This document shows positions 1 to 64,000 of a stretch of DNA of 64,000 bases, piece after piece; within the stretch, counting starts at the first letter, position 1; each line of letters starts with the position of its first letter. Origin of the DNA: Streptomyces alfalfae (lineage in GTDB: Bacteria > Actinomycetota > Actinomycetes > Streptomycetales > Streptomycetaceae); the NCBI RefSeq assembly GCF_004127445.1, contig NZ_QEXM01000040.1, positions 1-64,000 on the forward strand, given 5' to 3'. A model generated the notes under the pieces. That model searched no databases, was not told the origin of the DNA, and was given only the letters and a program-made list of their open reading frames with translations. Position numbers and translations under genes: made by a program.

Positions 1-21
1 CCCCGCCACGGAGGCCGGGCG

Positions 22-1800
22 TCAGGCCTTGACGTACACCTTGTTGATCAGGGTCGCGGAGAACTGCGGGTCGAACTGCGCGCCGCCGACCTTGGAGCCG
101 TGCAGGTAGAAGCGGCGCTGGTACATCTCGGGGATGATCGGCGCCTCCTCTTCCATGATCTTCTTGTCCAGCTCCGCCCAGGCCTTGTTGGCCGCGTCGG
201 GGTCGGAGAGCTTCACGTTCTTCTTGATGGCCTCGGTCACCCAGTCGACGTCCAGCTGAGAGACGTTGTTCGAGCCGTTGCCGATGGTGGTGCCGTCGAA
301 GAGCGGCTGGAGCAGCGTGTAGCCGGTCGGCCAGTCGGGGGACCAGCCGAACCACATCACGTCGAAGTTGTTGTCGACCTGCTGGGCCTGGTCGTAGTAC
401 GTCGTGGAGTCGATCGGCTTGATGACCGGGTCGAAGCCCGCCTTCTTGAGCGCGGCCTCGATGACGACCTTGGTCTTGTCGTACGTCGGGCTCTTCGGGA
501 AGGCGTAGACGACCTTCATGCCGAGCTTGCCGGCCTTCTTCAGCAGCTTCTTGGCGGCCTCGGGGTCGCCCTGCGGCTTCTCGAGCTTGCCGTACAGGTC
601 GTACTTCTTGCGGCCCTGGATGTCGGGGCTGAGGATCGTGGTCGCGTAGTCGCCGGAGTTCTGGCCACCGTAGATCTTGCGGATCTGCTCCAGCGGCCAG
701 GCGTGGATGAGCGCCTTGCGCACGTCGAGGTCGGTGACGCGCTTGCAGTTGATGGCGTAGTAGTAGATGCCGGTGAGCAGGCCGTTGAAGCTGCGCTTCT
801 TCAGGTCCGGGTCCGTGAGGACCTTCTGCATGCGCTCGGCGGGCACGTTGTTGTAGATGGTGATCGTGTACTGGTCCTTGCCCTGGTCCGCGATGAGGCG
901 GTCGGCGAGGTCCAGGCCCTCGGTGCCGAACTCGAATTCGTGGGTGTCCGGGTACGCGTTGCGGATCGGGTCGGTCTTCGCGTCCCAGTGCTTGTTGCGC
1001 ACCCAGGTCATCGACTTGTCGATGGAGCGGTTCTTGAGCCGGTAGGGGCCGCAGGAGACCGGCTTCTTGTCGTACTTCTCCTTGGTGTCCATCTTCACCG
1101 GGGTGGCGGCGTAGGAGTGCATCGCCAGGGTGAAGTTGAAGTCGGAGCGCGGCTGGGCCAGGTGGAACGTGATGGTCTTCTTGGCCTTGTCGATCTTGAT
1201 GGCGTCGAGGTGCTTGCCGCCGTAGGGACCCTCGTACTCCTTGCGCCAGTCGTCCTTGCCGGTGAGGGCGATCTGCGCGTAGGTGGCGCCTTCGGTGACG
1301 AACTTGGCCCAGCAGCGCTCGAATCCGTGGCGCACGTCCTCGACGGTCAGCGCGCTGCCGTCCTCCCACTTCAGACCGTCCTTCAGCGTGAAGGTCCAGG
1401 TCTTGCCGCCGTCGGACATCTTGCCGGTGTCCGTGGCGAGGTCGCCGACCAGCTTCTGCGAGCCGTCCTCGGCGGTCTTGTAACCCGTGAGGCACCGGGC
1501 GAAGAGCATGGCGCCGGTGGAGTTGAGCGCGTAGTAGATGCGCTGCGGGTCGAGGTGCGAGAGGTCGTCGGGGGAGACGCCGTAGATGGTGCCGCCCTTG
1601 CGCGCTCCCTTGACCTCGGGGGCGGGGCCCTGGGAGTCCTCGGCGGTGCCGACCGTGACCGAGGCGCCCGTGTACTCCTTGGAGCCCGCCGGGCCCTTGC
1701 TGTCGCCCCCTCCGCCGCCACTGCTGCACGCGGACAAGACCATGGAACCGCCGGCCGCGACAGACGTGGCGATGATGAAGTTTCTGCGAGAGAGGGGCAT
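22..1800 (-). CDS. ABC transporter substrate-binding lipoprotein (SBP family 5, peptide-type)
   Basis: This is a 592-residue extracytoplasmic solute-binding protein of the oligopeptide/dipeptide class. The N-terminus has a Tat-like SRRNF motif (residues 4-8), a hydrophobic stretch, and a lipobox LSAC ending at Cys25, followed by a Ser/Gly linker. It should therefore be exported, probably by Tat, and lipid-anchored outside the membrane. The body has the family-5 layout: an early segment about a functional landscape of peptide ligand lobes, then a YYYAINC-type strand and a late WFGWSPDWP segment. It lies 77 bp downstream of the permease gene on the same strand, so the two are probably one operon that continues beyond the left edge. 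The substrate could be peptides, nickel or another small solute; sequence alone does not decide. Confidence 0.9.
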   Translation of the reverse strand: MPLSRRNFIIATSVAAGGSMVLSACSSGGGGGDSKGPAGSKEYTGASVTVGTAEDSQGPAPEVKGARKGGTIYGVSPDDLSHLDPQRIYYALNSTGAMLFARCLTGYKTAEDGSQKLVGDLATDTGKMSDGGKTWTFTLKDGLKWEDGSALTVEDVRHGFERCWAKFVTEGATYAQIALTGKDDWRKEYEGPYGGKHLDAIKIDKAKKTITFHLAQPRSDFNFTLAMHSYAATPVKMDTKEKYDKKPVSCGPYRLKNRSIDKSMTWVRNKHWDAKTDPIRNAYPDTHEFEFGTEGLDLADRLIADQGKDQYTITIYNNVPAERMQKVLTDPDLKKRSFNGLLTGIYYYAINCKRVTDLDVRKALIHAWPLEQIRKIYGGQNSGDYATTILSPDIQGRKKYDLYGKLEKPQGDPEAAKKLLKKAGKLGMKVVYAFPKSPTYDKTKVVIEAALKKAGFDPVIKPIDSTTYYDQAQQVDNNFDVMWFGWSPDWPTGYTLLQPLFDGTTIGNGSNNVSQLDVDWVTEAIKKNVKLSDPDAANKAWAELDKKIMEEEAPIIPEMYQRRFYLHGSKVGGAQFDPQFSATLINKVYVKA

Positions 1801-1877
1801 GGCTTCCTGCCTGGGTTCGATGGAGACAGCGGATGATTCCGGCGGTGGGCCCCGTCGCCCGGCCGGATCGGGGAGCG

Positions 1878-2900
1878 TCAGCGCTTGGTCTTGGGGTCCA
1901 GCGCGTCGCGCACGGAGTCGCCGAGGAGGTTGAAGGCGACGACGAAGATCACCATGGACAGACCCGGGAAGAGCATGAAGGTGATGTCGTCCTGGTAGTA
2001 CTTCGAGCCGTTCTGGATCATCACGCCCCAGTCCGGCGTCGGGTCGCTCAGACCCACGCCGAGGAAGGCGAGTCCGGCCTCGGCGGTGACGAAGGCGGGG
2101 AGCGCGAGCGTCGACTGGATGAGGATCGGCGTCCAGAGGTTGGGGAGCAGTTCCTTGAAGATGATCCGGGCCGGTGAGGCGCCGGTGACCTTGGCCGCTT
2201 CCACGAACTCCCGCTCCCGCAGGGCGAGTACCTCACCGCGCAGAAGCCGGGCGATGGAGGCCCAGCCGAAGGCGGTCATCACCGTGATGAGGCTGACGAC
2301 GGTCAGCCAGACCGGCGTGTTCTCCTCGGGCGATACGAGGATCGAGATCATCACCGGCCAGAAGGCGATGAAGAAGAGGGTGGAGGGGAACGCGAGCAGG
2401 ATGTCGATGACCCTGCCGATGAAGTAGTCGGTCTTGCCACCCAGGTACCCGGCGGTGATGCCGATGACGATTCCGAAGAAGGTGACGAGAAGTGTCGTCG
2501 CACCGGCGATCAGCAGCGAGTTGCGCATGCCGTAGAGGAGAAAGGTGAAGACGTCCCGTCCCAGGCTCGGTTCGATGCCGAACCAGAACTCCCCGTCGAT
2601 GCCGCCGTTCGGCTTGACCGGGAAGCTGAATTCGTTCAGCAGGGTCGGGTCGTCGACCCCGTACGTCGTGTACGGGTCCTTCCCGTAGAGCTTCGCGATC
2701 AGTGGCGCACACAGGGCGATCACGAAGAAGAAGATGACCACGCAGGCCGCGATCACGCCGGTCTTGTCCCGCTTGAACCGAGTCCAAGCAAGCCGCCCCG
2801 GCGAACGCCCCTTGCTCCCCTGGTCGTTGGGCGTGGGCGGGGTGCCGGTTTTGTCCGTCACTTCAAGAGTGGCGGATGCGGCGGGAGTTGGCGAGGTCAT
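1878..2900 (-). CDS. ABC transporter permease, OppC/DppC type
   Basis: This is an inner-membrane permease subunit of about 340 residues. It has a disordered Pro/Thr-rich cytosolic N-terminus, one early transmembrane helix, then a BPD_transp_1 domain with about five helices. The EAA loop is visible as EAAKVTGASPARIIFKELLPN, which contacts the ATPase. I chose ATG at 2900, preceded by a GGAG ribosome site; an upstream in-frame ATG at 2978 adds only an Arg-rich tail. It is the first gene of a leftward operon and is followed by the SBP gene. No OppB-type partner or ATPase is visible on this strand, so they probably lie to the left of the window. Confidence 0.88.
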   Translation of the reverse strand: MTSPTPAASATLEVTDKTGTPPTPNDQGSKGRSPGRLAWTRFKRDKTGVIAACVVIFFFVIALCAPLIAKLYGKDPYTTYGVDDPTLLNEFSFPVKPNGGIDGEFWFGIEPSLGRDVFTFLLYGMRNSLLIAGATTLLVTFFGIVIGITAGYLGGKTDYFIGRVIDILLAFPSTLFFIAFWPVMISILVSPEENTPVWLTVVSLITVMTAFGWASIARLLRGEVLALREREFVEAAKVTGASPARIIFKELLPNLWTPILIQSTLALPAFVTAEAGLAFLGVGLSDPTPDWGVMIQNGSKYYQDDITFMLFPGLSMVIFVVAFNLLGDSVRDALDPKTKR

Positions 2901-3278
2901 GGCGCTCCAGGCCCGGAGGGGGTCATCAGGATTCCGCAGGAAGAGCAGGCGCCTACGGGCTAGGCGCGACTGTCGCAAGGCCTTTCCCGCCCGGTCAATG
3001 AATCCTCAGCCGCCTTGGCGGGCTCTTGAGATCCTTGACCATAGCTTTACCTGATAAATCCCATGACTTTACCTTGACGTAATCAAGCGTGATGGACAAC
3101 CCATGCCGAATCCCAGCAATCCGGGCAATGAGTCCGATATACGGGCGCTGATGTCTCGGAATACGTACATCCGGAGGAGCCCCGACTCGTACGGCCGGGG
3201 TAAATGTGCGGTTCATCCCGCCTGCGGAGATATTTGGCGATACGTAGAGCCGAGGCAGGGTCAGGACAGGAGGACTCC
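2901..3278. promoter_or_regulatory. Divergent promoter region between two peptide-type ABC operons
   Basis: This 378-bp gap separates two divergent transporter operons and has no convincing gene. It becomes locally AT-richer around 3035-3105. Two direct copies of CTTTACCT sit at 3045-3052 and 3067-3074, exactly 22 bp apart, about two helical turns. TTGAC elements occur at 3035 and 3074, but I could not pair either with a good -10. The right operon has a strong GGAGGA ribosome site just before ATG 3279. The direct repeat is a candidate activator or repressor site shared by both operons. Confidence 0.45.
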
Positions 3279-4904
3279 ATGGGTGGAGCCACACACGCCA
3301 GGTGGGCCGCATGCGCGGTGACCGTCGCCCTCGCCGCGACGGCCTGCGGCGGCGGGGGGAGCGGTGGCGGTGCCGGCTCCGGGATCGTCAGCTCCTCCTG
3401 GGGCGATCCGCAGAACCCGCTGGAGCCCGCGAACACCAACGAGGTGCAGGGCGGCAAGATCCTCGACATGATCTTCCGGGGTCTCAAGCGGTACGACCCG
3501 AGGACCGGCAAGGCCGAGGACATGGTCGCCGAGTCGATCGAGACCGAGGACGCGCGGAACTTCACGGTCACGATCAAGGACGGCTGGACGTTCAGCAACG
3601 GCGAGAAGATCACCGCCAAGTCCTTCGTCGACGCCTGGAACTACGGGGCGCACCTGGACAACAACCAGAAGAACGCCTACTTCTTCGGCTACATCGAGGG
3701 GTACGACAAGGTCCACCCGGAGAAGGGCGAGCCGAGCGCCGAGACGCTGTCGGGGCTGAAGGTCGTCGACGACAGGACGTTCACCGTCAGGCTCAGCCAG
3801 AAGTTCTCCACCTGGCCCGACACCCTCGGCTACCCGGCCTTCGCACCGCTGCCCAAGGCCTTCTACGACGACCGCGAGGCCTGGCTCTCCAAGCCCGTGG
3901 GCAACGGCCCGTACACCGTGGACTCGTACACCAAGGGCTCGCAGATGTCCCTGCGCAAGTGGGAGGAGTACCCCGGCGACGACAAGGCGCAAAACGGCGG
4001 TGTGGACATGAGGGTCTACACCGACAACAACACCGCCTACACGGATCTGATGGCGGGCAACCTCGACCTGGTCGACGACGTTCCCGCCGCACAACTCAAG
4101 AACGCCAAGAGGGACCTCGGCGACCGCTACATCAACACCCCCGCCGGCATCATCCAGACCCTCGCCTTCCCCTTCTACGACAGCGAGTGGACGAAGCCGG
4201 GACGGGAGAAGGTCCGCCGGGGGATCTCCATGGCGATCAACCGGGAGCAGATCACCGAGACCATCTTCCAGAAGACGCGGACGCCCGCGTCCGACTGGAC
4301 CTCGCCGGTCCTCGGCGCGGACGGCGGCTTCCAGAAGGGGCTGTGCGGCAAGGCGTGCGAGTACGACGCGGCCGAGGCCAGGAAGCTGGTCGAGGAGGGC
4401 GGCGGCATCCCCGGCGGTCGGCTCAAGGTCACGTACAACGCGGACACCGGCTCGCACAAGGAGTGGGTCGACGCCCTGTGCAACTCCGTCAACAAGGCGC
4501 TCGGCAAGGACAAGGCCTGCATCGGCGATCCCGTCGGCACCTTCGCCGACTTCCGTGGCAAGGCCTCCAAGCAGCAGCTCGACGGCGCCTGGCGCGCGGG
4601 CTGGCAGATGGACTACCCGCTGATCCAGAACTTCCTGGAACCGAACTACTTCACCGACGCCCCGTCGAACGACGGCAAGTACAGCGACGAGGAGTTCGAC
4701 CGGCTCGTCAACGAGGCCAACGGCGAGACGGACACCGCCAAGGCCGTCGGCACGTTCCAGGACGCCGAGAAGATCCTCGCCGAGGACATGCCGGCCATCC
4801 CGCTCTGGTACCAGAACGGCAGCGCGGGCTACTCCGAGCGGGTCTCCGACGTGTCGCTGAACCAGTTCAGCGTGCCGGTGTACGACCAGATCAAGGTCGA
4901 GTGA
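3279..4904 (+). CDS. ABC transporter substrate-binding lipoprotein (SBP family 5)
   Basis: This 541-residue solute-binding protein is the first gene of a five-gene importer operon. ATG 3279 was chosen because a GGAGGA site precedes it and a short signal peptide follows, ending in a weak lipobox ATAC at Cys23 and then a Gly/Ser linker. An upstream in-frame ATG at 3204 would add 25 residues before the signal. The mature part has the family-5 fold, with a WGDPQNPLEPANTNE-type beginning and the typical peptide-cradling lobes. It resembles OppA/DppA-type proteins closely enough to call an importer of peptides, but another solute is possible. The next gene is 81 bp away. Confidence 0.9.
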   Translation: MGGATHARWAACAVTVALAATACGGGGSGGGAGSGIVSSSWGDPQNPLEPANTNEVQGGKILDMIFRGLKRYDPRTGKAEDMVAESIETEDARNFTVTIKDGWTFSNGEKITAKSFVDAWNYGAHLDNNQKNAYFFGYIEGYDKVHPEKGEPSAETLSGLKVVDDRTFTVRLSQKFSTWPDTLGYPAFAPLPKAFYDDREAWLSKPVGNGPYTVDSYTKGSQMSLRKWEEYPGDDKAQNGGVDMRVYTDNNTAYTDLMAGNLDLVDDVPAAQLKNAKRDLGDRYINTPAGIIQTLAFPFYDSEWTKPGREKVRRGISMAINREQITETIFQKTRTPASDWTSPVLGADGGFQKGLCGKACEYDAAEARKLVEEGGGIPGGRLKVTYNADTGSHKEWVDALCNSVNKALGKDKACIGDPVGTFADFRGKASKQQLDGAWRAGWQMDYPLIQNFLEPNYFTDAPSNDGKYSDEEFDRLVNEANGETDTAKAVGTFQDAEKILAEDMPAIPLWYQNGSAGYSERVSDVSLNQFSVPVYDQIKVE

Positions 4905-4985
4905 GAGAGCGGCCGAGGCGCCCTCACCGCAGCCACCCTCCCGCGCGCCTCCGCCCCCGGAGCCCCCACTATCCCCGGAGCCCCC

Positions 4986-5909
4986 ATGGGTCGTTATGTG
5001 ATCCGGCGTCTGCTCCAGATGATCCCCGTCTTCATCGGCGCCACGCTGTTGATCTTCCTGATGGTGAACGTGATGGGCGACCCCGTCGCCGGGCTGTGCG
5101 GGGACCGCAAGTGCGACCCGGCGACGGCCCTGCGCCTGAAGAAGGAGTTCGGCCTCGATAAGCCGGTGTGGCAGCAGTACCTGACGTACATGGGCAACGT
5201 CTTCACCGGTGACTTCGGCACCGCCTTCAACGGCCAGAAGGTCACCGAACTGATGTCGGCCGCCTTCCCGGTGACGATCCGGCTGACCCTCGTCGCCATC
5301 GTCTTCGAGATCGTCATCGGGATCTCGCTCGGCGTGCTCACCGGGCTGCGGCGCGGACGCCCCATCGACACCGCCGTGCTGCTGCTCACGCTCGTCGTCA
5401 TCTCCGTGCCCACCTTCGTCACCGGACTCGTCCTGCAACTGCTGCTCGGCGTCCAGTGGGGCGTCATCAAGCCCTCCGTGTCGAGCGAGGCGCCCTACGA
5501 CGAGCTGCTGGTCCCCGGCCTCGTGCTCGCCTCGGTCTCCCTCGCGTACGTGACCCGGCTGACCCGCACCTCCATCGCGGAGAACCGCCGCGCCGACTAC
5601 GTCCGCACCGCCATCGCCAAGGGCCTGCCCCGGCGCCGCGTCATCACCCGGCACCTGCTGCGGAACTCCCTGATCCCGGTGGTCACCTTCATCGGCACCG
5701 ACGTGGGCGCGCTGATGGGCGGCGCGATCGTGACCGAGCGGATCTTCAACATCCACGGCGTCGGCTTCCAGCTCTACCAGGGCATCCTGCGCCAGAGCAC
5801 CCAGACCGTCGTCGGCTTCGTGACCGTACTCGTCCTGGTCTTCCTGGTGGCCAACCTGATCGTCGATCTCCTGTACGCCGTACTCGACCCGAGGATCCGC
5901 TATGCCTGA
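4986..5909 (+). CDS. ABC transporter permease, DppB/OppB type
   Basis: This 307-residue inner-membrane permease has six predicted helices. The N-terminal MGRYVIRRLLQMIPVF signature of DppB/OppB proteins is clear. It is followed by a large extracytoplasmic loop carrying a CGDRKC segment and by the BPD_transp_1 core with an EAA loop (RTAIAKGLPRRRVITRHLLR). It forms the membrane channel as a heterodimer with the next gene product, which it overlaps by 8 bp (5902-5909), implying translational coupling. Confidence 0.93.
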   Translation: MGRYVIRRLLQMIPVFIGATLLIFLMVNVMGDPVAGLCGDRKCDPATALRLKKEFGLDKPVWQQYLTYMGNVFTGDFGTAFNGQKVTELMSAAFPVTIRLTLVAIVFEIVIGISLGVLTGLRRGRPIDTAVLLLTLVVISVPTFVTGLVLQLLLGVQWGVIKPSVSSEAPYDELLVPGLVLASVSLAYVTRLTRTSIAENRRADYVRTAIAKGLPRRRVITRHLLRNSLIPVVTFIGTDVGALMGGAIVTERIFNIHGVGFQLYQGILRQSTQTVVGFVTVLVLVFLVANLIVDLLYAVLDPRIRYA

Positions 5910-6879
5910 CCCGCAGGAACCCGAGGGAGCCATCGCCGCCACCGGCATGGGCGGGGCGATGGACCTCGCCGCGAGCGAGGCGACGACCCTGGAGCGGACA
6001 CCGGGCGGGCCCGACGGCGCCGGGCCCTCGGCCCCGGCCCGCAGCCTGTGGTCCGACGCCTGGCGCGACCTGCGGCACAACCCGGTCTTCATCGTCTCCG
6101 GGCTGATCATCGTCTTCCTCGTGGTGATCTCGCTGTGGCCCTCGCTCATCGCCACCGGCAACCCGCTCGACTGCGACCTCGGCAACGCGCAGAAGGGGGC
6201 GTCGCCGGGGCACCCCTTCGGCTTCAACGAGCAGGGCTGCGACGTCTACACCCGCGTCGTGTACGGGACGCGGGTCTCGGTCACGGTGGGCGTCTGCGCC
6301 ACGCTCGGCGTCGCCGTGCTCGGCAGCGTCCTCGGCGGCCTCGCCGGGTTCTTCGGCGGCGGCTGGGACGCCGTCCTCTCCCGCGTCACCGACATCTTCT
6401 TCGCCATCCCCGTCGTGCTCGGCGGACTCGTGCTCCTGTCCGTGGTCACCAGCTCCACGGTCTGGCCCGTGGTCGGCTTCATGGTGCTGCTCGGCTGGCC
6501 GCAGATCTCCCGCATCGCGCGCGGCTCCGTGATCACCGCCAAGCACAACGACTACGTCCAGGCGGCCCGCGCGCTCGGCGCGTCCAACTCCCGGATGCTG
6601 CTCCGGCACATCACGCCGAACGCCGTGGCACCGGTCATCGTCGTGGCCACCATCGCGCTCGGCACGTACATCGCCCTGGAGGCCACGCTCTCCTACCTCG
6701 GCGTCGGCCTGAAGCCGCCGACCGTGAGCTGGGGCATCGACATCTCCGCCGCGTCCCCGTACATCCGCAACGCCCCGCACATGCTGCTCTGGCCGGCCGG
6801 CGCGCTGGCGGTCACGGTCCTGGCGTTCATCATGCTCGGCGACGCGGTGCGCGACGCCCTCGACCCGAAGCTGAGGTAG
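5902..6879 (+). CDS. ABC transporter permease, DppC/OppC type
   Basis: This 325-residue partner permease has a disordered cytosolic start, one N-terminal helix (residues about 45-65), an extracytoplasmic loop with two Cys (CDLGNAQKG and EQGCDVYTR), then five helices of the BPD_transp_1 domain. The EAA loop reads QAARALGASNSRMLLRHI. It starts inside the end of the DppB-type gene and ends 6 bp before the ATPase gene. Its order after SBP and DppB fits the usual dpp/opp operon. Confidence 0.93.
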   Translation: MPDPQEPEGAIAATGMGGAMDLAASEATTLERTPGGPDGAGPSAPARSLWSDAWRDLRHNPVFIVSGLIIVFLVVISLWPSLIATGNPLDCDLGNAQKGASPGHPFGFNEQGCDVYTRVVYGTRVSVTVGVCATLGVAVLGSVLGGLAGFFGGGWDAVLSRVTDIFFAIPVVLGGLVLLSVVTSSTVWPVVGFMVLLGWPQISRIARGSVITAKHNDYVQAARALGASNSRMLLRHITPNAVAPVIVVATIALGTYIALEATLSYLGVGLKPPTVSWGIDISAASPYIRNAPHMLLWPAGALAVTVLAFIMLGDAVRDALDPKLR

Positions 6880-6885
6880 GCGCCC

Positions 6886-7944
6886 ATGGCAACCGTGGCA
6901 TCCGAGGCGGCCGCGTCCGGTGCGCCCGCCGCGCCCAAGCTGCTCGACGTGCGCGACCTGCGGGTGGAGTTCCGCACCAGGGACGGGGTCGCCCACGCCG
7001 TCAACGGCGTCGACTACAGCGTGGCGGCGGGCGAGACCCTGGCCGTGCTCGGCGAGTCGGGCTCGGGCAAGTCCGTGACCGCGCAGGCCGTCATGGGCAT
7101 CCTCGACACCCCGCCGGGCAGGATCACCTCGGGCGAGATCCTCTTCCGCGGCAGGGACCTGCTGAAGCTCAGGGAGGACGAGCGGCGCAAGGTGCGCGGC
7201 GCCGAAATGGCGATGATCTTCCAGGACGCGCTCTCCTCGCTGAACCCCGTGCTCAGCGTGGGCGCGCAGCTCGGCGAGATGTTCGTCGTGCACCGGGGCA
7301 TGTCCCGCAAGGACGCGCGGAACAAGGCCGTCGAGCTGATGGACCGGGTGCGCATCCCGGCCGCGAGGGAACGCGTCGGGCAGTATCCGCACCAGTTCAG
7401 CGGCGGCATGCGCCAGCGCATCATGATCGCCATGGCGATGGCGCTCGAACCCGCGCTCATCATCGCCGACGAGCCGACCACCGCCCTCGACGTCACGGTC
7501 CAGGCGCAGGTCATGGACCTGCTCGCGGAGCTCCAGCGCGAGATGAACATGGGGTTGATCCTCATCACCCACGATCTCGGGGTGGTCGCGGACGTCGCCG
7601 ACAGCATCGCCGTGATGTACGCGGGCCGCATCGTCGAGCGGGCCCCCGTCCACGAGATCTACCGGGCGCCTGCCCACCCGTACACCCTCGGCCTGCTCGA
7701 ATCGATCCCGCGGCTGGACCAGAAGGGCCAGGACCTCTACGCGATCAAGGGGCTGCCGCCGAACCTCATGGCCATCCCGCCCGGCTGCCCCTTCCACCCC
7801 CGCTGCCCGATGGCCCAGGACGTCTGCCGCACCGACGATCCGCCGCTGGCACGGGTGACGTACGAGGGCCTCACCGCCGAGCGCCGGAGCGCCTGCCACT
7901 TCTGGAAGGAGACGCTCGATGCCGCACCCGAACGCCGGGCGTGA
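6886..7944 (+). CDS. ABC transporter ATP-binding protein, DppD/OppD type
   Basis: This 352-residue cytosolic ATPase energises the importer. The Walker A motif GESGSGKS is near residue 58. The Q-loop is [12 protein letters not shown], the signature is FSGGMRQR, and Walker B is [13 protein letters not shown], with the H-switch in LITHDL. The C-terminal oligopeptide-ABC extension has the Cys-rich segment [14 protein letters not shown], which binds a 4Fe-4S cluster in some relatives. The 3' end overlaps the next start at 7919 by 26 bp, so the second ATPase is translated with it. Confidence 0.94.
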
Positions 7945-8958
7945 ACCGATCCTCCAGGTCCGCAGCCTGGTCAAGCACTATCCGCTCACCCGGGGCGTCG
8001 TCGTCCGCAAGCAGGTCGGCGCGGTCAGGGCCGTGGACGGCGTCGACTTCGACCTCGGGCAGGGCGAGACGCTCGGCATCGTCGGGGAGTCCGGCTGCGG
8101 CAAGTCGACGGTCGCGAAGATCTGGTCAACCTGGAGCGGCCGACCGCGGGCGAGATCCGCTACAAGGGCGAGGACATCACCCGTCTGTCGGGCCGCGCGC
8201 TCAAGGCCGTGCGCCGCAACATCCAGATGGTGTTCCAGGACCCCTACACCTCGCTGAACCCGCGGATGACCGTCGGCGACATCATCGGGGAGCCCTACGA
8301 GATCCATCCCGAGGTGGCGCCGAAGGGCTCGCGGCGGCAGCGCGTGAAGGACCTGCTCGACGTCGTCGGGCTCAACCCCGAGTACATCAACCGCTATCCG
8401 CACCAGTTCTCCGGCGGCCAGCGCCAGCGCATCGGCATCGCGCGCGGGCTCGCGCTCCGACCGGAGGTCATCGTCGCCGACGAACCGGTCTCCGCCCTCG
8501 ACGTCTCCGTACAGGCGCAGGTCATCAACCTGTTGGAGAAGCTCCAGGAGGAGTTCGACCTCAGTTACGTCTTCATCGCGCACGACCTGTCGATCGTGCG
8601 GCACATCTCCGACCGGGTCGGCGTGATGTACCTCGGGCGGATCGTGGAGACCGGCACGGACGAGGAGATCTACGACCACCCCACGCACCCCTACACGCAG
8701 GCCCTGCTCTCCGCCGTGCCGGTCCCCGACCCCGAGGCCCGCGAGCACCGGGAGCGGATCATCCTCAGCGGCGACGTGCCCTCGCCCGCGAACCCGCCCT
8801 CGGGCTGCCGGTTCCGCACGCGCTGCTGGAAGGCGCGCGAGCGGTGCGCCCTGGAGGTGCCCGCGCTCGCGGTGCCCGCGGCGTTCCGGTACGAGGAGGG
8901 GCCCGCGGCGCACGACTCGGCCTGCCACTTCGCCGAGGAAAAGCGGGTCGTGCCGTAG
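7919..8958 (+). pseudogene. ABC transporter ATP-binding protein, DppF/OppF type, broken by a one-base frameshift
   Basis: This is the second ATPase of the importer. From ATG 7919 (AAGGAG site just upstream) the frame reads a normal start and a perfect Walker [10 protein letters not shown], then goes off frame right after VAK. From about 8122 the second frame resumes a normal protein. It has a Q-loop [12 protein letters not shown], signature FSGGQRQR, Walker [15 protein letters not shown]-switch FIAHDL and a Cys-containing C-terminus. At 8117-8124 the sequence aagatctg fits the expected aag-atg-ctg with one G missing between 8121 and 8122. As written, the product ends at 8257 without ATPase function. 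Either the importer relies on one ATPase, it borrows another, or this is a sequencing error. The surrounding codons show no other decay, which favours an error or a very recent mutation. Confidence 0.85.
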
Positions 8959-8977
8959 CGCCGCGGGCCGCCCCGCC

Positions 8978-11143
8978 CTACAGGCCGAGGGAGCGCTTGA
9001 GGAAGTCCGCCTGGAAGTGGAGCAGGTTCTCCGCGATCCGCTCGTCCGACATCATGTGGGTCACGCCGGACAGCGGCAGGACCTCGTGCGGGCGGCCCTC
9101 GGCGAGCAGCGCGGAGGAGAGGCGCAGGGAGTGCGCCACCACCACGTTGTCGTCGGCGAGGCCGTGGACGACGAGCATCGGGCGGTGCGGCTCGGCCGCC
9201 TCGATCAGCCCGTCGTCGCCGACCAGGGAGTTGTGCCGGTACGCCTGTGGGGTCTTCGCCGGGTCGCCGAGGTACCGCTCCTCGTAGTGCGTGTCGTACA
9301 TCCGCAGGTCGGTCACGGGGGCGCCGACGACCGCCGCGTGGAACACGTCGGGGCGGCGCAGCACGGCCATCCCGGCGAGGTAGCCGCCGTAGGACCAGCC
9401 GCGGATCGCGACCCGCTCCAGGTCGAGGGGGTACGCCTGGGCGAGGGCGTGCAGGGCGTGGACCTGGTCGTCGAGCGTCAGCGTCAGGTCGTTCTTGATC
9501 GACTTCTCCCAGGCGGGGGAGCGGCCGGGGGTGCCGCGGCCGTCCGCCACGATCACCGCGAAGCCCTGGTCGGCGAACCACTGAGAGGTGAGGTAGGCGT
9601 TGTGCGCGTGGAGCACGCGTTGACCGTGCGGCCCGCCGTACGGGTCGAGCAGAACCGGAAGCGGTCCGTCCGACGCCTTGTATTCCGTGGGGAGCAGGAC
9701 GGCGCACGGAATCCGGCGCGTGCCCCCTTCGGTGAGCGTCACGCGCGGAGTGAGCCCCGGACGCTCGGCGAACGAGGCCACGTTCGCCACGTGTTTGCCG
9801 TCCCGCAACACCCGCACCCGGGACTCGGGGCGGTCGAGGGCGGCCGACACGAGGACGGTGAGGCCGCCCGCGCGGACCGCCGAGTGCACGCCGGGCTCCC
9901 GCGAGAGACGCTCCACGCCCAGTTCGTTCACGCGGTAGACATGCACCTCACCGGTCTCCGGGTCGGCGGCGGCCTGCCCCGCCGACGCCGAGAGCAGGAT
10001 GTCCTCCTCCGTCACGTCGAGGACCGCGCGCACGTGCAACTGCGCCCCCGTCAGCGGCCTCTCGCCCCACGCGAGGACGCGCGCGCCGCCCTCGTCGACG
10101 ATCCGCACCAGCTTCCCGCTGGGCGACCAGCACGGCACACCAGGGAACAGTTCAAGCCAATCTGTGTCCTCCTCCGCGTGGACCATCCGCGTCGACCCGT
10201 TCGCGGGGTCCACCGCGAGATAGAGCTGCCCGCGCTGGTCCCTGGACTGCACGAGCAGCAGCGGAGCGCCGTCCGCCGACCAGTGCACCCGGGCGAGGTA
10301 GGGGAAGCGGCCCCGGTCCCACACCACCTCGGTGCGCGCCCCGTCCAGGCCAAGGACGAACAGGCGTACGTCGGCGTTGGCGGTGCCCGCGGCCGGGTAC
10401 GCGATCTGCACCGGCTCCCGCTCGGGCTGCGAGGGGTCGGCGATCCACCAGCGCCGCACGGGCGCGTCGTCGACCCGCGCCACGAGGAGCCGGGCCGAGT
10501 CGGGGGACCACCAGAACCCGCGGTCCCGCGCCATCGACTCGGCCGCGACGTGCTCCGCGAGGCCGTACGTCACCGTCGCCGCCTCGCCGGGCTCCGGCGC
10601 GGCGAGCACCCGGTCACCCCCGCCGTCGGCGTCCGTGACCCGCAGGGCGCCCCCGGAGACGTACGCGACGTGCCGTCCGTCGGGCGAGGGCCGCGGGTCG
10701 ATCACCGGGCCCGCGGCGGGCAGTTCACGGGTCGTGCCCGCGCGCAGCTCCGCCGTGAAGAGCCGGCCCGACAGGGCGAACGCGGCCAGCTCCACGGCGG
10801 CGTCCGTGGCGTACCCCACGATGCCCGCGCCGCTCTCCCTGCTGCGCTCACGCCGTGCGCGCTCGGCGGCGGAGAGCCGCTCCGCCGCGCCGCCGAGCAG
10901 CGCCCCGGGGTCGGCGGCGGTCCGCTCGCGGCCGTCCTCCACGTCCAGTACCCAGAGCCGGCTCACCGGATCGGAGCCGGCGGAGGAGCGCAGGAAGACG
11001 ACGCGTGAGCCGTCGGGAGCCACCGTGAACGCACGGGGCGCGCCGAGGGTGAAGCGCTGCGTACGGGCTTGCTGACGCGGGAAGGAGAGCGGCTGCGCCG
11101 GGCTCTCGCCGGGCCTGGGAACTCCGGGGTCTTCGGTGGTCAT
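8978..11143 (-). CDS. S9 family prolyl oligopeptidase / dipeptidyl peptidase IV-like
   Basis: This 721-residue serine peptidase has two parts. The N-terminal two thirds is a DPP-IV-type beta-propeller. The C-terminal third is an alpha/beta-hydrolase domain with nucleophile motif GWSYGG (Ser about residue 583), an Asp in GLADDN (about 661) and a His in SGVTHMM (about 694). It should cleave short peptides after proline or alanine. No signal peptide is visible, so it is probably cytosolic. It converges on the ABC importer operon 19 bp away, and peptide import followed by intracellular hydrolysis is a reasonable functional link, though only an inference. Confidence 0.92.
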   Translation of the reverse strand: MTTEDPGVPRPGESPAQPLSFPRQQARTQRFTLGAPRAFTVAPDGSRVVFLRSSAGSDPVSRLWVLDVEDGRERTAADPGALLGGAAERLSAAERARRERSRESGAGIVGYATDAAVELAAFALSGRLFTAELRAGTTRELPAAGPVIDPRPSPDGRHVAYVSGGALRVTDADGGGDRVLAAPEPGEAATVTYGLAEHVAAESMARDRGFWWSPDSARLLVARVDDAPVRRWWIADPSQPEREPVQIAYPAAGTANADVRLFVLGLDGARTEVVWDRGRFPYLARVHWSADGAPLLLVQSRDQRGQLYLAVDPANGSTRMVHAEEDTDWLELFPGVPCWSPSGKLVRIVDEGGARVLAWGERPLTGAQLHVRAVLDVTEEDILLSASAGQAAADPETGEVHVYRVNELGVERLSREPGVHSAVRAGGLTVLVSAALDRPESRVRVLRDGKHVANVASFAERPGLTPRVTLTEGGTRRIPCAVLLPTEYKASDGPLPVLLDPYGGPHGQRVLHAHNAYLTSQWFADQGFAVIVADGRGTPGRSPAWEKSIKNDLTLTLDDQVHALHALAQAYPLDLERVAIRGWSYGGYLAGMAVLRRPDVFHAAVVGAPVTDLRMYDTHYEERYLGDPAKTPQAYRHNSLVGDDGLIEAAEPHRPMLVVHGLADDNVVVAHSLRLSSALLAEGRPHEVLPLSGVTHMMSDERIAENLLHFQADFLKRSLGL

Positions 11144-11204
11144 CCCCCGAGCCTATGGCGCATGCGCCCCCTTGTGCTGCCGTGCTCCGAGTCATGCGTC
11201 CACA

Positions 11205-11225
11205 CGGATAGTTATGATCCGTAGC
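11205..11225 (+). promoter_or_regulatory. Candidate promoter (-10 TATGAT) for the 11291 gene and mshB
   Basis: A hexamer TATGAT at 11213-11218 matches the vegetative -10 consensus at five of six positions. It lies in the divergent gap between the S9 peptidase and the small membrane gene. No good -35 sits at the usual distance, so this is weak. A start site near 11225 would give a leader of about 65 nt. Confidence 0.35.
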
Positions 11226-11290
11226 GCTTGGTGGGTATGTACCTGCTGGCGTCCGCACTGGGTTACGGCAACGACTTGGAGGTGACCGCC

Positions 11291-11485
11291 GTGGCACTCT
11301 CGATTTCGGCGGTGGTGCTGCTGGCGATCATCGTCTTCCTGCTGGTCAAGAAGTCAGGTCTGAAAACCGGGCACGCGGTGGTCTGCACACTGCTCGGCTT
11401 CTACCTGGCCAGCTCGTCGATCGCTCCGACGATCAACGAGCTGACGACCAACGTGGCGGGGATGATCGGCGACATCAAGTTCTGA
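11291..11485 (+). CDS. Small membrane protein, function unknown
   Basis: I place the start at GTG 11291, which has a clear GGAGG ribosome site 8 nt upstream, giving 64 residues. In-frame TTG 11228, GTG 11231 and ATG 11237 lie upstream but have no such site. The protein has two hydrophobic segments (about residues 3-22 and 29-48), with a short basic loop KKSGLKTG between them and a polar end. I do not recognise a family; the twin-helix plan suggests a small holin-like or structural membrane protein. It sits 52 bp before mshB on the same strand, so the two may be cotranscribed. Confidence 0.7.
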   Translation: MALSISAVVLLAIIVFLLVKKSGLKTGHAVVCTLLGFYLASSSIAPTINELTTNVAGMIGDIKF

Positions 11486-11537
11486 GCCGTCCCCCCGGCG
11501 TCCTCGGCGGCGGCGTCGTTCCTCGTAGGGTGGTCCC

Positions 11538-12461
11538 ATGACGGAACTGCCCGCCCGGCGCCTGCTGCTCGTGCACGCGCACCCGGACGACGAGTCGATC
11601 AACAACGGCGCGACCATGGCCAAGTACGCGGCCGAGGGCGCCCATGTCACGTTGGTCACCTGCACGCTGGGCGAGGAGGGCGAGGTCATCCCGGCCGGGC
11701 TCGCCCACCTCGCCGCGGACCGCGAGGACTCCCTGGGGTCCCATCGCGTCGGGGAGCTGGCCGCCGCCATGAAGGAGCTGGGGGTCACCGACCACCGCTT
11801 CCTCGGCGGCGCGGGATGCTACCGCGACTCCGGGATGATGGGCACCGAGCAGAACCGCCGCCCCGGCGCCTTCTGGTCGGCCGACCTCGACGAGGCGGCG
11901 GCCCATCTCGTCGCGGTCGTCCGCGAGGTCAGGCCGCAGGTCCTCGTCACCTACGACCCCGACGGGGGCTACGGCCACCCCGACCACATCCAGGCGCACC
12001 GCGTCGCCATGCGCGCCGCCGACCTCGCGGCCGACGCCGGCTTCCGCGCCGACCTCGGCGCGCCGCACACCATCGCCAAGATCTACTGGAACCGCGCCCC
12101 GCGCTCCGTGGTCGAGGAGCGCTTCCGGTGGCTGCGCGAGGTGCTCCCGCAGTCGCCGTTCGCCACCCCGGGAGCCCCCTCGGACGTGCCGGGCGTCACG
12201 GACGACGAGCGGATCACCGCGGAGATCGACGGCGCGCTCTTCCGGTCGGCGAAGGCGGCGGCGATGGCCGCGCACGCCACCCAGGTCACCGTCGACGGGC
12301 CCCTCTTCGTCCTCTCCAACGACCTCGCGCAGCCCCTCTTCGAGGTGGAGTACTACGAACTCGTGCGGGGAGAAGCGGTCACAGAAGGCCGGGCCCGGGA
12401 GACGGATCTCTTCGCGGGACTCGCGGGGACGGCGGACACGGCCGAGGTGGCAGCGCTGTGA
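11538..12461 (+). CDS. mshB: N-acetyl-1-D-myo-inositol-2-amino-2-deoxy-alpha-D-glucopyranoside deacetylase
   Basis: MshB is a zinc-dependent deacetylase that removes acetate from GlcNAc-inositol in the second step of mycothiol synthesis, the main low-molecular-weight thiol of actinobacteria. The 307-residue product has the PIG-L/LmbE fold. The metal-binding AHPDDE motif lies at residues 14-19, and the third ligand is in [11 protein letters not shown]. The segment [12 protein letters not shown] after the first motif is characteristic of MshB. It is cytosolic. Its stop overlaps the next start (GTGA at 12458), so the two genes are coupled. Confidence 0.95.
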
Positions 12462-12928
12462 GCACCCGTTCCAGGGCGTCGTCCGGCGCCGGCTCCAGCT
12501 CCTCCAGGCCCGCGCCCAGCCCTGCCCCGGCGCCCGCGGGCAGCTTCCTCGCGCAGCCGCTGCGGGTGGGGCGCGTCGCCGTCTACGCCGGGCTCTTCGT
12601 CCTCGGCGCGGTCGTCGGCGTCGCCGGGGCGCTCGTCCAAGGCGGCTTCTTCCCCGCCGGGTTGCTGCTCGCGCTCGTCGGGGCGGCCGGCGCCTTCTAC
12701 GGAGGGGCGCGGGCGGCCGGCGCCAAGGCGGGGGCGGTGGCGCCCGCCGCGGGCTGGCTGGTGGCGGTCATGCTGCTCACCGCGACCAGACCCGAGGGGG
12801 ACTTCCTCTTCGGCGCGGGACTCGGCAGCTACGCCTACCTGCTCGGCGGGATGGCGGTGGCTGTGATGTGTGCCACGCTCGGCCGGGGACCGCAACCGAC
12901 CGGGTCGGCCGCCCGACTTGGCAAGTGA
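12458..12928 (+). CDS. DUF6113-like membrane protein
   Basis: This 156-residue protein starts at GTG 12458, inside the mshB stop. It has a disordered Ser/Pro/Ala-rich tail (residues 1-35), then four hydrophobic helices between about 45 and 145. It follows mshB in the same coupled arrangement, but no function is known to me and no catalytic motif is present. I call it DUF6113-like from general resemblance to the Streptomyces protein found next to mshB; that family name should be checked. Confidence 0.75.
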
Positions 12929-13014
12929 CGTACCACTTCGGACCGTGTTCCGCACGGGTTTGACGCCCGTCGCAGAATGAGCGCCGACGGCGGCCAGTAT
13001 GGTGGTGCGGCCGC

Positions 13015-13056
13015 CGAGCCTCCCCCACCTCCGGCCGGGGGGACCCCGGATGAGGT
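13015..13056 (+). repeat. C/G-rich hairpin element of Streptomyces intergenic type
   Basis: Between the 12928 stop and the TTG 13093 start there is a run of CCCCC, a central CCGGCCGG and a run of GGGGGG. Together they can form an imperfect hairpin. Similar pyrimidine-then-purine hairpins are scattered through Streptomyces intergenic regions. It precedes the ribosome site of the next gene, so it could affect leader folding, but it may be a passive repeat. Confidence 0.4.
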
Positions 13057-13092
13057 CGAGACGGGCGGCGGAGTCAACCAGGAGAACCTGCC

Positions 13093-15210
13093 TTGAGTCG
13101 TGAAAATGACAGTTCGTCCGCCGGGCCCCAGGGGCGCGGTGGAGCCGCATACCCCTCGGGGACGCCGCCGTACGGCTCCCCGGCGCAGGGCGCTGCCGAG
13201 GGCGGCGCGGACAGAGGGCGGCGGCAGGCCGCCGACGAGCGGCCCGAGGAGCCCGAGACCCAGACCACGCTGACCACCCGCATCCGGATCAACATCCCCG
13301 GCTCGCGGCCGATCCCGCCGGTCGTCATGCGCACGCCCGTCGGTGACGAGGCCGCGCGCGGGGACGCGCCGGACGAGGACGGCCGCCGTGACGGCGCGGC
13401 GCCCGGCGCCACCGACGCGGGGCAGGCGTCCTCCGCCGCCGACGGATCGCTGGGCTCCGGTTCCGCTTCGGGTCCCGGTGGCGGTACGGGGTCCACCGCG
13501 GGCGAAGGCGCCCCGAACTCCTCGGGTCCGGCGTCGGCCGAGGAGAAGACGAGCGACTGGTTCGCGCCCCGCAAGCCCGCGCGCGCCGAGAGCGCGACCA
13601 CGGGCGGCTCCAGGGCCAACGGCGGCCCCTCCGCCGCCGGTTCGGGCGCCCCTGGCGGCTCCAGTGCCTCCCGCGGCCCCGGCGCGCCCCAGAACGCCTC
13701 CAGCGGCCCCGCGAGCCCGGGCAGGAACGGTTCCGGTACGGGCTCCTTCGACGTGTCGGGCGCCGTGGCGTCGGGCCCCCTGGGCGCGGGCGGCCCGCGG
13801 GGCGACGACTCCACCCGCGGCGACCTGCCCTACTTCTCCGGCGGCCCCACGGGACCGACCGGCGGCCCCGTCACGGGCGACGGCCCGATGACGCCGCCCG
13901 CGGGCCCCGGCAGGACCCCGCCGTCGGGCGGCCCCGGCAACCCGGCGGGCGGCCCGCCGCGTTCGGGTGCCCTGGGCGACGACACCGCGATCCTCACCCC
14001 GCAGAAGTCCGGGCCGGTCACACCGCCGCCCGGCGGCCCGCGCCCGCCCGCAGGCGGCGGCCCTGGTGCCTCAGCGCCCGGCGGCAACGTCTCCGGCACC
14101 ACGCTGACCAGCGGCATCCCGGTCGTCCCGCCGGCGCAGGGCGACGCGCCGTTCCCGCCGGGTCCCGGCGCGGACGGCGCGATGGCGCACACCCCGCCGA
14201 AGCTGCCCGAGCCGGTGCGCTCCGACGTGCCGCCCGCCCCGGCGTCCGCCGCCAAGAAGAAGAAGGGCCGCAACAAGCTGGTCCTCCTCGCGGTCGCCGC
14301 GGTCGTCGTGGCCTGCGGCGCGTACGGCGCGGGCCTGCTGATGAACCACGCCGACGTGCCGAAGGGCACCACCGTCCTCGGCGTCGACATCGGCGGCGGC
14401 ACCCGTGACGAGGCCGTCAACAAGCTCGACGACGCCATCGGCGAGCGCGTGGCCAAGCCCCTGAAGCTGTCGGTGGCCGGCGAGGAGGTCACGCTCAAGC
14501 CGGACCAGGCCGGGCTGACCCTGGACAGCCAGGCCACCGTCCGGGAGGCCGCGAGCAGCGACTACAACCCGGTCTCCGTGGTCGGCTCGCTGTTCGGCGG
14601 GCAGCGCGTCGTCGAGCCGGTCATGCCCGTCGACGAGGAGAAGCTGGCGGCCGCCCTGGAGCGCGCCGCGGGCGGCTCGGGCTCGGCGAAGGAGGGCACG
14701 GTCGAGTTCGTGCCCGGCAAGGCCGTGCCCGTCTACGGCAAGGTCGGCAAGGGCATCGACGCCGAGGCGTCCACCAAGGCCGTCGCCGACGCCTACAAGA
14801 AGCAGGTCGAGACGGGCAGCGCGGGCACGGTCCAGGTGCCCGTGACCACACGGAAGCCGACGGTCTCCAAGACCGAGGTCGACAAGTTCATGACCCGGTT
14901 CGCCAGGCCCGCGATGTCCGCCAACGTCACCATCAAGGCGGGCGCCAAGTCGATCCCGTTCGGCCCGGAGAAGTCGCTGCCGAAGATCCTGGAGACCAGC
15001 GTCCTCAAGAACGGCACCCTGGAGGTGCACTACAACCTCGAGGAGCTGGAGAAGCTCTACGGCAACGTCTTCGACGGGGTCCTGATCCAGCGCGGCAACG
15101 GCGACAAGACGCCGGTCCAGCCGACCGACGTCGCCCAGGCGATGGGCAAGGCGCTCGTCGGCAAGACGCCCGCCGAGCGGATCGGCGTGATCGAGACGAA
15201 CGCGAGCTGA
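13093..15210 (+). CDS. Membrane-anchored protein with peptidoglycan-binding-like (PG_binding_4/VanW-associated) domain
   Basis: This 705-residue protein starts at TTG 13093, 8 nt after an AGGAGA ribosome site. Residues 1-390 are disordered and rich in Gly, Pro, Ser and Ala, and the acidic/basic patches end in AKKKKGRNK. One transmembrane helix follows at about 397-418. The extracytoplasmic part (about 425-705) starts KGTTVLGVDIGGGTRDEAV, typical of the domain next to VanW/YkuD-like modules. It contains two alpha/beta repeats of about 110 residues. The long Pro/Gly tail on the cytosolic side is unusual, because such linkers are normally outside. It probably binds cell-wall peptides, and no catalytic Cys or Ser motif is visible. 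Confidence 0.8.
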   Translation: MSRENDSSSAGPQGRGGAAYPSGTPPYGSPAQGAAEGGADRGRRQAADERPEEPETQTTLTTRIRINIPGSRPIPPVVMRTPVGDEAARGDAPDEDGRRDGAAPGATDAGQASSAADGSLGSGSASGPGGGTGSTAGEGAPNSSGPASAEEKTSDWFAPRKPARAESATTGGSRANGGPSAAGSGAPGGSSASRGPGAPQNASSGPASPGRNGSGTGSFDVSGAVASGPLGAGGPRGDDSTRGDLPYFSGGPTGPTGGPVTGDGPMTPPAGPGRTPPSGGPGNPAGGPPRSGALGDDTAILTPQKSGPVTPPPGGPRPPAGGGPGASAPGGNVSGTTLTSGIPVVPPAQGDAPFPPGPGADGAMAHTPPKLPEPVRSDVPPAPASAAKKKKGRNKLVLLAVAAVVVACGAYGAGLLMNHADVPKGTTVLGVDIGGGTRDEAVNKLDDAIGERVAKPLKLSVAGEEVTLKPDQAGLTLDSQATVREAASSDYNPVSVVGSLFGGQRVVEPVMPVDEEKLAAALERAAGGSGSAKEGTVEFVPGKAVPVYGKVGKGIDAEASTKAVADAYKKQVETGSAGTVQVPVTTRKPTVSKTEVDKFMTRFARPAMSANVTIKAGAKSIPFGPEKSLPKILETSVLKNGTLEVHYNLEELEKLYGNVFDGVLIQRGNGDKTPVQPTDVAQAMGKALVGKTPAERIGVIETNAS

Positions 15211-15223
15211 CCCTCGCACACCA

Positions 15224-15266
15224 CCGGAGGCCGGGCAGTCCCCGCAGAGGGGCGCCCGGCCTCCGG
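15224..15266 (+). terminator. Intrinsic-type terminator after the 13093 gene
   Basis: A perfect 13-bp inverted repeat (15224-15236 with 15254-15266) begins 14 bp after the stop codon. Its loop holds a smaller CCCC/GGGG hairpin. No T-run follows, as is common in Streptomyces. It separates this gene from the ABC/two-component operon. Confidence 0.7.
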
Positions 15267-15267
15267 C

Positions 15268-15281
15268 ATGACATCTGTCAT
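15268..15281. promoter_or_regulatory. Candidate response-regulator operator ATGACA-N2-TGTCAT
   Basis: A perfect palindrome with 6-bp arms and a 2-bp spacer lies 74 bp before the ABC ATPase start. A half-site-like TGACAC follows at about 15299. The operon encodes its own LuxR-type response regulator, whose HTH dimer typically binds such inverted repeats. I infer autoregulation of the operon by that regulator. Confidence 0.5.
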
Positions 15282-15341
15282 CCCGGACACGGCACACGTG
15301 ACACTGCCGCCGGGGCGCCGCCCCCGGCCACGATGGTCCGC

Positions 15342-16274
15342 ATGACGACGACCACAGCACCGCCCGCCACCAGCGCGGTCGCCTTCGAGCGGGTGAGCAA
15401 GGCCTACGACGGCGTGCCCGCCGTGGACACGCTCACGCTCGACCTGCGCCCCGGCGAGACGGTGGCGCTCCTCGGCCCCAACGGCGCGGGCAAGTCCACC
15501 ACCCTCGACCTGCTGCTCGGCCTGCGGCGCCCGGACAGCGGCACCGTACGGGTCTTCGGCGGCGACCCGCGGGCGGCGATCACCGCGGGCCGGGTCGGCG
15601 CCATGCTGCAGAGCGGCGGCCTGATGGGCGAGGTGACCGTACGCGAACTCGTCGGCCTGGCCTGCGCGCTGCACCCGAGGCCCCACCCGGTGGACGACGT
15701 GCTCGCCCACGCCGACCTCACGCGGATCGCCGGCCGCGACGTGGGCAGGCTCTCCGGCGGCCAGGAGCAGCGCGTCCGCTTCGCGCTCGCCACGGCGGGC
15801 GCCAACGACCTGATCGTCCTCGACGAGCCCACCACCGGCATGGACGTCACCTCCCGCCAGGCCTTCTGGGCCACCATGCGGGAGCAGGCGGACCGGGGCC
15901 GCGCGGTCCTGTTCGCCACGCACTACCTGGAGGAGGCCGACGCCATCGCCGACCGTGTCCTCGTCCTGTACCGGGGCCGCCTCCTCGCCGACGGCACCGC
16001 CGCCGAGATCAAGGCGCGGGCGGGGGCCCGCAGGATCACCTTCGACCTGGCGGGGATCGACGAGGCGGTCACGGAGCGGCTCAGATCGCTGCCCTTCCTC
16101 GCCGGCCTGGACGTCTCGGGCCGCACGGTCCGCCTCCGGTCCGGGGACGCGGACGCCACCGTGCACGCCCTGTACGGGCTCGGGATCTACCCCCACAACC
16201 TCGAAGTGGCCGGGCTCGGCCTCGAACAGGCCTTCGTGGCGATCACCGAGGCCGAGGAGGCGAAGACCGCATGA
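15342..16274 (+). CDS. ABC transporter ATP-binding protein (DrrA/NatA-like exporter)
   Basis: This is the cytosolic ATPase of a two-component exporter, about 310 residues. It has Walker A GPNGAGKS (about residue 49), signature RLSGGQEQR, Walker B LIVLDEPTTGMD and the H-switch FATHYL. The C-terminal domain follows drug/sodium exporters. ATG 15333 and ATG 15342 are both in frame; neither has an obvious ribosome site, and I prefer the second. It shares a 4-bp overlap with the permease gene. The stop/start overlaps continue through the kinase and regulator, so ATPase, permease, kinase and regulator form one coupled four-gene operon. Confidence 0.92.
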   Translation: MTTTTAPPATSAVAFERVSKAYDGVPAVDTLTLDLRPGETVALLGPNGAGKSTTLDLLLGLRRPDSGTVRVFGGDPRAAITAGRVGAMLQSGGLMGEVTVRELVGLACALHPRPHPVDDVLAHADLTRIAGRDVGRLSGGQEQRVRFALATAGANDLIVLDEPTTGMDVTSRQAFWATMREQADRGRAVLFATHYLEEADAIADRVLVLYRGRLLADGTAAEIKARAGARRITFDLAGIDEAVTERLRSLPFLAGLDVSGRTVRLRSGDADATVHALYGLGIYPHNLEVAGLGLEQAFVAITEAEEAKTA

Positions 16275-17026
16275 CGCACCTCCTCGCCGCACGCGGCCTG
16301 ATCAAGCTGGAGATCACCCGCGCCCTGCGCAACCGCAAGTTCCTGTTCTTCTCCGTGATCTACCCCTCGGTGCTCTTCGTGATCGTCTCGGGCACCCAGG
16401 GCGCCGGCCAGGTGCCGGAGACCGGTCTGTCCGTACCGGCGTTCATGATGGTCTCGATGGCCTCCTTCGGCGCCCTGACCGCCGTTTTGATGGGCAACAG
16501 CGAGCGCATCGCCAAGGAGCGCGAGAGCGGCTGGGTGCGGCAGCTGCGCCTGACCGCCCTGCCGGGGCGCGGCTATGTCCTGGCGAAGACGGCGAGCGCG
16601 GCCGTGGTCGGGCTGCCGTCCGTCGTCGTGGTGTTCGCGGTGGCCGCCGTCGTCAAGGGCGTCCGCTTCGAGGCCTGGCAGTGGCTGGCGCTGACCGGCG
16701 CGATCTGGGCCGGCAGCCTCTGCTTCGCCGCGCTCGGCGTGGCCATCGGCTACCTCGTGTCCGGTGACGCGGTCCGCCCCGTCACAATGATCGTCTACTT
16801 CGGGCTCTCCCTGCTCGGCGGCCTGTGGATGCCGGCGACGACCTTCCCGGGGTGGCTGCGGGACGTGGCGTCCTGGCTGCCGACGCACGCGTACGCCGCC
16901 CTCGGGCAGGCCATCGAACTGGGTGAGGCCCCGCACGCCGGGGACGTCGCCCTGCTGGTCGCCTACTTCGTCCTCTTCACGGGCGGTGCGGCGTGGCTCT
17001 ACCGGAAGGACACGATGGAGGCGTGA
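16271..17026 (+). CDS. ABC-2 type transporter permease
   Basis: This 251-residue membrane protein has six hydrophobic helices (about residues 20-40, 55-75, 100-125, 135-155, 165-185 and 225-245) and no large soluble domain. It pairs with the ATPase just upstream and should form an exporter, perhaps for a lipid, peptide or antibiotic. Start ATG 16271 overlaps the ATPase stop (ATGA), and its own stop overlaps the kinase start (GTGA). Next to a DesK-like kinase, such permeases often export or sense envelope-active compounds. Confidence 0.9.
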   Translation: MTHLLAARGLIKLEITRALRNRKFLFFSVIYPSVLFVIVSGTQGAGQVPETGLSVPAFMMVSMASFGALTAVLMGNSERIAKERESGWVRQLRLTALPGRGYVLAKTASAAVVGLPSVVVVFAVAAVVKGVRFEAWQWLALTGAIWAGSLCFAALGVAIGYLVSGDAVRPVTMIVYFGLSLLGGLWMPATTFPGWLRDVASWLPTHAYAALGQAIELGEAPHAGDVALLVAYFVLFTGGAAWLYRKDTMEA

Positions 17027-18240
17027 GCGAGAACCCCCGCGACCGGGACGCGTGCGAAGACCTCCCGCCCGACGAGAGCCACCCCGTCCACACCTTCGGC
17101 AGGCCCGTCAGGGACCGCCGCCAGTTCCTCACCAAGGCGCTCTGGATCGGCATCTGGCTGGTCTTCCTGACCTCCCCGGTGAGCGACCTGGTGCGCACGG
17201 AGCGCGGCACGGCGGTCACCGTCCTCGGCTCGCTGGGCCTCGCGGCGTTCGTGGTCTGCTACCTCACGCTGGTCTTCCGGTACACGACGCAGGTGCTCGA
17301 CCGGCGCGCGGTGTGCGTGTCGTTCGCGCTCCAGCTCACCCTGGCCGTCGTCCTCGCCCTCGGCTTCGGCGCGAACTGGCTCGGCCTCTTCGTGTATGTC
17401 TCGGTGTCCGTGGGGGCCGTGGCGCCACCGCGGCACGCGGCCTGGGCCATCCCCGCCGTCACCGCGGTGATGGTCCTGGTCGGGCTCCGCACGGACAGCC
17501 TCCAGGACCTCATCGGCAACCTCGCCGTCCTCAACATCCTCGTCGGCTTCGCCATGACCGGCGTACGCCAACTGGTGCGCACGACGATCCAGCTCCGCCG
17601 GGCCCGCGCCACCGTCGCCCAGCTCGCGGCCAACGAGGAGCGGCTGCGCCTCGCCAGGGACCTGCACGACCTGCTCGGCCACTCGCTCTCCCTGATCACG
17701 CTCAAGAGCGAGCTCGCCGGGCGGATGCTGCCCGACCACCCCGAGGCGGCGGCCAAGCAGGTGGCCGACATCGAACAGGTCAGCCGCCAGGCCCTGGTGG
17801 ACGTCCGCGAGGCCGTCTCCGGCTACCGCAGGCGCACCCTGGCGGGGGAGCTGGCGGGCGCCCGTACGGCGCTGACCGCCGCCGGCATCGCGGCGGACGT
17901 GCCGCCGGAAGCGCCCGAGACGCTGCCGGACGAGGAGGGCGAGACGGCGCTCGCCTGGGCGCTGCGGGAGGCCGTGACCAATGTCGTGCGGCACAGCGGC
18001 GCCCGGCGCTGCACGGTGGCGTTCACGGCCCGCCAGACGCTCGCCGGGCCCCGTCTCGAACTCCGCGTCGAGGACGACGGGGTGGGTGGCGCGGGGCCCG
18101 CGGGCAACGGCCTGACGGGCCTCGCCGAGCGGGTGGCCGCGGTCGGCGGTGAGCTGGACGCGGGGGCCGCGGGCCGCCGCGGCTTCCGGCTCACGGTCCG
18201 CGTCCCGCTCACCGGCGCCACCGTAGGATCCCCCTCATGA
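17023..18240 (+). CDS. Sensor histidine kinase, DesK/NarL-type (HisKA_3)
   Basis: This 405-residue membrane kinase starts at GTG 17023, which has a GGAGG site just before it. The N-terminal half has about five transmembrane helices (residues 35-175) and little extracytoplasmic sequence, so it likely senses the membrane itself. A coiled linker leads to HisKA_3 with the phospho-acceptor His in RDLHDLLGHS (about residue 215). The ATPase domain has an N-box with NVVRHSGA and a G-box DDGVGGAG followed by NGLTGLAERV. It should phosphorylate the regulator encoded next, with which it shares an ATGA overlap. Confidence 0.93.
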   Translation: MSENPRDRDACEDLPPDESHPVHTFGRPVRDRRQFLTKALWIGIWLVFLTSPVSDLVRTERGTAVTVLGSLGLAAFVVCYLTLVFRYTTQVLDRRAVCVSFALQLTLAVVLALGFGANWLGLFVYVSVSVGAVAPPRHAAWAIPAVTAVMVLVGLRTDSLQDLIGNLAVLNILVGFAMTGVRQLVRTTIQLRRARATVAQLAANEERLRLARDLHDLLGHSLSLITLKSELAGRMLPDHPEAAAKQVADIEQVSRQALVDVREAVSGYRRRTLAGELAGARTALTAAGIAADVPPEAPETLPDEEGETALAWALREAVTNVVRHSGARRCTVAFTARQTLAGPRLELRVEDDGVGGAGPAGNGLTGLAERVAAVGGELDAGAAGRRGFRLTVRVPLTGATVGSPS

Positions 18241-18875
18241 CCAGCGACGACGGCCGCGGCGCCGACAAGGTGATCAAGGTCCTGCTCGCGGAGGACCAGG
18301 GGATGGTCCGCGAGGCCCTCGCCGCGCTGCTCGGCCTGGAACCCGACATCGAGGTCGTCGCCCAGGTGGGCCGCGGCGACGAGGTGCTCGCGGCGGCGCG
18401 CGAGGCGGACGTCGACGTCGCGCTGCTCGACATCGAGATGCCGGGCCGCACCGGCATCGAGGCCGCGGCCGAACTGCGCGCCGCGCTCCCCGCCGTGAAG
18501 GTGGTCGTCCTGACCACCTTCGGCCGCCCCGGCCACCTCCGCGACGCCATGGAGTCCGGCGCCCGTGCCTTCCTGGTCAAGGACGCCCCCGCCGCCCAGC
18601 TCGCCGCGGCCGTGCGCAAGGTCCTCGCGGGCGAGCGGGTCATCGACCCCGCCCTCGCCGCCGCGGCCCTCGCCGAGGGCGCGAACCCCCTGACGGACCG
18701 CGAGCGCGAGGTCCTGCGCGCGGCGGCCGGCGGCGCCACCAACGCCGAACTGGCGGCCGCCCTGCACCTGTCCCAGGGCACCGTCCGCAACTACCTCTCC
18801 ACGGCCATCCAGAAGCTCGCCGTCCGCAACCGCGCCGAGGCGGTCGGCGTCGCCCGCGACAAGGGCTGGCTCTGA
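18237..18875 (+). CDS. LuxR-family response regulator, DesR-like
   Basis: This 212-residue cytosolic regulator has an N-terminal receiver domain with phospho-acceptor Asp65 (LLDIEMPG), acidic Glu19-Asp20, Thr in VLTTFG and Lys in LVKDAP. The C-terminal HTH spans about 145-205, with NPLTDREREVL and the recognition helix LSQGTVRNYLS. It is the partner of the coupled kinase. Its likely target is the operon's own promoter palindrome at 15268-15281. The 3' end converges with a decayed SirB1-type gene 8 bp away. Confidence 0.93.
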   Translation: MTSDDGRGADKVIKVLLAEDQGMVREALAALLGLEPDIEVVAQVGRGDEVLAAAREADVDVALLDIEMPGRTGIEAAAELRAALPAVKVVVLTTFGRPGHLRDAMESGARAFLVKDAPAAQLAAAVRKVLAGERVIDPALAAAALAEGANPLTDREREVLRAAAGGATNAELAAALHLSQGTVRNYLSTAIQKLAVRNRAEAVGVARDKGWL

Positions 18876-18882
18876 GCGCCCG

Positions 18883-19730
18883 ATTCAGCCGGGCGCGGGC
18901 GCCCCGCGCCTGACGCCGCGCCCGGTCCGCCGCCCCGTCCGTGTCGGCCACCTCGTCGGCGTAGGAGTCGAGCTCGCGCGCGCCGGCGGCGAAGTCGCCC
19001 TGCCGTACGAGGAGCTGGGCGCGCTCGAAGCGCGGCCGGGGCGGCGGCGAGGGCAGGAGCAGGCAGAGGCCGAGCGCCCAGAGGGAGACGTCGCGGCGCT
19101 CGGGACGCGGCGCGGCCCACGCGCGGATGTCGTCCAGGACCCGCCGCACGATGTCCGGCGTCCGCGCGGGCCCCGGCATGGACGGCACGAGGGGGCTTCC
19201 CGGTGGCCGCCGCCACGAGCAGCCCGGCGTCCGCGCCCGTCAGGACCCGGCCGCCCGCGAAGGGGCCGGCGAGCACCAGGTCGTCAGGGGGTCCGAAGCC
19301 GACCACGAAGTGGCCCGGCAGCGCCACCCCGCGGACCGTGGCGCCCGCGCGCCGCGCCACCTCCAGCCAGAGCGCCGACAGCAGGATCGGCAGGCCCCCG
19401 CGGCGGCGCGGGACCCGGTGCGGCAGAGACGGCTCCCGGCGCTGGTGGTCACCGGGCCCGCCCCGGAAGCCGTAGCGCCCGCCGAGGAGTTCCCCGACGG
19501 CCGCCGCCCGGGCCCGGGGGGGGGGGGCTTTCGTCGCTGCCGAGCGCGGCCTGCCCGGCGAGCCGGCCGAGCGGCCGCCGCGCCCTGCCGATCTCCGCCC
19601 GGTCGAGCAAGGGGTCCGTCTCCGCGCCGATCAGCAGGCACAGCAGGCGCAGCAGGGCGAGGTCGGGGTGCGGGGCCCCGGCCGCGAACAGCCGTCGCCA
19701 CTCGGGGGCTCCGGGGGATCGGGAAGGCAT
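18883..19730 (-). pseudogene. Decayed tandem copy of the SirB1-family gene
   Basis: Parts of this stretch in three frames align, in order, with the intact gene just upstream on the same strand. The first piece starts at ATG 19730 and contains a CLLIGAETDP motif. At a run of 12 G (minus-strand C, 19516-19527) the frame shifts. The second piece carries RRAGATVRGVALPGHFVVGF, as in the intact copy. A second shift near 19195 (one extra A fits) leads to the third piece, with VRRVLDDIRAWAAPRPERRD. The native stop is also lost, because the third frame runs on past the expected ARLN end into the antisense of the regulator gene. It is probably a dead duplicate, but each lesion could also be a sequencing error. 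Confidence 0.8.
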
Positions 19731-19777
19731 ACGTCCGTGGTGCCCGGCCGGGCCGATCGCCTACCGCCCCGCAGAGC

Positions 19778-20608
19778 TCAGTTCAGCATGGCCCTGGCCG
19801 CCCGCGCCTGCTGGCGGACCCGCTCGGCGGTGGTCGGCTCCACCGCCGTCACCACATCGGCGTACTCGTCGAGCTCCGCCGCTCCGCCCAGGAAGTCGCC
19901 GCGCTGGACGAGGAGTTGGGCCCGCTCATAGCGCAGCCTGGCGGGGTGCGCCGGCAGCAGCAGGGACAGGTCGAGCGCCCACAGCGCGACCTCGGAGCGC
20001 TCGGGGCGGGCGGCGGCCCAGGCGCGGATGTTGTTGAGGATGCGCTGGATGATGTTGAGCGGGTCGGCGGGCGTCAGCATCGAGGGCTGGAGCCCTGTGC
20101 CCGCGGTCCCCGCCACGAGCATCTCCGCGTCCTGCCCGGTCAGGATGCGGCCGCCGTCGAACGGATCGGCGAGCACCTGCTCGTCCCGCGGTCCGAAGCC
20201 GACCACGAAGTGGCCGGGCAGCGCCACGCCGTAGACGGGGGCGCCGGCGCGCCGCGCCACCTCCATCCACACCACCGACAAAAGGATCGGCAGGCCCTTG
20301 CGGCGCCGCAGCACCAGATGCAGCAGGGAGGAGTCCAGGCGCTGGTAGTCGCTCGGCGTGCCCTGGAAGCCGCACTGCTCGCCCAGGAGCTCGGCGAGCG
20401 CGGACGCCCACGCGCGGGGCCCGCCGGGGCGGAAGGGCAGCAGCCCCGCCAGCCGGTCGAGTTCGATCTCGGCGGTGTCGATCCCCTCCTGGCCGAGCGA
20501 GGGGTCCGCCTCCGTGCCGATCAGCAGGCACAGCAGGGCGAGACCGGGCCGTTCGGACCGTACCTCCTCGGCGAACCGCCGTCGCCATTCGCCGGACTCC
20601 GCGTGCAT
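19778..20608 (-). CDS. SirB1-family (transglutaminase-like/TPR) protein
   Basis: This 276-residue cytosolic protein has a SirB1-type N-terminus, a transglutaminase-like core and helical repeats. I chose ATG 20608, since GAGG lies 5 nt upstream; an in-frame ATG at 20626 adds six residues. The core region around residues 85-140 has GLPILLSVVWMEVARRAG, GVALPGHFVVGF and a DPFDGGRIL segment, which mirror the Cys-to-Ser-type remnant of a transglutaminase fold. The C-terminal third is TPR-like. I see no enzyme activity proven for this family. A decayed copy follows immediately. Confidence 0.85.
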   Translation of the reverse strand: MHAESGEWRRRFAEEVRSERPGLALLCLLIGTEADPSLGQEGIDTAEIELDRLAGLLPFRPGGPRAWASALAELLGEQCGFQGTPSDYQRLDSSLLHLVLRRRKGLPILLSVVWMEVARRAGAPVYGVALPGHFVVGFGPRDEQVLADPFDGGRILTGQDAEMLVAGTAGTGLQPSMLTPADPLNIIQRILNNIRAWAAARPERSEVALWALDLSLLLPAHPARLRYERAQLLVQRGDFLGGAAELDEYADVVTAVEPTTAERVRQQARAARAMLN

Positions 20609-20687
20609 ACGTGCCTCGTGTCTCATGCCCCGGTGGGGCGCTGTTGCCGTGTGCCGTGCCGTGCCGCCCGGCCGCCCCGGTGGCCGC

Positions 20688-21689
20688 TCAGGCCCGTCCG
20701 TGCCGGTAGTGGTGGTACGTGTGATGCGCCGCGAAGCCCATCCCGCCGTACAGTGCCCGCGCGCCGTCGTTGCCGTTCTCGACCTGCAGCCAGGCCGCCG
20801 ACGCGCCTTCGGACAGCGCCTGCCGGGCCAGTGCGGACATCACCGAGGTGGCGAGCCCCTGCCTGCGGCGCCCGGGATCCACCTCGACCGCCATGAATCC
20901 CGCCCAGCGCCCGTCGACCACGCACCGGCCGATGGCGGCCGGGGCGTCACCGCTCCCGGGCACGGAAGCGAACCACACCGAGGGCCCGCTTGCCAGCACC
21001 TTGCGCACATGGGGGCCCGGAGTTCCGGTCCGTCCGTAGCGCCGCAGCCATCCCTCGTCGCAGGAGCGCGACAGTTCCACGCCCGTCCCGTCCGCGTCCA
21101 GGTCCCCGACCGGGGCGAGCGCGCCGATGTGCAGTTCCGCGCTGACCTCGCGCTCCCAGCCCCGCGCCACCAGTTCCGCGCAGAGCGTCTCCTGGGTGCC
21201 CTCGGCGCCGGTCGCGGTCTGGACGTACGCGGGCAGCCCGCGCGCCCCGTACCACTTCCGCACCTCGCCCAGCGCCTCGTCGAGCGGCCGGCCCGGGTCG
21301 CCGAGCGGCAGCGCCGAGTTGGCCCGTCGCGTGAACCCGGCGGCGGCCCGCAGCTCCCAGTCGCCCAGCGGCTCGCTCTCCACCGGCTGCCAGGCGCGCG
21401 CGGACACCCGCGCCAGCTCCTCGTACGAGGCGGCGGGGCCGCGTCTGCGGGCCGGGGCCGCGGGCACGACCTTGCCCGCGACCAGCGTGTCCTCCGCGAT
21501 GCGGACGCTCTCGCCGGTCCTTCGTGTGATGAGCAGCACACCGTCGTCCCACGATGTGAGAACGCCGACCGTGTCGGTGAAACCGCCGCCGCGCTCGGCG
21601 GCGTCGGTGCGACGCCGGACTGATACACGTTTGCCCACGTCAGCGGCGGTGACACGGACCTCAAGTCGTCCGCCCGCAGTGAATTCCAC
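20688..21689 (-). CDS. GNAT acetyltransferase with N-terminal SH3-like domain (Rv0428c-like)
   Basis: This protein of about 333 residues combines two domains. Residues 1-75 resemble a small SH3-like fold (VGKRVSVRRRT, then VGVLTSWDDGVLLITRR). The C-terminal part (about 190-330) is a GNAT domain with the acetyl-CoA loop RRRQGLATSVM and a late LYGGMGF motif. The plan matches the mycobacterial protein Rv0428c, reported as a histone-like acetyltransferase; substrate here is unknown. Start GTG 21689 has GGAGG upstream at a rather long 13 nt. In-frame ATG 21719 adds ten residues and has a poorer site. Confidence 0.82.
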   Translation of the reverse strand: MEFTAGGRLEVRVTAADVGKRVSVRRRTDAAERGGGFTDTVGVLTSWDDGVLLITRRTGESVRIAEDTLVAGKVVPAAPARRRGPAASYEELARVSARAWQPVESEPLGDWELRAAAGFTRRANSALPLGDPGRPLDEALGEVRKWYGARGLPAYVQTATGAEGTQETLCAELVARGWEREVSAELHIGALAPVGDLDADGTGVELSRSCDEGWLRRYGRTGTPGPHVRKVLASGPSVWFASVPGSGDAPAAIGRCVVDGRWAGFMAVEVDPGRRRQGLATSVMSALARQALSEGASAAWLQVENGNDGARALYGGMGFAAHHTYHHYRHGRA

Positions 21690-21832
21690 GGCTTCTCGAG
21701 CCCCTCCTGTTCGGATCATGCCCAGGAACGGAGATACTAGGGGCGGGCATCGACGACGCCGCGCTCCCGCGCGCCAGGCGAGCGGAGCCTGAAGACGGCC
21801 CGCCAACGCCCGTATCGAGGAGGAACGACAGC

Positions 21833-22153
21833 GTGACCTACGTCATCGCGCAGCCTTGTGTCGACGTCAAGGACAAGGCGTGCATCGAGGAGTGCCCGGT
21901 CGACTGCATTTACGAGGGCTCCCGGTCCTTGTACATCCACCCGGACGAATGCGTCGACTGTGGAGCCTGCGAACCGGTCTGCCCGGTCGAGGCGATCTTC
22001 TACGAGGACGACACTCCAGAGGAGTGGAAGGACTACTACAAGGCGAACGTCGAGTTCTTCGACGAGCTGGGTTCGCCCGGCGGCGCGAGCAAGCTCGGTC
22101 TGATCGAGCGCGACCACGCCTTCATCGCCGCCCTGCCGCCGCAGAACCAGTAG
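21833..22153 (+). CDS. fdxA: 7Fe ferredoxin
   Basis: This 106-residue electron carrier starts at GTG 21833, with an AGGAGG site upstream. Cys9, Cys17, Cys21 and Cys25, then Cys40, Cys43, Cys46 and Cys50, give the pattern of a [3Fe-4S]/[4Fe-4S] seven-iron ferredoxin. The acidic tail is typical. It transfers electrons to cytosolic reductases, possibly cytochrome P450 systems in actinobacteria. It lies just before dapC, an arrangement also seen in mycobacteria (fdxC-dapC). A strong terminator separates the two genes. Confidence 0.95.
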   Translation: MTYVIAQPCVDVKDKACIEECPVDCIYEGSRSLYIHPDECVDCGACEPVCPVEAIFYEDDTPEEWKDYYKANVEFFDELGSPGGASKLGLIERDHAFIAALPPQNQ

Positions 22154-22170
22154 CAGCGGCGCGAAGCGCC

Positions 22171-22212
22171 GCCCCGGTCCCGTACGGCATGTCCCGCGTA
22201 CGGGACCGGGGC
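22171..22212 (+). terminator. Terminator after fdxA
   Basis: A perfect 16-bp inverted repeat (22171-22186 with 22197-22212) with a 10-nt loop is followed by GTTTGTCC. It begins 17 bp after the fdxA stop and should keep fdxA transcripts from running into dapC, unless read-through is intended. Confidence 0.8.
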
Positions 22213-22245
22213 GTTTGTCCATCCACGCAAGCCGGGAGTCCGTAC

Positions 22246-23364
22246 GTGTCCGCAGTTTCCGACCGCCTGCCCACCTTCCCCTGGGACAAGCTGGAGCCCT
22301 ACAAGGCCACGGCCGCCGCCCACCCCGGCGGCATCGTCGACCTGTCGGTGGGCACGCCGGTCGACCCGGTGCCCGAGCTGATCCAGAAAGCGCTGGTCGC
22401 GGCGGCGGACTCGCCGGGCTATCCCACGGTGTGGGGCACGCCCGAGCTGCGTGACGCGCTCACGGGCTGGTGCGAGCGACGCCTCGGGGCGACCGGCTTC
22501 ACGCACCGCAACGTCCTGCCGGTCGTCGGCTCCAAGGAACTGGTGGCCTGGCTCCCGACCCAGCTCGGCCTCGGCCCGGGTGACGTCGTCGCCCACCCCC
22601 GGCTCGCCTACCCGACGTACGAGGTGGGCGCGCGCCTGGCCAGGGCCGAGTACGTCACGTACGACCCCGACGTGTTCGCCTCCGACGCCGCGGTGGCGGA
22701 ACTCGACCCCGCCGGGATGAAGCTCCTCTGGCTCAATTCGCCCTCCAACCCGACCGGCCGCGTCCTCGCCCTGGACGAGCTGCAGCGGGCCGTGGCCTGG
22801 GCGCGCGAGCACGGCGTGCTGCTCGTCAGCGACGAGTGCTACCTGGAGCTCGGCTGGGAGGCCGACCCCGTCTCGGTCCTGCACCCGGACGTGTGCGGCG
22901 GTTCCCACGAGGGCATCGTCGCCGTCCACTCGCTCTCGAAGCGCTCGAACCTCGCCGGCTACCGCGCCGCGTTCATCGCCGGCGACCCGGCCGTGCTCGG
23001 GGACCTGCTCCAGATCCGCAAGCACGGCGGCATGATGACGTCCGCGCCCACCCAGGCGGCCGTCGTGGCGGCGCTCGGCGACGACCAGCACGTGCGCGAG
23101 CAGCGCGAGCGGTACGCGGCCCGGCGCACCGCCCTGCGCGAGGCCCTGGTGAAGCACGGCTTCCGCATCGAGCACAGCGAGGCGAGCCTGTATCTGTGGG
23201 CCACGCGCGGGGAGTCCTGCTGGGACACCGTCGGCCACCTCGCCGGCCTGGGCGTCCTGGTGGCGCCCGGCGACTTCTACGGGCCCGCGGGCGAGCGGTT
23301 CGTCCGGGTGGCGCTGACGGCGACGGACGAGCGCGTGGCGGCGGCGGTCGCACGCCTGACGTGA
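22246..23364 (+). CDS. dapC: Succinyldiaminopimelate transaminase
   Basis: DapC is a pyridoxal-phosphate aminotransferase that makes N-succinyl-LL-diaminopimelate in lysine and cell-wall precursor synthesis. The 372-residue protein is a fold-type-I aminotransferase. It has SPSNPTGRVL, Asp and Tyr in SDECYLELG, and the Schiff-base Lys in SLSKRSNLAGYR (about residue 234). Start GTG 22246 has GGAG 7 nt upstream. The pathway partner dapE lies 1.8 kb downstream. The 3' end has a bidirectional terminator. Confidence 0.93.
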   Translation: MSAVSDRLPTFPWDKLEPYKATAAAHPGGIVDLSVGTPVDPVPELIQKALVAAADSPGYPTVWGTPELRDALTGWCERRLGATGFTHRNVLPVVGSKELVAWLPTQLGLGPGDVVAHPRLAYPTYEVGARLARAEYVTYDPDVFASDAAVAELDPAGMKLLWLNSPSNPTGRVLALDELQRAVAWAREHGVLLVSDECYLELGWEADPVSVLHPDVCGGSHEGIVAVHSLSKRSNLAGYRAAFIAGDPAVLGDLLQIRKHGGMMTSAPTQAAVVAALGDDQHVREQRERYAARRTALREALVKHGFRIEHSEASLYLWATRGESCWDTVGHLAGLGVLVAPGDFYGPAGERFVRVALTATDERVAAAVARLT

Positions 23365-23376
23365 GGAACGCCGGAC

Positions 23377-23419
23377 ATGACGTGGGGCCCCGAGCCAGTG
23401 GCTCGGGGCCCCACGTCAT
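23377..23419. terminator. Bidirectional terminator between dapC and the secreted-protein gene
   Basis: Perfect 20-bp arms (23377-23396 with 23400-23419) flank a 3-nt loop. It lies between two convergent genes, 12 bp past the dapC stop and 13 bp past the other gene's stop, so it should stop transcription from both sides. Confidence 0.85.
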
Positions 23420-23432
23420 GGGGGTCGCTCGA

Positions 23433-23855
23433 TCAGCCGAGCGGCAGGCCCTGGGTCGGCAGTCCGCCCTTGGTCAGCGAGTCGGTCGGCAGCCCGCCCT
23501 CGGTGGCCGTGCTCGCGGTGTCGCCGACGACCTTGCCCGCGGCGCCGGCGACGTCGCCGACGGCCTTCTGGGCGACCGGCGTCGTCGTCTTGGCGCTCTG
23601 GCCGACGACCTTCGTGGCGGCGGGCACGGTCTTCTTCACGGCCTTGCTGCCGGCCTCACCGGCGAGGTTGCCGGTGTTCTGGGCGGCGCTGTCGACGGTG
23701 TTGCCGAGGTTCGCGGTGTCCAGCGCGGTGAGCCCGCCCAGGTCGGGAGCGGCGGGGAGGGCGCTTGCGGAGCCGGCCGCACCGACCACGGAAGCTGCTC
23801 CCGCAGCGCTGAGCAGCGCCGCGCGGGCGATCCGGCGGGTCAGGGGGAGGGACAT
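23433..23855 (-). CDS. Small secreted Ala/Thr/Lys-rich protein, function unknown
   Basis: This 140-residue protein has an RR-containing signal peptide: basic start MSLPLTRRIARA, then a hydrophobic core, with likely cleavage after SASA near residue 32. The mature part is low-complexity, with recurring GK/AA/TT segments and no Cys. It has been labelled an ATP-binding protein in related genomes, but no nucleotide motif is visible here. The AAGGAG site lies 6 nt before ATG 23855. A strong terminator follows it. It may be a surface or spore-coat-associated protein; this is a guess. Confidence 0.7.
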   Translation of the reverse strand: MSLPLTRRIARAALLSAAGAASVVGAAGSASALPAAPDLGGLTALDTANLGNTVDSAAQNTGNLAGEAGSKAVKKTVPAATKVVGQSAKTTTPVAQKAVGDVAGAAGKVVGDTASTATEGGLPTDSLTKGGLPTQGLPLG

Positions 23856-24180
23856 GATGCTCCTTCAGACGGGAGAAGACGGTGAGGTGTCCGGCCGGAT
23901 CGTCTCCGGCGTCCCACCGGATGGGTTCCGGCGCTCGGACGCAGTGAATACCGCTCAAGGCCTGGATTGGTTACGGCGGGCCAACGTAAAGAGTCGGCAA
24001 TGCGTCGCATAATCGGCTCCGGACAAAAGCGGGCAGAGAACGCGTCGCTCGTGACGCCCGCAGAATCCTTCATTCCCTTGGCCCGCAAGGGGCGTAGGGG
24101 CAGGGTGGGCAGGTCGGGGCGGCGTGGCCGCGCTTCCGTGGAAGGGCGATCTCCATGCCCCCGCCGGGGGACGGGTCGCA
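23856..24180. other. Intergenic gap of 325 bp with no recognised gene
   Basis: This stretch separates two leftward genes. It contains the ribosome site of the 23855 gene and a somewhat AT-richer section at 23940-24040. I found no -35/-10 pair that I would stand behind. Short open frames here have poor codon use and look like chance. Confidence 0.5.
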
Positions 24181-25083
24181 CTACTGCGCGGTGACGATCC
24201 GCACTCGGTCGGCCGCACCGGGGCCCGCGGCCCTGCCCGCCGCCACCTCGTGCCACCCGCCCGAACCGCCGACGCGCCACTCCCGCCCCGCGTACGAGAC
24301 GCGCTCCACGCGCAGCGCCGACGACTGCGCCACCGCCCAGTGCGCCAGCTCCCAGCCGCGCCGCGGGGCCTCGCCGCCCGCCGCCGCGGTGGCGGGCACC
24401 GGGACCGTCACCGTGCGGCCCCCCACGGCCTCGGGGCGCACGGCACGGCCGAAGTCACGCTCCAGCGCGGCCCGCACCTTCGCGGGGCCGCCGGGGGCCG
24501 TGCCGGGGTGGCCCTCGCAGCTGAACGTCGCGGGCGCGCGGCCGGTGAGCGCGGCGGCCAGCAGCACGGCGTCCGGCTCGTGCTTGGCGTAGGCCTGCGG
24601 ATAGCCGCTGCGCTGCACGCGCTGCGCGGCGACCGTGAGGGGCAGCCGCGAATAGCCGGGGACCTCGGCCAGATGCGCGTAGAACCGCGCCGCGGAGTAG
24701 GCCGGGTCCATGATCTGGCGCTCGTCGCCCCAGCCCTGCGTGGGGCGCTGCTGGAAGAGGCCGAGCGAATCACGGTCGCCGAAGCGGATGTTGCGCAGGC
24801 CCGACTCCTGGAGGGCGGTCGCCAGCGCGATCGTCACGGCCCGCTCGGGCATGCCGCGCGAGGTGCCGACGGCGGCGACCGTCGCGGCGTTCTCCGCCTG
24901 CTCGGCCGTGAACTCGTACGAGGCGCCGTCGCCGTTGGCCGACACCACCGTGCACCGGGGGGAGGGCTTGCCGCCGTAGACGTACTGCACGGCGACATAG
25001 CCGGCGACGGCGAGCAGCACCGCGACCGCGGTTCCGAGACGGGCGAGGCGGCCGCGCCGGGAGGGGGTGGGTGGCTCAGGCAC
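24181..25083 (-). CDS. Membrane-anchored lysozyme-fold / lytic-transglycosylase-like protein
   Basis: This 300-residue protein has a short basic tail, one transmembrane helix (about 16-36) and an outside domain. Residues about 85-130 read IALATALQESGLRNI, then DRDSLGLFQQRPTQGWGD, a pattern typical of soluble lytic transglycosylase or Rpf-like folds, with the ES of ALQESG as candidate catalytic Glu. A Cys pair (Cys44, and Cys in TFSCEGH) could form a disulfide. The start lies 62 bp from divergent dapE. Related genes are sometimes mislabelled as heavy-metal transporters; I see no support for that. A cell-wall hydrolase is the best guess. Confidence 0.72.
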   Translation of the reverse strand: MPEPPTPSRRGRLARLGTAVAVLLAVAGYVAVQYVYGGKPSPRCTVVSANGDGASYEFTAEQAENAATVAAVGTSRGMPERAVTIALATALQESGLRNIRFGDRDSLGLFQQRPTQGWGDERQIMDPAYSAARFYAHLAEVPGYSRLPLTVAAQRVQRSGYPQAYAKHEPDAVLLAAALTGRAPATFSCEGHPGTAPGGPAKVRAALERDFGRAVRPEAVGGRTVTVPVPATAAAGGEAPRRGWELAHWAVAQSSALRVERVSYAGREWRVGGSGGWHEVAAGRAAGPGAADRVRIVTAQ

Positions 25084-25145
25084 GCGTCCAAGGTACTGGA
25101 GACCGCCGACAGGCCGGCGCGCCTTCGGGCGTTAGGGTCGACCGC

Positions 25146-26225
25146 ATGCCTCACACCCCGCTTGACCTCACGTTGGACGCCGCCGAGCTGACCGCCCGCC
25201 TTGTCGACTTCCCGTCGCCGAGCGGTTCGGAGGCGGCCCTCGCCGACGCCATCGAGACGGCCCTGCGCGGCCTGCCGCACCTCACCGTCGACCGGCACGG
25301 CAACAACGTGGTGGCCCGCACGAACCTCGGCCGCGCGGAGCGGGTCGTCCTCGCCGGGCACATCGACACCGTGCCGATCGCCGACAACGTCCCCTCGCGC
25401 CTCGACGAGGACGGCGTCCTGTGGGGCTGCGGCACCTGCGACATGAAGTCGGGCGTCGCCGTGCAGCTGCGCATCGCCCAGACGGTCACGGAGCCCAACC
25501 GCGACCTCACCTTCGTCTTCTACGACAACGAAGAGGTCGCCGCCCACCTGAACGGCCTCGGGCACATCGCCGAGGCGCACCCCGACTGGCTCGCGGGCGA
25601 CTTCGCGGTCCTCCTGGAGCCGACCGACGGCCAGGTCGAGGGCGGTTGCCAGGGCACCCTGCGGGTCCTGCTGAGGACCAAGGGGGTGCGGGCGCACTCC
25701 GCGCGCGCGTGGATGGGCTCCAACGCCATCCACGCCGCCACCCCGATCCTCGTCAGGCTCGCCGCGTACGAGCCGCGCAAGCCGGTGGTGGACGGCCTGG
25801 AGTACCACGAGGGCCTCAACGCCGTCCGCATCGAGGGCGGCGTCGCCACCAACGTCATCCCCGACGAGTGCACCGTCACCGTCAACTTCCGCTACGCGCC
25901 CGACCGCAGCGAGGAGGACGCCCTCGCCTTCGTGCGCGACTACTTCGCGGACTGCGGCGTCGACGAGTTCATCGTCGACGACCACACGGGCGCGGCCCGC
26001 CCCGGCCTCGACCACCCGGCGGCCGCCGCCTTCATGGCGGCCGTCGGCGGCGAGGCCCGCCCCAAGTTCGGCTGGACGGACGTCTCCCGCTTCAGCGCCC
26101 TCGGCGTCCCCGCCGTCAACTTCAGCCCCGGGGACCCGCTGCTCGCCCACAAGGTCGACGAGCGCGTACGGGCCTCGCTGATCCCCGAGGCGGAGGAGCG
26201 GCTGCGCGACTGGCTGACGGCCTAG
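25146..26225 (+). CDS. dapE: Succinyl-diaminopimelate desuccinylase
   Basis: DapE is a di-zinc M20-family amidase that frees LL-diaminopimelate from its succinyl form, supplying lysine and peptidoglycan. The 359-residue protein has metal-site motifs GHIDTVP, the bridging Asp in GTCDMKSG, the catalytic Glu pair in DNEEV, and a later His in the C-terminal lobe. ATG 25146 is the start; a longer frame upstream has no ribosome site. It belongs to the same pathway as dapC at 22.2 kb. In mycobacteria dapE also sits near a LOG-family gene, as it does here. Confidence 0.93.
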   Translation: MPHTPLDLTLDAAELTARLVDFPSPSGSEAALADAIETALRGLPHLTVDRHGNNVVARTNLGRAERVVLAGHIDTVPIADNVPSRLDEDGVLWGCGTCDMKSGVAVQLRIAQTVTEPNRDLTFVFYDNEEVAAHLNGLGHIAEAHPDWLAGDFAVLLEPTDGQVEGGCQGTLRVLLRTKGVRAHSARAWMGSNAIHAATPILVRLAAYEPRKPVVDGLEYHEGLNAVRIEGGVATNVIPDECTVTVNFRYAPDRSEEDALAFVRDYFADCGVDEFIVDDHTGAARPGLDHPAAAAFMAAVGGEARPKFGWTDVSRFSALGVPAVNFSPGDPLLAHKVDERVRASLIPEAEERLRDWLTA

Positions 26226-26322
26226 CCGCGCGGGCGGGCACGGCGCAGGACATCACGAGGTCCCTCGGCCGTAACCCGCCTGGACCTAGGCTGTGGTTCC
26301 GTACGCATGGAGGGAGCAGACG

Positions 26323-27084
26323 ATGACCGAATACGACGGCCCCGCTGCCGGGAAGCATCCCGACGAGAAGCAGGTGGGTCCGGTGCTGCGCCGGCGCGAC
26401 AAGGTGCAGGCCGGCACCACCACCGATCAGCGTCTCCTCGACTCCGCCGGCCCCTCCGAGTGGGTCCACACCGACCCCTGGCGGGTGCTGCGCATCCAGT
26501 CGGAGTTCATCGAGGGCTTCGGCACCCTGGCCGAACTGCCGCCGGCGATCAGCGTCTTCGGCTCGGCGCGCACCCCGATGGACTCACCGGAGTACGCGGC
26601 CGGGGTGGAGATCGGCAGAGCCCTCGTGGAGGCCGGCTTCGCGGTCATCACGGGAGGCGGGCCCGGCGCGATGCAGGCCGCCAACCAGGGGGCCGTCGAC
26701 GCCAAGGGCACCTCGGTCGGCCTCGGCATCGAGCTGCCCTTCGAGCAGGGCCTCAACCCGTATGTCGACATCGGCGTCAACTTCCGGTACTTCTTCGTCC
26801 GCAAGACGATGTTCGTGAAGTACGCGCAGGGCTTCGTGGTCCTGCCCGGCGGCCTCGGCACCCTGGACGAGCTCTTCGAGGCGCTCACCCTGGTGCAGAC
26901 CCGCAAGGTCACGCGCTTCCCGATCGTCCTCTTCGGCACGCAGTACTGGAGCGGCCTGATCGACTGGCTGAAGGACACCGTCATCGCCCAGGGCAAGGCC
27001 TCCGAGGCCGACCTGCTCCTCTTCCACGTCACGGACGACGTGGAGGAGGCCATCTCCCTGGTGACGAAGGAAGTCGGGAAGTAG
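26323..27084 (+). CDS. LOG-family protein (TIGR00730), likely nucleotide phosphoribohydrolase
   Basis: This 253-residue protein is a lysine-decarboxylase-like Rossmann-fold enzyme of the LOG group. It has GGGPGAMQAANQGA and the conserved PGGLGTLDELFE motif, which carries the active-site Glu and nucleotide-binding residues. LOG proteins release cytokinin-like bases from nucleoside monophosphates; several bacterial ones act on purine monophosphates. A GAGGGAGC site precedes ATG 26323. It follows dapE and converges with the FolP-like gene, as in M. tuberculosis Rv1202 to Rv1207. Confidence 0.88.
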   Translation: MTEYDGPAAGKHPDEKQVGPVLRRRDKVQAGTTTDQRLLDSAGPSEWVHTDPWRVLRIQSEFIEGFGTLAELPPAISVFGSARTPMDSPEYAAGVEIGRALVEAGFAVITGGGPGAMQAANQGAVDAKGTSVGLGIELPFEQGLNPYVDIGVNFRYFFVRKTMFVKYAQGFVVLPGGLGTLDELFEALTLVQTRKVTRFPIVLFGTQYWSGLIDWLKDTVIAQGKASEADLLLFHVTDDVEEAISLVTKEVGK

Positions 27085-27090
27085 CCCCCC

Positions 27091-27128
27091 CACGCGCGCG
27101 GGCGCCCGGCGGGCCTCCCGCGCGCGTG
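27091..27128. terminator. Terminator between the LOG and FolP-like genes
   Basis: A perfect 12-bp inverted repeat (27091-27102 with 27117-27128) and a 14-nt loop lie 7 bp past the LOG stop and 28 bp past the convergent stop. It can serve both genes. Confidence 0.65.
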
Positions 27129-27155
27129 CCGCCCGCCCCGGCCCGGCGGGCGCGC

Positions 27156-28016
27156 TCAGGCCAGTCCGCGCCGCGCCACGGCGGGGTCCCGGTGGCCCGC
27201 GATCGTCGCCACCATGTCGAGCACCTGGCGCGTCTCCGCGACCTCGTGGACGCGGTAGACCCGCGCGCCCAGCCAGGCGGAGACCGCCGTCGTCGCCAGG
27301 GTGCCGATCACCCGCTCCTTGACCGGCTTGTCCAGGGTCTCGCCCACGAAGTCCTTGTTGGACAGCGAGACCAGCACCGGCCAGCCCGTCTCCACCATCT
27401 CGCCCAGCCTGCGGGTGGCCTCCAGGCTGTGCCGGGTGTTCTTGCCGAAGTCGTGCCCGGGATCGATGAGGACCGACTCGCGCGGCACCCCCAGGGCGAC
27501 CGCGCGCTCGGCCAGGCCGACCGTCACGCGCAGGATGTCGGCCATCACGTCCTCGTACCCGACGCGGTGCGGCCGTGTGCGCGGCTCGGCCCCGCCCGCG
27601 TGCGTGCACACCAGGCCGGCCCCGTGCCGCGCGGCGACCTCGGCGAGCTTGGGGTCGACACCGCCCCAGGCGTCGTTCAGCAGATCGGCGCCCGCCTCGC
27701 AGACCGCCTCGCCGACGTCGTGCCGCCAGGTGTCGACGCTGATCACCACCTCGGGGAAGCGCCTGCGCACCTCGGCGACGAAGCCGACCGTACGGCGCGC
27801 CTCCTCCTCGGCGGACACCTCGTCGCCGGGGCCCGCCTTGACGCCGCCGATGTCGATGATCGCGGCGCCCTCGGCCACCGCCTGCTCCACGCGGGCCAGG
27901 GCGGGCTCGTCCCGGAACGTCGCCCCCTGGTCGTAGAACGAGTCCGGTGTCCGGTTCACGATCGCCATGATCACCGGCTCGTGCGCGTCGAACTCGCGCC
28001 GTCCAAGCCTGAGCAT
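27156..28016 (-). CDS. Dihydropteroate synthase family protein (FolP2-like)
   Basis: This 286-residue TIM-barrel protein matches dihydropteroate synthases. It has IMAIVNRTPDSF, DIGGVKAGPG, VDTWRHDV, NDAWGG and the later DPGHDFGKN and SNKDF loops. The EAG in place of usual NPD-type variants, and the context, resemble the mycobacterial FolP2 protein, whose DHPS activity is doubtful. A second, true folP would be expected elsewhere in the genome. ATG 28016 has a GGAGGG site. It is divergent from the DivIVA-domain gene. Confidence 0.85.
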   Translation of the reverse strand: MLRLGRREFDAHEPVIMAIVNRTPDSFYDQGATFRDEPALARVEQAVAEGAAIIDIGGVKAGPGDEVSAEEEARRTVGFVAEVRRRFPEVVISVDTWRHDVGEAVCEAGADLLNDAWGGVDPKLAEVAARHGAGLVCTHAGGAEPRTRPHRVGYEDVMADILRVTVGLAERAVALGVPRESVLIDPGHDFGKNTRHSLEATRRLGEMVETGWPVLVSLSNKDFVGETLDKPVKERVIGTLATTAVSAWLGARVYRVHEVAETRQVLDMVATIAGHRDPAVARRGLA

Positions 28017-28140
28017 CCCCTGTGGCCCTCCTGGGTCCTCGTCGCGGTTCGGCCGCCTGCGACCTTAACTGTCACAGCCGCATGGCACGATCGGACACTG
28101 ACACTTTCAGCACGGGCAGTCGAGCGTGGGGGCCTCAGCC

Positions 28141-28527
28141 ATGGTCTTGTTCTTGTTCCTGGTCATCGCCCTCGTCGTGGTGGTCGGCGCGGTGACCCTC
28201 GCCGTCGTCGGCGGCGGCGAGAGCGGCGCCCTGCCCGAGGCCCCGCCGGAGCGCCTCACCGACCCGCTGCCCCCCGACCGGCCGCTGCGCCGCGCCGACG
28301 TGGACGCCCTGCGCTTTCCCATGACCCTGCGGGGCTACGACATGGTGGACGTGGACGAGGCCCTCGACCGCCTGGGCGCGGAGCTCGCCGAGCGGGACGC
28401 CCGCATCGCCGAGCTGGAGGCGGCTCTGGCGGGCGTCCAGGCCACGGCGGTGGCAGGCCCCGCCCTCTTCGACGGCGGCTCCGACGGCGGGCACGACAAG
28501 CGCGGCGAGAGAGGCGACGACCAGTGA
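28141..28527 (+). CDS. Small membrane protein with DivIVA-like coiled coil (Rv1209-like)
   Basis: This 128-residue protein has an N-terminal helix (residues 1-20) and a cytosolic tail. The segment about residues 60-95, reading FPMTLRGYDMVDVDEALDRL, is the DivIVA-domain signature (the Tyr-Asp-x2-VD turn), followed by a coiled coil to residue 110. Such proteins may mark curved membranes or division sites. The start is ATG 28141; an in-frame GTG at 28126 also fits. The stop overlaps the next gene's GTG (GTGA at 28524). Confidence 0.82.
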   Translation: MVLFLFLVIALVVVVGAVTLAVVGGGESGALPEAPPERLTDPLPPDRPLRRADVDALRFPMTLRGYDMVDVDEALDRLGAELAERDARIAELEAALAGVQATAVAGPALFDGGSDGGHDKRGERGDDQ

Positions 28528-29120
28528 GCACGACGAGCGACGCGGTCGCGGGGCCCGACGGCGGCCTGCGCTGCCCCTGGGGCCTGTCCTCCGAGGACTA
28601 TGTGCTGTACCACGACGCGGAGTGGGGCCGCCCCGTCCGCGGCGACGACGCCCTGTACGAGCGGCTCAGCTTGGAGGCCTTCCAGTCCGGCCTGTCCTGG
28701 ATCACGATCCTGCGCCGCCGCGAGGGCTTCCGCGCGGCGTTCGCGGGCTTCGACATCGCCTCGGTCGCGCAGTTCACCGACGCGGACCGCGAGCGGCTCC
28801 TCGCCGACACCGGGATCATCCGCAACCGCGCCAAGATCGACGCGACACTCGCCAACGCGCGCGTGCTCGCCGGCTGGTCCGAGGGCGAACTGGACGAGCT
28901 GATCTGGTCGTTCGCCCCCGACCCGGTCTCGCGCCCGGCCCCGACGTCGCTCGCCGAGGTCCCGGCGATCACCCCGGAGTCCACGGCCCTGTCCAAGGCG
29001 CTGAAGAAGCGGGGCATCCGCTTCGTCGGCCCCACCACGGCATACGCCCTGATGCAGGCCTGCGGCCTGGTCAACGACCACCTCGCGGACTGCGTGGCCC
29101 GCGAGGCGCCGAGACCGTAG
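28524..29120 (+). CDS. tag: DNA-3-methyladenine glycosylase I
   Basis: This 198-residue DNA-repair enzyme removes 3-methyladenine. It has a helix-hairpin-helix glycosylase fold with the family's zinc snap: Cys in RCPWG (about 17), His in YHDAEWG (about 29), then His and Cys in NDHLADC near residue 180-188. The catalytic Trp/Asp region WITILRRREGF is normal. It starts at GTG 28524 inside the previous stop, so it is coupled to the DivIVA-like gene, as in mycobacteria (Rv1209 then Rv1210). Confidence 0.93.
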   Translation: MSTTSDAVAGPDGGLRCPWGLSSEDYVLYHDAEWGRPVRGDDALYERLSLEAFQSGLSWITILRRREGFRAAFAGFDIASVAQFTDADRERLLADTGIIRNRAKIDATLANARVLAGWSEGELDELIWSFAPDPVSRPAPTSLAEVPAITPESTALSKALKKRGIRFVGPTTAYALMQACGLVNDHLADCVAREAPRP

Positions 29121-29129
29121 GCCAGGGGC

Positions 29130-29930
29130 TCAGCGCCCCAGGTACTCCGGCTGCTCCTTGGCGATGAAGGCCCGCACGGCGATGGCGTGGTCCTCGGAGG
29201 CGCCCGCCCTGGTCTGGAGCTCGTCCTCCTTGTCCAGGGCCTCGTCCAGGGTGTGCTCCGCCGCGTAGGCGAGGGACTCCTTGAGCGCGGCGTAGGCCAG
29301 GGTCGGGCCCTTGGCCAGGGCGCGGGCCACCTTGGCGGCCTCGGCGGCGAGCTCGTCCGCGGGCACCACCTTGTTGGCGATGCCCAGGTCGTACGCCTCC
29401 TGCGCGGTGATGTTCCGCGGGAAGAGCAGCAGGTCGGCGGCGCGGCCGGGGCCGATCACGCGCTGCAGCGTCCAGGAGACGCCCGAGTCGGCGGTGAGGG
29501 CGACCCCGGCGAAGGACGTGTTGAACTTGGCGGTGTCGGCGACCACGCGGTAGTCGGCGGCGAGCGCGAAGCCGAGGCCGGCTCCCGCGGCGACGCCGTT
29601 GACCCCGGCCACGACGGGCTTCGGCATGCCGGCCAGCGCGCGGACTATCGGGTTGTAGTGCTCCTTGACGGTGGTCATCGTCTGCCCCGTGCCGGCCTCG
29701 CGGTCCGCCATGAGGGAGCCGATGTGCTCCTTGAGGTCCTGGCCGACGCAGAAGGCGCGCCCGGTCGCGGTCAGCAGCACGGCGCGCACGGCGGGGTCGT
29801 CGGCGGCGGCCCTGAGCGCGTCCCGCAGGGCGGCCTTGGCCTCCGCGTTCATCGCGTTCATGGCGTCGGGCCGGTTGATCGTGATCGTCGCGAGTCCGTC
29901 GCTGACCTCGTAGAGCACGCTGTCGGCCAT
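29130..29930 (-). CDS. Enoyl-CoA hydratase/isomerase
   Basis: This 266-residue crotonase-fold enzyme acts on acyl-CoA thioesters, probably in fatty-acid or phenylacetate-type breakdown. The oxyanion-hole segments are RAFCVGQDL (about residue 60-70) and GVAAGAGLGFALAAD (about 105-120). It has a PaaG-like beginning. ATG 29930 has a GAAGGG site; a longer frame to 30071 has poor codon use. It is divergent from the DUF3117 gene and convergent with the glycosylase. Confidence 0.9.
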   Translation of the reverse strand: MADSVLYEVSDGLATITINRPDAMNAMNAEAKAALRDALRAAADDPAVRAVLLTATGRAFCVGQDLKEHIGSLMADREAGTGQTMTTVKEHYNPIVRALAGMPKPVVAGVNGVAAGAGLGFALAADYRVVADTAKFNTSFAGVALTADSGVSWTLQRVIGPGRAADLLLFPRNITAQEAYDLGIANKVVPADELAAEAAKVARALAKGPTLAYAALKESLAYAAEHTLDEALDKEDELQTRAGASEDHAIAVRAFIAKEQPEYLGR

Positions 29931-30238
29931 GGTGAACCCTTCCGCTTGTCCGGTACGTGGCTCCTCAGCATGACGGAGATCATCGAGGTCCGACATGAGG
30001 GCGGATATGTGACCTGCGTCTAACAATTGTGGGTCGTTGGGGCATGGGCGGAGGCGAAGTATCGCAGGCACATCGCCGAATTGGGTGGTTTTGCGGGCGC
30101 GCGTTGCGCAAGCGATGCCGGCCGATGTTGGTCATCGGGTCCTGCCATGCGGGATAATGGCCTGGAAGCAATATGTTCGATGCCGGTGACACCTGGGTTG
30201 TCGGCTGCGATGAGCTGGTTTCAGGAAGGGGAACGAGC
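29931..30238. promoter_or_regulatory. Divergent intergenic region with a promoter candidate for the DUF3117 gene
   Basis: This 308-bp gap holds a plus-strand promoter candidate: TTGGTC at 30128-30133 and GATAAT at 30153-30158, with a 19-bp spacer, slightly long. A start near 30165 would leave a leader of about 75 nt. I saw no promoter of similar quality for the enoyl-CoA hydratase. Confidence 0.4.
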
Positions 30239-30406
30239 ATGGCGGCCATGAAGCCGCGGACGGGCGACGGCCCGCTCGAGGTGACCAAGGAGGGGCGGGG
30301 CATCGTCATGCGCGTTCCGCTCGAAGGCGGCGGACGACTTGTCGTCGAACTGACTCCGGACGAGGCCGACGCGCTCGGCGACGCCCTGAAGAAGGTCGTC
30401 GGCTGA
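30239..30406 (+). CDS. DUF3117 protein (Rv1211-like)
   Basis: This is a 55-residue cytosolic protein, too short for most gene finders. It begins MAAMKPRTGDGPLEVTKE and is nearly identical in plan to mycobacterial Rv1211, which also follows the 3-methyladenine glycosylase. ATG 30239 has a GGAAGGGG site. The middle, IVMRVPLEGGGRLVVELTPDEA, predicts a beta-beta-alpha fold. No function is established. A strong terminator follows. Confidence 0.9.
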   Translation: MAAMKPRTGDGPLEVTKEGRGIVMRVPLEGGGRLVVELTPDEADALGDALKKVVG

Positions 30407-30429
30407 CGCGGAAGCGCGCCCAAACTTTT

Positions 30430-30472
30430 CACTGCCCCGGATCCCATGGGATCCGGGGCAGTGCTGTTTTTC
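30430..30472 (+). terminator. Rho-independent terminator after the DUF3117 gene
   Basis: A perfect 16-bp inverted repeat (30430-30445 with 30448-30463) has a 2-nt centre and is followed by CTGTTTTT. It is one of the clearest U-run terminators in the window. Confidence 0.9.
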
Positions 30473-30483
30473 CGGGGGCTTTT

Positions 30484-30748
30484 GAGGGGCGCGGGGAACC
30501 GCGCACAGAGCCAAGAGAAGCGGCACGGGAACCACGGGGCGGGACGCGGAAGGGGCGCGGGGAACCGCGCACAGAGCACAAGCGGGACAGCCCGGAACCA
30601 CGGGGCGGGACGCGGAAGGGCGCGGGGGACCGCGCACAGAGCCACGGGGTGCGGCACGGAATCACGGGGCGGAACGGGGAGGGGACGCGGGGAACCGCGC
30701 ACGGAGCCAAGAGGTGGGGCACGGAACCACCAGGCAGGGACCCGGCAA
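30484..30748. repeat. Four-copy hairpin array, period about 65 bp
   Basis: Four imperfect copies begin near 30484, 30550, 30616 and 30680. Each has a core GCGCGG-GGAA-CCGCGC, a 6-bp stem with a GGAA tetraloop, then a CACAGAGCC-type spacer and a GGCACGG-ACCACGGGGCG block. Copy three has loop GGGA; copy four loses only the outermost base pair. GGAA and GGGA both obey the GNRA tetraloop rule, so the RNA hairpin seems conserved. This lies in the 361-bp gap between the DUF3117 terminator and the O-methyltransferase stop. Frames through it are low-complexity and not convincing genes. Confidence 0.75.
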
Positions 30749-30767
30749 GAACCGCCGAGGCCTCCCG

Positions 30768-31400
30768 CTACCGTTTGACCGCACAGAGCAACCCATCACC
30801 CACGGGAAGAAGGGACGGCACGAGCTCCGGACTCTCCCGCACGGTCCGCAGCAGATCCCGCAGACAGAGAACCTCGACGGGCTGCGGCCCGGAATCCACG
30901 GTCCTGCCGTCCGCGAAGGCCCCCTCGAAGCAGACGAGCCCACCCGGCCGCAGCAGGCGCAACGATTCAGCGAGGTACTCGAGGGACTCCATGCGGTCCC
31001 CGTCGCAGAACACGAGGTCGTAACCGCCGTCGGCGAGCCGCGGCAGCACGTCCAGCGCCCGCCCCGGAATGAACCGCGCCCGGTTGCCCGCGAAACCGGC
31101 GGCACGGAAGGCCTGGCGGGCGAACTGCTGCCGCTCCGGCTCGGGATCGACCGTGGTCAGCACCCCGTCGGGCCGCATGCCGTGCAGCAGGTGGATGCCC
31201 GACACTCCGGTCCCCGTGCCGATTTCGGCCACTGCCTTCGCGTCAACCGTGGCGGCGAGCATCCGCAGCGCGGCGCCGGTGCCGGGCGACACCGAGGGCA
31301 GCCCTGCCTCCCGGGCCCGGTCACGGGCCCAGCGCAGCGCCTCGTCCTCGGCGACAAAGGCGTCGGCGAACGCCCAGCTCGTCTGCCGGTTGCCGGTAAT
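30768..31400 (-). CDS. O-methyltransferase (Rv1220c-like), probable non-standard ATT start
   Basis: This SAM-dependent O-methyltransferase is of the type that lies beside sigE in mycobacteria. It has the SAM motif EIGTGTGVSG, then TTVDPEPERQQFA, and FCDGDRMESLEY, with the metal-binding/catalytic region. The canonical GTG at 31292 would give 174 residues and remove the conserved N-terminal helix. Going upstream, the frame stays open and codes for a segment starting ITGNRQTSWAFADAF, which fits the family. No ATG, GTG or TTG is present there. ATT at 31400, preceded by GGAGAG with 6-nt spacing, fits best, giving 210 residues. It is divergent from sigE. Confidence 0.78.
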   Translation of the reverse strand: MTGNRQTSWAFADAFVAEDEALRWARDRAREAGLPSVSPGTGAALRMLAATVDAKAVAEIGTGTGVSGIHLLHGMRPDGVLTTVDPEPERQQFARQAFRAAGFAGNRARFIPGRALDVLPRLADGGYDLVFCDGDRMESLEYLAESLRLLRPGGLVCFEGAFADGRTVDSGPQPVEVLCLRDLLRTVRESPELVPSLLPVGDGLLCAVKR

Positions 31401-31452
31401 GGCCCTCTCCTGTCCCCGTGGTTGCCTGGCCGTGACTGTATCCGTTGGCGCC

Positions 31453-31480
31453 GGGAACCCGCAGATGAGGCCGGACGTTA
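31453..31480 (+). promoter_or_regulatory. ECF-type promoter candidate for sigE
   Basis: GGGAAC at 31453-31458 and CGTT at 31476-31479 are 17 bp apart (18 to GTT). This fits the -35/-10 pattern of SigE/SigH/SigR-type ECF sigma factors (GGAAC or GGGAAT, then GTT). It lies upstream of sigE, so SigE may control itself. It is a sequence match only. Confidence 0.55.
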
Positions 31481-31619
31481 ATAGGGGGTGTGAGGACGGC
31501 GGGGGTCACGGATGGATCAAGACTTGAAGCGGGCGCCTCGAAGCGGCAGGACAACCGCTGAGAAGCCCGTACCAAATTCACGTAAAAACGCTTATCCGGA
31601 GCTAACGGGCGAGGTGGTT

Positions 31620-32423
31620 ATGGTAGGGGCTCCACTGGACACCACCAGAGCCGACAGGGGAGGTGCGGCTGCGTCCGCGGATCGGGGAGGAGTGCTTCGG
31701 CGCTTTCTCGGATTGGCGGGTGAGCCGAAATCCGTGACCGACACCGCTGACCGCATCCGTGCCAACGACTCCGCTCAGACCGCGACCTTTGCCGCTGACG
31801 CGGAATCGCAGGCGTGGACTCCGCCCACATGGGAGGAGATCGTCAGCACACACAGCGGCCGCGTGTACCGCCTGGCGTATCGCCTGACAGGCAATCAGCA
31901 CGACGCCGAGGACCTCACCCAGGAGGTCTTCGTCCGCGTCTTCCGCTCCCTTTCGACGTATACGCCCGGCACGTTCGAGGGCTGGCTGCACCGCATCACC
32001 ACGAACCTCTTCCTGGACATGGTGCGCCGCAAGCAGCGCATCCGCTTCGACGCCCTCGGCGACGACGCGGCCGAGCGCCTCCCCAGCCGCGAGCCCTCGC
32101 CGCAGCAGGTGTTCAACGACACGCACTTCGACGCGGACGTCCAGCAGGCGCTCGACACCCTCGCGCCCGAGTTCCGCGCCGCCGTGGTCCTCTGCGACAT
32201 CGAGGGCCTGTCGTACGAGGAGATCGCCGCGACCCTCGGCGTCAAGCTCGGCACGGTCCGCAGCCGTATCCACCGGGGCCGCTCCCAGCTCCGCAAGGCC
32301 CTCCAGCACCGCTCTCCCGAGGCTCGCGCGGAGCGCCGTGCGCTCGGCGCCGACACCCCTGCCCTGCAGGCAGTGGGGGCCCCCGGAGCCGTGGCGCTGG
32401 GAGGAGGGGGCGCGACCGCGTGA
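31620..32423 (+). CDS. sigE: ECF sigma factor SigE (M. tuberculosis SigE type)
   Basis: This 267-residue extracytoplasmic-function sigma factor should direct RNA polymerase to envelope-stress promoters. Region 2 reads [21 protein letters not shown], then [11 protein letters not shown]. Region 4 reads [22 protein letters not shown] and [19 protein letters not shown], near residues 175-235. I chose ATG 31620; an in-frame ATG at 31512 adds 36 residues that contain many A/T-ending codons unlike the genome, so it is probably leader. GAGG lies upstream of 31620. The stop overlaps the anti-sigma start by 4 bp. The group sigE, anti-sigma, htrA, tatB is conserved in mycobacteria. Confidence 0.92.
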
Positions 32424-33436
32424 GTGGATCACGGGCGAATCCCGCGGAGCGGCCCCTGGCCGACGCGGAGCAGCATCTGGGAGACCGGCTCGCCGCCCTG
32501 GTGGACGGAGAGTTGGGTCATGACGCGCGCGAGCGCGTCCTCGCGCATCTGGCGACCTGTCCGATGTGCAAGACCGAGGCCGACGCACAGCGCCGCCTGA
32601 AGAGCGTCTTCGCGCAGGCGGCGCCACCGCCGCCCAGCGAGAGCTTCCTGGCCCGCCTCCAGGGCCTGCCCGCCGGTGGCATCGAGCCGCCCGACGGTCC
32701 CAATCCGCCGGGTGACGGAGAGGGCTTCGCCACCGGGTCCAGCTCCGCCGGGCTGCCGAGGACGGGCCTCTTCGGCGTGAACACCGAAGCCTTCGTCGGC
32801 TATGCCCCCTCGGGCGCCCACGCGACGGTGCTGCCCGGCGGAGGACGCGGTTTCCGCACCCATGACGTCACCCGGCACGAGGGCGACCGCTCGCTCTGGC
32901 GCGGGCGCCGCTTCGCGTTCGCCGCGGCCGGCGCGGTGTCGCTGGCCGCCATCGCGCTCGGCGGCGTCACGGCGGGCGCCCCCGCCGACACGAGCGACAC
33001 CAGGGCCGGCGGCTCCAAGGCCAACAGCAACATCACGCCGCAGCGCCCCCAGGGCACGGGTTCCGCCGTGTCCCCGGATTCCGTGCGCCGCCGGGGGGCC
33101 GGTAATCCGCTGTCGGCGCAGGGCCAGCGCCCCGGGGCCCTCGCGGCGCCGGTCGCGCCCACCGAGGTGACGGGGCCGTTGCTCCCCGGAGGCCCCACGC
33201 AGCCGTTCCGCTCACGGGCCTCGGCGTACGCGGTGACGGCACCGCTCCTCGCGGGCGCCGCCGCCGTCTCCCCGCTGATAAGCCCGCCGCAGCCGGGCCA
33301 CCGGAGTGCGGCGCCGCCCGGCGTGGCGGTGCCACCGACGCTCCGGTCCGTGCAGGCGGGGGGCGTCGACGCGTCGGACACCACCGCGGCGGCCCCGGGT
33401 GCGGACCCGTCGCGAGGCACGGCCGCGCTCCGCTGA
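32420..33436 (+). CDS. Membrane-anchored zinc anti-sigma factor (RseA-like) for SigE
   Basis: This 338-residue protein starts at GTG 32420 inside the sigE stop. It has a ZAS domain: a His-x3-Cys-x2-Cys core (His43, Cys47, Cys50) within residues 15-60, the sigma-binding zinc module. A Pro/Gly-rich segment follows. The transmembrane helix is at about 170-190 ([18 protein letters not shown]), and the rest is a secreted disordered Pro/Ala-rich tail. Under envelope stress, proteolysis or redox change should release SigE. The translational coupling with sigE fits a 1:1 partner. Confidence 0.88.
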
Positions 33437-33489
33437 CGCGGCGGCGCACTGCGCTCACACGCGAGAACCTGGTTGAATCTCGGTGGGCC

Positions 33490-33517
33490 GTGCCCGCCGG
33501 GGGGACTTGGCGGGCAC
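33490..33517 (+). terminator. Weak hairpin between the anti-sigma gene and htrA
   Basis: A 9-bp inverted repeat (33490-33498 with 33509-33517) and a 10-nt loop lie 53 bp past the anti-sigma stop and 51 bp before htrA. It may be a weak terminator or attenuator. No ECF-type promoter match was found here. Confidence 0.4.
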
Positions 33518-33567
33518 GGAGTTGAGATACGTATCGGCGTGCGCCGCGGGCCAGTTGTGGGGAGAGC

Positions 33568-35433
33568 ATGGACGAGGGCAAGCCCACGAAGGGGAACTGG
33601 TGGAGCCGCCCCCGGCCGGAGACGCCGGGGACCGCCCACCAGCCACCGCAGGCCCCGGCGCCACCGCCCGGCCCTCCCCAGCAGCCGAGCGATGAGCCCC
33701 CGGCGGACCCGGCGCAGCCGTCGAGCGGCCACGCCCCGGCCGCCGGTCTGGCGCAGCCGCCGAGCGGCCAGGTGTCCGCCGGTCAGCCGCAGCCGCCCGC
33801 GCCGAGCAGTCAGCCCCCGGCCGACCAGGCGCAGCCGTCGAGCGGCCAGGCGGCCGTGCCGCCGAGCGGTCAGGCCCCCGGCGGTGCCCCCGCGGGTGAG
33901 CGGCCGCGTCCGCTGCACGACCCGGACCCGTACAGCACGCCGCCGTACGGTGAGCCCGGCCCCTGGGCGCCCGCGCCCCCCGTCCAGCACCCCATGGCCA
34001 CGCCCGGCCACGGCACCCCGCTCCCCGCGGCGGTGACGCACGGCGGCACGCCACCGCACGGCACGCCCCAGCACGGCGCACCGCAGCCCCACGCGACCCC
34101 GGGCCACGGCACCCCCCTCCCCGCGGCGGCGGCCCCGCACAGTGCCCCGCAGCCCCACGCGACCCCCGGCCACGGCACCCCGCTCCCCGCGGCGGTGACG
34201 CACGCCGGCCCCGCGCCGTATCAGAGCGCCCCGCAGGGGCCGCCCCGGCAGCCGTACGATCCGTGGAACGCGCCGTTCCAGCAGACCGGGGCCCCGACCC
34301 CGGAGGGCGAGGCGAAGAAGCGCAAGCGGGTCCGTCGGACGCTGCTCGTCGGGGTCATGGTGGTCACCCTCGTCTCCGGCGGCATCGGCGGCGCGATCGG
34401 CGCGTACCTCGAGCGCAACGGCGGGGTCGGCGACATCGAGCTCAGCCAGGCCGGCACCGAGGCCAAGGACCGCCCCAAGGGCAGCGTGGCAGGGATCGCC
34501 TCCGCGGCCCTGCCCGGCGTGGTCACCCTGCACGTCCGGGGCGACTCGGCGCAGGGCACGGGCACCGGCTTCGTCCTGGACGGCAAGGGCCATATCCTCA
34601 CCAACAACCACGTCGTGGAGCCCGCGGGCACCGGCGGCGAGATATCCGTGACGTTCAGCGGCGGCGAGACCGCCGAGGCGAAGGTCATCGGCCGCGACTC
34701 GGGCTACGACCTCGCGGTCGTCAAGGTTTCCGGCGTCCGGGGCCTGAAGCCCCTGACCCTCGGCAACTCCGAGAACGTCCAGGTCGGCGACCCGGTCGTG
34801 GCGATCGGCGCCCCCTTCGACCTGGCGAACACGGTGACCTCCGGGATCATCAGCGCCAAGGAGCGGCCCATCACCGCGGGCGGCGAGAAGGGCGACGGCA
34901 GCGACACCTCGTACGTGGACGCCCTGCAGACCGACGCGCCGATCAACCCGGGCAACTCGGGCGGTCCGCTGGTCGACTCGAAGGCGCGCGTCATCGGCAT
35001 CAACAGCGCCATCCGCTCCGCCGGTGACCGTTCGGAGCAGGGCGGCGGCCAGGCGGGATCCATCGGCCTCGGTTTCGCCATACCCATCAACCAGGGCAAG
35101 CGCGTGGCGGAGGAGCTGATCAACTTCGGCAAGGCGACGCACCCCGTGATCGGGGTGACGCTCGACACGGAGTTCACCGGCGACGGCGCCCGCATCGCGG
35201 ACAAGGGCAGGGACGGCGGCCCCTCCGTCAGCGAGGACGGACCCGGCGAGAAGGCGGGCCTCAAGCCGGGCGACGTCATCACCGAGGTGGACGGCCAGGC
35301 CGTGCACTCCAGCGACGAGCTGATCGTGAAGGTCCGCGCGCACCGGCCCAAGGACCGTCTCGACCTCACGGTGGAGCGGGACGGCCGCGACCGCGAGGTG
35401 ACCCTGGTGCTCGGGGCGGCGAGCGGCGACTGA
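33568..35433 (+). CDS. htrA: HtrA/DegP-like serine protease with PDZ domain
   Basis: This 621-residue membrane-bound protease degrades or refolds misfolded envelope proteins. Residues 1-240 are cytosolic, disordered and Pro/Gln-rich. They include QPSSGQ-type repeats and, at DNA level 33994-34200, three near-identical copies of a block coding for ATPGHGTPLPAA. A transmembrane helix follows at about 258-280. The trypsin-like catalytic triad is His348 (TNNHVVE), Asp381 (YDLAVVKV) and Ser464 (NPGNSGGPLV). A C-terminal PDZ domain begins near 525. The start is ATG 33568 with a GGGGAG site. Its place downstream of sigE and the anti-sigma factor fits a SigE target. Confidence 0.93.
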   Translation: MDEGKPTKGNWWSRPRPETPGTAHQPPQAPAPPPGPPQQPSDEPPADPAQPSSGHAPAAGLAQPPSGQVSAGQPQPPAPSSQPPADQAQPSSGQAAVPPSGQAPGGAPAGERPRPLHDPDPYSTPPYGEPGPWAPAPPVQHPMATPGHGTPLPAAVTHGGTPPHGTPQHGAPQPHATPGHGTPLPAAAAPHSAPQPHATPGHGTPLPAAVTHAGPAPYQSAPQGPPRQPYDPWNAPFQQTGAPTPEGEAKKRKRVRRTLLVGVMVVTLVSGGIGGAIGAYLERNGGVGDIELSQAGTEAKDRPKGSVAGIASAALPGVVTLHVRGDSAQGTGTGFVLDGKGHILTNNHVVEPAGTGGEISVTFSGGETAEAKVIGRDSGYDLAVVKVSGVRGLKPLTLGNSENVQVGDPVVAIGAPFDLANTVTSGIISAKERPITAGGEKGDGSDTSYVDALQTDAPINPGNSGGPLVDSKARVIGINSAIRSAGDRSEQGGGQAGSIGLGFAIPINQGKRVAEELINFGKATHPVIGVTLDTEFTGDGARIADKGRDGGPSVSEDGPGEKAGLKPGDVITEVDGQAVHSSDELIVKVRAHRPKDRLDLTVERDGRDREVTLVLGAASGD

Positions 35434-35526
35434 TCCGGGTTGTGGTGCAGCGGCTACCGGGCAGACACCGGCGGCGGGTACCGTGGACGCGGTCCGGCCT
35501 GATGGGGACATCGCAAGGAGCTCAAG

Positions 35527-35985
35527 GTGTTCAATGACATTGGCGCACTCGAGATAGTGGCGCTGGTCGTCCTCGCCGTGCTCATCTTCGGTCCCGACAA
35601 GCTGCCGAAGGTCATCCAGGACGTCTCCCGCACGATCCGCAAGATCCGGGAGTTCTCGGACAGCGCGAAGGCGGACATCCGGCAGGAGCTCGGCCCGGAG
35701 TTCAAGGACTTCGAGTTCGACGACCTGAACCCGAAGAAGTTCATCCGCAAGCAGCTGGACAACGACGAGCTGGGGCTCAAGGAGATCCGCAACGGCTTCG
35801 ACCTGAAGAAGGAGATGAACGAGGTCGCGGACGCCGTGCACGGCCGCGACAGCGACTCCGACTCCACGTCCTCGGCCCCGTCGGGGAGCGCCGCCTCGTC
35901 GTCCGGCGCCCGCGTGGACATGCAGAAGAAGCCCGCGAACCCCGCCTCCGTCGACCGTCCGCCGTTCGACGCGGACGCGACCTGA
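35527..35985 (+). CDS. tatB: Sec-independent translocase protein TatB
   Basis: TatB is part of the twin-arginine export system, which moves folded proteins across the membrane. The 152-residue protein has the short helix IVALVVLAVLIFGP (residues 8-21), the hinge PDKLP, an amphipathic helix and an acidic tail. It starts at GTG 35527 with an AAGGAG site, and is preceded by htrA as in mycobacteria. The Tat-like lipoprotein encoded at 0-1.8 kb is a possible client. Confidence 0.93.
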   Translation: MFNDIGALEIVALVVLAVLIFGPDKLPKVIQDVSRTIRKIREFSDSAKADIRQELGPEFKDFEFDDLNPKKFIRKQLDNDELGLKEIRNGFDLKKEMNEVADAVHGRDSDSDSTSSAPSGSAASSSGARVDMQKKPANPASVDRPPFDADAT

Positions 35986-36107
35986 AGGGCCTCGCCTGAA
36001 CCATCGCCGCCCGTCGGTGTGGCTATCCTGCCTTGTTGTCCGGCGTGAGGACGCCCGAGGGGGGCGGGCCGCTCCGGACACACGAGAGCGAGGAGGCGGC
36101 CGGGTAC

Positions 36108-36776
36108 ATGGAGACGACGAGTCGGGTGGGCACACAGTCGGCGGTCGCGGAGGGCGCCGCACAAGCGGCGCCCTCCGCCCGGCGCACGGTCGACGGCTAC
36201 CTGTTGGCGCCCTTCCCCTGGTACGGCCTGGACGAGGCCTTCACGGGACCGCGCTGGCTGATGCAGGTCGGCGCGACGGCGGACGGTTCGGTGGAACACG
36301 GTTCGATCGGCCACGGCGAGGAGCCGTCGGTCCGCGGTGAGGAAACCATCGGCAACAGCGACAACGAGCGCTTCACCGTCGTGGTGACGGTCGCGGCGAA
36401 CCCGGTGCGGCGCACCGCCGACGGCACCGGCGTCCTGGAGGCCACGTCGGTCTCCTCGGCGGCCTGGCTCGCCGGGGTCGGGCTGCTGTCGTACACCTGG
36501 CCCGGCCAGATGGACCACACCCTGCGCGACGACTGGCTCGACCAGCAGACCGAGACGGCGTGGGTCCTCGCGGACGACCTGGAGGGCGCCGACTGGTCGT
36601 CGCTCTCCCTGCCGGTGGACGGCGTCCCCACGCCCTTCCACTACCGCGAGTCCGAGTACGGGTGGGTCATCGCGGGCTCCACGAAGGAGAGCGTGCACCT
36701 GGGCGCCTACGGGCGCGGCATGAGCCCGTACGGGCTGGGCTTCTCCGTGGTCCAGGACATCAGCGCCTACGCCTGA
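36108..36776 (+). CDS. Conserved hypothetical protein, function unknown
   Basis: This 222-residue protein has no signal peptide or transmembrane helix that I can see, and no Cys-rich or nucleotide motif. Its residues alternate in a beta-rich pattern, with conserved-looking Trp in GPRWLMQ, SYTWPG and SSAAWLAG, and Tyr in ISAYA at the end. ATG 36108 has AGGAGG 11 nt upstream, which is long. An in-frame start at 36033 is less likely. I do not recognise it. It converges with mrp. Confidence 0.72.
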   Translation: METTSRVGTQSAVAEGAAQAAPSARRTVDGYLLAPFPWYGLDEAFTGPRWLMQVGATADGSVEHGSIGHGEEPSVRGEETIGNSDNERFTVVVTVAANPVRRTADGTGVLEATSVSSAAWLAGVGLLSYTWPGQMDHTLRDDWLDQQTETAWVLADDLEGADWSSLSLPVDGVPTPFHYRESEYGWVIAGSTKESVHLGAYGRGMSPYGLGFSVVQDISAYA

Positions 36777-36794
36777 GCGGCGGGAGCCGGAAAA

Positions 36795-36834
36795 CGCCTC
36801 TGGGAGCGCCCCGCACGGGGCGCTCCCAGAGGCG
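36795..36834. terminator. Terminator between the 36108 gene and mrp
   Basis: A perfect 18-bp inverted repeat (36795-36812 with 36817-36834) with a 4-nt loop lies 19 bp past one stop and 9 bp past the convergent mrp stop. It can terminate both. Confidence 0.85.
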
Positions 36835-36842
36835 GCCGTCCG

Positions 36843-37976
36843 TCAGAACTTGTTGCGCGGCGTGATCCCCAGCGACATGCCCGACAGGCCGCGCTGCCGG
36901 CCGCCCAGCTTGCCGGCGATGGAGCGCAGGGCCGAGCCCGCGGGGGAGTCCGGGTCGGTCAGGACGACCGGCTTGCCCTCGTCGCCGCCCTCGCGCAGCC
37001 GGACGTCGATCGGGATGGAGCCGAGGACCGGCACCGTGGCGCCCGTCGTCCGCGTGAGCCCGTCGGCGACCTTCTGGCCGCCGCCCGTGCCGAACACGTC
37101 GACCATCTCGTCGCAGTGCGGACAGGGCAGCCCCGACATGTTCTCCACCACGCCCACGATCTTCTGGTGGGTCTGCACGGCGATGGACCCCGCCCGCTCG
37201 GCGACCTCGGCCGCCGCCTGCTGCGGCGTCGTCACGACGAGGATCTCGGCGTTCGGGACGAGCTGCGCGACGGAGATCGCGATGTCGCCCGTGCCCGGCG
37301 GCAGGTCGAGGAGCAGGACGTCGAGGTCACCCCAGTAGACGTCGGCGAGGAACTGCTGGAGGGCGCGGTGCAGCATCGGGCCGCGCCAGACGACCGGGGC
37401 GTTGCCCGGGGTGAACATGCCGATGGAGATGACCTTCACGCCGTTCGCCGACGGCGGCATGATCATGTTCTCGACCTGGGTGGGCTTGCCGTCGGCGCCC
37501 AGCATGCGCGGCACGGAGTGGCCGTAGATGTCCGCGTCCACGACGCCGACCTTGAGGCCGTCGGCGGCCATGGCCGCCGCGAGGTTCACCGTGACCGAGG
37601 ACTTGCCGACGCCGCCCTTGCCGGACGCGACGGCGTAGACACGGGTCAGCGAGCCGGGCTTGGCGAAGGGCACCTCACGCTCGGCCGTCCCGCCGCGCAG
37701 GGCGGTGGCCAGTTCCTTGCGCTGTTCGTCGCTCATCACGTCGAGCGTGACGTCGACACGCGTGACGCCCTCGACCGCGGCGACCGCGTCCGTCACGTTC
37801 TTGGTGATCGTCTCGCGCATCGGGCAGCCGGAGACCGTGAGGTACACGGTGACGGCCACCGTCCCGTCGGCCGCGATGTCCACCGATTTGACCATCCCCA
37901 GCTCGGTGATGGGTCGGTGGATCTCGGGGTCGTTCACCGTCGCCAGTGCTTCGCGCACCGCGTCTTCCGTAGCCAT
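36843..37976 (-). CDS. mrp: Mrp/ApbC-family P-loop ATPase, iron-sulfur carrier
   Basis: This 377-residue cytosolic protein probably transfers Fe-S clusters to apo-proteins. The N-terminal DUF59-type domain (residues 1-85) includes VSGCPMRE. Walker A is ASGKGGVGKSS. The C-terminal part has the cluster-binding CPHC. The start is ATG 37976 with no ribosome site. A TACTAT -10 candidate ends 7 nt upstream, which suggests a leaderless transcript. In mycobacteria the gene is near the sigE/htrA/tatB block, as here. Confidence 0.92.
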   Translation of the reverse strand: MATEDAVREALATVNDPEIHRPITELGMVKSVDIAADGTVAVTVYLTVSGCPMRETITKNVTDAVAAVEGVTRVDVTLDVMSDEQRKELATALRGGTAEREVPFAKPGSLTRVYAVASGKGGVGKSSVTVNLAAAMAADGLKVGVVDADIYGHSVPRMLGADGKPTQVENMIMPPSANGVKVISIGMFTPGNAPVVWRGPMLHRALQQFLADVYWGDLDVLLLDLPPGTGDIAISVAQLVPNAEILVVTTPQQAAAEVAERAGSIAVQTHQKIVGVVENMSGLPCPHCDEMVDVFGTGGGQKVADGLTRTTGATVPVLGSIPIDVRLREGGDEGKPVVLTDPDSPAGSALRSIAGKLGGRQRGLSGMSLGITPRNKF

Positions 37977-37988
37977 GCAACCGATAGT
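37977..37988 (-). promoter_or_regulatory. Leaderless-type promoter -10 for mrp
   Basis: On the minus strand TACTAT is followed by 7 nt and then the mrp ATG, with no ribosome site between. No -35 is obvious. Such spacing is typical of leaderless transcripts starting at the ATG. Confidence 0.4.
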
Positions 37989-38019
37989 ACGGCGCGGTAA
38001 CCCTTGGCGGGAAAGGCCG

Positions 38020-38616
38020 TCAGCGGTCGCCTGCGTCACGTCCGCGTCCGCCCTCGGACGGGAACACCACGCGGCTCTCGGCCCGGCCGTCCCCATGCTG
38101 CCCGTTCCGCTGCTCCTCCAACTCCTTGACCAGGTCCTGGAGCTCGGAGCGGATCCAGTCGCGGGTCGCCACCTCGCCGAGGCCCATCCGCAGCGAGGCG
38201 ATCTCGCGGGTGAGGTACTCGGTGTCCGCGATCGACCGCTCGTTCTGTTTGCGGTCCTGTTCGAGGTTGACGCGGTCGCGGTCGTCCTGGCGGTTCTGCG
38301 CGAGGAGGATCAGCGGAGCGGCGTACGACGCCTGGAGGGAGAGCATCAGCGTCAGGAAGATGAACGGGTACTGGTCGAAGCGCAGGTGGTCGGGGGCCGC
38401 GACGTTCCACACCACCCACAGGATGATGACGATCGTCATCCAGACGATGAACCTGCCGGTGCCCAGGAAGCGCGCGATCCGCTCCGAGAGCCGGCCGAAC
38501 GCCTCCGGGTCGTAGTCCGGCAGCAGCTTGGGGCGCGGGGTGCGCGGCTGGTCGAGGCGGAACCGTGGCGTCCGCGACTCGGCGCGGTTCTCGCGCTCCC
38601 GGTCAGCCGCCGCCAT
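38020..38616 (-). CDS. DUF1003 membrane protein
   Basis: This 198-residue protein has a cytosolic start, then two transmembrane helices (about residues 57-77 and 88-110) with the DUF1003 pattern FIVWMTIVIILWVVWN, FIFLTLMLSLQASYAAPLIL and the NRQDDRDR after it. A long charged coiled coil follows to about 180. ATG 38616 lies inside the end of the MgtE_N/CBS gene (14-bp overlap), with a GGAGGAGG site, so the two are coupled. The function is not known; proximity to Mg2+-type proteins here suggests an ion-transport role, as an inference. Confidence 0.88.
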   Translation of the reverse strand: MAAADRERENRAESRTPRFRLDQPRTPRPKLLPDYDPEAFGRLSERIARFLGTGRFIVWMTIVIILWVVWNVAAPDHLRFDQYPFIFLTLMLSLQASYAAPLILLAQNRQDDRDRVNLEQDRKQNERSIADTEYLTREIASLRMGLGEVATRDWIRSELQDLVKELEEQRNGQHGDGRAESRVVFPSEGGRGRDAGDR

Positions 38617-39883
38617 GGTCCGCCGCCTCCTCCTCCAGATGGAACTCCGTCTCACGCCAGTCGTCGGGCAGCATGTGGTCCAGCACGTCGTCGACCGTGA
38701 CCGCCCCGAGCAGCGAGCCGCCCTCGTCGACGACGGGCGCCGCCACCATGTCGTACGCCGCGAAGAACCCGGCGACGGTGGGCAGGTCGGCGCCCGGCGC
38801 CAGGGGCTGCAGGTCGTCGTCGATGATCGAGCCGACGAGCGTGTACGGCGGATCGCGGAGCAGCCGCTGGAAGTGCACGGTGCCGAGGTACTTGCCGGTC
38901 GGCGTCTCGTCGGGCGGGCGGCAGACGTAGACCTGGGCGGCGAGCGCGGGGGAGAGGTCCTCCATGCGGACGCGCGCCAGAGCGTCGGCGACCGTCGCGT
39001 CGGGGCGCAGCACGATCGGCTCGGTCGTCATCAGACCGCCGGCCGTGCGCTCCTCGTAGGCCATGAGGCGGCGCACGTCGGCGGCGTCGGCCGGCTGCAT
39101 CAGGGTGAGCAGGCGTTCCTTGTCCTCCTCCGGCAGCTCGGCGAGGAGGTCGGCGGCGTCGTCGGGGTCCATGGCCTCCAGGACGTCGGCGGCGCGCTCC
39201 TCCTTCAGCTTGCCGAGGATCTCGATCTGGTCGTCCTCGGGCAGCTCCTCCAGGACGTCGGCGAGCCGGTCGTCGTCGAGGGCGGCGGCCACCTCGGCGC
39301 GGCGCTTGGGGGAGAGGTGGTGCAGGACGTTGGCGAGGTCGGCGGGCCGCAGCTGTTCGAAGGTGGCGAGGAGGTTCTCGGCGCCCTGCCCGTGCTCCTC
39401 CAGGGAGAAGCCGTCGACGGCGCCCCAGTCGACGGTGAGGGTCTCGCCCTTGCGCCGGAAGGTGCCCGCCTTGCCCTTGCGTACGAAGACCCGGTCGATC
39501 TCCCAGTCGCGGCGGGCCGGAAGCTGCTGGACCGACACGTCGAGGACGGTGACCTCCTCGCCGGTCTCGACGAGGCTGACCCGGCGGTCGAGCATCTCGC
39601 CGAGGACGAGCCGTTCGGTGGGCCGCTGCTCGAAGCGCCGTACGTTGAGCACGCCGGTGGTGATGACCTGGCCGGACTCGATGCCGGTGACGCGCGTCAT
39701 GGGCAGGAAGATGCGGCGCCGGGTCGTCAGCTCGACGACGAGGCCGAGCAGCCGCGGGGGCCTGCGGCCCACCCGGAGCATCGCCACGAGGTCGCGGACG
39801 CGGCCGACCTGGTCGCCGTTGGGGTCGAAGACCGAGATGCCGGAGAGGTGTGACACGAACACCCGGGGGGCGCCTGCCGCCAT
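38603..39883 (-). CDS. MgtE N-terminal / CBS-domain protein lacking the MgtE channel domain
   Basis: This 426-residue cytosolic protein has a PRC-barrel-like start (residues 1-60), an MgtE_N superhelical domain (about 170-290, LRPADLANVLHHLSPKRR) and two CBS domains (about 295-410). MgtE proper continues with a five-helix Mg2+ channel; here none is present. The protein is probably a regulatory Mg2+ or nucleotide sensor. It matches mycobacterial Rv1232c and is coupled to the DUF1003 gene by a 14-bp overlap. No transmembrane helix is visible. Confidence 0.88.
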   Translation of the reverse strand: MAAGAPRVFVSHLSGISVFDPNGDQVGRVRDLVAMLRVGRRPPRLLGLVVELTTRRRIFLPMTRVTGIESGQVITTGVLNVRRFEQRPTERLVLGEMLDRRVSLVETGEEVTVLDVSVQQLPARRDWEIDRVFVRKGKAGTFRRKGETLTVDWGAVDGFSLEEHGQGAENLLATFEQLRPADLANVLHHLSPKRRAEVAAALDDDRLADVLEELPEDDQIEILGKLKEERAADVLEAMDPDDAADLLAELPEEDKERLLTLMQPADAADVRRLMAYEERTAGGLMTTEPIVLRPDATVADALARVRMEDLSPALAAQVYVCRPPDETPTGKYLGTVHFQRLLRDPPYTLVGSIIDDDLQPLAPGADLPTVAGFFAAYDMVAAPVVDEGGSLLGAVTVDDVLDHMLPDDWRETEFHLEEEAADHGGG

Positions 39884-40072
39884 GCGCGCGCCTCCTCCTG
39901 CTGCAGGTTTCCGGTGTTTCGTCCGGCAATACGGGCTTCAGGCTAGCCCGTCCCGGTCGCGGACGCCCCGGCGGAGGGTCCGTACGGACTGGCGCCGAGT
40001 CACTCGTCCGGCCCAGGTACGCTGCCGTACTGCCGTAGCCGTAGGCCGTCCGCACGAGAGGCAGCGCCACCT

Positions 40073-40843
40073 GTGACCGCACTTCCCCTGGCCAGCCGAG
40101 TCCGCAGGGCAGCGTTCGTGGGCGCGGTGTGCGCCGGTGTGGCCGTGGGCGCCACGGGGCTGACGGGGTGCGGTGGGAGCGGTGAGGACCCGGACGCGGG
40201 CACGAACGGCGTCGGCAGGCTCTCGGCCACGAAGATCCAGAGCAAGGCCGGCAGGGTCGCGGAGGCGGCGTCGGGGGTCCGGCTCTCCGGCACGGTGGTG
40301 AGCAAGGGGCACACCTACTCCCTCGACATGCGGTTGAAGGATGACGGAGGGACGGGTTCCGTCACCTCCAAGGGGCAGACGTTCCAGCTGCTCCGGGTGG
40401 GCGAGCAGCTGTTCCTGAAGGCCGGCTCGGAGTTCTGGACGCACGAGGGCGACGGCGGGCAGCCCCAGAAGGCGGATCAGGCGGCGGCGGCCAAGCTGGA
40501 CGGCAAGTACGTGAAGGTGCCGAAGGGCGACCCGGCGTACCAGCAGCTCAGCGGCTTCACCGACAAGGACGTGCTGCTCGCGGGCATGCTCACGCTCCAC
40601 GGCAAGCTGGCCAAGGGCGACCGGGGCAAGACGGGCGCCACGCGCACCATCAAGATCACCGGTGACGAGGGCGCGGGCGGCACGCTCAGTGTCGCCCTGG
40701 ACGGCAAGCCGTATCCGCTGCGGTTCGAGCGCGGCGGTCACGCGGGCACGCTGAAGCTGACGGAGTGGAACAAGGACTTCCCGCTCCAGGAGCCGGACCG
40801 GTCCGAGATGGTCGACTACGGCAAGGAGCTGCCGACCTCGTAG
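40073..40843 (+). CDS. Putative lipoprotein
   Basis: This 256-residue protein starts at GTG 40073 after a GAGAGG site. A signal peptide with hydrophobic core AFVGAVCAGVAVGATGLTG ends in a Cys (lipobox LTGC, Cys33). The exported part is Lys/Gly-rich and beta-rich, in the style of actinobacterial LppX/LprG-like lipid-carrier lipoproteins, with SGTVVSKGHTYSLDMRL. I cannot assign a ligand. It is divergent from the MgtE_N gene and converges with the 40879 gene. Confidence 0.8.
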   Translation: MTALPLASRVRRAAFVGAVCAGVAVGATGLTGCGGSGEDPDAGTNGVGRLSATKIQSKAGRVAEAASGVRLSGTVVSKGHTYSLDMRLKDDGGTGSVTSKGQTFQLLRVGEQLFLKAGSEFWTHEGDGGQPQKADQAAAAKLDGKYVKVPKGDPAYQQLSGFTDKDVLLAGMLTLHGKLAKGDRGKTGATRTIKITGDEGAGGTLSVALDGKPYPLRFERGGHAGTLKLTEWNKDFPLQEPDRSEMVDYGKELPTS

Positions 40844-40844
40844 C

Positions 40845-40863
40845 GGCCGCCGGCCGGGCGGCC
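40845..40863. terminator. Small convergent hairpin
   Basis: A 7-bp inverted repeat (40845-40851 with 40857-40863) with a 5-nt loop lies between convergent genes. It is short, so this is a weak terminator call. Confidence 0.4.
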
Positions 40864-40878
40864 CGTGGGGCGCAGGAC

Positions 40879-41391
40879 TCAGCGCCGCTTCCGCTTGAAA
40901 AGCAGGCGGGGCAGGGCCACCGGGGCGGGCAGCCGCGTGGTCGCCGGGCTCGGCAGCGGGGGCGCGGCCAGGGAGTCATCGGGCAGACCGGGGACGACAC
41001 CGCTCGGCGTCAGGCGCACGACCCTGCACTCCCGCGCCCACCGCTCGGTCATCCGCTCGGCGTCCGGCGCGTTGAGCCGCTTGCCCTTCAGCTCGGCGAC
41101 GGCCGCCTCCCAGGCGTCGGAGCCGGGCGGCAGCTCGCGGACCTCGGCCGTCCAGGCGACGACCCGCCCGCCCTTGTCCTTGCTGCGTACGGTCACTTCG
41201 GCGGAACCGCCGTCGACGAGGCCCGGCAGCGGCTGTTCGCCGGGGCCGTCGCCGACGAGGTGCGCGGCGCCCTCGTGCCAGACGTGCCACAGCGCCCGGA
41301 CGGGCGATCCCTCGCCCCGCACCCAGATGAGGCCGGACTTCTTGGTGGCCTCCTCGACGAGGGCGCGGTCGAGCAACGGGTCAGCAGTCAT
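40879..41391 (-). CDS. Hypothetical protein, possible FMN-binding split-barrel fold
   Basis: This 170-residue cytosolic protein resembles pyridoxamine 5'-phosphate oxidase-like split barrels: KSGLIWVRGEGSPVRALWHVWHEG, then a strand EVTVRSKDKGGRVVAWTAEVRELP. A basic tail RLLFKRKRR ends it. No catalytic residue is evident. ATG 41391 has no clear ribosome site. It is a guess; an unrelated beta-barrel is possible. Confidence 0.6.
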   Translation of the reverse strand: MTADPLLDRALVEEATKKSGLIWVRGEGSPVRALWHVWHEGAAHLVGDGPGEQPLPGLVDGGSAEVTVRSKDKGGRVVAWTAEVRELPPGSDAWEAAVAELKGKRLNAPDAERMTERWARECRVVRLTPSGVVPGLPDDSLAAPPLPSPATTRLPAPVALPRLLFKRKRR

Positions 41392-41426
41392 GGCGGCAGC
41401 CTATCGACTGGCGTCCGGAGCGGCCG

Positions 41427-41456
41427 GACGCGCGCAGTGACGACGCGCGCAGTGAC
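41427..41456. repeat. Perfect 15-bp tandem duplication
   Basis: GACGCGCGCAGTGAC occurs twice, back to back, just past the corA stop in the gap to the 41391 gene. It looks like a recent duplication or slippage event. Confidence 0.7.
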
Positions 41457-41462
41457 GGGCGC

Positions 41463-42590
41463 TCAGAGCCAGCCGTTGCGCTTCAGGGTCCGGTGGATCG
41501 CGTAGCAGACGCCGCCGATGAGGGCGAGGACCATCGGGTAGCCGAACCGCCAGTGCAGCTCCGGCATGTGGTCGAAGTTCATGCCGTACACCCCGCAGAC
41601 GGCCGTCGGCACGGCGATGATCGCCGCCCACGAGGTGATCTTGCGCATGTCCTCGTTCTGCGCGACGGCGGCCTGCGCGAGGTTGGCCTGGAGGATCGAG
41701 TTGAGCAGTTCGTCGAAGCCGACGACCTGTTCCTGGACGCGCGTGAGGTGGTCGGCGACGTCACGGAAGTACTTCTGGATGTCGGGGTCGACGAGCCGCA
41801 TGGGCCGCTCGCTGAGCAGCAGCATCGGCCGCAGGAGCGGGGAGACCGCCCGCTTGAACTCCAGGACCTCGCGCTTGAGCTGGTAGATCCGCCCGGCGTC
41901 GACGCCGCGCGCGGAGCCCTTGCCCTTGCTCGGGGCGGAGAACACCTCGGTCTCCACCTCGTCGATGTCGTCCTGCATCGCGTCGGCGACCGCGATGTAG
42001 CCGTCGACGACGTGGTCGGCGATGGTGTGCAGGACCGCGGAGGGGCCCTTGCCGAGCAGCTCGGGGTCCTCCTGGAGGCGGCGCCGCAGGGCGCGCAGCG
42101 AGCCGTGGCCGCCGTGCCGGACGGTGATGAAGAAGTCCCGGCCGGTGAAGCACATCACCTCGCCGGTCTCCACGATCTCGCTGGTGGCCGTGAGTTCGGC
42201 GTGCTCGACGTAGTGGATGGTCTTGAAGACGGTGAAGAGCGTGTCGTCGTACCGCTCCAGCTTGGGCCGCTGGTGGGCGTGGACCGCGTCCTCGACGGCC
42301 AGCGGGTGCAGCCCGAACTCGGCGGCGATACCGGCGAATTCGGCCTCGGTCGGCTCGTGCAGCCCGATCCAGGCGAAGCCGCCCTCGCGGCGCACCTGGA
42401 GCATCGCCTCGTGCGGCGTGAGGGTGTCGGCGCACTCCAGGCGCCGTCCGTCGCGGTAGACGGCGCAGTCGACGACCGCCGAGGCGGCGTCGCGGGTGGA
42501 GTCGTAGGAGTCGTACGAGGAGGAGCAGGGGCTGTCGTCCTTGCGCAGCGAGGGGCGGACGACGGCACGGAGGTCGCGGATCATCGACAT
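41463..42590 (-). CDS. corA: CorA-family magnesium/cobalt transporter
   Basis: This 375-residue inner-membrane pentameric channel takes up Mg2+. It has a cytosolic N-terminal alpha/beta domain, a long stalk helix (about 200-305) and two C-terminal transmembrane helices. The signature YGMNF (about residue 335) lies just after the first helix. A Ser/Tyr-rich insert SSSYDSYDS lies near residue 25. ATG 42590 has an AAGGAG site 8 nt before it; longer frames to 42899 lack one. It corresponds in context to mycobacterial Rv1239c. Confidence 0.93.
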   Translation of the reverse strand: MSMIRDLRAVVRPSLRKDDSPCSSSYDSYDSTRDAASAVVDCAVYRDGRRLECADTLTPHEAMLQVRREGGFAWIGLHEPTEAEFAGIAAEFGLHPLAVEDAVHAHQRPKLERYDDTLFTVFKTIHYVEHAELTATSEIVETGEVMCFTGRDFFITVRHGGHGSLRALRRRLQEDPELLGKGPSAVLHTIADHVVDGYIAVADAMQDDIDEVETEVFSAPSKGKGSARGVDAGRIYQLKREVLEFKRAVSPLLRPMLLLSERPMRLVDPDIQKYFRDVADHLTRVQEQVVGFDELLNSILQANLAQAAVAQNEDMRKITSWAAIIAVPTAVCGVYGMNFDHMPELHWRFGYPMVLALIGGVCYAIHRTLKRNGWL

Positions 42591-43090
42591 GGGCAGGCTC
42601 CTTCGACGGAGGCCGCCTGCAACGGTTGGAACTGCCCGGAATGGGGACGTCCTGCGTGGAGAATGTTTGGCACGTCCGCAAAGCGGGGAGCACCGCACCG
42701 TCGCGGTGGCAGCTTCGCTACTGACACAGATCAGATAACTCAGACAGATCAGGTGAAAACGAAGTGCTCTTCCGTCGCACACGGCACGAACAGTGCATGC
42801 GGTGCGTGTGTGTGCGTGCGCAGCTACCGGGCTGCGTGGATCACCGGGCGGAAGAGCGGGTGGTACTGCACGGTCGACTTCGGTCCATTGCAGCCCCACC
42901 TCCTCCGGCCGGTCCCCCGTAAGGGAAGTCCCATGCGCCCTCTGCGCCCGTGGCGCAGAGTCAGTGTCTGTCTGCAGGGCTTGAAAGCGACGCTTCTGCG
43001 TGCTGCCCTGAGCCAGCTGCCAACACTATCAGCCGACTGAAGTGTCAAGCCCCCGCTTTGCCCATCACTGACGAGTTCTATGCTCGCGTC
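42591..43090. promoter_or_regulatory. Long divergent gap between corA and the SUFU gene
   Basis: This 500-bp gap has no convincing gene. It contains a direct repeat CAGATCAG at 42727-42734 and 42745-42752 in an AT-richer stretch, about 137-160 bp before corA. On the right, TATGCT at 43079-43084 ends 6 nt before ATG 43091, a leaderless-type -10, with TTGCCC 15 bp further upstream. The length of the corA leader invites a search for a Mg2+-responsive RNA, but I could not identify one by eye. Confidence 0.4.
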
Positions 43091-43675
43091 ATGGCAGATG
43101 TTCTTGCGCTGGTCGAGGCCCGTCTCCGCACTGGCCTCGGAGAACCCGGCGCGCGCGCCGCGGTGACCTTCCTCGGCACCGACCGCGTGGAAGTGCTGCG
43201 GTTCACGGACGGCGACGTGGTGCGCTACGCCACCCTCGGTATGTCCGCCCAGCCGATGACCGACCCGACCGCCGCGCTCGCCGACCCCGTCAAGGGCCCG
43301 CGTGCCGAGCTGGTGCTCTCCGTGCGCGGCGGTCTCGCCGACACGGACAAGGTGCTGCGCCCGCTCGCGGTCCTCGCCGCGTCGCCGCAGGTGGAAGGCC
43401 TCGTCGTGGCACCCGGCGCCTCGCTGGACGTGGGGGAGCCGCTGTGGCCGGGCGCGCCGTTCACCTCGGTGCTCGTCGCGGAGCCGGGGGGCCTGGTCGA
43501 GGACCTGGACCTCGACGAACCCATGGACCCGGTCCGCTTCCTGCCGCTGCTGCCCATGACGCCGAACGAGGCGGCGTGGAAGCGGGTGCACGGCGCGGCG
43601 GCCCTCCAGGAGCGCTGGCTGAACAGCGGGACGGACCTGCGCGATCCCCTGCGCACATCCGTCCCGCTCGGCTGA
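43091..43675 (+). CDS. SUFU-domain protein
   Basis: This 194-residue cytosolic protein has the suppressor-of-fused fold known from bacteria: segments YATLGMSAQPM, RAELVLSVRGG, and DVGEPLWPGAPFTSVLVAEPGG, then FLPLLPMTPNEAAWKR. In bacteria these proteins often act as immunity factors or unknown partners; a role is not established. ATG 43091 has no ribosome site but has a leaderless-type -10 (TATGCT) 6 nt before it. It converges with the MFS gene. Confidence 0.85.
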   Translation: MADVLALVEARLRTGLGEPGARAAVTFLGTDRVEVLRFTDGDVVRYATLGMSAQPMTDPTAALADPVKGPRAELVLSVRGGLADTDKVLRPLAVLAASPQVEGLVVAPGASLDVGEPLWPGAPFTSVLVAEPGGLVEDLDLDEPMDPVRFLPLLPMTPNEAAWKRVHGAAALQERWLNSGTDLRDPLRTSVPLG

Positions 43676-43693
43676 ATCCTCGTACTGCACCGG

Positions 43694-44947
43694 TCAGTTG
43701 GCGAAGACGCCGACGCCGTCCTCGGTGGCGTGCTTCGGCTTGAGCTCCTCGGCCTCGTGTGCCAGCGAAGCGCGGCGCACCCGGACGACGACCGCGCCGA
43801 GAACCGCCGTGACGGCCGCGACCACGAAGGGGATGTGGATGTTGCTCCACTCCTCGATCTTCGGCGCGAAGAACGGCGCGGCGGCGGCCGCGAACCAGCG
43901 CACGAAGTTGTAGCCGGCGCTCGCCACCGGCCGCGGCGCGTCGGAGACGCCGAGGGCCAACTCGGTGTAGACGGTGTTGTTCACGCCGATGAAAGCGCCG
44001 GACAGGATCGTGCAGACCACGGCGGCGGTGTGGTTGCCGTAGCCGAGGACGAGCACGTCCACGGCGAGCAGCACCAGCGAACCGCCGAGCACCTTCAGCG
44101 ACCCGAACCGCTCCTGGAGCCGCGGCGCGACGAGCACCGAGAAGACCGCGAGCAGCACACCCCAGGCGAAGAAGACCGCGCCGGACCTGTACGGGGTCAT
44201 GTCCAGCACGAACGGCGTGAAGGCCAGCACGGTGAAGAACGTGTAGTTGTAGAAGAAAGCCGAGGCCGCCGCCGAGGCGAGCCCGCCGTGGCCGAGCGCC
44301 TTGATCGGGTCGAGCAGCGAGGTCTTCCTCGCGGGCCGCGGCTGTTCCTTGAGGAACGCCGTGATGCAGAGGAAGCCGACCGCCATCAGCGCGGCGGTGC
44401 CGAAGAACGGGTAGCGCCAGCTCGCGTCGCCGAGCAGCGCGCCGACCAGCGGCCCGCAGGCCATGCCGAGGCCGAGCGCGGACTCGTACAGCAGGATCGC
44501 GGCGGCGCTGCCGCCGGCCGCGGCGCCGACGATGACGGCGAGGGCGGTCGACACGAAGAGCGCGTTGCCTAGCCCCCAGCCGGCCCGGAACCCGACGAGC
44601 TCACCGACCGAGCCCGAGGTCCCCGAGAGGCCGGCGAACACCACGACCAGGGCGAGGCCGAGGAGCAGCGTCTTCTTGCCGCCGACGCGGCTGGAGACGA
44701 AGCCGGTCACCAGCATCGCGAGGGCGGTGATCAGGAAGTACGAGGTGAACAGGAGGGACACCTGGCTCGCGCTCGCGTCCAGGCCCTCGGCGATGGAGGG
44801 CAGGATCGGGTCGACGAGCCCGATGCCCATGAAGGCGACGACGGACGCGCCGGCCGTGGCCCACACGGCCTTCGGCTGACGCAGGATGCCGCCCGCCCCG
44901 GCGTCGAACGGGTCCCCTTCCGCGGGGCCCCCTGTGCTGCTGTTCAT
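43694..44947 (-). CDS. MFS transporter (drug efflux type)
   Basis: This 417-residue protein has 12 predicted helices. Motif A (FVSSRVGGKKTLLL) lies after helix 2, as in drug/H+ antiporters. The loop after helix 6 is short and basic. The start is ATG 44947 with an AAGGAG site. Its promoter region carries an operator-like palindrome, so expression is probably induced when a repressor is released. No regulator gene lies next to it in this window. Confidence 0.9.
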   Translation of the reverse strand: MNSSTGGPAEGDPFDAGAGGILRQPKAVWATAGASVVAFMGIGLVDPILPSIAEGLDASASQVSLLFTSYFLITALAMLVTGFVSSRVGGKKTLLLGLALVVVFAGLSGTSGSVGELVGFRAGWGLGNALFVSTALAVIVGAAAGGSAAAILLYESALGLGMACGPLVGALLGDASWRYPFFGTAALMAVGFLCITAFLKEQPRPARKTSLLDPIKALGHGGLASAAASAFFYNYTFFTVLAFTPFVLDMTPYRSGAVFFAWGVLLAVFSVLVAPRLQERFGSLKVLGGSLVLLAVDVLVLGYGNHTAAVVCTILSGAFIGVNNTVYTELALGVSDAPRPVASAGYNFVRWFAAAAAPFFAPKIEEWSNIHIPFVVAAVTAVLGAVVVRVRRASLAHEAEELKPKHATEDGVGVFAN

Positions 44948-45002
44948 ACAGCCGCTCCTTCGCTGTCTCCACAGCGGTCGACAGAGATCGTTGACGTATG
45001 CA

Positions 45003-45034
45003 TATATTAAGTTAGCGATGCTAATGAATGCAAG
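45003..45034 (-). promoter_or_regulatory. Promoter with operator-like palindrome for the MFS gene
   Basis: On the minus strand TTGCAT and TAATAT are separated by 18 bp, a plausible promoter. The palindrome TTAGC-N3-GCTAA (plus-strand 45012-45024) sits inside the spacer. A MarR- or TetR-type repressor bound there would block polymerase. The stretch is strikingly AT-rich compared with its surroundings. Confidence 0.55.
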
Positions 45035-45120
45035 TTACATCTAGTTTTCGCCGGTGACAGGGCCACCGACCGGGTGATCGTCCTTGACGAGGGGGCGACC
45101 GGGGAGGACCGTTGGGCAGC

Positions 45121-45762
45121 ATGAGGGGCGAACCCAGTTGCCCGAAGTGTGGTGGCCGGGTCAGGGCTCCCGGTCTCTTTGCCGACTCCTGGCAGTGCGA
45201 CGCGCACGGCACCGTGTATCCGCTGCAGCCCGTGGTCCCGCCGAGTGTCGAGGCGGTCCAGGTCGTCGTGCACCGGACCCAGGTCCCGGTGTGGATGCCG
45301 TGGCCGCTGCCGGTCGGCTGGCTGTTCACGGGCGTGGCCTGCGCGGGAGACGACAGGAGCGGCGGCAGGGCGACCGCGGTGGCCTGCTCGGGTCCCGCCC
45401 CGCTCGGCGGCGTCGGCGAGCTGGTGCTCGTCGCCGAGGAGCTGGGCGTCGGCCTCGGCGCGCGGTACGCGGGCATCGAGGGCCCCGATCCCGGGCCCTA
45501 TATGAACGTCGACAAACCGCCGCAGGCCAAGGTGCTCGCCGCGGGACGCCCCACGGCGCTGTGGCACGTGCCGGGAGCGCCGGACGACCGCGCCGTCTTC
45601 GCGGGCGAGGCGCGCGGCCTGTGGCTGTGGGCCATCGCCTGGCCGGAGCAGTCCGGACTCCTGATGTACGACGAACTGGTCCTCACCGACCTGCGGGACG
45701 CGGGCGCGGAGGTGGACCTGCTGCCGTGCGGGGCGCTGTCGCCGCGGCTGCTGACGCCGTGA
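45121..45762 (+). CDS. DUF6758-like zinc-ribbon protein, function unknown
   Basis: This 213-residue protein starts MRGEPSCPKCGG, and CPKC plus a later CDAHG gives a candidate zinc ribbon at residues 5-35. The rest is a beta-rich domain with GVACAGDD and MYDELVLTDLR. I chose ATG 45121; an in-frame TTG at 45112 has a GGAGG site 4 nt away, so it is possible. The function is unknown to me. It precedes the PHP gene but is separated by about 300 bp of repetitive sequence. Confidence 0.75.
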   Translation: MRGEPSCPKCGGRVRAPGLFADSWQCDAHGTVYPLQPVVPPSVEAVQVVVHRTQVPVWMPWPLPVGWLFTGVACAGDDRSGGRATAVACSGPAPLGGVGELVLVAEELGVGLGARYAGIEGPDPGPYMNVDKPPQAKVLAAGRPTALWHVPGAPDDRAVFAGEARGLWLWAIAWPEQSGLLMYDELVLTDLRDAGAEVDLLPCGALSPRLLTP

Positions 45763-46058
45763 CCTCGGCGGTTCTACGGGTTCTGCGGGGGCTTCGGCTT
45801 CGCGGGGGCTTCGGCGTCGGGGGTCCATGGAGCTTCGGCTTGGAAGCGCTGCGGTGGCCTCGGCCTCGGGTGGGGCGCAGGTGCCGTGGGGCGCCCGCCG
45901 GGTGGGGCGCGGCTGCCGTGAGGGATGGCCCGTCGGGGCGGGGCGGGGCGGGGCTGTCGTGAGGGATGCCTCGTCAGGAGCGGCCGGGGGAGCGTCCGGG
46001 TCCCGTTATCCTTGAGCGTCCCCGCCGTCCGCCCCCGTCAGAGCCTGGAGTCAGCATC
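45763..46058. repeat. Low-complexity G-rich intergenic stretch with a near-duplicate block
   Basis: This 296-bp gap has many GGGGCTTCGGC-like words and two similar blocks near 45918 and 45958 of the form GTGAGGGATG-CCCGTC, 40 bp apart. No clear promoter or gene is visible. Confidence 0.45.
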
Positions 46059-46940
46059 GTGCGCATCGATCTGCACACTCACTCCACCGCGTCCGACGGT
46101 ACGGACACCCCCGCCGAGCTGGTGCGCAACGCCGCCGCCGCGGGTCTCGACGTCGTCGCGCTGACCGACCACGACACCACGCGGGGCCACGCGGAGGCGA
46201 TCGCCGCCCTGCGCGGGTTGCCGGAGCCGGCGGGGCTGAGCCTCGTCACCGGCGCGGAACTCTCCTGCCGCCTCGACGGCGTGGGCCTGCACATGCTGGC
46301 GTACCTCTTCGACCCCGACGAGCCGGAGCTGTCCCGCGAGCGCGAGCTGGTCCGCGACGACCGGGTGCCGCGCGCGAAGACGATGATCGGCAAGCTCCGC
46401 GAGCTGGGCGTGGACGTCACCTGGGAGCAGGTGGCCCGCATCGCGGGGGACGGCTCCGTCGGCCGCCCGCACATCGCCGAGGCCCTCGTCGAACTGGGCG
46501 TCGTGCCCTCCGTCTCCGACGCCTTCACCCCGCAGTGGCTCGCCGACGGCGGCCGCGCCTACGCCGAGAAGCACGAGCTGGACCCCTTCGACGCCATCCG
46601 CCTGGTCAAGGCGGCCGGCGGCGTCACCGTCTTCGCGCACCCCGCCGCCGCCAAGCGCGGCAGAACCGTGCCCGAGTCCGTCATCGCCGAGCTCGCCGCG
46701 GCGGGCCTCGACGGCATCGAGGCCGACCACATGGACCACGCCCCCGAGACCCGCGCCAGGCTGCGCGGCCTCGCGGCGGACCTCGGCCTGCTGGCCACCG
46801 GATCCAGCGACTACCACGGCAGCCGCAAGACCTGTGTGCTCGGGGAGTTCACCACCGACCCCGAGGTCTACGGCGAGATCACCCGCCGGGCCACCGGCGC
46901 CTTCCCCGTCCCCGGCGCGGGCGGAAGCCCGGCCGCGTAG
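46059..46940 (+). CDS. PHP-domain phosphoesterase (RNase AM/YciV-like)
   Basis: This 293-residue protein of the PHP metal-dependent phosphoesterase family has HTHSTASDGT (residues 6-15), TDHDTTRG, GAELSC, the H in VGRPHIAEAL, VFAHPAA and GSSDYHG, which supply the metal ligands. Relatives remove 3'-phospho groups from short RNAs or nucleotides. Start GTG 46059 has GGAG upstream; a longer frame has worse codon use. It lies just upstream of marC. Confidence 0.9.
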   Translation: MRIDLHTHSTASDGTDTPAELVRNAAAAGLDVVALTDHDTTRGHAEAIAALRGLPEPAGLSLVTGAELSCRLDGVGLHMLAYLFDPDEPELSRERELVRDDRVPRAKTMIGKLRELGVDVTWEQVARIAGDGSVGRPHIAEALVELGVVPSVSDAFTPQWLADGGRAYAEKHELDPFDAIRLVKAAGGVTVFAHPAAAKRGRTVPESVIAELAAAGLDGIEADHMDHAPETRARLRGLAADLGLLATGSSDYHGSRKTCVLGEFTTDPEVYGEITRRATGAFPVPGAGGSPAA

Positions 46941-47061
46941 GACCCGCTTCTCCTTCTCCGCACCCCACCGTTCCACGGCGGCGGCCGCCGTGCCCCGCGC
47001 CCGGCGGTGGTCGGCGCGGCCCTCTCGTACGACCTGCTACGACTCTCTGCAAGGCATCACT

Positions 47062-47667
47062 GTGTTCGACGTCGCCGTCTTCGGCTCCCTCTTCCTCACC
47101 CTGTTCGTGATCATGGACCCGCCGGGCATCACCCCGATCTTCCTCGGTCTGACCGCTGGCCGGCCCGCCAAGGTGCAGCAGCGGATGGCTTTCCAGGCCG
47201 TCTGCGTCGCCTTCGGCGTGATCTCGGTGTTCGGCCTCGTGGGCCACCAGATCCTGGACTACCTGCACGTCTCCGTCCCCGCGCTGATGATCGCGGGCGG
47301 TCTCCTGCTGCTGCTCATCGCGCTCGACCTGCTCACCGGCAAGACGGACGAGCCGAAGCAGACCAAGGACGTCAACGTCGCGCTCGTCCCGCTCGGCATG
47401 CCGCTGCTCGCCGGTCCCGGCGCGATCGTGTCCGTCATCCTGGCCGTCCAGGACGCCGACAGCGTCGGCACGCAGGTCTCCGTATGGTCGGCGATCGTGG
47501 CCATGCACGTGGTCCTCTGGCTGGTGATGCGGTACTCGCTGCTGATCATCCGGGTCATCAAGGACGGCGGCGTGGTCCTCGTGACGCGGCTCGCCGGCAT
47601 GATGCTCTCCGCCATCGCCGTGCAGCAGATCATCAACGGTGTCACGCAGGTGATCAACGGCGCGTGA
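47062..47667 (+). CDS. marC: MarC-family membrane protein
   Basis: This 201-residue protein has six predicted helices and the MarC pattern VFGSLFLTLFVIMDPPGITP, then PLGMPLLAGPGAIVSV. MarC proteins are membrane proteins of uncertain transport role. Start GTG 47062 has only a weak AAGG site. It ends 10 bp before a terminator-like repeat that also serves the small convergent gene. Confidence 0.88.
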   Translation: MFDVAVFGSLFLTLFVIMDPPGITPIFLGLTAGRPAKVQQRMAFQAVCVAFGVISVFGLVGHQILDYLHVSVPALMIAGGLLLLLIALDLLTGKTDEPKQTKDVNVALVPLGMPLLAGPGAIVSVILAVQDADSVGTQVSVWSAIVAMHVVLWLVMRYSLLIIRVIKDGGVVLVTRLAGMMLSAIAVQQIINGVTQVINGA

Positions 47668-47676
47668 CGCGACGCA

Positions 47677-47728
47677 CGAAGGCCCCCGAGCGGTTCCCGG
47701 TCTCTCCGGGGCCGCACGGGGGCCTTCG
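47677..47728. terminator. Terminator between marC and the small 50-residue gene
   Basis: A 12-bp inverted repeat (47677-47688 with 47717-47728) encloses a 28-nt loop with its own minor hairpin. It lies between convergent genes, 10 bp past the marC stop. Confidence 0.7.
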
Positions 47729-47750
47729 TTCGTCTGCTGCGTCGGCTGCG

Positions 47751-47903
47751 TTACGAGGCCGAGGATTCGGCCGGGCGGATGTAGATGCGCTGGCCTATCG
47801 CTGCGGCCTGCTGCACGATCCGGTTGACGGAGGCGGCGTCCACGACGGTGCTGTCCACGGCGTTGCCGTCGACGTCGTCGAGTCGCATGATTTCGAAGCG
47901 CAT
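47751..47903 (-). CDS. Small 50-residue protein, function unknown
   Basis: This short gene starts at ATG 47903 after an AAGGGAGAAG site. The product begins MRFEIMRLDDVDG, continues with VDAASVNRIVQQAAAIGQ and ends RPAESSAS. It has no signal or transmembrane segment, and its codon use is fully Streptomyces-like, which supports a real gene. Its upstream region has a SigR-type promoter. No family is known to me. It may be an adaptor or toxin-free stress protein; this is speculation. Confidence 0.78.
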   Translation of the reverse strand: MRFEIMRLDDVDGNAVDSTVVDAASVNRIVQQAAAIGQRIYIRPAESSAS

Positions 47904-48023
47904 GAGGCTTCTCCCTTCGTCTGGTCATCCTCCTGAAGGAGAACTACTGGAGATGGCCAGGCCATTGCCTGTCCGTTAAGTGTGGGTTGCCGGGCTCCTG
48001 TGCCCAGCGTTCCTGATGGGTAA

Positions 48024-48050
48024 AACGAGTTGCCCCCTGCAAACATTCCC
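48024..48050 (-). promoter_or_regulatory. SigR-type promoter (GGGAAT-N18-GTT) for the 50-residue gene
   Basis: On the minus strand GGGAAT (48050-48045) is followed by exactly 18 bp and then GTT (48026-48024). This matches the published consensus for the thiol-stress sigma factor SigR of S. coelicolor. It would start transcription about 113 nt before the small gene's ATG. Confidence 0.6.
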
Positions 48051-48141
48051 TACGCTAAAGAAATTTTTCGAGTACCTAATTACCTGCGAGTAGCGGCACC
48101 GGTTGTGTTCGTTGCGTGACCAGCGGGAGACTGGGTCTCCT

Positions 48142-49155
48142 ATGAACGACGCCGACCACAGCGCAGCCGACCAGGGCGACCACGACACGGTTGACCACGA
48201 CACGGCCGACCACGGCCGCCGTGCAGCCGACGAGGACCGGCACGGCGCGGCCGAGCACGGCCACAGCGCCGCCGACATCAGCGCCCAGCTGGAGCGCACC
48301 AACGGGCTGCTCGAACGCATGCTCGCCGAAGTGGCGAAGACGCCCTCCACGCACGCGATCTTCGTCGACGCGGGGTATCTGTACGCGGCCGCGGGGCGGC
48401 TCGCCACCGGCACCGAGGACCGGCGCGCCTTCGACCTCGACGCCGAGGGGCTCATCGAGGCGCTCATCGACAAGGCCCGCACGATCTTCGCCGACAGCAG
48501 GCTGCTGCGGGTCTACTGGTACGACGGGGCGAGGCGCCGCATCCACACCACCGAGCAGCAGTCGATCGCGGAGCTGCCCGACGTCAAGGTCAGGCTCGGC
48601 AACCTCAACGCCAACAACCAGCAGAAGGGCGTCGACTCCCTCATCCGCAGCGACCTCGAATCACTGGCCAGGCACCGCGCCATCAGCGACGCCGCGCTCA
48701 TCGGCGGCGACGAGGACCTGGTCTCGGCGGTCGAGGCCGCGCAGGGGTACGGCGCGCGCGTCCACCTCTGGGGCATCGAGGCGCCCGAGGGCCGCAACCA
48801 GGCCGAGCCGCTGCTGTGGGAGGTCGACAGCCAGCGCACGTTCGACCTCGACTTCTTCAAGCCGTACGTGAGCCGCCGCGCCGTCACGTCGTACGAGGCC
48901 GGGCCCACCGCGCAGCGGCCCTCCCGCGAGGACGTCCGCTTCGTCGGCGCGCAGATCGCCGCGAAGTGGCTCTCCGCGCGGGGCCGCGAGGCGCTGGCCG
49001 GACTGCTGCCGGGCCACCCGTACCTGCCCGGCTCCGTGGACCAGGAACTGCTGGTGGAGGCGGAGCGGCTGCTGCAGTACTCGCTGCGGGGGCAGTCGGA
49101 TCTGCGCAGGTCCTTGCGGGACGGGTTCTGGGAGCACTTGCAGACGCTGTGCTGA
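48142..49155 (+). CDS. NYN-domain ribonuclease-like protein with a His/Asp-rich N-terminus
   Basis: This 337-residue protein starts with about 45 residues rich in His and Asp, in ADH/DHD repeats, possibly metal-binding. A helix leads to a NYN/PIN-type domain (about 72-215): the Asp of IFVDAGY (Asp76), Asp in KGVDSLIRSDL and GGDEDL form an acidic site typical of RNases. The C-terminal part has a winged-helix/OST-HTH-like tail, with SLRDGFWEHLQ. It could be a metal-dependent RNase. ATG 48142 has GGGAG upstream. Confidence 0.83.
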   Translation: MNDADHSAADQGDHDTVDHDTADHGRRAADEDRHGAAEHGHSAADISAQLERTNGLLERMLAEVAKTPSTHAIFVDAGYLYAAAGRLATGTEDRRAFDLDAEGLIEALIDKARTIFADSRLLRVYWYDGARRRIHTTEQQSIAELPDVKVRLGNLNANNQQKGVDSLIRSDLESLARHRAISDAALIGGDEDLVSAVEAAQGYGARVHLWGIEAPEGRNQAEPLLWEVDSQRTFDLDFFKPYVSRRAVTSYEAGPTAQRPSREDVRFVGAQIAAKWLSARGREALAGLLPGHPYLPGSVDQELLVEAERLLQYSLRGQSDLRRSLRDGFWEHLQTLC

Positions 49156-49263
49156 GGAGGCCTGGGCCGCTGCCTTGGGCAGGGGTGCCGCGGTTTCATC
49201 AGCAGGGGGTGGCCGCGGGTTCTCGGCAGGAGGGCGGCTTCGGCAAGGGGCGGCTGTGGTTGC

Positions 49264-50148
49264 TCATCGGAGGCCGTCCCAGAAGGACGTCAGGGCCGCG
49301 GCCGTCTCTCGTGGGCGGTCCGTGTTGGGGGAGTGCTCGGCGCCGTCGATCACCGTGCGGTGGGCGCTCAGGCGGCTCGCCATGTCGTCCAGGAGCGGTA
49401 GGGGCCAGGTGTCGTCGCGTTCGCCCGAGATCACGTGCTTGGGCAGCGGAGCGGCGGCGAGTTCGGCCACGCGGTCCGGCTCCCGGGTGAGCTGGCCGCC
49501 GGTGGCGATGAGCTGGGCGGGGTTGTGCCGCAGCCAGCGGGCGCGCAGGGCCTCGCTGTCGTCGTTCCCCTCGGCCGTGGCGCCACCGGTGTCGGCGTCC
49601 TGCGGGGGCGGCGGCTCCATGGCCCGCATCGCCTGCCAGACCTCTTCCATGGACAGTACGGCGAGGGCGTCCGCCAGCATCTTGGCGCGGGCCTGCTGGG
49701 CGGGGACGATCGCGGCCGGGCCCGAGGACATCAGGGTGAGCGAGTCGAAGGCGTCCGGGGCGAGGAGCACGGCCGCGCGGGCGATCTGGCCGCCGAGCGA
49801 GTGGCCCAGGAGGTGCGGCCGGGCGGGGGCGTCCAGGGCCGCCGCCTGGGCGAGCACGTCGCGGGCCAGCTCCTCCTGGGCGTACGCGGCCACGTCCGAG
49901 GGGCCTGCCGTCTCGTACTGGCCCCGGCCGTCCACGCTGACGGCGCGGTAGCCGGCGGCGGCCAGGGGTTCGAGGAGGGCGATGAAGTCCTCCTTGCTCC
50001 CGGTGAACCCGGGGAGCAGCAGAACGGTCCCTCGCACCTCGGCGCCCTCGGCAGGAGCCGCGTCCAGCGTGGCGAAGGTGCCGCGGGAGGTGTGGAGGGG
50101 GCGGGCTGCGGCGCAGGGCGGGGGCGTGAAGGTGGGAGGGCGGCTCAT
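49264..50148 (-). CDS. Alpha/beta-fold hydrolase
   Basis: This 294-residue hydrolase has the nucleophile elbow GHSLGG (Ser about residue 118), a candidate acid in GERDDTW and a His in DGAEHSPN near the end. Its Pro-rich cap is between. The substrate is unknown. The start is ATG 50148, with only a weak ribosome site; a TAGCCT -10 candidate ends 7 nt upstream, so it may be leaderless. An in-frame ATG further up would add a long Arg/Pro tail with poor codon use. Confidence 0.82.
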   Translation of the reverse strand: MSRPPTFTPPPCAAARPLHTSRGTFATLDAAPAEGAEVRGTVLLLPGFTGSKEDFIALLEPLAAAGYRAVSVDGRGQYETAGPSDVAAYAQEELARDVLAQAAALDAPARPHLLGHSLGGQIARAAVLLAPDAFDSLTLMSSGPAAIVPAQQARAKMLADALAVLSMEEVWQAMRAMEPPPPQDADTGGATAEGNDDSEALRARWLRHNPAQLIATGGQLTREPDRVAELAAAPLPKHVISGERDDTWPLPLLDDMASRLSAHRTVIDGAEHSPNTDRPRETAAALTSFWDGLR

Positions 50149-50433
50149 GGCACCGAGGCTAATGCCGGCCCCTGGACCTTGGGGGGGCGGGCCCTGGGGG
50201 AAAGGCCTTGTTTCGTCGGCGCCCTGGGGGTGGGGTGCTGTTCCGCCGCTCCGCGTCGGGATTCCCGCCCGGCACCCCGGAGTGGCGGGGTGAGCGAGAT
50301 GCCGGGGGGGTGGGCCCGTCACGTGGCCCGGCCCTTGGCCCCTGGCCACGTCTGGGCTACCCCAGCCCCTGCACCGAGGGGTGAACGGGTGGGGGGAGAG
50401 GAGTCGCCGTGGAGCGGTGGGGCGCGCACGCGA
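50149..50433. other. Intergenic gap with no recognised gene
   Basis: This G-rich region between the hydrolase and the helicase terminator contains runs of GGGGG and simple C/G words. I see no promoter or RNA gene. The nearest open frames are the antisense of neighbours. Confidence 0.45.
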
Positions 50434-50461
50434 AAGGCCCACCCCAGCCGGGGTGGGCCTT
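50434..50461 (-). terminator. Terminator after the helicase gene
   Basis: A perfect 12-bp inverted repeat (50434-50445 with 50450-50461) with a 4-nt loop lies 23 bp past the helicase stop. Confidence 0.8.
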
Positions 50462-50483
50462 CACGATGCGGAGGGGCGGAGAA

Positions 50484-52658
50484 TCAGCTCTCCGGGGTCT
50501 CCACGGGCTCTGCCTTCTTGCGCGTACGGCGTCGCGGCGCGGTGACGGCGGCCTCAGCCTCGGGCGTCGACTCCGGAGCGGCAGCCGCCTTCCGCGTACG
50601 GCGACGCGGCTTCGGCTCCTCCGACGACTGCGCCGGGATCTCCGCCTCGGCGACGGGCTGCGCGGCCTTGCGGGTGCGCCGCTTGGGCTTGTCCTCGGCC
50701 GGGGCCTCGGCCGCGGCTTCGGCGACGGGCTGCGCAACCTTGCGGGTGCGCCGCTTGGGCTTCTCCTCGGCCGGGGTCTCGGCCGCGGCTTCGGTCACCG
50801 GCTCGGCGGCCTTGCGGGTGCGTCGCTTGGGCTTGTCCTCGGCCGGGGTCTCGGCCGCGGCTTCGGTCACCGGCTCGGCGGCCTTGCGGGTGCGTCGCTT
50901 GGGCTTGTCCTCGGCCGGAGCCTCCGCGACGGCGGTTTCGGTGACCGGCTGCGCGGCCTTCCGCGTCCGCCGCCTCGGCTTCTCGGCGGCGGGGGCCTCC
51001 GCCACCGCAGTCTCCACCACGGCCGTCTCGACGACCGCCTCGGGAGCCACCGACTCGGGAATCACCGTCTCCGCGACGACCGCTTCGGCGACGACCGCTT
51101 CAGCGGCTACCGCCTCCGCGCCACCGCCCCCACGCGTCCGGCGACGCCGCCGCGGGGTGCGCGGCTCCGTCGGCTCCGTGGCGACGGGCGCCGCCGCTTC
51201 CGGGACCTGCGTGGACGCCGGCGTGGCCGCCGGGGTGTCCAGCGGGCTGCCGGCCCGGGTGCGGCGGCGACGCCGCGGCGTGCGCGCCGGGCGCTCCTGC
51301 TCGGGGGTCGGGGCCGGGGCCGCCGCGGCCGGACGGCCACGGTCCCTGCGGCCGCCGCCGCGCCCGCGCCCGCCCGTCTCGCCGAGGTCCTCGATCTCCT
51401 CTGCGCCCAGACCCGCACGGGTCCGCTCGGCGCGCGGCAGGACACCCTTGGTGCCCGCCGGGATGGCGAGGTCCTCGTAGAGGTGGGGAGAGCTGGAGTA
51501 CGTCTCGACCGGGTCGTTGAAACCGAGGTCGAGCGCCTTGTTGATCAGCTGCCAGCGCGGGATGTCGTCCCAGTCGACCAGCGTGATCGCGATGCCCTTG
51601 GCGCCCGCGCGGCCGGTGCGGCCGATGCGGTGCAGGTAGGTCTTCTCGTCCTCGGGGGACTGGTAGTTGATGACGTGCGTGACGCCACCCACGTCGATGC
51701 CGCGCGCGGCGACGTCCGTGCAGACCAGCACGTCCACCTTGCCGTTGCGGAACGCCCGCAGCGCCTGCTCGCGCGCGCCCTGGCCCAGGTCGCCGTGGAC
51801 GGCGCCCGAGGCGAAGCCCCGGTGCTCCAGCTGCTCGGCGATGTCCGCGGCCGTCCGCTTCGTACGGCAGAAGATCATCGCGAGTCCGCGGCCCTCGGCC
51901 TGGAGGATGCGCGAGACCATCTCGGGCTTGTCCATGTTGTGCGCGCGGTACACGTACTGCTTGGTGTTCGCGACGGTCTGGCCCTCGTCGTCCGGCGCGG
52001 TGGCGCGGATGTGCGTGGGCTGCGACATGTAACGGCGGGCGAGGCCGATGACGGCTCCCGGCATGGTCGCCGAGAACAGCATCGTCTGGCGCTTCGCCGG
52101 AAGCATGTTGATGATCTTCTCGACGTCGGGCAGGAAGCCCAGGTCGAGCATCTCGTCGGCCTCGTCGAGGACCAGGCACTTGATGTGCTTGAGGTCGAGC
52201 TTGCGCTGGCCCGCGAGGTCGAGGAGGCGGCCCGGCGTGCCGACGACGATGTCGATGCCCTTCTTGAGGGCCTCGACCTGCGGCTCGTACGCACGGCCGC
52301 CGTATATGGCGAGGACGCGGACGTTGCGCGCCTTGCCCGCCGTCAGGAGGTCGTTCGTCACCTGCTGGCACAGCTCACGGGTGGGGACCACGATGAGGGC
52401 CTGCGGCGCCTCGGTGAGCTGCTCGGGCGCGGCGCGGCCGGCCTCGACGTCGGCGGGGACGATCACGCGCTCCAGGAGCGGGAGTCCGAAGCCGAGCGTC
52501 TTGCCGGTGCCGGTCTTGGCCTGGCCGATGACGTCCGTGCCCGAGAGGGCGACCGGGAGCGTCATCTCCTGGATGGGGAAGGGGCTGATGATGCCGACGG
52601 CTTCTAGGGCCTCGGCCGTCTCGGGAAGAATCCCGAGCTCTCGGAAAGTCGTAGTCAG
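50484..52658 (-). CDS. DEAD-box RNA helicase with repetitive basic tail (RhlE-like), probable CTG start
   Basis: This RNA helicase remodels RNA in an ATP-dependent way. The Q-motif, motif I AKTGTGKT, motif II DEAD in VLDEADEML, SAT in FSATMPG, and the C-terminal motif HRIGRTGR are all present. ATG 52565 would cut off the Q-motif. The frame stays open upstream and codes for LTTTFRELGILPETAEALEAV, the expected beginning, but no ATG, GTG or TTG is available. CTG at 52658, with AGAGG 7 nt upstream, fits best, giving 724 residues. The C-terminal 300 residues are Arg/Lys-rich with acidic linkers. Tandem 24-residue repeats around KPKRRTRKAA (72-bp DNA period, about 50700-50960) give an RNA-binding tail. 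Confidence 0.87.
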   Translation of the reverse strand: MTTTFRELGILPETAEALEAVGIISPFPIQEMTLPVALSGTDVIGQAKTGTGKTLGFGLPLLERVIVPADVEAGRAAPEQLTEAPQALIVVPTRELCQQVTNDLLTAGKARNVRVLAIYGGRAYEPQVEALKKGIDIVVGTPGRLLDLAGQRKLDLKHIKCLVLDEADEMLDLGFLPDVEKIINMLPAKRQTMLFSATMPGAVIGLARRYMSQPTHIRATAPDDEGQTVANTKQYVYRAHNMDKPEMVSRILQAEGRGLAMIFCRTKRTAADIAEQLEHRGFASGAVHGDLGQGAREQALRAFRNGKVDVLVCTDVAARGIDVGGVTHVINYQSPEDEKTYLHRIGRTGRAGAKGIAITLVDWDDIPRWQLINKALDLGFNDPVETYSSSPHLYEDLAIPAGTKGVLPRAERTRAGLGAEEIEDLGETGGRGRGGGRRDRGRPAAAAPAPTPEQERPARTPRRRRRTRAGSPLDTPAATPASTQVPEAAAPVATEPTEPRTPRRRRRTRGGGGAEAVAAEAVVAEAVVAETVIPESVAPEAVVETAVVETAVAEAPAAEKPRRRTRKAAQPVTETAVAEAPAEDKPKRRTRKAAEPVTEAAAETPAEDKPKRRTRKAAEPVTEAAAETPAEEKPKRRTRKVAQPVAEAAAEAPAEDKPKRRTRKAAQPVAEAEIPAQSSEEPKPRRRTRKAAAAPESTPEAEAAVTAPRRRTRKKAEPVETPES

Positions 52659-53029
52659 GGCTATGCCTCTTCTGTGAGACGCGGCGTGAGGCGAACGCTG
52701 GGGGTCGTGACCGTGCCACTACCGCCGGCCGCTTGTCGGGCGGGCCGGGGGCGCGGGACCACTGCCGGCGCTCGAGCGCTCTTACCGCTGAGGTTCCCTC
52801 CTCGTGCAGTCCGCATCTGCGCGGACCGCCCGGAGGGCTGTCGGGTCGGAGCCGATCGGGCCACCGACCGGGCATCCTCATTCGTTAGGCCCGCCGAAAT
52901 ACTCAGCGGGCGCATTACCACTGTACCCCGGAATCTCGCATGCGTGTCCGGCGAATTCGTCACATGGTCGCGGTCACAGTCACTGGCCAGGTCCTTACGG
53001 GGTGCCGCGAGCGGGCTATTGTGCGGTTC

Positions 53030-53767
53030 ATGGAGACGCCTGACACCGCCGCTGAATCCGCCGCCGAACCCACCGGGGTCGCCGCCCAGGACTGGGCGAC
53101 AGCTTCCGCCGAGCCGCACTACCGCGCCGCGGTCGTGGACCTGCTCGGCGCGCTCGCCTACGGAGAGCTGGCGGCGTTCGAGCGTCTGGCGGAGGACGCG
53201 AAGCTCGCGCCGACGCTCGGCGACAAGGCGGAGCTGGCGAAGATGGCGTCGGCGGAGTTCCACCACTTCGAGCAGTTGCGGGACCGGCTCTCGGAGATCG
53301 GCGCCGAGCCGACGGAGGCCATGGAGCCCTTCGTCGCCGCGCTCGACGGCTTCCACCGCCAGACAGCGCCGTCCGACTGGCTGGAGGGCCTGGTCAAGGC
53401 GTACGTGGGCGACTCGATCGCCAGTGACTTCTACCGCGAGGTGGCGGCCAGGCTCGACGCCGATACGCGCGAGCTCGTCCTCGCGGTGCTCGACGACACC
53501 GGTCACGCGAGCTTCGCGGTGGAGAAGGTGCGGGCCGCGATCGAGGCGGACCCGCGCGTCGGGGGCCGGCTCGCGCTCTGGGCGCGCCGTCTGATGGGCG
53601 AGGCCCTCTCGCAGTCGCAGCGGGTCGTCGCCGACCGGGACGCCCTGTCGACGATGCTGGTCGGCGGCGTGGCCGACGGATTCGACCTGGCCGAGGTCGG
53701 CCGCATGTTCTCGCGGATCACCGAGGCGCACACCAAGCGGATGGCGGCGCTGGGCCTCGCGGCCTAG
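53030..53767 (+). CDS. Ferritin-like protein (MiaE-like family, Rv3210c-like)
   Basis: This 245-residue helical protein belongs to the ferritin-like fold group PF13794 (MiaE_2). It has candidate metal ligands in ALAYGELAAFERL, ASAEFHHFEQLRDRL and GDSIASDFYREV. The role could be a hydroxylase or metal-binding function; none is proven. Start ATG 53030 has no ribosome site; TATTGT ends 7 nt upstream, a leaderless-type -10. It is divergent from the helicase as in mycobacteria. Confidence 0.82.
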   Translation: METPDTAAESAAEPTGVAAQDWATASAEPHYRAAVVDLLGALAYGELAAFERLAEDAKLAPTLGDKAELAKMASAEFHHFEQLRDRLSEIGAEPTEAMEPFVAALDGFHRQTAPSDWLEGLVKAYVGDSIASDFYREVAARLDADTRELVLAVLDDTGHASFAVEKVRAAIEADPRVGGRLALWARRLMGEALSQSQRVVADRDALSTMLVGGVADGFDLAEVGRMFSRITEAHTKRMAALGLAA

Positions 53768-53787
53768 CTCAGCGGCCGGAGCAGGAA

Positions 53788-53816
53788 GCGCCGCCGCGGC
53801 AGAGCGACGGCGGCGC
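53788..53816. terminator. Terminator between the ferritin-like gene and the 53837 gene
   Basis: A 9-bp inverted repeat (53788-53796 with 53808-53816) and 11-nt loop lie between convergent stops. Confidence 0.65.
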
Positions 53817-53836
53817 ACCACCCGGCCCGGCGGCGG

Positions 53837-54106
53837 TCAGGCCGTCGCCGAGCGGCGCAGTCTGCCGTGGGTGGGGCGGATGAGCAGGCTCAGCAGGGCC
53901 ACCGACACGGCGACCGCCCCCAGAAGCGTCGGGACGGCGTGGCCGGGGCCGAGCGCCATGTGCGTGATGAAGGCGCCGACGAGCGCGCCCACCGGGCCTG
54001 TCGACAGGACGAGGCTGCGCGCGGGCAGCCGGTGGCCCAGTCGGTGTGCTGTGGCCAGAGCCAGGGCGAGGCCCAGCAAAGCGGAGCCCAGTGCTTCCAG
54101 GATCAC
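53837..54106 (-). CDS. Small membrane protein (Rv3209-like position)
   Basis: I place the start at GTG 54106, with GGAGGG 7 nt upstream, giving 89 residues. The frame continues upstream to 54199 but has no better ribosome site. Three hydrophobic segments are visible (about 5-22, 32-50, 58-78). No family name comes to mind. Its position between the ferritin-like and DUF3107 genes matches mycobacteria. Confidence 0.75.
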   Translation of the reverse strand: MILEALGSALLGLALALATAHRLGHRLPARSLVLSTGPVGALVGAFITHMALGPGHAVPTLLGAVAVSVALLSLLIRPTHGRLRRSATA

Positions 54107-54305
54107 GGAGGTGCCCTCCCTCGCAGCCAGGTGCAAATCGGTCACACCCGGTCTACCCCCGGCGGTCGGAACGCAACCCTCCATGACCGGACGCCCCACA
54201 CCTCATCCTGTAGGGATGTCACCCGGTACGGCTTTCATCCCGCACGGCAGTCGGCTCCTACGGCAGTCTTCTCGTACGGCAGTCGGCCCGCACGGCGAGT
54301 GGCGC

Positions 54306-54353
54306 GACGCGAGAACGGCCCGGTGGTCGCGACCACCGGGCCGTTCTCGCGTC
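54306..54353. terminator. Perfect 48-bp palindrome downstream of the DUF3107 gene
   Basis: The sequence 54306-54353 equals its own reverse complement, with 24-bp arms and no loop. It lies 30 bp past the DUF3107 stop. As RNA it forms a long hairpin and probably terminates the transcript. It could also bind a dimeric protein as DNA. Confidence 0.8.
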
Positions 54354-54383
54354 CGCGTCCTCGCGAGGCGCGGTGCTGCGGTG

Positions 54384-54611
54384 CTACAGGGCGCTGAAGC
54401 CCACCTTGCGTGCGGTCGGCTCGCCGAGCTCGACGTACGCGAGGCGGTCGGCCGGAACCAGGACCTTGCGGCCGTGGTCGTCCACGAGGCTCAGCAGCGG
54501 CGACTTGCCGGTCAGCGCCTCGGACACCGCGTGCTCGACTTCCTCGGCGCTCTGGCCGCTCTCCAGCACGATCTCGCGGGGCGCGTACTGCACGCCGATC
54601 TTGACCTCCAC
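54384..54611 (-). CDS. DUF3107 protein (TB9.4-like)
   Basis: This 75-residue cytosolic protein begins MEVKIGVQYAPREIV (GTG 54611, GGAGGG 8 nt upstream), as in mycobacterial Rv3208A/TB9.4. A longer frame to 54725 lacks a ribosome site. The sequence has a beta-alpha-beta plan and no catalytic residue. The function is not known. It sits downstream of the TetR gene on the same strand, 139 bp away. Confidence 0.9.
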   Translation of the reverse strand: MEVKIGVQYAPREIVLESGQSAEEVEHAVSEALTGKSPLLSLVDDHGRKVLVPADRLAYVELGEPTARKVGFSAL

Positions 54612-54750
54612 GGCTTTGTCCCTCCGACGGTCAGACTGTGCGCGGCCGTCCGCGCCGTACCCAGCACACATTAGCCCGGTGATGGGACGGGTAAGGACGC
54701 GGCCGTGAACGCCGGTAGCGAACACGGAACGGGAACAAAAGGGCGAGGTG

Positions 54751-55392
54751 TCAGTGGCCCTCGGCGCCGTGCAGCGGGAAGCCCGCGATGCCGCGCCAGG
54801 CGAGCGAGGTGAGCAGCTCCACCGCCTTGTCGCGGGGGACCGTGCTGCCGCTGGCCAGCCAGTACCGCGCGACCACCTGCGAGTAGCCGCCGAGGCCGAC
54901 GGCGAGGAGCATCGCCTCGTCCCTGGGCAGGCCGGTGTCCTCGGCGATGACCTCGCAGATCGCCTCGGCGCACTGCAGGGTGACGCGGTCGACGCGCTCG
55001 CGGACGGCGGCCTCGTTCGTCAGGTCCGACTCGAAGACCAGCCGGAAGGCGCCGCCCTCGTTCTCCACGTACGCGAAGTAGGCGTCCATCGTGGCGGCGA
55101 CGCGCAGCTTGTTGTCCGTGGTGGACGCGAGGGCCGTGCGGATCGACTGCAGGAGCGAGTCGCAGTGCTGGTCGAGCAGGGCCAGGTAGAGGTCGAGCTT
55201 GCCGGGGAAGTGCTGGTAGAGCACCGGCTTGCTGACCCCGGCGCGCTCGGCGATGTCGTCCATCGCGGCGGCGTGGTAACCCTGTGCGACGAAGACTTCC
55301 TGGGCGGCGCCGAGAAGTTGGTTGCGCCGGGCCCGTCGCGGCAGGCGGGTGCCCCGTGGCCGGGCCGCCTCTGTCTGCTCGATGGCTGTCAC
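54751..55392 (-). CDS. TetR-family transcriptional regulator
   Basis: This 213-residue regulator has an N-terminal HTH: RRNQLLGAAQEVF, then YHAAAMDDIAERAGVSKPVLYQHFPGK at about residues 20-70. The C-terminal ligand-binding domain is typical. GTG 55392 is chosen; GGAGG lies only 4 nt away, and ATG 55413 is also possible. In mycobacteria the same position holds Rv3208. The target is unknown. Confidence 0.9.
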   Translation of the reverse strand: MTAIEQTEAARPRGTRLPRRARRNQLLGAAQEVFVAQGYHAAAMDDIAERAGVSKPVLYQHFPGKLDLYLALLDQHCDSLLQSIRTALASTTDNKLRVAATMDAYFAYVENEGGAFRLVFESDLTNEAAVRERVDRVTLQCAEAICEVIAEDTGLPRDEAMLLAVGLGGYSQVVARYWLASGSTVPRDKAVELLTSLAWRGIAGFPLHGAEGH

Positions 55393-55537
55393 GCCGCCTC
55401 CCAAATCGTCCATGTGCGGTGAGCGCCGCGCCGCCATCGTACTTTTCGGTAACTGTGATGTGTGCGGTGCGGGCGGAGAATTTCACGGACCGGATGATCG
55501 CTGAATCGGTATGCAGCCGGGCAATCACGGTCAGGCG

Positions 55538-55759
55538 TCAGCGGTAGTCGTCCTCGTCGATGGTGACCACGCGGGCCTGTTCGGCGAGGTCGGCCTCGCT
55601 GGCCGCGCCCGGGTCCGCGTCCTTCAGGGAGTCGTCCCTGCTCGGCGCGAGGTCGGCCTGCTGTTCCGCGGTGTCCGCCTCGGGCGCCTCCACGGCGGTC
55701 TCGGCGGCGGTGCTCTCTTCCGTCTCGAAGGTCTCGGGATCGGTCGGGTCGACACTCAT
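55538..55759 (-). CDS. Small acidic protein, function unknown
   Basis: This 73-residue protein is very acidic and rich in Glu, Asp, Ala and Thr, with no hydrophobic segment. ATG 55759 has GGAAGAGAG upstream. The sequence ends in VVTIDEDDYR. It is probably disordered. Codon use is normal, so I accept it as a gene. No function is known to me. Confidence 0.65.
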   Translation of the reverse strand: MSVDPTDPETFETEESTAAETAVEAPEADTAEQQADLAPSRDDSLKDADPGAASEADLAEQARVVTIDEDDYR

Positions 55760-55924
55760 CTGTGGCTCTCTTCCCGTGCGGTGTCTGCTGGCCCTTCCTG
55801 GTGCGAGTGCCCTCTTCGCCCGCGTTGTATGAGCCTTCGTCCGCTTTCTCTGAGCGTAGGAGCAACCCGGGTGGGGCGCTACGCGGTCCATGCGCGATCT
55901 GTGACGGCGAACACGTGAACTACC

Positions 55925-55950
55925 GCGTGATCGTCTCGTAACATTGCCGC
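55925..55950 (+). promoter_or_regulatory. Leaderless-type promoter for the 55951 hydrolase
   Basis: TAACAT (55939-55944) lies 6 nt before ATG 55951 and no ribosome site precedes the start. A GTGAAC sequence 18 bp further upstream could act as -35. Confidence 0.45.
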
Positions 55951-56943
55951 ATGCCTTCGACCGATCTGCCGAATCTGCTGGCCACCACGGCGTCGCCCAA
56001 GCCGGGCACCGTGGCGGTCGCGGACGGTGAGCGGCTCGACTCGGTCGGCCTCCCCGGGCTCTCCCTCACGGTGCGTTCCCGGCCCTCGGTCCGCTCCGGT
56101 CTCGAACCCGCGCTGTTCGTGCACGGGCTCGGCGGCTCCTCGCAGAACTGGTCGGCCCTGATGCCGCTCCTGGAGGACGTGGTCGACTGCGAGGCCGTCG
56201 ACCTGCCGGGCTTCGGGGACTCGCCACCACCGGACGACGGCGACTACTCGGTCACCGGGCACGCGCGCGCGGTCATCCGTTACCTCGACGCCCGCTCACC
56301 CGGCCCCGTCCACCTCGTGGGCAACTCGCTGGGCGGCGCCATCACCACCCGCGTCGCCGCCGTCCGCCCCGACCTCGTCCGCACGCTGACGCTCGTCTCG
56401 CCCGCGCTCCCGGAGCTGCGGGTGCAGCGCACGGCGGTGCCGACCGGACTGCTCGCGCTGCCCGGCGTCGCGGCGCTCTTCACCCGGCTGACCAGGGAGT
56501 GGACGGCCGAGCAGCGGGTGCGCGGCGTGATGGGGCTCTGCTACGGAGACCCGGGCAAGGTGACGCCGGAAGGGTTCGAGGCGGCGGTGCGGGAGATGGA
56601 GCGCCGCCTTCAGCTCCCCTACTTCTGGGACGCGATGGCCCGCTCGGCGCGTGGCATCGTCAACGCGTACACCCTGGGCGGCCAGCACGGTCTGTGGCGG
56701 CAGGCCGAGCGGGTGCTCGCCCCGACCCTGCTCGTCTACGGCGGGCGTGACCTGCTCGTCTCGTACCGTATGGCGCGCAGGGCGGCGAACGCCTTCCGGG
56801 ACTCGCGGCTCCTGACGCTGCCCGACGCCGGACATGTGGCGATGATGGAGGACCCGGAGGCGGTGGCCACGGCCTTCCGCGAACTGCTGGCCGACACCAC
56901 CACCGCCGGGCCAAGGGGTTCGCGCACGGAATCAGGGAGCTGA
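55951..56943 (+). CDS. Alpha/beta-fold hydrolase
   Basis: This 330-residue hydrolase has FVHGLGGSSQNW, DLPGFGDS, the nucleophile motif GNSLGG (Ser about 128), acid in YGGRDLL and His in DAGHVAM. It resembles haloperoxidase/esterase-like enzymes. No signal peptide is visible. The next gene starts 9 bp after its stop, so both are probably one operon with the DUF3152 gene. Confidence 0.88.
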   Translation: MPSTDLPNLLATTASPKPGTVAVADGERLDSVGLPGLSLTVRSRPSVRSGLEPALFVHGLGGSSQNWSALMPLLEDVVDCEAVDLPGFGDSPPPDDGDYSVTGHARAVIRYLDARSPGPVHLVGNSLGGAITTRVAAVRPDLVRTLTLVSPALPELRVQRTAVPTGLLALPGVAALFTRLTREWTAEQRVRGVMGLCYGDPGKVTPEGFEAAVREMERRLQLPYFWDAMARSARGIVNAYTLGGQHGLWRQAERVLAPTLLVYGGRDLLVSYRMARRAANAFRDSRLLTLPDAGHVAMMEDPEAVATAFRELLADTTTAGPRGSRTESGS

Positions 56944-56951
56944 GGCGGCAC

Positions 56952-58319
56952 GTGGGACGGCACAGCCGCCGGGGTCCGGCAGACACGACCGACGAGACCG
57001 GCGCCTCTGGTGCGGCCCCTGCCCGGGCCGCGGTCCCGCGCCCGGGTCCCGGCTCGGGCCGCCGCAGACGCGCACCCGGAGACGAGGGGACGCCGGCGCA
57101 CGGCACCCCCGCCGCCTCGTACGGCACCCCTGCGCACGGCACGCACATTCCTCCGCACGGCACTCCGCCGCATGGCGTCCCGCACGCGCGCGGCGGGCAT
57201 CCGGAGCAGCGGGAGGACGGTGGCGGCTGGGGCGAGGTCGGCGGTACCGGAGCCGGGCCCCGCGCGGACGCCGCGCACCCGGCGCCGCCGCCCGCGATGC
57301 CGGGGCCCCGCGGACAGGGCCCCCGCCAGGACTACGTGGCCGCCTTCGCCGAGGGGGACGCGCCGGCGTCGAGCGGACCTCCCCCGCCCCGCGACCTGTA
57401 CGCCTCCGTCACCGCCTGGGGCGACGTCGAGCCGCGGCCCGGGGACGAGGTGTCCTTCGCGGGCGACGGCGATCTCGGTGACGGCAGTGACGAGGGCGGC
57501 GGCAGGCGCAGGCGCAACCGCCGTGCCTACGCGGGCATCGCGGCCGCCGCGGTGACCACCGTGCTCGCGGTCGTCGTGGCCGGTCAGGTCGCCGACGGCG
57601 CCGACCCCGACGACACCGGGAAGCGGGCCGCCGCGGGCGGCGGCGACCGGGACACCGAGGACCCCGCGTCCCGTTCGGACGAGCGGAACAAGCCGGCCAA
57701 GGCGCCGGACGCGCCCCCGGTCACGTACGAGCAGAAGATGGGCGAGAAATACCCGCTGGACGCGAAGCTGAGCGCGTCCGGCGAATTCGAGGCCGTGGGC
57801 GGATTCGCGAAGGGCCCCGGAAAGGGGCAGCGGTTCCGGTACCGCGTGGACGTGGAGAAGGGGCTCGGTCTCGACGGTCCGCTCTTCGCCGACGCCGTGC
57901 AGAAAACCCTGAACGACGAGCGGAGTTGGGCCCACAAGGGCGCCCGCACCTTCGAGCGGATCGAGTCGGGGAAACCCGATTTCGTCATCACCCTGGCCAG
58001 TCCCACGACGACCGCGAAGTGGTGCGCGAAATCCGGTCTCGACACCACTCAGGACAATGTCTCCTGCGATTCCGCGGCGACGGAACGCGTCATGATCAAC
58101 GCCTATCGCTGGGCGCAGGGCGCGAAGACCTACGGCGACGACATCTATCCGTACCGCCAGATGCTGATCAATCACGAGGTCGGCCACCGGCTCGGTTTCA
58201 ACCACACGGACTGCTCCAAGAGCGGTGATCTCGCGCCCGTCATGCAGCAGCAGACCAAGTTCCTCGACCACGACGGCATCAAGTGCAAGGCCAACCCCTG
58301 GGCCTTCCCCAAGAGTTGA
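56952..58319 (+). CDS. DUF3152 protein: membrane-anchored, metzincin-type zinc metalloprotease-like
   Basis: This 455-residue protein has a disordered cytosolic start of about 190 residues, one transmembrane helix (about 193-215), a linker and an extracytoplasmic DUF3152 domain (about 260-455). The domain contains a metzincin zinc motif: His408-Glu409-x2-His412-x2-Gly-x2-His418. A Met-turn-like VMQQQ follows about 20 residues later, and three or more Cys could form disulfides. The mycobacterial relative is Rv3207c. Catalysis is not shown in anything I know, but the motif is strong. Confidence 0.88.
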   Translation: MGRHSRRGPADTTDETGASGAAPARAAVPRPGPGSGRRRRAPGDEGTPAHGTPAASYGTPAHGTHIPPHGTPPHGVPHARGGHPEQREDGGGWGEVGGTGAGPRADAAHPAPPPAMPGPRGQGPRQDYVAAFAEGDAPASSGPPPPRDLYASVTAWGDVEPRPGDEVSFAGDGDLGDGSDEGGGRRRRNRRAYAGIAAAAVTTVLAVVVAGQVADGADPDDTGKRAAAGGGDRDTEDPASRSDERNKPAKAPDAPPVTYEQKMGEKYPLDAKLSASGEFEAVGGFAKGPGKGQRFRYRVDVEKGLGLDGPLFADAVQKTLNDERSWAHKGARTFERIESGKPDFVITLASPTTTAKWCAKSGLDTTQDNVSCDSAATERVMINAYRWAQGAKTYGDDIYPYRQMLINHEVGHRLGFNHTDCSKSGDLAPVMQQQTKFLDHDGIKCKANPWAFPKS

Positions 58320-58425
58320 CGGCATTGCCGGGGCCTGGCTCTCCGTAGCGAAAACGGGCCGGAGAAGTGCCATAGCGCGACGGAACGCCGTCGGCGCGGG
58401 AAAGTTACGACCGTTCACCCCTTTT

Positions 58426-58459
58426 GGTGGCGCGATGGACAACCGTCCGTCGCGCCACC
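58426..58459 (+). promoter_or_regulatory. Strong 15-bp leader hairpin before the glycosyltransferase operon
   Basis: The stem is GGTGGCGCGA, a T-G wobble and GGAC, with loop AACC, then the complement, 15 bp in all. It begins 107 bp past the DUF3152 stop and ends 72 bp before GTG 58532. It may terminate the upstream operon, or regulate the next operon's leader. No U-run follows. Confidence 0.6.
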
Positions 58460-58531
58460 GGCATGACCGCATACGTTCTTCCCGCTGCGAGCCGCCGGAC
58501 CAACGGCGGCTCCCCAAGCGGGAGATCGGGG

Positions 58532-60274
58532 GTGGCACTCGTGCGCGTCGCACTGCTTACGGAGGGTGGCTATCCGTATCTGACCGGTGAGGCGAGGCTC
58601 TGGTGCGACCGGCTCGTGCGCGGTCTGGAACAGCACGAGTTCGACGTCTACGCGCTCAGCCGCAGCGAGCGGCAGGAGGCGCGGGGGCGCGTCGGACTGC
58701 CGCCCAACGTCACCGGGGTGCGGACGGCGCCGCTCTGGACCACCGACGACCGGACGCTCCATGGCGCGGGCCCGCGGGGCGGCCGGGGACGCGGCGCGCG
58801 GCGGCGGTTCCTCGCGTGCCTCGCGGAGCTGGCGGAGGTGGTGTGCCGCGGCACCGGACCCGGCCCCGACTCCAGCGACCCCGACGACATGGCGGACCGT
58901 TTCCGCAACGCGCTCCACGGGCTGGCCGAGCTGGCCCGCGCAGAGGGCGGCCTGGTCGGCGCCCTGCGCTCGGAGGCGGCCGTGCGCACGCTGGAGCGCG
59001 CCTGCCGTGCGCCCGGCGCGCCGGCGGCCGTCCGCGCCGCCCGCGTGCCCGACCTGCTCGCCGCCGCCGGGCTCATGGAGCGGGCGCTCCGGCCGCTCTC
59101 CCTCGACTGGTACGGGGACGGGGCGCTCGGCTCGGCCGACCTCTGCCACGCCACGGCGGGCGGACCGGCGGCGCTGCCGGGACTCCTGGCCCAGCATTTC
59201 GCGGGGGTGCCGCTCCTCGTGACCGAGTACGGCGTGCGGCTGCGGGCGCACTACCTCGCAGCGGGCGAGGCGGGCCTCGGCGCACCCGCGCGGGCCCTGC
59301 TCGCCTCCTTCCACGGCCGCCTCGCCGCCGAGGTGTATCGCGAGGCCGCCCTCATCACCCCGGGCAACACGCACGTACGGCGCTGGCAGGAGCGGTGCGG
59401 CGCCGAGCGCGCCAAACTCCGCACGGTCCACCCCGGCATGGCGGCCGACCGCTTCGCGGAGATCGGGGAGCGGGGGTACGACGGCCGCGCGGACGCCTCC
59501 GGCACGCTGCTCTGGGTCGGCCGCGTCGAACCCGCCAAGGACCTGGTCTCACTGCTCCACGCCTTCGCCGAGGTCCGCGCGGCGGAGCCCGGGGCGCGGC
59601 TGCGGATCGTCGGGACGGCCGCCGAAGGCCGCGAGGCCGAGGAGTACCTCACGCGCTGCCGGGCGCTGGCCGCGCGGCTCTTCCCCGGCCCCGACCCGGC
59701 GGACGGCGCGCACGACGACGGCGCCGTCTCCTTCGAGGAGATCGGCGGCCCGGGCGTGCCCGACCTCGCCGACGCGTACGCCGCGGGGGCCGTCGTGGTG
59801 CTCTCCAGCGTCGTCGAGGGCTTCCCGATCAGCCTGGTCGAGGCCATGTTCTGCGGACGCGCGACCGTCTCGACGGACGTGGGCGCGGTGGTGGAGGTCA
59901 TCGGCGGCACGGGACTCGTCGTGCCGCCGCGCGATCCGGGGGCGCTCGCGGAGGCGTGCGTGGCGCTCCTGCGCGACCCCGCGCGGCGTGAGCGCCTGGG
60001 CGCTGCGGCGCGGGCGCGGGCCCTGGAACTCTTCACCGTCGAGCAGAACGTCGCGGCATTTCGCGGCATTTACCTGGAGATCGTCTCGCACTGCCCGGTG
60101 CGCCGTGACGCACTGGACGAGGCGGGCGAGCCGGTGCCCTTCGCCCACCCGGCGGAGGCCCATGTGCCGGGCCGCTGGGCGGCGTCGGCGTCCACCGCGG
60201 AGGCGGCGGCGACGCCCAGCTGGGCCGGCCGGGAGACCGACGGGCGCGACCGGCTGAAGGGGGCGGCCGTATGA
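58532..60274 (+). CDS. DUF3492/GT4 glycosyltransferase (PelF-like)
   Basis: This 580-residue cytosolic GT-B enzyme likely transfers sugars from a nucleotide donor onto a growing polysaccharide or lipid. Its start VRVALLTEGGYPYLTGEARLW is the DUF3492 hallmark, diverged from PelF's GGVSSW to GEARLW. The C-terminal half has LLWVGRVEPAKD and the GT4 EX7E motif Glu429 to Glu437 (VEGFPISLVEA). A 40-residue tail is extra. Start GTG 58532 has GGAG 7 nt upstream; GTG 58541 and upstream ATG 58463 are alternatives. Its stop overlaps the next ATG (ATGA). Confidence 0.88.
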   Translation: MALVRVALLTEGGYPYLTGEARLWCDRLVRGLEQHEFDVYALSRSERQEARGRVGLPPNVTGVRTAPLWTTDDRTLHGAGPRGGRGRGARRRFLACLAELAEVVCRGTGPGPDSSDPDDMADRFRNALHGLAELARAEGGLVGALRSEAAVRTLERACRAPGAPAAVRAARVPDLLAAAGLMERALRPLSLDWYGDGALGSADLCHATAGGPAALPGLLAQHFAGVPLLVTEYGVRLRAHYLAAGEAGLGAPARALLASFHGRLAAEVYREAALITPGNTHVRRWQERCGAERAKLRTVHPGMAADRFAEIGERGYDGRADASGTLLWVGRVEPAKDLVSLLHAFAEVRAAEPGARLRIVGTAAEGREAEEYLTRCRALAARLFPGPDPADGAHDDGAVSFEEIGGPGVPDLADAYAAGAVVVLSSVVEGFPISLVEAMFCGRATVSTDVGAVVEVIGGTGLVVPPRDPGALAEACVALLRDPARRERLGAAARARALELFTVEQNVAAFRGIYLEIVSHCPVRRDALDEAGEPVPFAHPAEAHVPGRWAASASTAEAAATPSWAGRETDGRDRLKGAAV

Positions 60275-61464
60275 AGCGCCAGGACGGTACGGGCGGAGCG
60301 GTCGACGCACCGCCCCCGATGGAGCCCTCGGCCGATACCGAGATCGGGGCCGAGATCGAGGCCGCGGCGCCGCGGCACGGCGCGGCCGACCCCGTGAAGG
60401 CGCTCATGCGCCGGCACCACGACCTGTGCGCCCGCGCCGTCGACCCGCTGGAGATCGCGGCCGGTCTGGAGGCGCACGGCCTGACCGACCGGGCCGCCGG
60501 GCGCTATCGGCACCGGGACGTGTTCTCCCTGGCCGAGGAGATGTACGCGCGCGTGCCCCGCGACGACGACGTGGCAGGTGGCCTCTCCGGCGACAGCGTC
60601 GACGTACGCCATGGGTCGGCGGTCGCGCCGGGCTGGGCCCTGTTCGCGCTGCTGCCCGGCGCGGCGTGCGCGGCGACGGCGGCCGCCGTGCCACGGGTCG
60701 GCGCGGGCGCCGCGCGGCTCGCCGTGGTGCTCGGCGGCGCGCTCGCCGTGGCCCTGGCGCTGCGCTGCGCCCTGCGGCGCGGGCCCCTGCGCGTCACTCC
60801 GCGCCGGGCGCCGGCCACGCGCGCGTGGGTGTGCTGGCTCCTCCTGTACGCACTGCTCGGCGACGCCCTGCTGCGCGACGCCGTGGCGGGCGGCCCCGAC
60901 GAGCCGGGCGACCTCTGGGAGCCCGCCGTCGCACCGGTCCTCGCCCTGACGGCGGCCGTCGCGCCCGCGGCCCTGTGCGCCCGGCTCCTCGCCCTGGCGG
61001 CCGGGCGGCGGCTCCGCGCGAGCCGCGGCCTCGACGAGTTCGCCGCCTCCGCACGCCCGTTGGTGTTCGGCGCGGTCGCGCTGTTCCTCGGCGCGCTCGC
61101 CGGGCTGCTCGCGGCGGCCCGGACGCTGCCCGGCGCGCCCGGCGCGTGGCCCGCGGGGGCCGGGGCGCTCGGCGCGCTGCTGTTCCTCGCGCGGCTGCTC
61201 GCCGTGCACGGCTTCCGGCGGGCCCCCGCCCTGCTCCTCGCGGCGGCGGGCGCCTGCGAGGTGACCGCGCTCGCCCTGGTGTTCGCGGGCCGCCTGCCCG
61301 GGTGCGACGTGCTGGCCGCACCCGTCACGGCCGCCGTCGACTCCTGGGGCCCCGGCGTCGTACCGGCCGCCGCGTGCGGTGCCGCCGCCCTCGTCCTCCT
61401 GATCCACGCGGCGAGGACCCTGACCCTCGCCTCCGCTCACGCCCGCACCGGAGCCGCGCCGTGA
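60271..61464 (+). CDS. Polytopic membrane protein of the polysaccharide-like operon
   Basis: This 397-residue protein has a cytosolic domain of about 105 residues (helical, with RRHHDLCARAVDPLEIAAGLE) and eight predicted transmembrane helices. It is very Ala/Leu-rich. It has no known motif, but its position suggests a PelG/PelE-like role in export or synthase assembly. It starts at ATG 60271 inside the glycosyltransferase stop and its stop overlaps the next GTG. Confidence 0.75.
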   Translation: MKRQDGTGGAVDAPPPMEPSADTEIGAEIEAAAPRHGAADPVKALMRRHHDLCARAVDPLEIAAGLEAHGLTDRAAGRYRHRDVFSLAEEMYARVPRDDDVAGGLSGDSVDVRHGSAVAPGWALFALLPGAACAATAAAVPRVGAGAARLAVVLGGALAVALALRCALRRGPLRVTPRRAPATRAWVCWLLLYALLGDALLRDAVAGGPDEPGDLWEPAVAPVLALTAAVAPAALCARLLALAAGRRLRASRGLDEFAASARPLVFGAVALFLGALAGLLAAARTLPGAPGAWPAGAGALGALLFLARLLAVHGFRRAPALLLAAAGACEVTALALVFAGRLPGCDVLAAPVTAAVDSWGPGVVPAAACGAAALVLLIHAARTLTLASAHARTGAAP

Positions 61465-61562
61465 ACCGGCCCACCGACCACGACCCGCCCCCCGCGGGGC
61501 CGACACCGCGGGCGCCCTTACCCCGTGACCCACGGCACCACCCGAAGGAGAAAGACAGATGA
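61461..61562 (+). CDS. 33-residue micro-ORF bridging two overlaps
   Basis: This open frame starts at GTG 61461 in the stop of the membrane gene (GTGA) and ends at TGA 61560-61562, overlapped by ATG 61559. The product is Pro/Asp/His-rich, ending HHPKEKDR. It has a TTA codon (61518-61520), the bldA-dependent codon rare in Streptomyces. About 80 percent of codons end in G or C, which is modest. It may be a coupling element, not a functional peptide. Confidence 0.4.
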   Translation: MNRPTDHDPPPAGPTPRAPLPRDPRHHPKEKDR

Positions 61563-61615
61563 CCACCCGCAGTCGCTTCCGCCCGCGAGCGGCCACCCCG
61601 GGAGGCGCCCGATGA
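61559..61615 (+). CDS. 18-residue micro-ORF coupled to the epimerase
   Basis: This frame starts at ATG 61559 after a good AAGGAG site (8 nt spacing) and ends at TGA 61613-61615, overlapped by the epimerase ATG. The product is short, basic and Arg-rich. Its ribosome site is the best in this stretch. It may act as a leader that keeps ribosomes flowing into the epimerase. Confidence 0.4.
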   Translation: MTTRSRFRPRAATPGGAR

Positions 61616-62565
61616 GAGTGCTGCTGATCGGAGCCAACGGATACCTCGGCCGCTTCGTCGCCGACCGGCTGCTCGCCGACCCGGCGGTGCAGCTCACGGC
61701 GCTCGGCCGCGGCGACGACTCGGACGTACGGTTCGACCTCGCCAGCGGCAGCCCCGGCGCGCTCACCCGCTTCCTCGACGCCGTCCACCCCGGCGTGGTG
61801 ATCAACTGCGCCGGTGCGACCCGGGGCGGCGCCCGCGAGCTGACCAGGCACAACACCGTCGCGGTCGCCACCATCTGCGAGGCGCTCAGGCGCAGCGGCT
61901 GCGGGGCGCGGCTCGTGCAGCTCGGCTGCGGCGCCGAGTACGGCCCGAGCCAGCCGGGGTCGTCGACCGCGGAGGACGCGGTGCCGAGGCCCGGCGGACC
62001 GTACGGCGTCAGCAAGCTGGCCGCCACCGAGCTGGTGCTCGGCTCGGGTCTCGACGCCGTCGTCCTGCGGGTGTTCTCCCCCGCGGGGCCCGGCACGCCC
62101 GCCGGCTCCCCCCTCGGACGGCTCGCCGAAGCCATGCGGCGGGCGATGCAGTCGGGGGACGGCGAGCTCAAGCTGGGCGGCCTCGGCGTGCAGCGGGACT
62201 TCGTCGACGTGCGCGACGTGGCGCGGGCCGTGCACGCGGCCTCGCTCTCCGCCGCGCAGGGCGTCGTGAACATCGGCGCGGGCCGTGCGGTGCGGCTGCG
62301 CGACGCCGCCGCCGTGCTCGCCCGTGTCGCGGGGTACGGCGGAGCGCTGCACGAGCTGGACCAGATGCCCTCACGAGCGGTCATCGGCCACCCCCGGGGC
62401 GAGCCGGACCACGGCGGCCCGGCCGTGTACCCGTACCCCGACGGCTGCGGGAGCTGGCAGCAGGCCGATGTGCGCACCGCGCGCGACCGGCTCGGCTGGC
62501 GGCCCCGGATCAACCTGGAGGAGTCCCTCGCCGACATCTGGATGGAGGCGGCATGCCGCATCTGA
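61612..62565 (+). CDS. NAD-dependent epimerase/dehydratase (SDR family)
   Basis: This 317-residue extended-SDR enzyme probably changes the configuration or redox state of a nucleotide sugar. The NAD(P)-binding GANGYLG lies at residues 8-14. The catalytic Tyr and Lys are in YGVSK, near residue 127-131, with a candidate catalytic residue in QLGCGAEYG. A C-terminal lobe ends RLGWRPRINLEESL. It has GGAGG 6 nt before ATG 61612. It overlaps the next gene by 13 bp. In Pel loci an epimerase (PelX) makes UDP-GalNAc. Confidence 0.88.
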   Translation: MRVLLIGANGYLGRFVADRLLADPAVQLTALGRGDDSDVRFDLASGSPGALTRFLDAVHPGVVINCAGATRGGARELTRHNTVAVATICEALRRSGCGARLVQLGCGAEYGPSQPGSSTAEDAVPRPGGPYGVSKLAATELVLGSGLDAVVLRVFSPAGPGTPAGSPLGRLAEAMRRAMQSGDGELKLGGLGVQRDFVDVRDVARAVHAASLSAAQGVVNIGAGRAVRLRDAAAVLARVAGYGGALHELDQMPSRAVIGHPRGEPDHGGPAVYPYPDGCGSWQQADVRTARDRLGWRPRINLEESLADIWMEAACRI

Positions 62566-63302
62566 CCAGGACCGCGAGGGGCGGCTCGGCCACCGGCATC
62601 AGCGTCGGCTTCGGCGTCCCGGGCTTCGCCCACCCGCTCGTCGCCCCCGTCGAGTGGCACGAACTGACCCGGCACGGCACCCCGTTGCGGTGGGTTGTCC
62701 TGAACGTCGCGAACGGTCCGGGTGAACGGCCGGACCCGCACTGCCTGGAGGCGGCGGGCCGCCTGCGGAACGCGGGCATCCGGGTACTCGGCCACCTCGA
62801 CCTCGGGTACGGCGCCCGCGGCTTCGGGGACCTCGCCTCCGACGCCCACCGCTACCGCGACTGGTACCAAGTGGACGGCTACTCCCTCGACCGCTGCCCG
62901 ACGGAGCGCGCCGGGCTGCCCGAGGTGCGACGGACCGTGACCGCGCTGCGCGGTCTCGTCGACGGCGCGCACATCGTGCTCGGCCACGGGAGGCCTCCGC
63001 ATCCCGGATACGCGGAGTGGGGTGACCAGTTGGTGACCTTCGCCGGCCCCTGGAGCGATTACCGCTGGTCGCAGGCGGCCGAGTGGACCGCCGAACATCC
63101 GCCCGAGCGGTTCTGCCACTTCGTCCACGGCATGCCGCGCGGACATCTGGAGGAGGCCCTGCGCATCGCACGTCGGCAGGGCGCCTCGACGATCTACTTC
63201 ACGGACCGTGTCGACCGGGGCGGCGGAAACGACCCCTGGGAGTCCCTGCCCGGCTACTGGGACGACATCGTCTCGCGTATCGGAACAGGTATCTCGGAAT
63301 GA
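62553..63302 (+). CDS. Spherulation-specific family 4 protein (GH135-like)
   Basis: This 249-residue protein matches the spherulin-4/Sph3-type glycosidase fold: start GFGVPGFAHPLVAPVEWHEL, middle GHLDLGYGARGF, then DWYQVDGYSLDR. Family members usually have an acidic pair after the DG; here Asp is followed by Arg, so activity may differ. It has no signal peptide, so it may be cytosolic or non-classically exported. GGAGG lies 4 nt before ATG 62553. It is the last gene of the coupled operon before moeZ. Confidence 0.82.
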   Translation: MPHLTRTARGGSATGISVGFGVPGFAHPLVAPVEWHELTRHGTPLRWVVLNVANGPGERPDPHCLEAAGRLRNAGIRVLGHLDLGYGARGFGDLASDAHRYRDWYQVDGYSLDRCPTERAGLPEVRRTVTALRGLVDGAHIVLGHGRPPHPGYAEWGDQLVTFAGPWSDYRWSQAAEWTAEHPPERFCHFVHGMPRGHLEEALRIARRQGASTIYFTDRVDRGGGNDPWESLPGYWDDIVSRIGTGISE

Positions 63303-63321
63303 AGAAGGGCGTGGCAGTGTT
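63296..63321 (+). promoter_or_regulatory. SigR-type promoter (GGAAT-N18-GTT) for moeZ
   Basis: GGAAT (63296-63300) is followed by exactly 18 bp and GTT (63319-63321), matching the SigR consensus. The -35 overlaps the stop of the spherulin-like gene. A start near 63328 would leave a 38-nt leader before GTG 63366. Thiol-stress control of a sulfur-transfer gene is biologically sensible. Confidence 0.65.
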
Positions 63322-63365
63322 ACGTGCAGAACAACCGTTCCGCACAACCGACCAACGGAGTCCCC

Positions 63366-64000
63366 GTGTCGCTGCCACCCCTGGTCGAGCCAGCCTCTGA
63401 GCTCACCGTCGACGAGGTCCGCAGGTACTCCCGCCACCTGATCATCCCCGACGTCGGGATGGACGGGCAGAAGCGGCTGAAGAACGCCAAGGTGCTGTGT
63501 GTCGGCGCCGGTGGCCTCGGGTCGCCGGCGCTGATGTACCTGGCCGCGGCCGGTGTGGGCACGCTCGGCATCGTCGAGTTCGACGAGGTCGACGAGTCCA
63601 ATCTGCAGCGGCAGATCATCCACAGCCAGGCGGACATCGGCCGCTCCAAGGCGGAGTCCGCCAAGGACTCGGTCCTCGGCATCAACCCGTACGTGAACGT
63701 GGTCCTGCACGAAGAGCGGCTCGAGGCCGACAACGTGATGGACATATTCGGTCAGTACGACCTGATCGTCGACGGCACGGACAACTTCGCCACGCGTTAC
63801 CTGGTCAACGACGCGTGCGTGCTGCTCAACAAGCCGTACGTCTGGGGCTCGATCTACCGCTTCGACGGTCAGGCCTCGGTCTTCTGGAGCGAGCACGGCC
63901 CCTGCTACCGCTGCCTGTACCCGGAGCCCCCGCCGCCCGGCATGGTCCCCTCCTGCGCCGAGGGCGGCGTCCTCGGCGTGCTGTGCGCGTCGATCGGCTC
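63366..64000 (+). CDS. moeZ: Adenylyltransferase/sulfurtransferase MoeZ (partial, 3' end outside the window)
   Basis: The visible 211 residues are the ThiF/E1-like domain that adenylates the C-terminal Gly of sulfur-carrier proteins such as MoaD or CysO. GAGGLGSPA, the Arg-finger NLQRQII, DGTDNFATRY and a zinc CYRC followed by MVPSC AEGG are visible. A rhodanese domain is expected beyond the edge. Start GTG 63366 has GGAG 5 nt upstream. In mycobacteria the same position holds Rv3206c moeB1. Confidence 0.93.
   Translation, partial: MSLPPLVEPASELTVDEVRRYSRHLIIPDVGMDGQKRLKNAKVLCVGAGGLGSPALMYLAAAGVGTLGIVEFDEVDESNLQRQIIHSQADIGRSKAESAKDSVLGINPYVNVVLHEERLEADNVMDIFGQYDLIVDGTDNFATRYLVNDACVLLNKPYVWGSIYRFDGQASVFWSEHGPCYRCLYPEPPPPGMVPSCAEGGVLGVLCASIG

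Follow-up and report, generated by a model that had tools for sequence, protein, structure and literature searches.

A near-universal Streptomyces relative of GAG-type exopolysaccharide operons with a probable new job at the cell envelope

Galactosaminogalactan (GAG), an adhesive galactosamine polymer, is made by fungi, and related machinery is known in bacteria. Bacterial GAG-like operons that contain agd3 have already been reported: that paper describes a cytoplasmic glycosyltransferase (GT) with a multi-spanning membrane protein and, in certain Actinobacteria, spherulin-4 genes, and it mentions low levels of a galactosamine-containing polysaccharide in Streptomyces walls (PMC7229062). In the Aspergillus GAG cluster (uge3, gtb3, agd3, ega3 and sph3), a GT, a spherulin-4 protein (Sph3, GH135) and an epimerase-type SDR are similarly clustered, and Sph3 is presented as a membrane-bound hydrolase (PMC4817252, PMC12054363). 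Pel operons also encode a DUF3492/GT4 glycosyltransferase (PMC7112168). The locus described here lies in a 64,000-nucleotide stretch of Streptomyces alfalfae DNA, referred to in full as the window.

All four proteins of the gene set proposed in the initial annotation (GT, membrane protein, SDR and spherulin protein) were confirmed by Pfam and/or structure prediction (Table 1). The same annotation had every gene joined by overlaps. This holds for the GT and membrane genes (4 nt) and for the SDR and spherulin genes (13 nt), but the membrane gene ends 147 nt before the SDR start. A GTG at 58541 is a possible alternative GT start. In S. coelicolor, the region presumably carries locus tags SCO5178-SCO5183.

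Table 1. Features of the locus and its neighbours, in window coordinates
Feature	Coordinates	Strand	Basis
DUF3152 protein with HEVGH motif, upstream neighbour	56952..58319	+	Pfam
TetR-family gene, 3 kb upstream	54751-55437	opposite strand	Pfam
GT4 glycosyltransferase with DUF3492 N-terminus, GAG-type lineage	58532..60274	+	Pfam, NCBIfam, motif counts, tree
Membrane protein	60271..61464	+	AlphaFold, VIA-align, hhalign to 12-TM paralogue
Leader mini-ORF, 18 residues (MTTRSRFRPRAATPGGAR)	61559..61615	+	ORF in membrane-SDR gap
Extended SDR, epimerase/4-keto reductase-like	61612..62565	+	Pfam, PDB relatives, residue counts, outgroups
Spherulin4 (GH135-like) protein, without signal peptide	62553..63302	+	Pfam, Sph3 alignment, residue counts
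ThiF-family (MoeZ-like) gene, truncated by window end, downstream neighbour	63324..63998	+	Pfam

The window lineage is present in 284 of 295 genomes of the genus. For the gene-neighbourhood survey we took the best 80 of 558 relatives as named loci; their titles give 78 Streptomyces, one Kitasatospora aureofaciens and one 'Actinobacteria bacterium'. The order GT-membrane-SDR-spherulin-moeZ is kept in 73 of the 80, which argues that the ordered four-gene set is not due to chance and bears out the predicted conservation of the neighbourhood in Streptomyces; of the remaining seven, five run out of DNA no more than 740 nt upstream of where the membrane gene is matched, and two lack a spherulin match. 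The ThiF-family gene was matched in all 80, and the 13-nt SDR/spherulin overlap is present in 71 of 73 named loci. A DUF3152 gene lies within the available flanking DNA of 47 of the 80; its protein is a frequent upstream neighbour and not clearly a member of the system. Purifying selection persists across the locus and is strongest on the SDR: median pairwise dN/dS (NG86; of 500 pairs drawn at random, the 385 to 500 per gene with dS of 0.1-0.8 were used) is 0.081 for the SDR, 0.274 for the GT, 0.286 for the spherulin protein and 0.439 for the membrane protein.

The closest relatives of the locus are GAG-like operons, which contain an Agd3-like (CE18) deacetylase, a GT, a membrane protein, a spherulin protein and often GH114; an annotated example lies on a Streptomyces californicus plasmid, and in another (L033) 4-nt overlaps join the GT, membrane, spherulin and GH114 genes. 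By tblastn, the 21 GAG-type loci examined hold a deacetylase in 19, a GT in 21, a membrane protein in 20, a spherulin protein in 21, GH114 in 10 and an SDR in 9, with three of the regions ending just after the spherulin gene. The window GT, membrane protein, SDR and spherulin protein are homologous to members of these operons by tblastn, trees and hhalign; as judged from these sequence comparisons, the four share ancestry with the GAG-type operon. The locus differs from such operons (PMC7229062) in lacking a deacetylase and GH114, in its reduced membrane protein and replaced active-site residues, and in having a leader ORF and a constant place beside moeZ.

Neither the deacetylase nor GH114 was found in any of the 80 named loci within the available flanking DNA. 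A protein query that matched an Agd3-like deacetylase in 142 of the 295 genomes of the genus found none in the window's own genome. The absence rests on this protein query, since the Streptomyces deacetylase that we scanned scored weakly with Pfam Agd3_CE, at 20.9 bits and below its cut-off, and the own-genome profile search matched no control. The absence of GH114 from the locus is weak evidence because roughly every second GAG-type locus examined likewise gave no GH114 match. Two GH114 genes elsewhere in the window's genome, unlinked to the locus, could act in trans, an observation that counts against the reading we favour below.

Residues were counted in alignments of 42 or 44 rows, which include the window's own sequence (3 GT, 1 SDR, 2 spherulin and 5 membrane rows were dropped for odd length or gaps), and in the named loci, where 2 SDR and 2 GT rows were left out; the two counts are not independent because named loci and numbered genomes partly overlap (L169/G059, L190/G011, L204/G024). 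The GT matches DUF3492 and GT4 in Pfam (103 and 89.6 bits), and scores 97.8 bits against NCBIfam PelF, just below the cut-off of 100. Motifs of the GT pocket have changed: EHGIY..RER of relatives reads EYGVR..RAH in the window. The Glu residues of EX7E are kept in 38/42 and 42/42 rows, with Arg in 36/42 and Lys in 37/42; with EX7E mostly kept, ordinary polymer synthesis is possible, and this too speaks against our preferred explanation. The His of EHG is present in 7 of 42 GTs, and the His-to-Tyr change was set aside as a decisive marker, as one subclade has His.

The initial annotation proposed a streamlined relative of the Pel system that makes or trims an amino-sugar polymer. The locus does belong broadly with GalN-type exopolysaccharide machinery, but its closest relative is a GAG-like operon rather than Pel. 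In a midpoint-rooted GT tree of 46 rows, the window lineage (14 rows) is monophyletic (100/100) and groups with 20 Streptomyces GAG-type GTs (97/91), two GAG-type GTs from other families fall outside this group, and PelF (10 rows) forms a separate clade (100/100). The tree has long branches (L119, L083 and some PelF); our trees contain the window with 13 of 44 window-type GT loci or 13 of 43 spherulin loci, and one PelF (L234) was left out. A PelG (PF16933) profile search of the window's genome found none, with the control, Thermotoga maritima, matched. Across 396 genomes of the phylum, 7 exceed the profile's cut-off, and the Pel loci with PelG there look different from the window locus; a Pfam scan of 8 ORFs of the locus found none that was PelD- or PelG-like. 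Compared with Pel operons (PMC7112168), the window's genome lacks PelG and its GT belongs to another clade. A true Pel locus that has been reduced in Actinobacteria would account for the DUF3492/GT4 domains, the near-threshold PelF score and the spherulin-like protein; however, the GT lies outside the PelF clade, the genome has no PelG, the membrane protein has no profile link to it, and the PelG-bearing loci look different. The GT tree goes most of the way to refuting this explanation, which is very improbable, and membership of the locus in Pel was rejected on the tree, the PelG search and the profile comparison.

The membrane protein had no match in Pfam or NCBIfam. Its AlphaFold model (mean pLDDT 85.2) has 8 long helices and one short one: an N-terminal cytosolic helical domain (residues 41-104) is followed by about 8 TM helices, in agreement with the 8-segment membrane protein with a cytosolic domain initially described. 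Helix counts from simple hydropathy scattered too widely to be of use (2 to 9 in the window type, 8 to 11 in paralogues). In a structure comparison of the window model, the top 17 rows are all MOP proteins with Z of 7.2-11.6 (next 6.8), against a caution level for helical bundles of about 13 in this tool. The 12-helix paralogue from GAG-type operons gave 47 top rows of MATE, WzxE, MurJ or other MOP proteins (Z 8.2-19.8; next 7.6), with the sole exception of row 27 (5c6n), titled only 'protein A', which we take to be a MATE protein. The absence of a family from these comparisons excludes nothing. Foldseek gave a best E of 0.51 for the window model, with none below 0.001, and 1.8e-3 for the paralogue model, to MATE. 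The C-lobes of the two proteins are linked by an hhalign profile probability of 99.8%; a structure alignment was made of the window protein with 32 window-type and 9 paralogue rows. Relative to MOP flippases (MATE, WzxE, MurJ), which it may resemble in predicted fold rather than in sequence, though less strongly than the paralogue does, the window protein would keep the C-lobe, with only about two N-lobe helices, and carries the extra cytosolic domain.

From these models, we predict a MOP flippase fold of 12 helices for the membrane protein of GAG-type operons and, for that of the window, a reduced MOP-superfamily fold of about 8 helices, a link that rests on the stronger paralogue model. Sequence-level homology to PelG was rejected (hhalign probability of PelG against the membrane profiles, 0.1); PelG itself is presumably a MOP-type protein. 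The remark that no clear PelG was seen is upheld, and its explanation is refined to a membrane family of predicted MOP fold without profile-level similarity to PelG. The prediction would assign a fold to the membrane partner in bacterial GAG-like operons, so far unannotated, and offers a testable idea of how polymer may leave the cell without PelG.

The SDR belongs to the NAD-dependent epimerase/dehydratase family (Pfam, 1.6e-36), which agrees with the epimerase first proposed, but its assignment as a counterpart of PelX is not favoured. Its best solved relative is GDP-6-deoxy-D-lyxo-4-hexulose reductase (2pk3, 1.8e-19), and UDP-glucose 4-epimerase (4zrm, 4.7e-12) is sixth of six, which does not favour a PelX/GalE assignment. 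The presence of Cys at the catalytic Ser position argues the same way. YxxxK is kept in every SDR counted; of the standard Ser/Thr-Tyr-Lys triad, the window protein keeps Tyr and Lys, and Ser is replaced by Cys106. This Cys is found in 44/44 and 78/78 rows, and Ser occupies the position in all 19 other SDR rows examined.

The spherulin protein is a member of Spherulin4 (PF12138, 73.5 bits against a cut-off of 30.2, 2.4e-20), as initially annotated, and aligns with Sph3 structures (5d6t, E 5.3e-5; 5c5g, E 9e-5). The family profile was matched in at least 11 of 396 genomes, a count that misses some diverged orthologues (such as that of G056, whose locus is L073). The assignment of the window protein as a glycosidase is doubtful. 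Asp113 aligns with Sph3 Asp-166, a position that is Asp in 33/42 and 61/78 rows, and Ala164 with Sph3 Glu-222. The latter is never Glu in the window lineage (0/14, 0/42 and 0/78 rows), whereas it is Glu in 27/27 relatives (22/22 GAG-type and 5/5 other rows). In contrast to Aspergillus Sph3 (PMC4817252, PMC12054363), the window protein has no signal peptide that we could find and no Glu-222 equivalent. On this alignment, an active GH135 glycosidase using the Asp-166 and Glu-222 pair is doubtful, and with both features lacking, the protein is unlikely to trim a polymer, as was suggested, by the established GH135 mechanism. We gave up Sph3 Glu-167 as a marker, since this position varies even in relatives that retain both Asp-166 and Glu-222. 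Asp218 is lineage-specific, invariant in 42/42 spherulin proteins and replaced by Pro in 10/11 paralogues; it could be a relocated catalytic acid, contrary to the reading that follows.

We consider the locus, with a probability of roughly 0.6, to be a near-universal Streptomyces relative of the GAG-type exopolysaccharide operon that now serves another function, with a spherulin protein that binds rather than cuts. At the sequence level, active-site residues are replaced systematically, and the deacetylase and GH114 are absent from the locus; because polymer-modifying enzymes are missing and key residues altered, the locus probably has a different job at the cell envelope. In such a system, the GT4 enzyme would bind to the cytosolic helical domain of the membrane protein and, on the cytosolic side of the membrane, transfer a sugar of the hexosamine type. 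The SDR would be produced in step with the spherulin protein by means of the overlapping genes and the leader ORF, and may supply or sense an NDP-sugar. The spherulin protein, presumably cytosolic, would bind the nascent or lipid-linked glycan and hand it on, with no cutting by the GH135 route. Because the locus has no deacetylase and the genome search matched none, one would expect not a cationic matrix polymer but an envelope glycan that is short or N-acetylated.

The kept EX7E, YxxxK and Asp218, the two unlinked GH114 genes and the low galactosamine-containing polysaccharide mentioned for Streptomyces walls (PMC7229062) are also what would be expected of a still-active, streamlined GAG/Pel-like synthase that makes and exports a GalNAc-containing polymer, with a spherulin hydrolase whose acid has moved (e.g. 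to Asp218) and GH114 acting in trans. However, no Agd3-like deacetylase was found in the genome, the Glu-222 position is never Glu, the membrane protein lacks most of the MOP transporter N-lobe and the spherulin protein has no signal peptide; we regard such a synthase as rather unlikely. A role in regulation or sensing, in which a pseudoenzyme complex would report on NDP-sugar or glycan status and make no polymer, would fit the residue changes seen in all but one of the four proteins, the shortened transporter fold and the very strong constraint on the SDR. It would also fit genome G058, which keeps the SDR and spherulin genes with a partial GT match (39%) and no membrane-protein match. The kept EX7E of the GT speaks against it, as do the empty Rfam search and the lack of any nearby regulator other than the TetR-family gene, which lies 3 kb upstream on the opposite strand, and purifying selection also fits a changed enzyme; we judge it quite improbable.

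Returning to the preferred relative with a changed job, we tentatively suggest, as a conjecture that could well prove wrong, that an ancestral Streptomyces duplicated a complete exopolysaccharide synthase operon, and that one copy became a near genus-wide cytosolic device for glycan handling or sensing, with a shortened flippase, an altered GT, a Cys-type SDR, a non-cutting spherulin protein and pacing by the leader micro-ORF. To our knowledge, such a device has no known counterpart. Many genomes hold both versions of the machinery, of which only one has the modifying enzymes and catalytic residues, and so provide a natural experiment. A role in envelope glycans or hyphal adhesion is open to single-gene deletion. 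The locus occurs in nearly every sampled Streptomyces genome, yet our open-access literature search found no paper title or abstract devoted to it.

The leader ORF in the gap between the membrane and SDR genes is unreported. Its TGA stop overlaps the SDR start as ATGA, and no RNA families were found by the Rfam search. We examined 76 loci, six of which had no start preceded by a ribosome site in the gap; in all 70 that did, the leader ORF is in frame with the same end overlap, and ten lengths were observed, spanning 11 to 36 residues.

The moeZ-adjoining locus of S. alfalfae very probably (at roughly 85%) shares its ancestry with a galactosaminogalactan-like (GAG-type) bacterial operon and not with Pel. 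When 100 relatives were searched with its membrane protein, matches were found both in the orthologous, moeZ-adjoining locus and elsewhere in the genomes. These other loci encode a homologous DUF3492/GT4 glycosyltransferase (GT), membrane protein, Spherulin4 protein and sometimes SDR, adjoined by an Agd3-like protein and often by a GH114 endo-galactosaminidase. Among 21 GAG-type loci compared by tblastn (L031-L041 and ten of L118-L131; the L031, L032 and L037 regions end right after the spherulin gene), all 21 have the GT and the spherulin, 20 the membrane protein, 19 the deacetylase, ten GH114 and nine the SDR. In L033, neighbouring genes for the GT, membrane protein, spherulin and GH114 protein overlap by 4 nt each, and 94 nt separate the end of the deacetylase gene from the GT gene; Pfam matches there are weak for Agd3_CE/CBM87 (20.9 and 19.1 bits, both below the cut-off) and strong for GH114 (288.8 bits). 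The L120 deacetylase scores 93.6 bits in Pfam.

According to PMC7229062, every bacterial agd3 operon identified there pairs a cytoplasmic GT with a multi-spanning membrane protein, GH114 is highly consistent, and some Actinobacteria have spherulin-4 genes; the GAG-type loci found here are thus an operon kind already reported. A moeZ-linked version without agd3 is absent from the text of its section 13. Excerpts of PMC12054363, PMC4817252, PMC7112168, PMC10485009 and PMC11356417 were also drawn on. Searches of open-access literature, subscription papers being outside their scope, listed no paper whose title or displayed abstract concerns the moeZ-linked locus.

An annotated GAG-like operon is found on Streptomyces californicus plasmid NZ_CP070247.1 (L228), in the order hypothetical protein, PelF, hypothetical protein, SDR, sugar phosphate nucleotidyltransferase, oxidoreductase, spherulation-specific family 4, endo alpha-1,4 polygalactosaminidase. 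The plasmid is linear and a non-ribosomal peptide synthetase gene lies near the operon, a setting that hints at horizontal spread.

The Pel relationship proposed in the initial annotation was not upheld. In a 46-row GT tree (midpoint-rooted, with long branches flagged for L119, L083 and some PelF rows), a 100/100 branch sets the 10 PelF rows apart from all others, while the window lineage (14 rows) is monophyletic at 100/100 and joined to 20 GAG-type rows at 97/91; two GAG-type rows of other families in the class lie outside that group. A genome search found no PelG in S. alfalfae, in agreement with the earlier remark that no clear PelG was present; PelG exceeds the cut-off in 7 of 396 genomes of a phylum sample. 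Profile comparison detected no likeness to PelG for the membrane protein or its GAG-type paralogue. Pel identity is rejected on the tree, the absence of PelG and these membrane profiles.

A mixed Pel/GAG arrangement occurs outside the window's class, in two loci of the seven PelG-positive genomes, L120 and L121 (genomes G109 and G137), where PelF, PelG and an Agd3-type deacetylase are accompanied by an adjoining Spherulin4 gene on the opposite strand. PelG adjoins the GT in these loci, whereas in Streptomyces an unannotated membrane protein takes that position. L120 also has a GAF/GGDEF protein upstream.

ORF and Pfam analysis located all four proteins named in the initial annotation. Its statement that all are joined by stop/start overlaps applies to the GT/membrane and SDR/spherulin pairs; the membrane and SDR genes are 147 nt apart. 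The SDR/spherulin overlap is identical in 71 of 73 named loci (drawn from the best 80 of 558 relatives).

Features of the moeZ-linked locus and its upstream region
Feature	Position	Strand	Remark
TetR-family regulator	54751-55437	minus	3 kb upstream of the locus
DUF3152 protein	56952-58319		metalloprotease-like motif HEVGHRLGFNH; frequently upstream of the locus
GT gene	58532-60274		overlaps membrane gene by 4 nt
Membrane gene	60271-61464		overlaps GT gene by 4 nt
Leader mini-ORF	61559-61615		inside membrane-SDR gap; stop overlaps SDR start
SDR gene	61612-62565		overlaps spherulin gene by 13 nt
Spherulin gene	62553-63302		overlaps SDR gene by 13 nt

In a scan using a simple motif and choosing the start closest to the SDR, a mini-ORF start preceded by a ribosome-site-like motif was found in 70 of 76 loci (window counted), which are related by descent. 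All 70 share the frame whose stop overlaps the start of the SDR; they come in ten lengths from 11 to 36 residues (15 in 53 loci) and have no internal stops. This retention of frame across many lengths is suggestive of translation.

The membrane protein has no match in Pfam or NCBIfam. Its AlphaFold model (42-row alignment, pLDDT 85.2) has eight long helices and one short, bearing out the eight segments described initially, and a helical domain at residues 41-104. The top 17 VIA-align rows all belong to the MOP superfamily, at Z 7.2-11.6 (next row 6.8), values below the ~13 under which caution is advised for helical proteins. The paralogue model (10-row alignment, pLDDT 78.6) shows 12 long helices; its first 47 rows consist of MATE, WzxE, MurJ and other MOP proteins (maxima 19.8 for MATE, 14.8 for WzxE and 13.4 for MurJ; next row 7.6), with the exception of row 27 (5c6n), titled 'protein A'. 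In profile comparison, window residues 187-390 match paralogue helices 7-12 at 99.8%. Judging from the two models and this match, the window protein seems to be cut down to the C-lobe plus about two N-lobe helices.

The catalytic Ser position of the SDR is Cys in 44/44 and 78/78 rows, with Tyr and Lys retained; 19 other SDR rows (ten GAG-type) have Ser, and the orthologues L089 and L117 among the compared rows have Cys. The GT motif EHGIY..RER, typical of GAG-type rows (EHGIY is in PelF too), is altered in the window lineage: His is replaced by Tyr in 34/42 and 72/73, the Tyr of GIY is gone in 42/42, and the second Arg of RER is His in 39/42. EX7E is retained in most rows.

In a phmmer alignment to 5c5g, the structure of the fungal GH135 enzyme Sph3, 56 positions by our count separate the corresponding Asp and Glu, equal to the 166-222 spacing. 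The window spherulin has Asp113 and Ala164 at the Asp-166 and Glu-222 positions. Glu never occupies the latter in 42 orthologue rows (Ser 22, Ala 7, Arg 6, Thr 3, Gln 3, Cys 1) or 78 named rows (Ser 58, Ala 10, Arg 6; Thr, Cys, His and Gln one each), and is found in 22/22 GAG-type and 5/5 other rows, one phage. Counting against a plain 'dead enzyme' interpretation, the window lineage has conserved residues of its own, among them Asp218 (42/42; Pro in 10 of the 11 paralogues), His192 and His198, so its pocket has possibly been remodelled. The first 45 residues contain no signal-like hydrophobic segment (maximum mean hydropathy 1.25; 0.54-1.38 in 43 orthologues, versus 2.5-3.0 in six GH114 proteins); among 11 GAG-type spherulins, the value rises to 1.77 and 1.99 in two.

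As to the function of the derived complex, we infer, as the favoured reading, glycan transfer at the cytosolic face, in which the spherulin protein would bind the glycan and hand it over. Less probable alternatives are a synthase that was rebuilt but has stayed active, and a complex with a sensing role.

Median pairwise dN/dS is 0.081 for the SDR, 0.274 for the GT, 0.286 for the spherulin and 0.439 for the membrane protein. At E 1e-80, 284 of 295 genomes of the genus match the window-type SDR. Of the 11 without a match, ten are assemblies of at least ~630 contigs, and the remaining one, G010, has a partial locus (L084). The deacetylase has matches in 142 of the 295 (E 1e-50), S. alfalfae not among them. 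This genome has a single DUF3492 and a single Spherulin4 match, both within the window; neither the deacetylase nor a second DUF3492 GT was found in it. It has two unlinked GH114 endo-galactosaminidase genes (C42:240689-241342 and C55:68460-69068).

Parts of the locus can be lost. The spherulin is unmatched in two of the 80 named loci (L166 and L214, among the best 80 of 558) and in L083, and L077 has a 94-residue remnant; genome G058 has the SDR and spherulin, a partial GT match (39%) and no membrane-protein match. Kitasatospora sp. NBC_01246 plasmid NZ_CP108485.1 is a phage-plasmid that encodes a GH135-like Spherulin4 protein (L236, 8989-9735) among phage head/tail genes (terminase, major capsid, tape measure); this protein retains the equivalents of Asp-166 and Glu-222.
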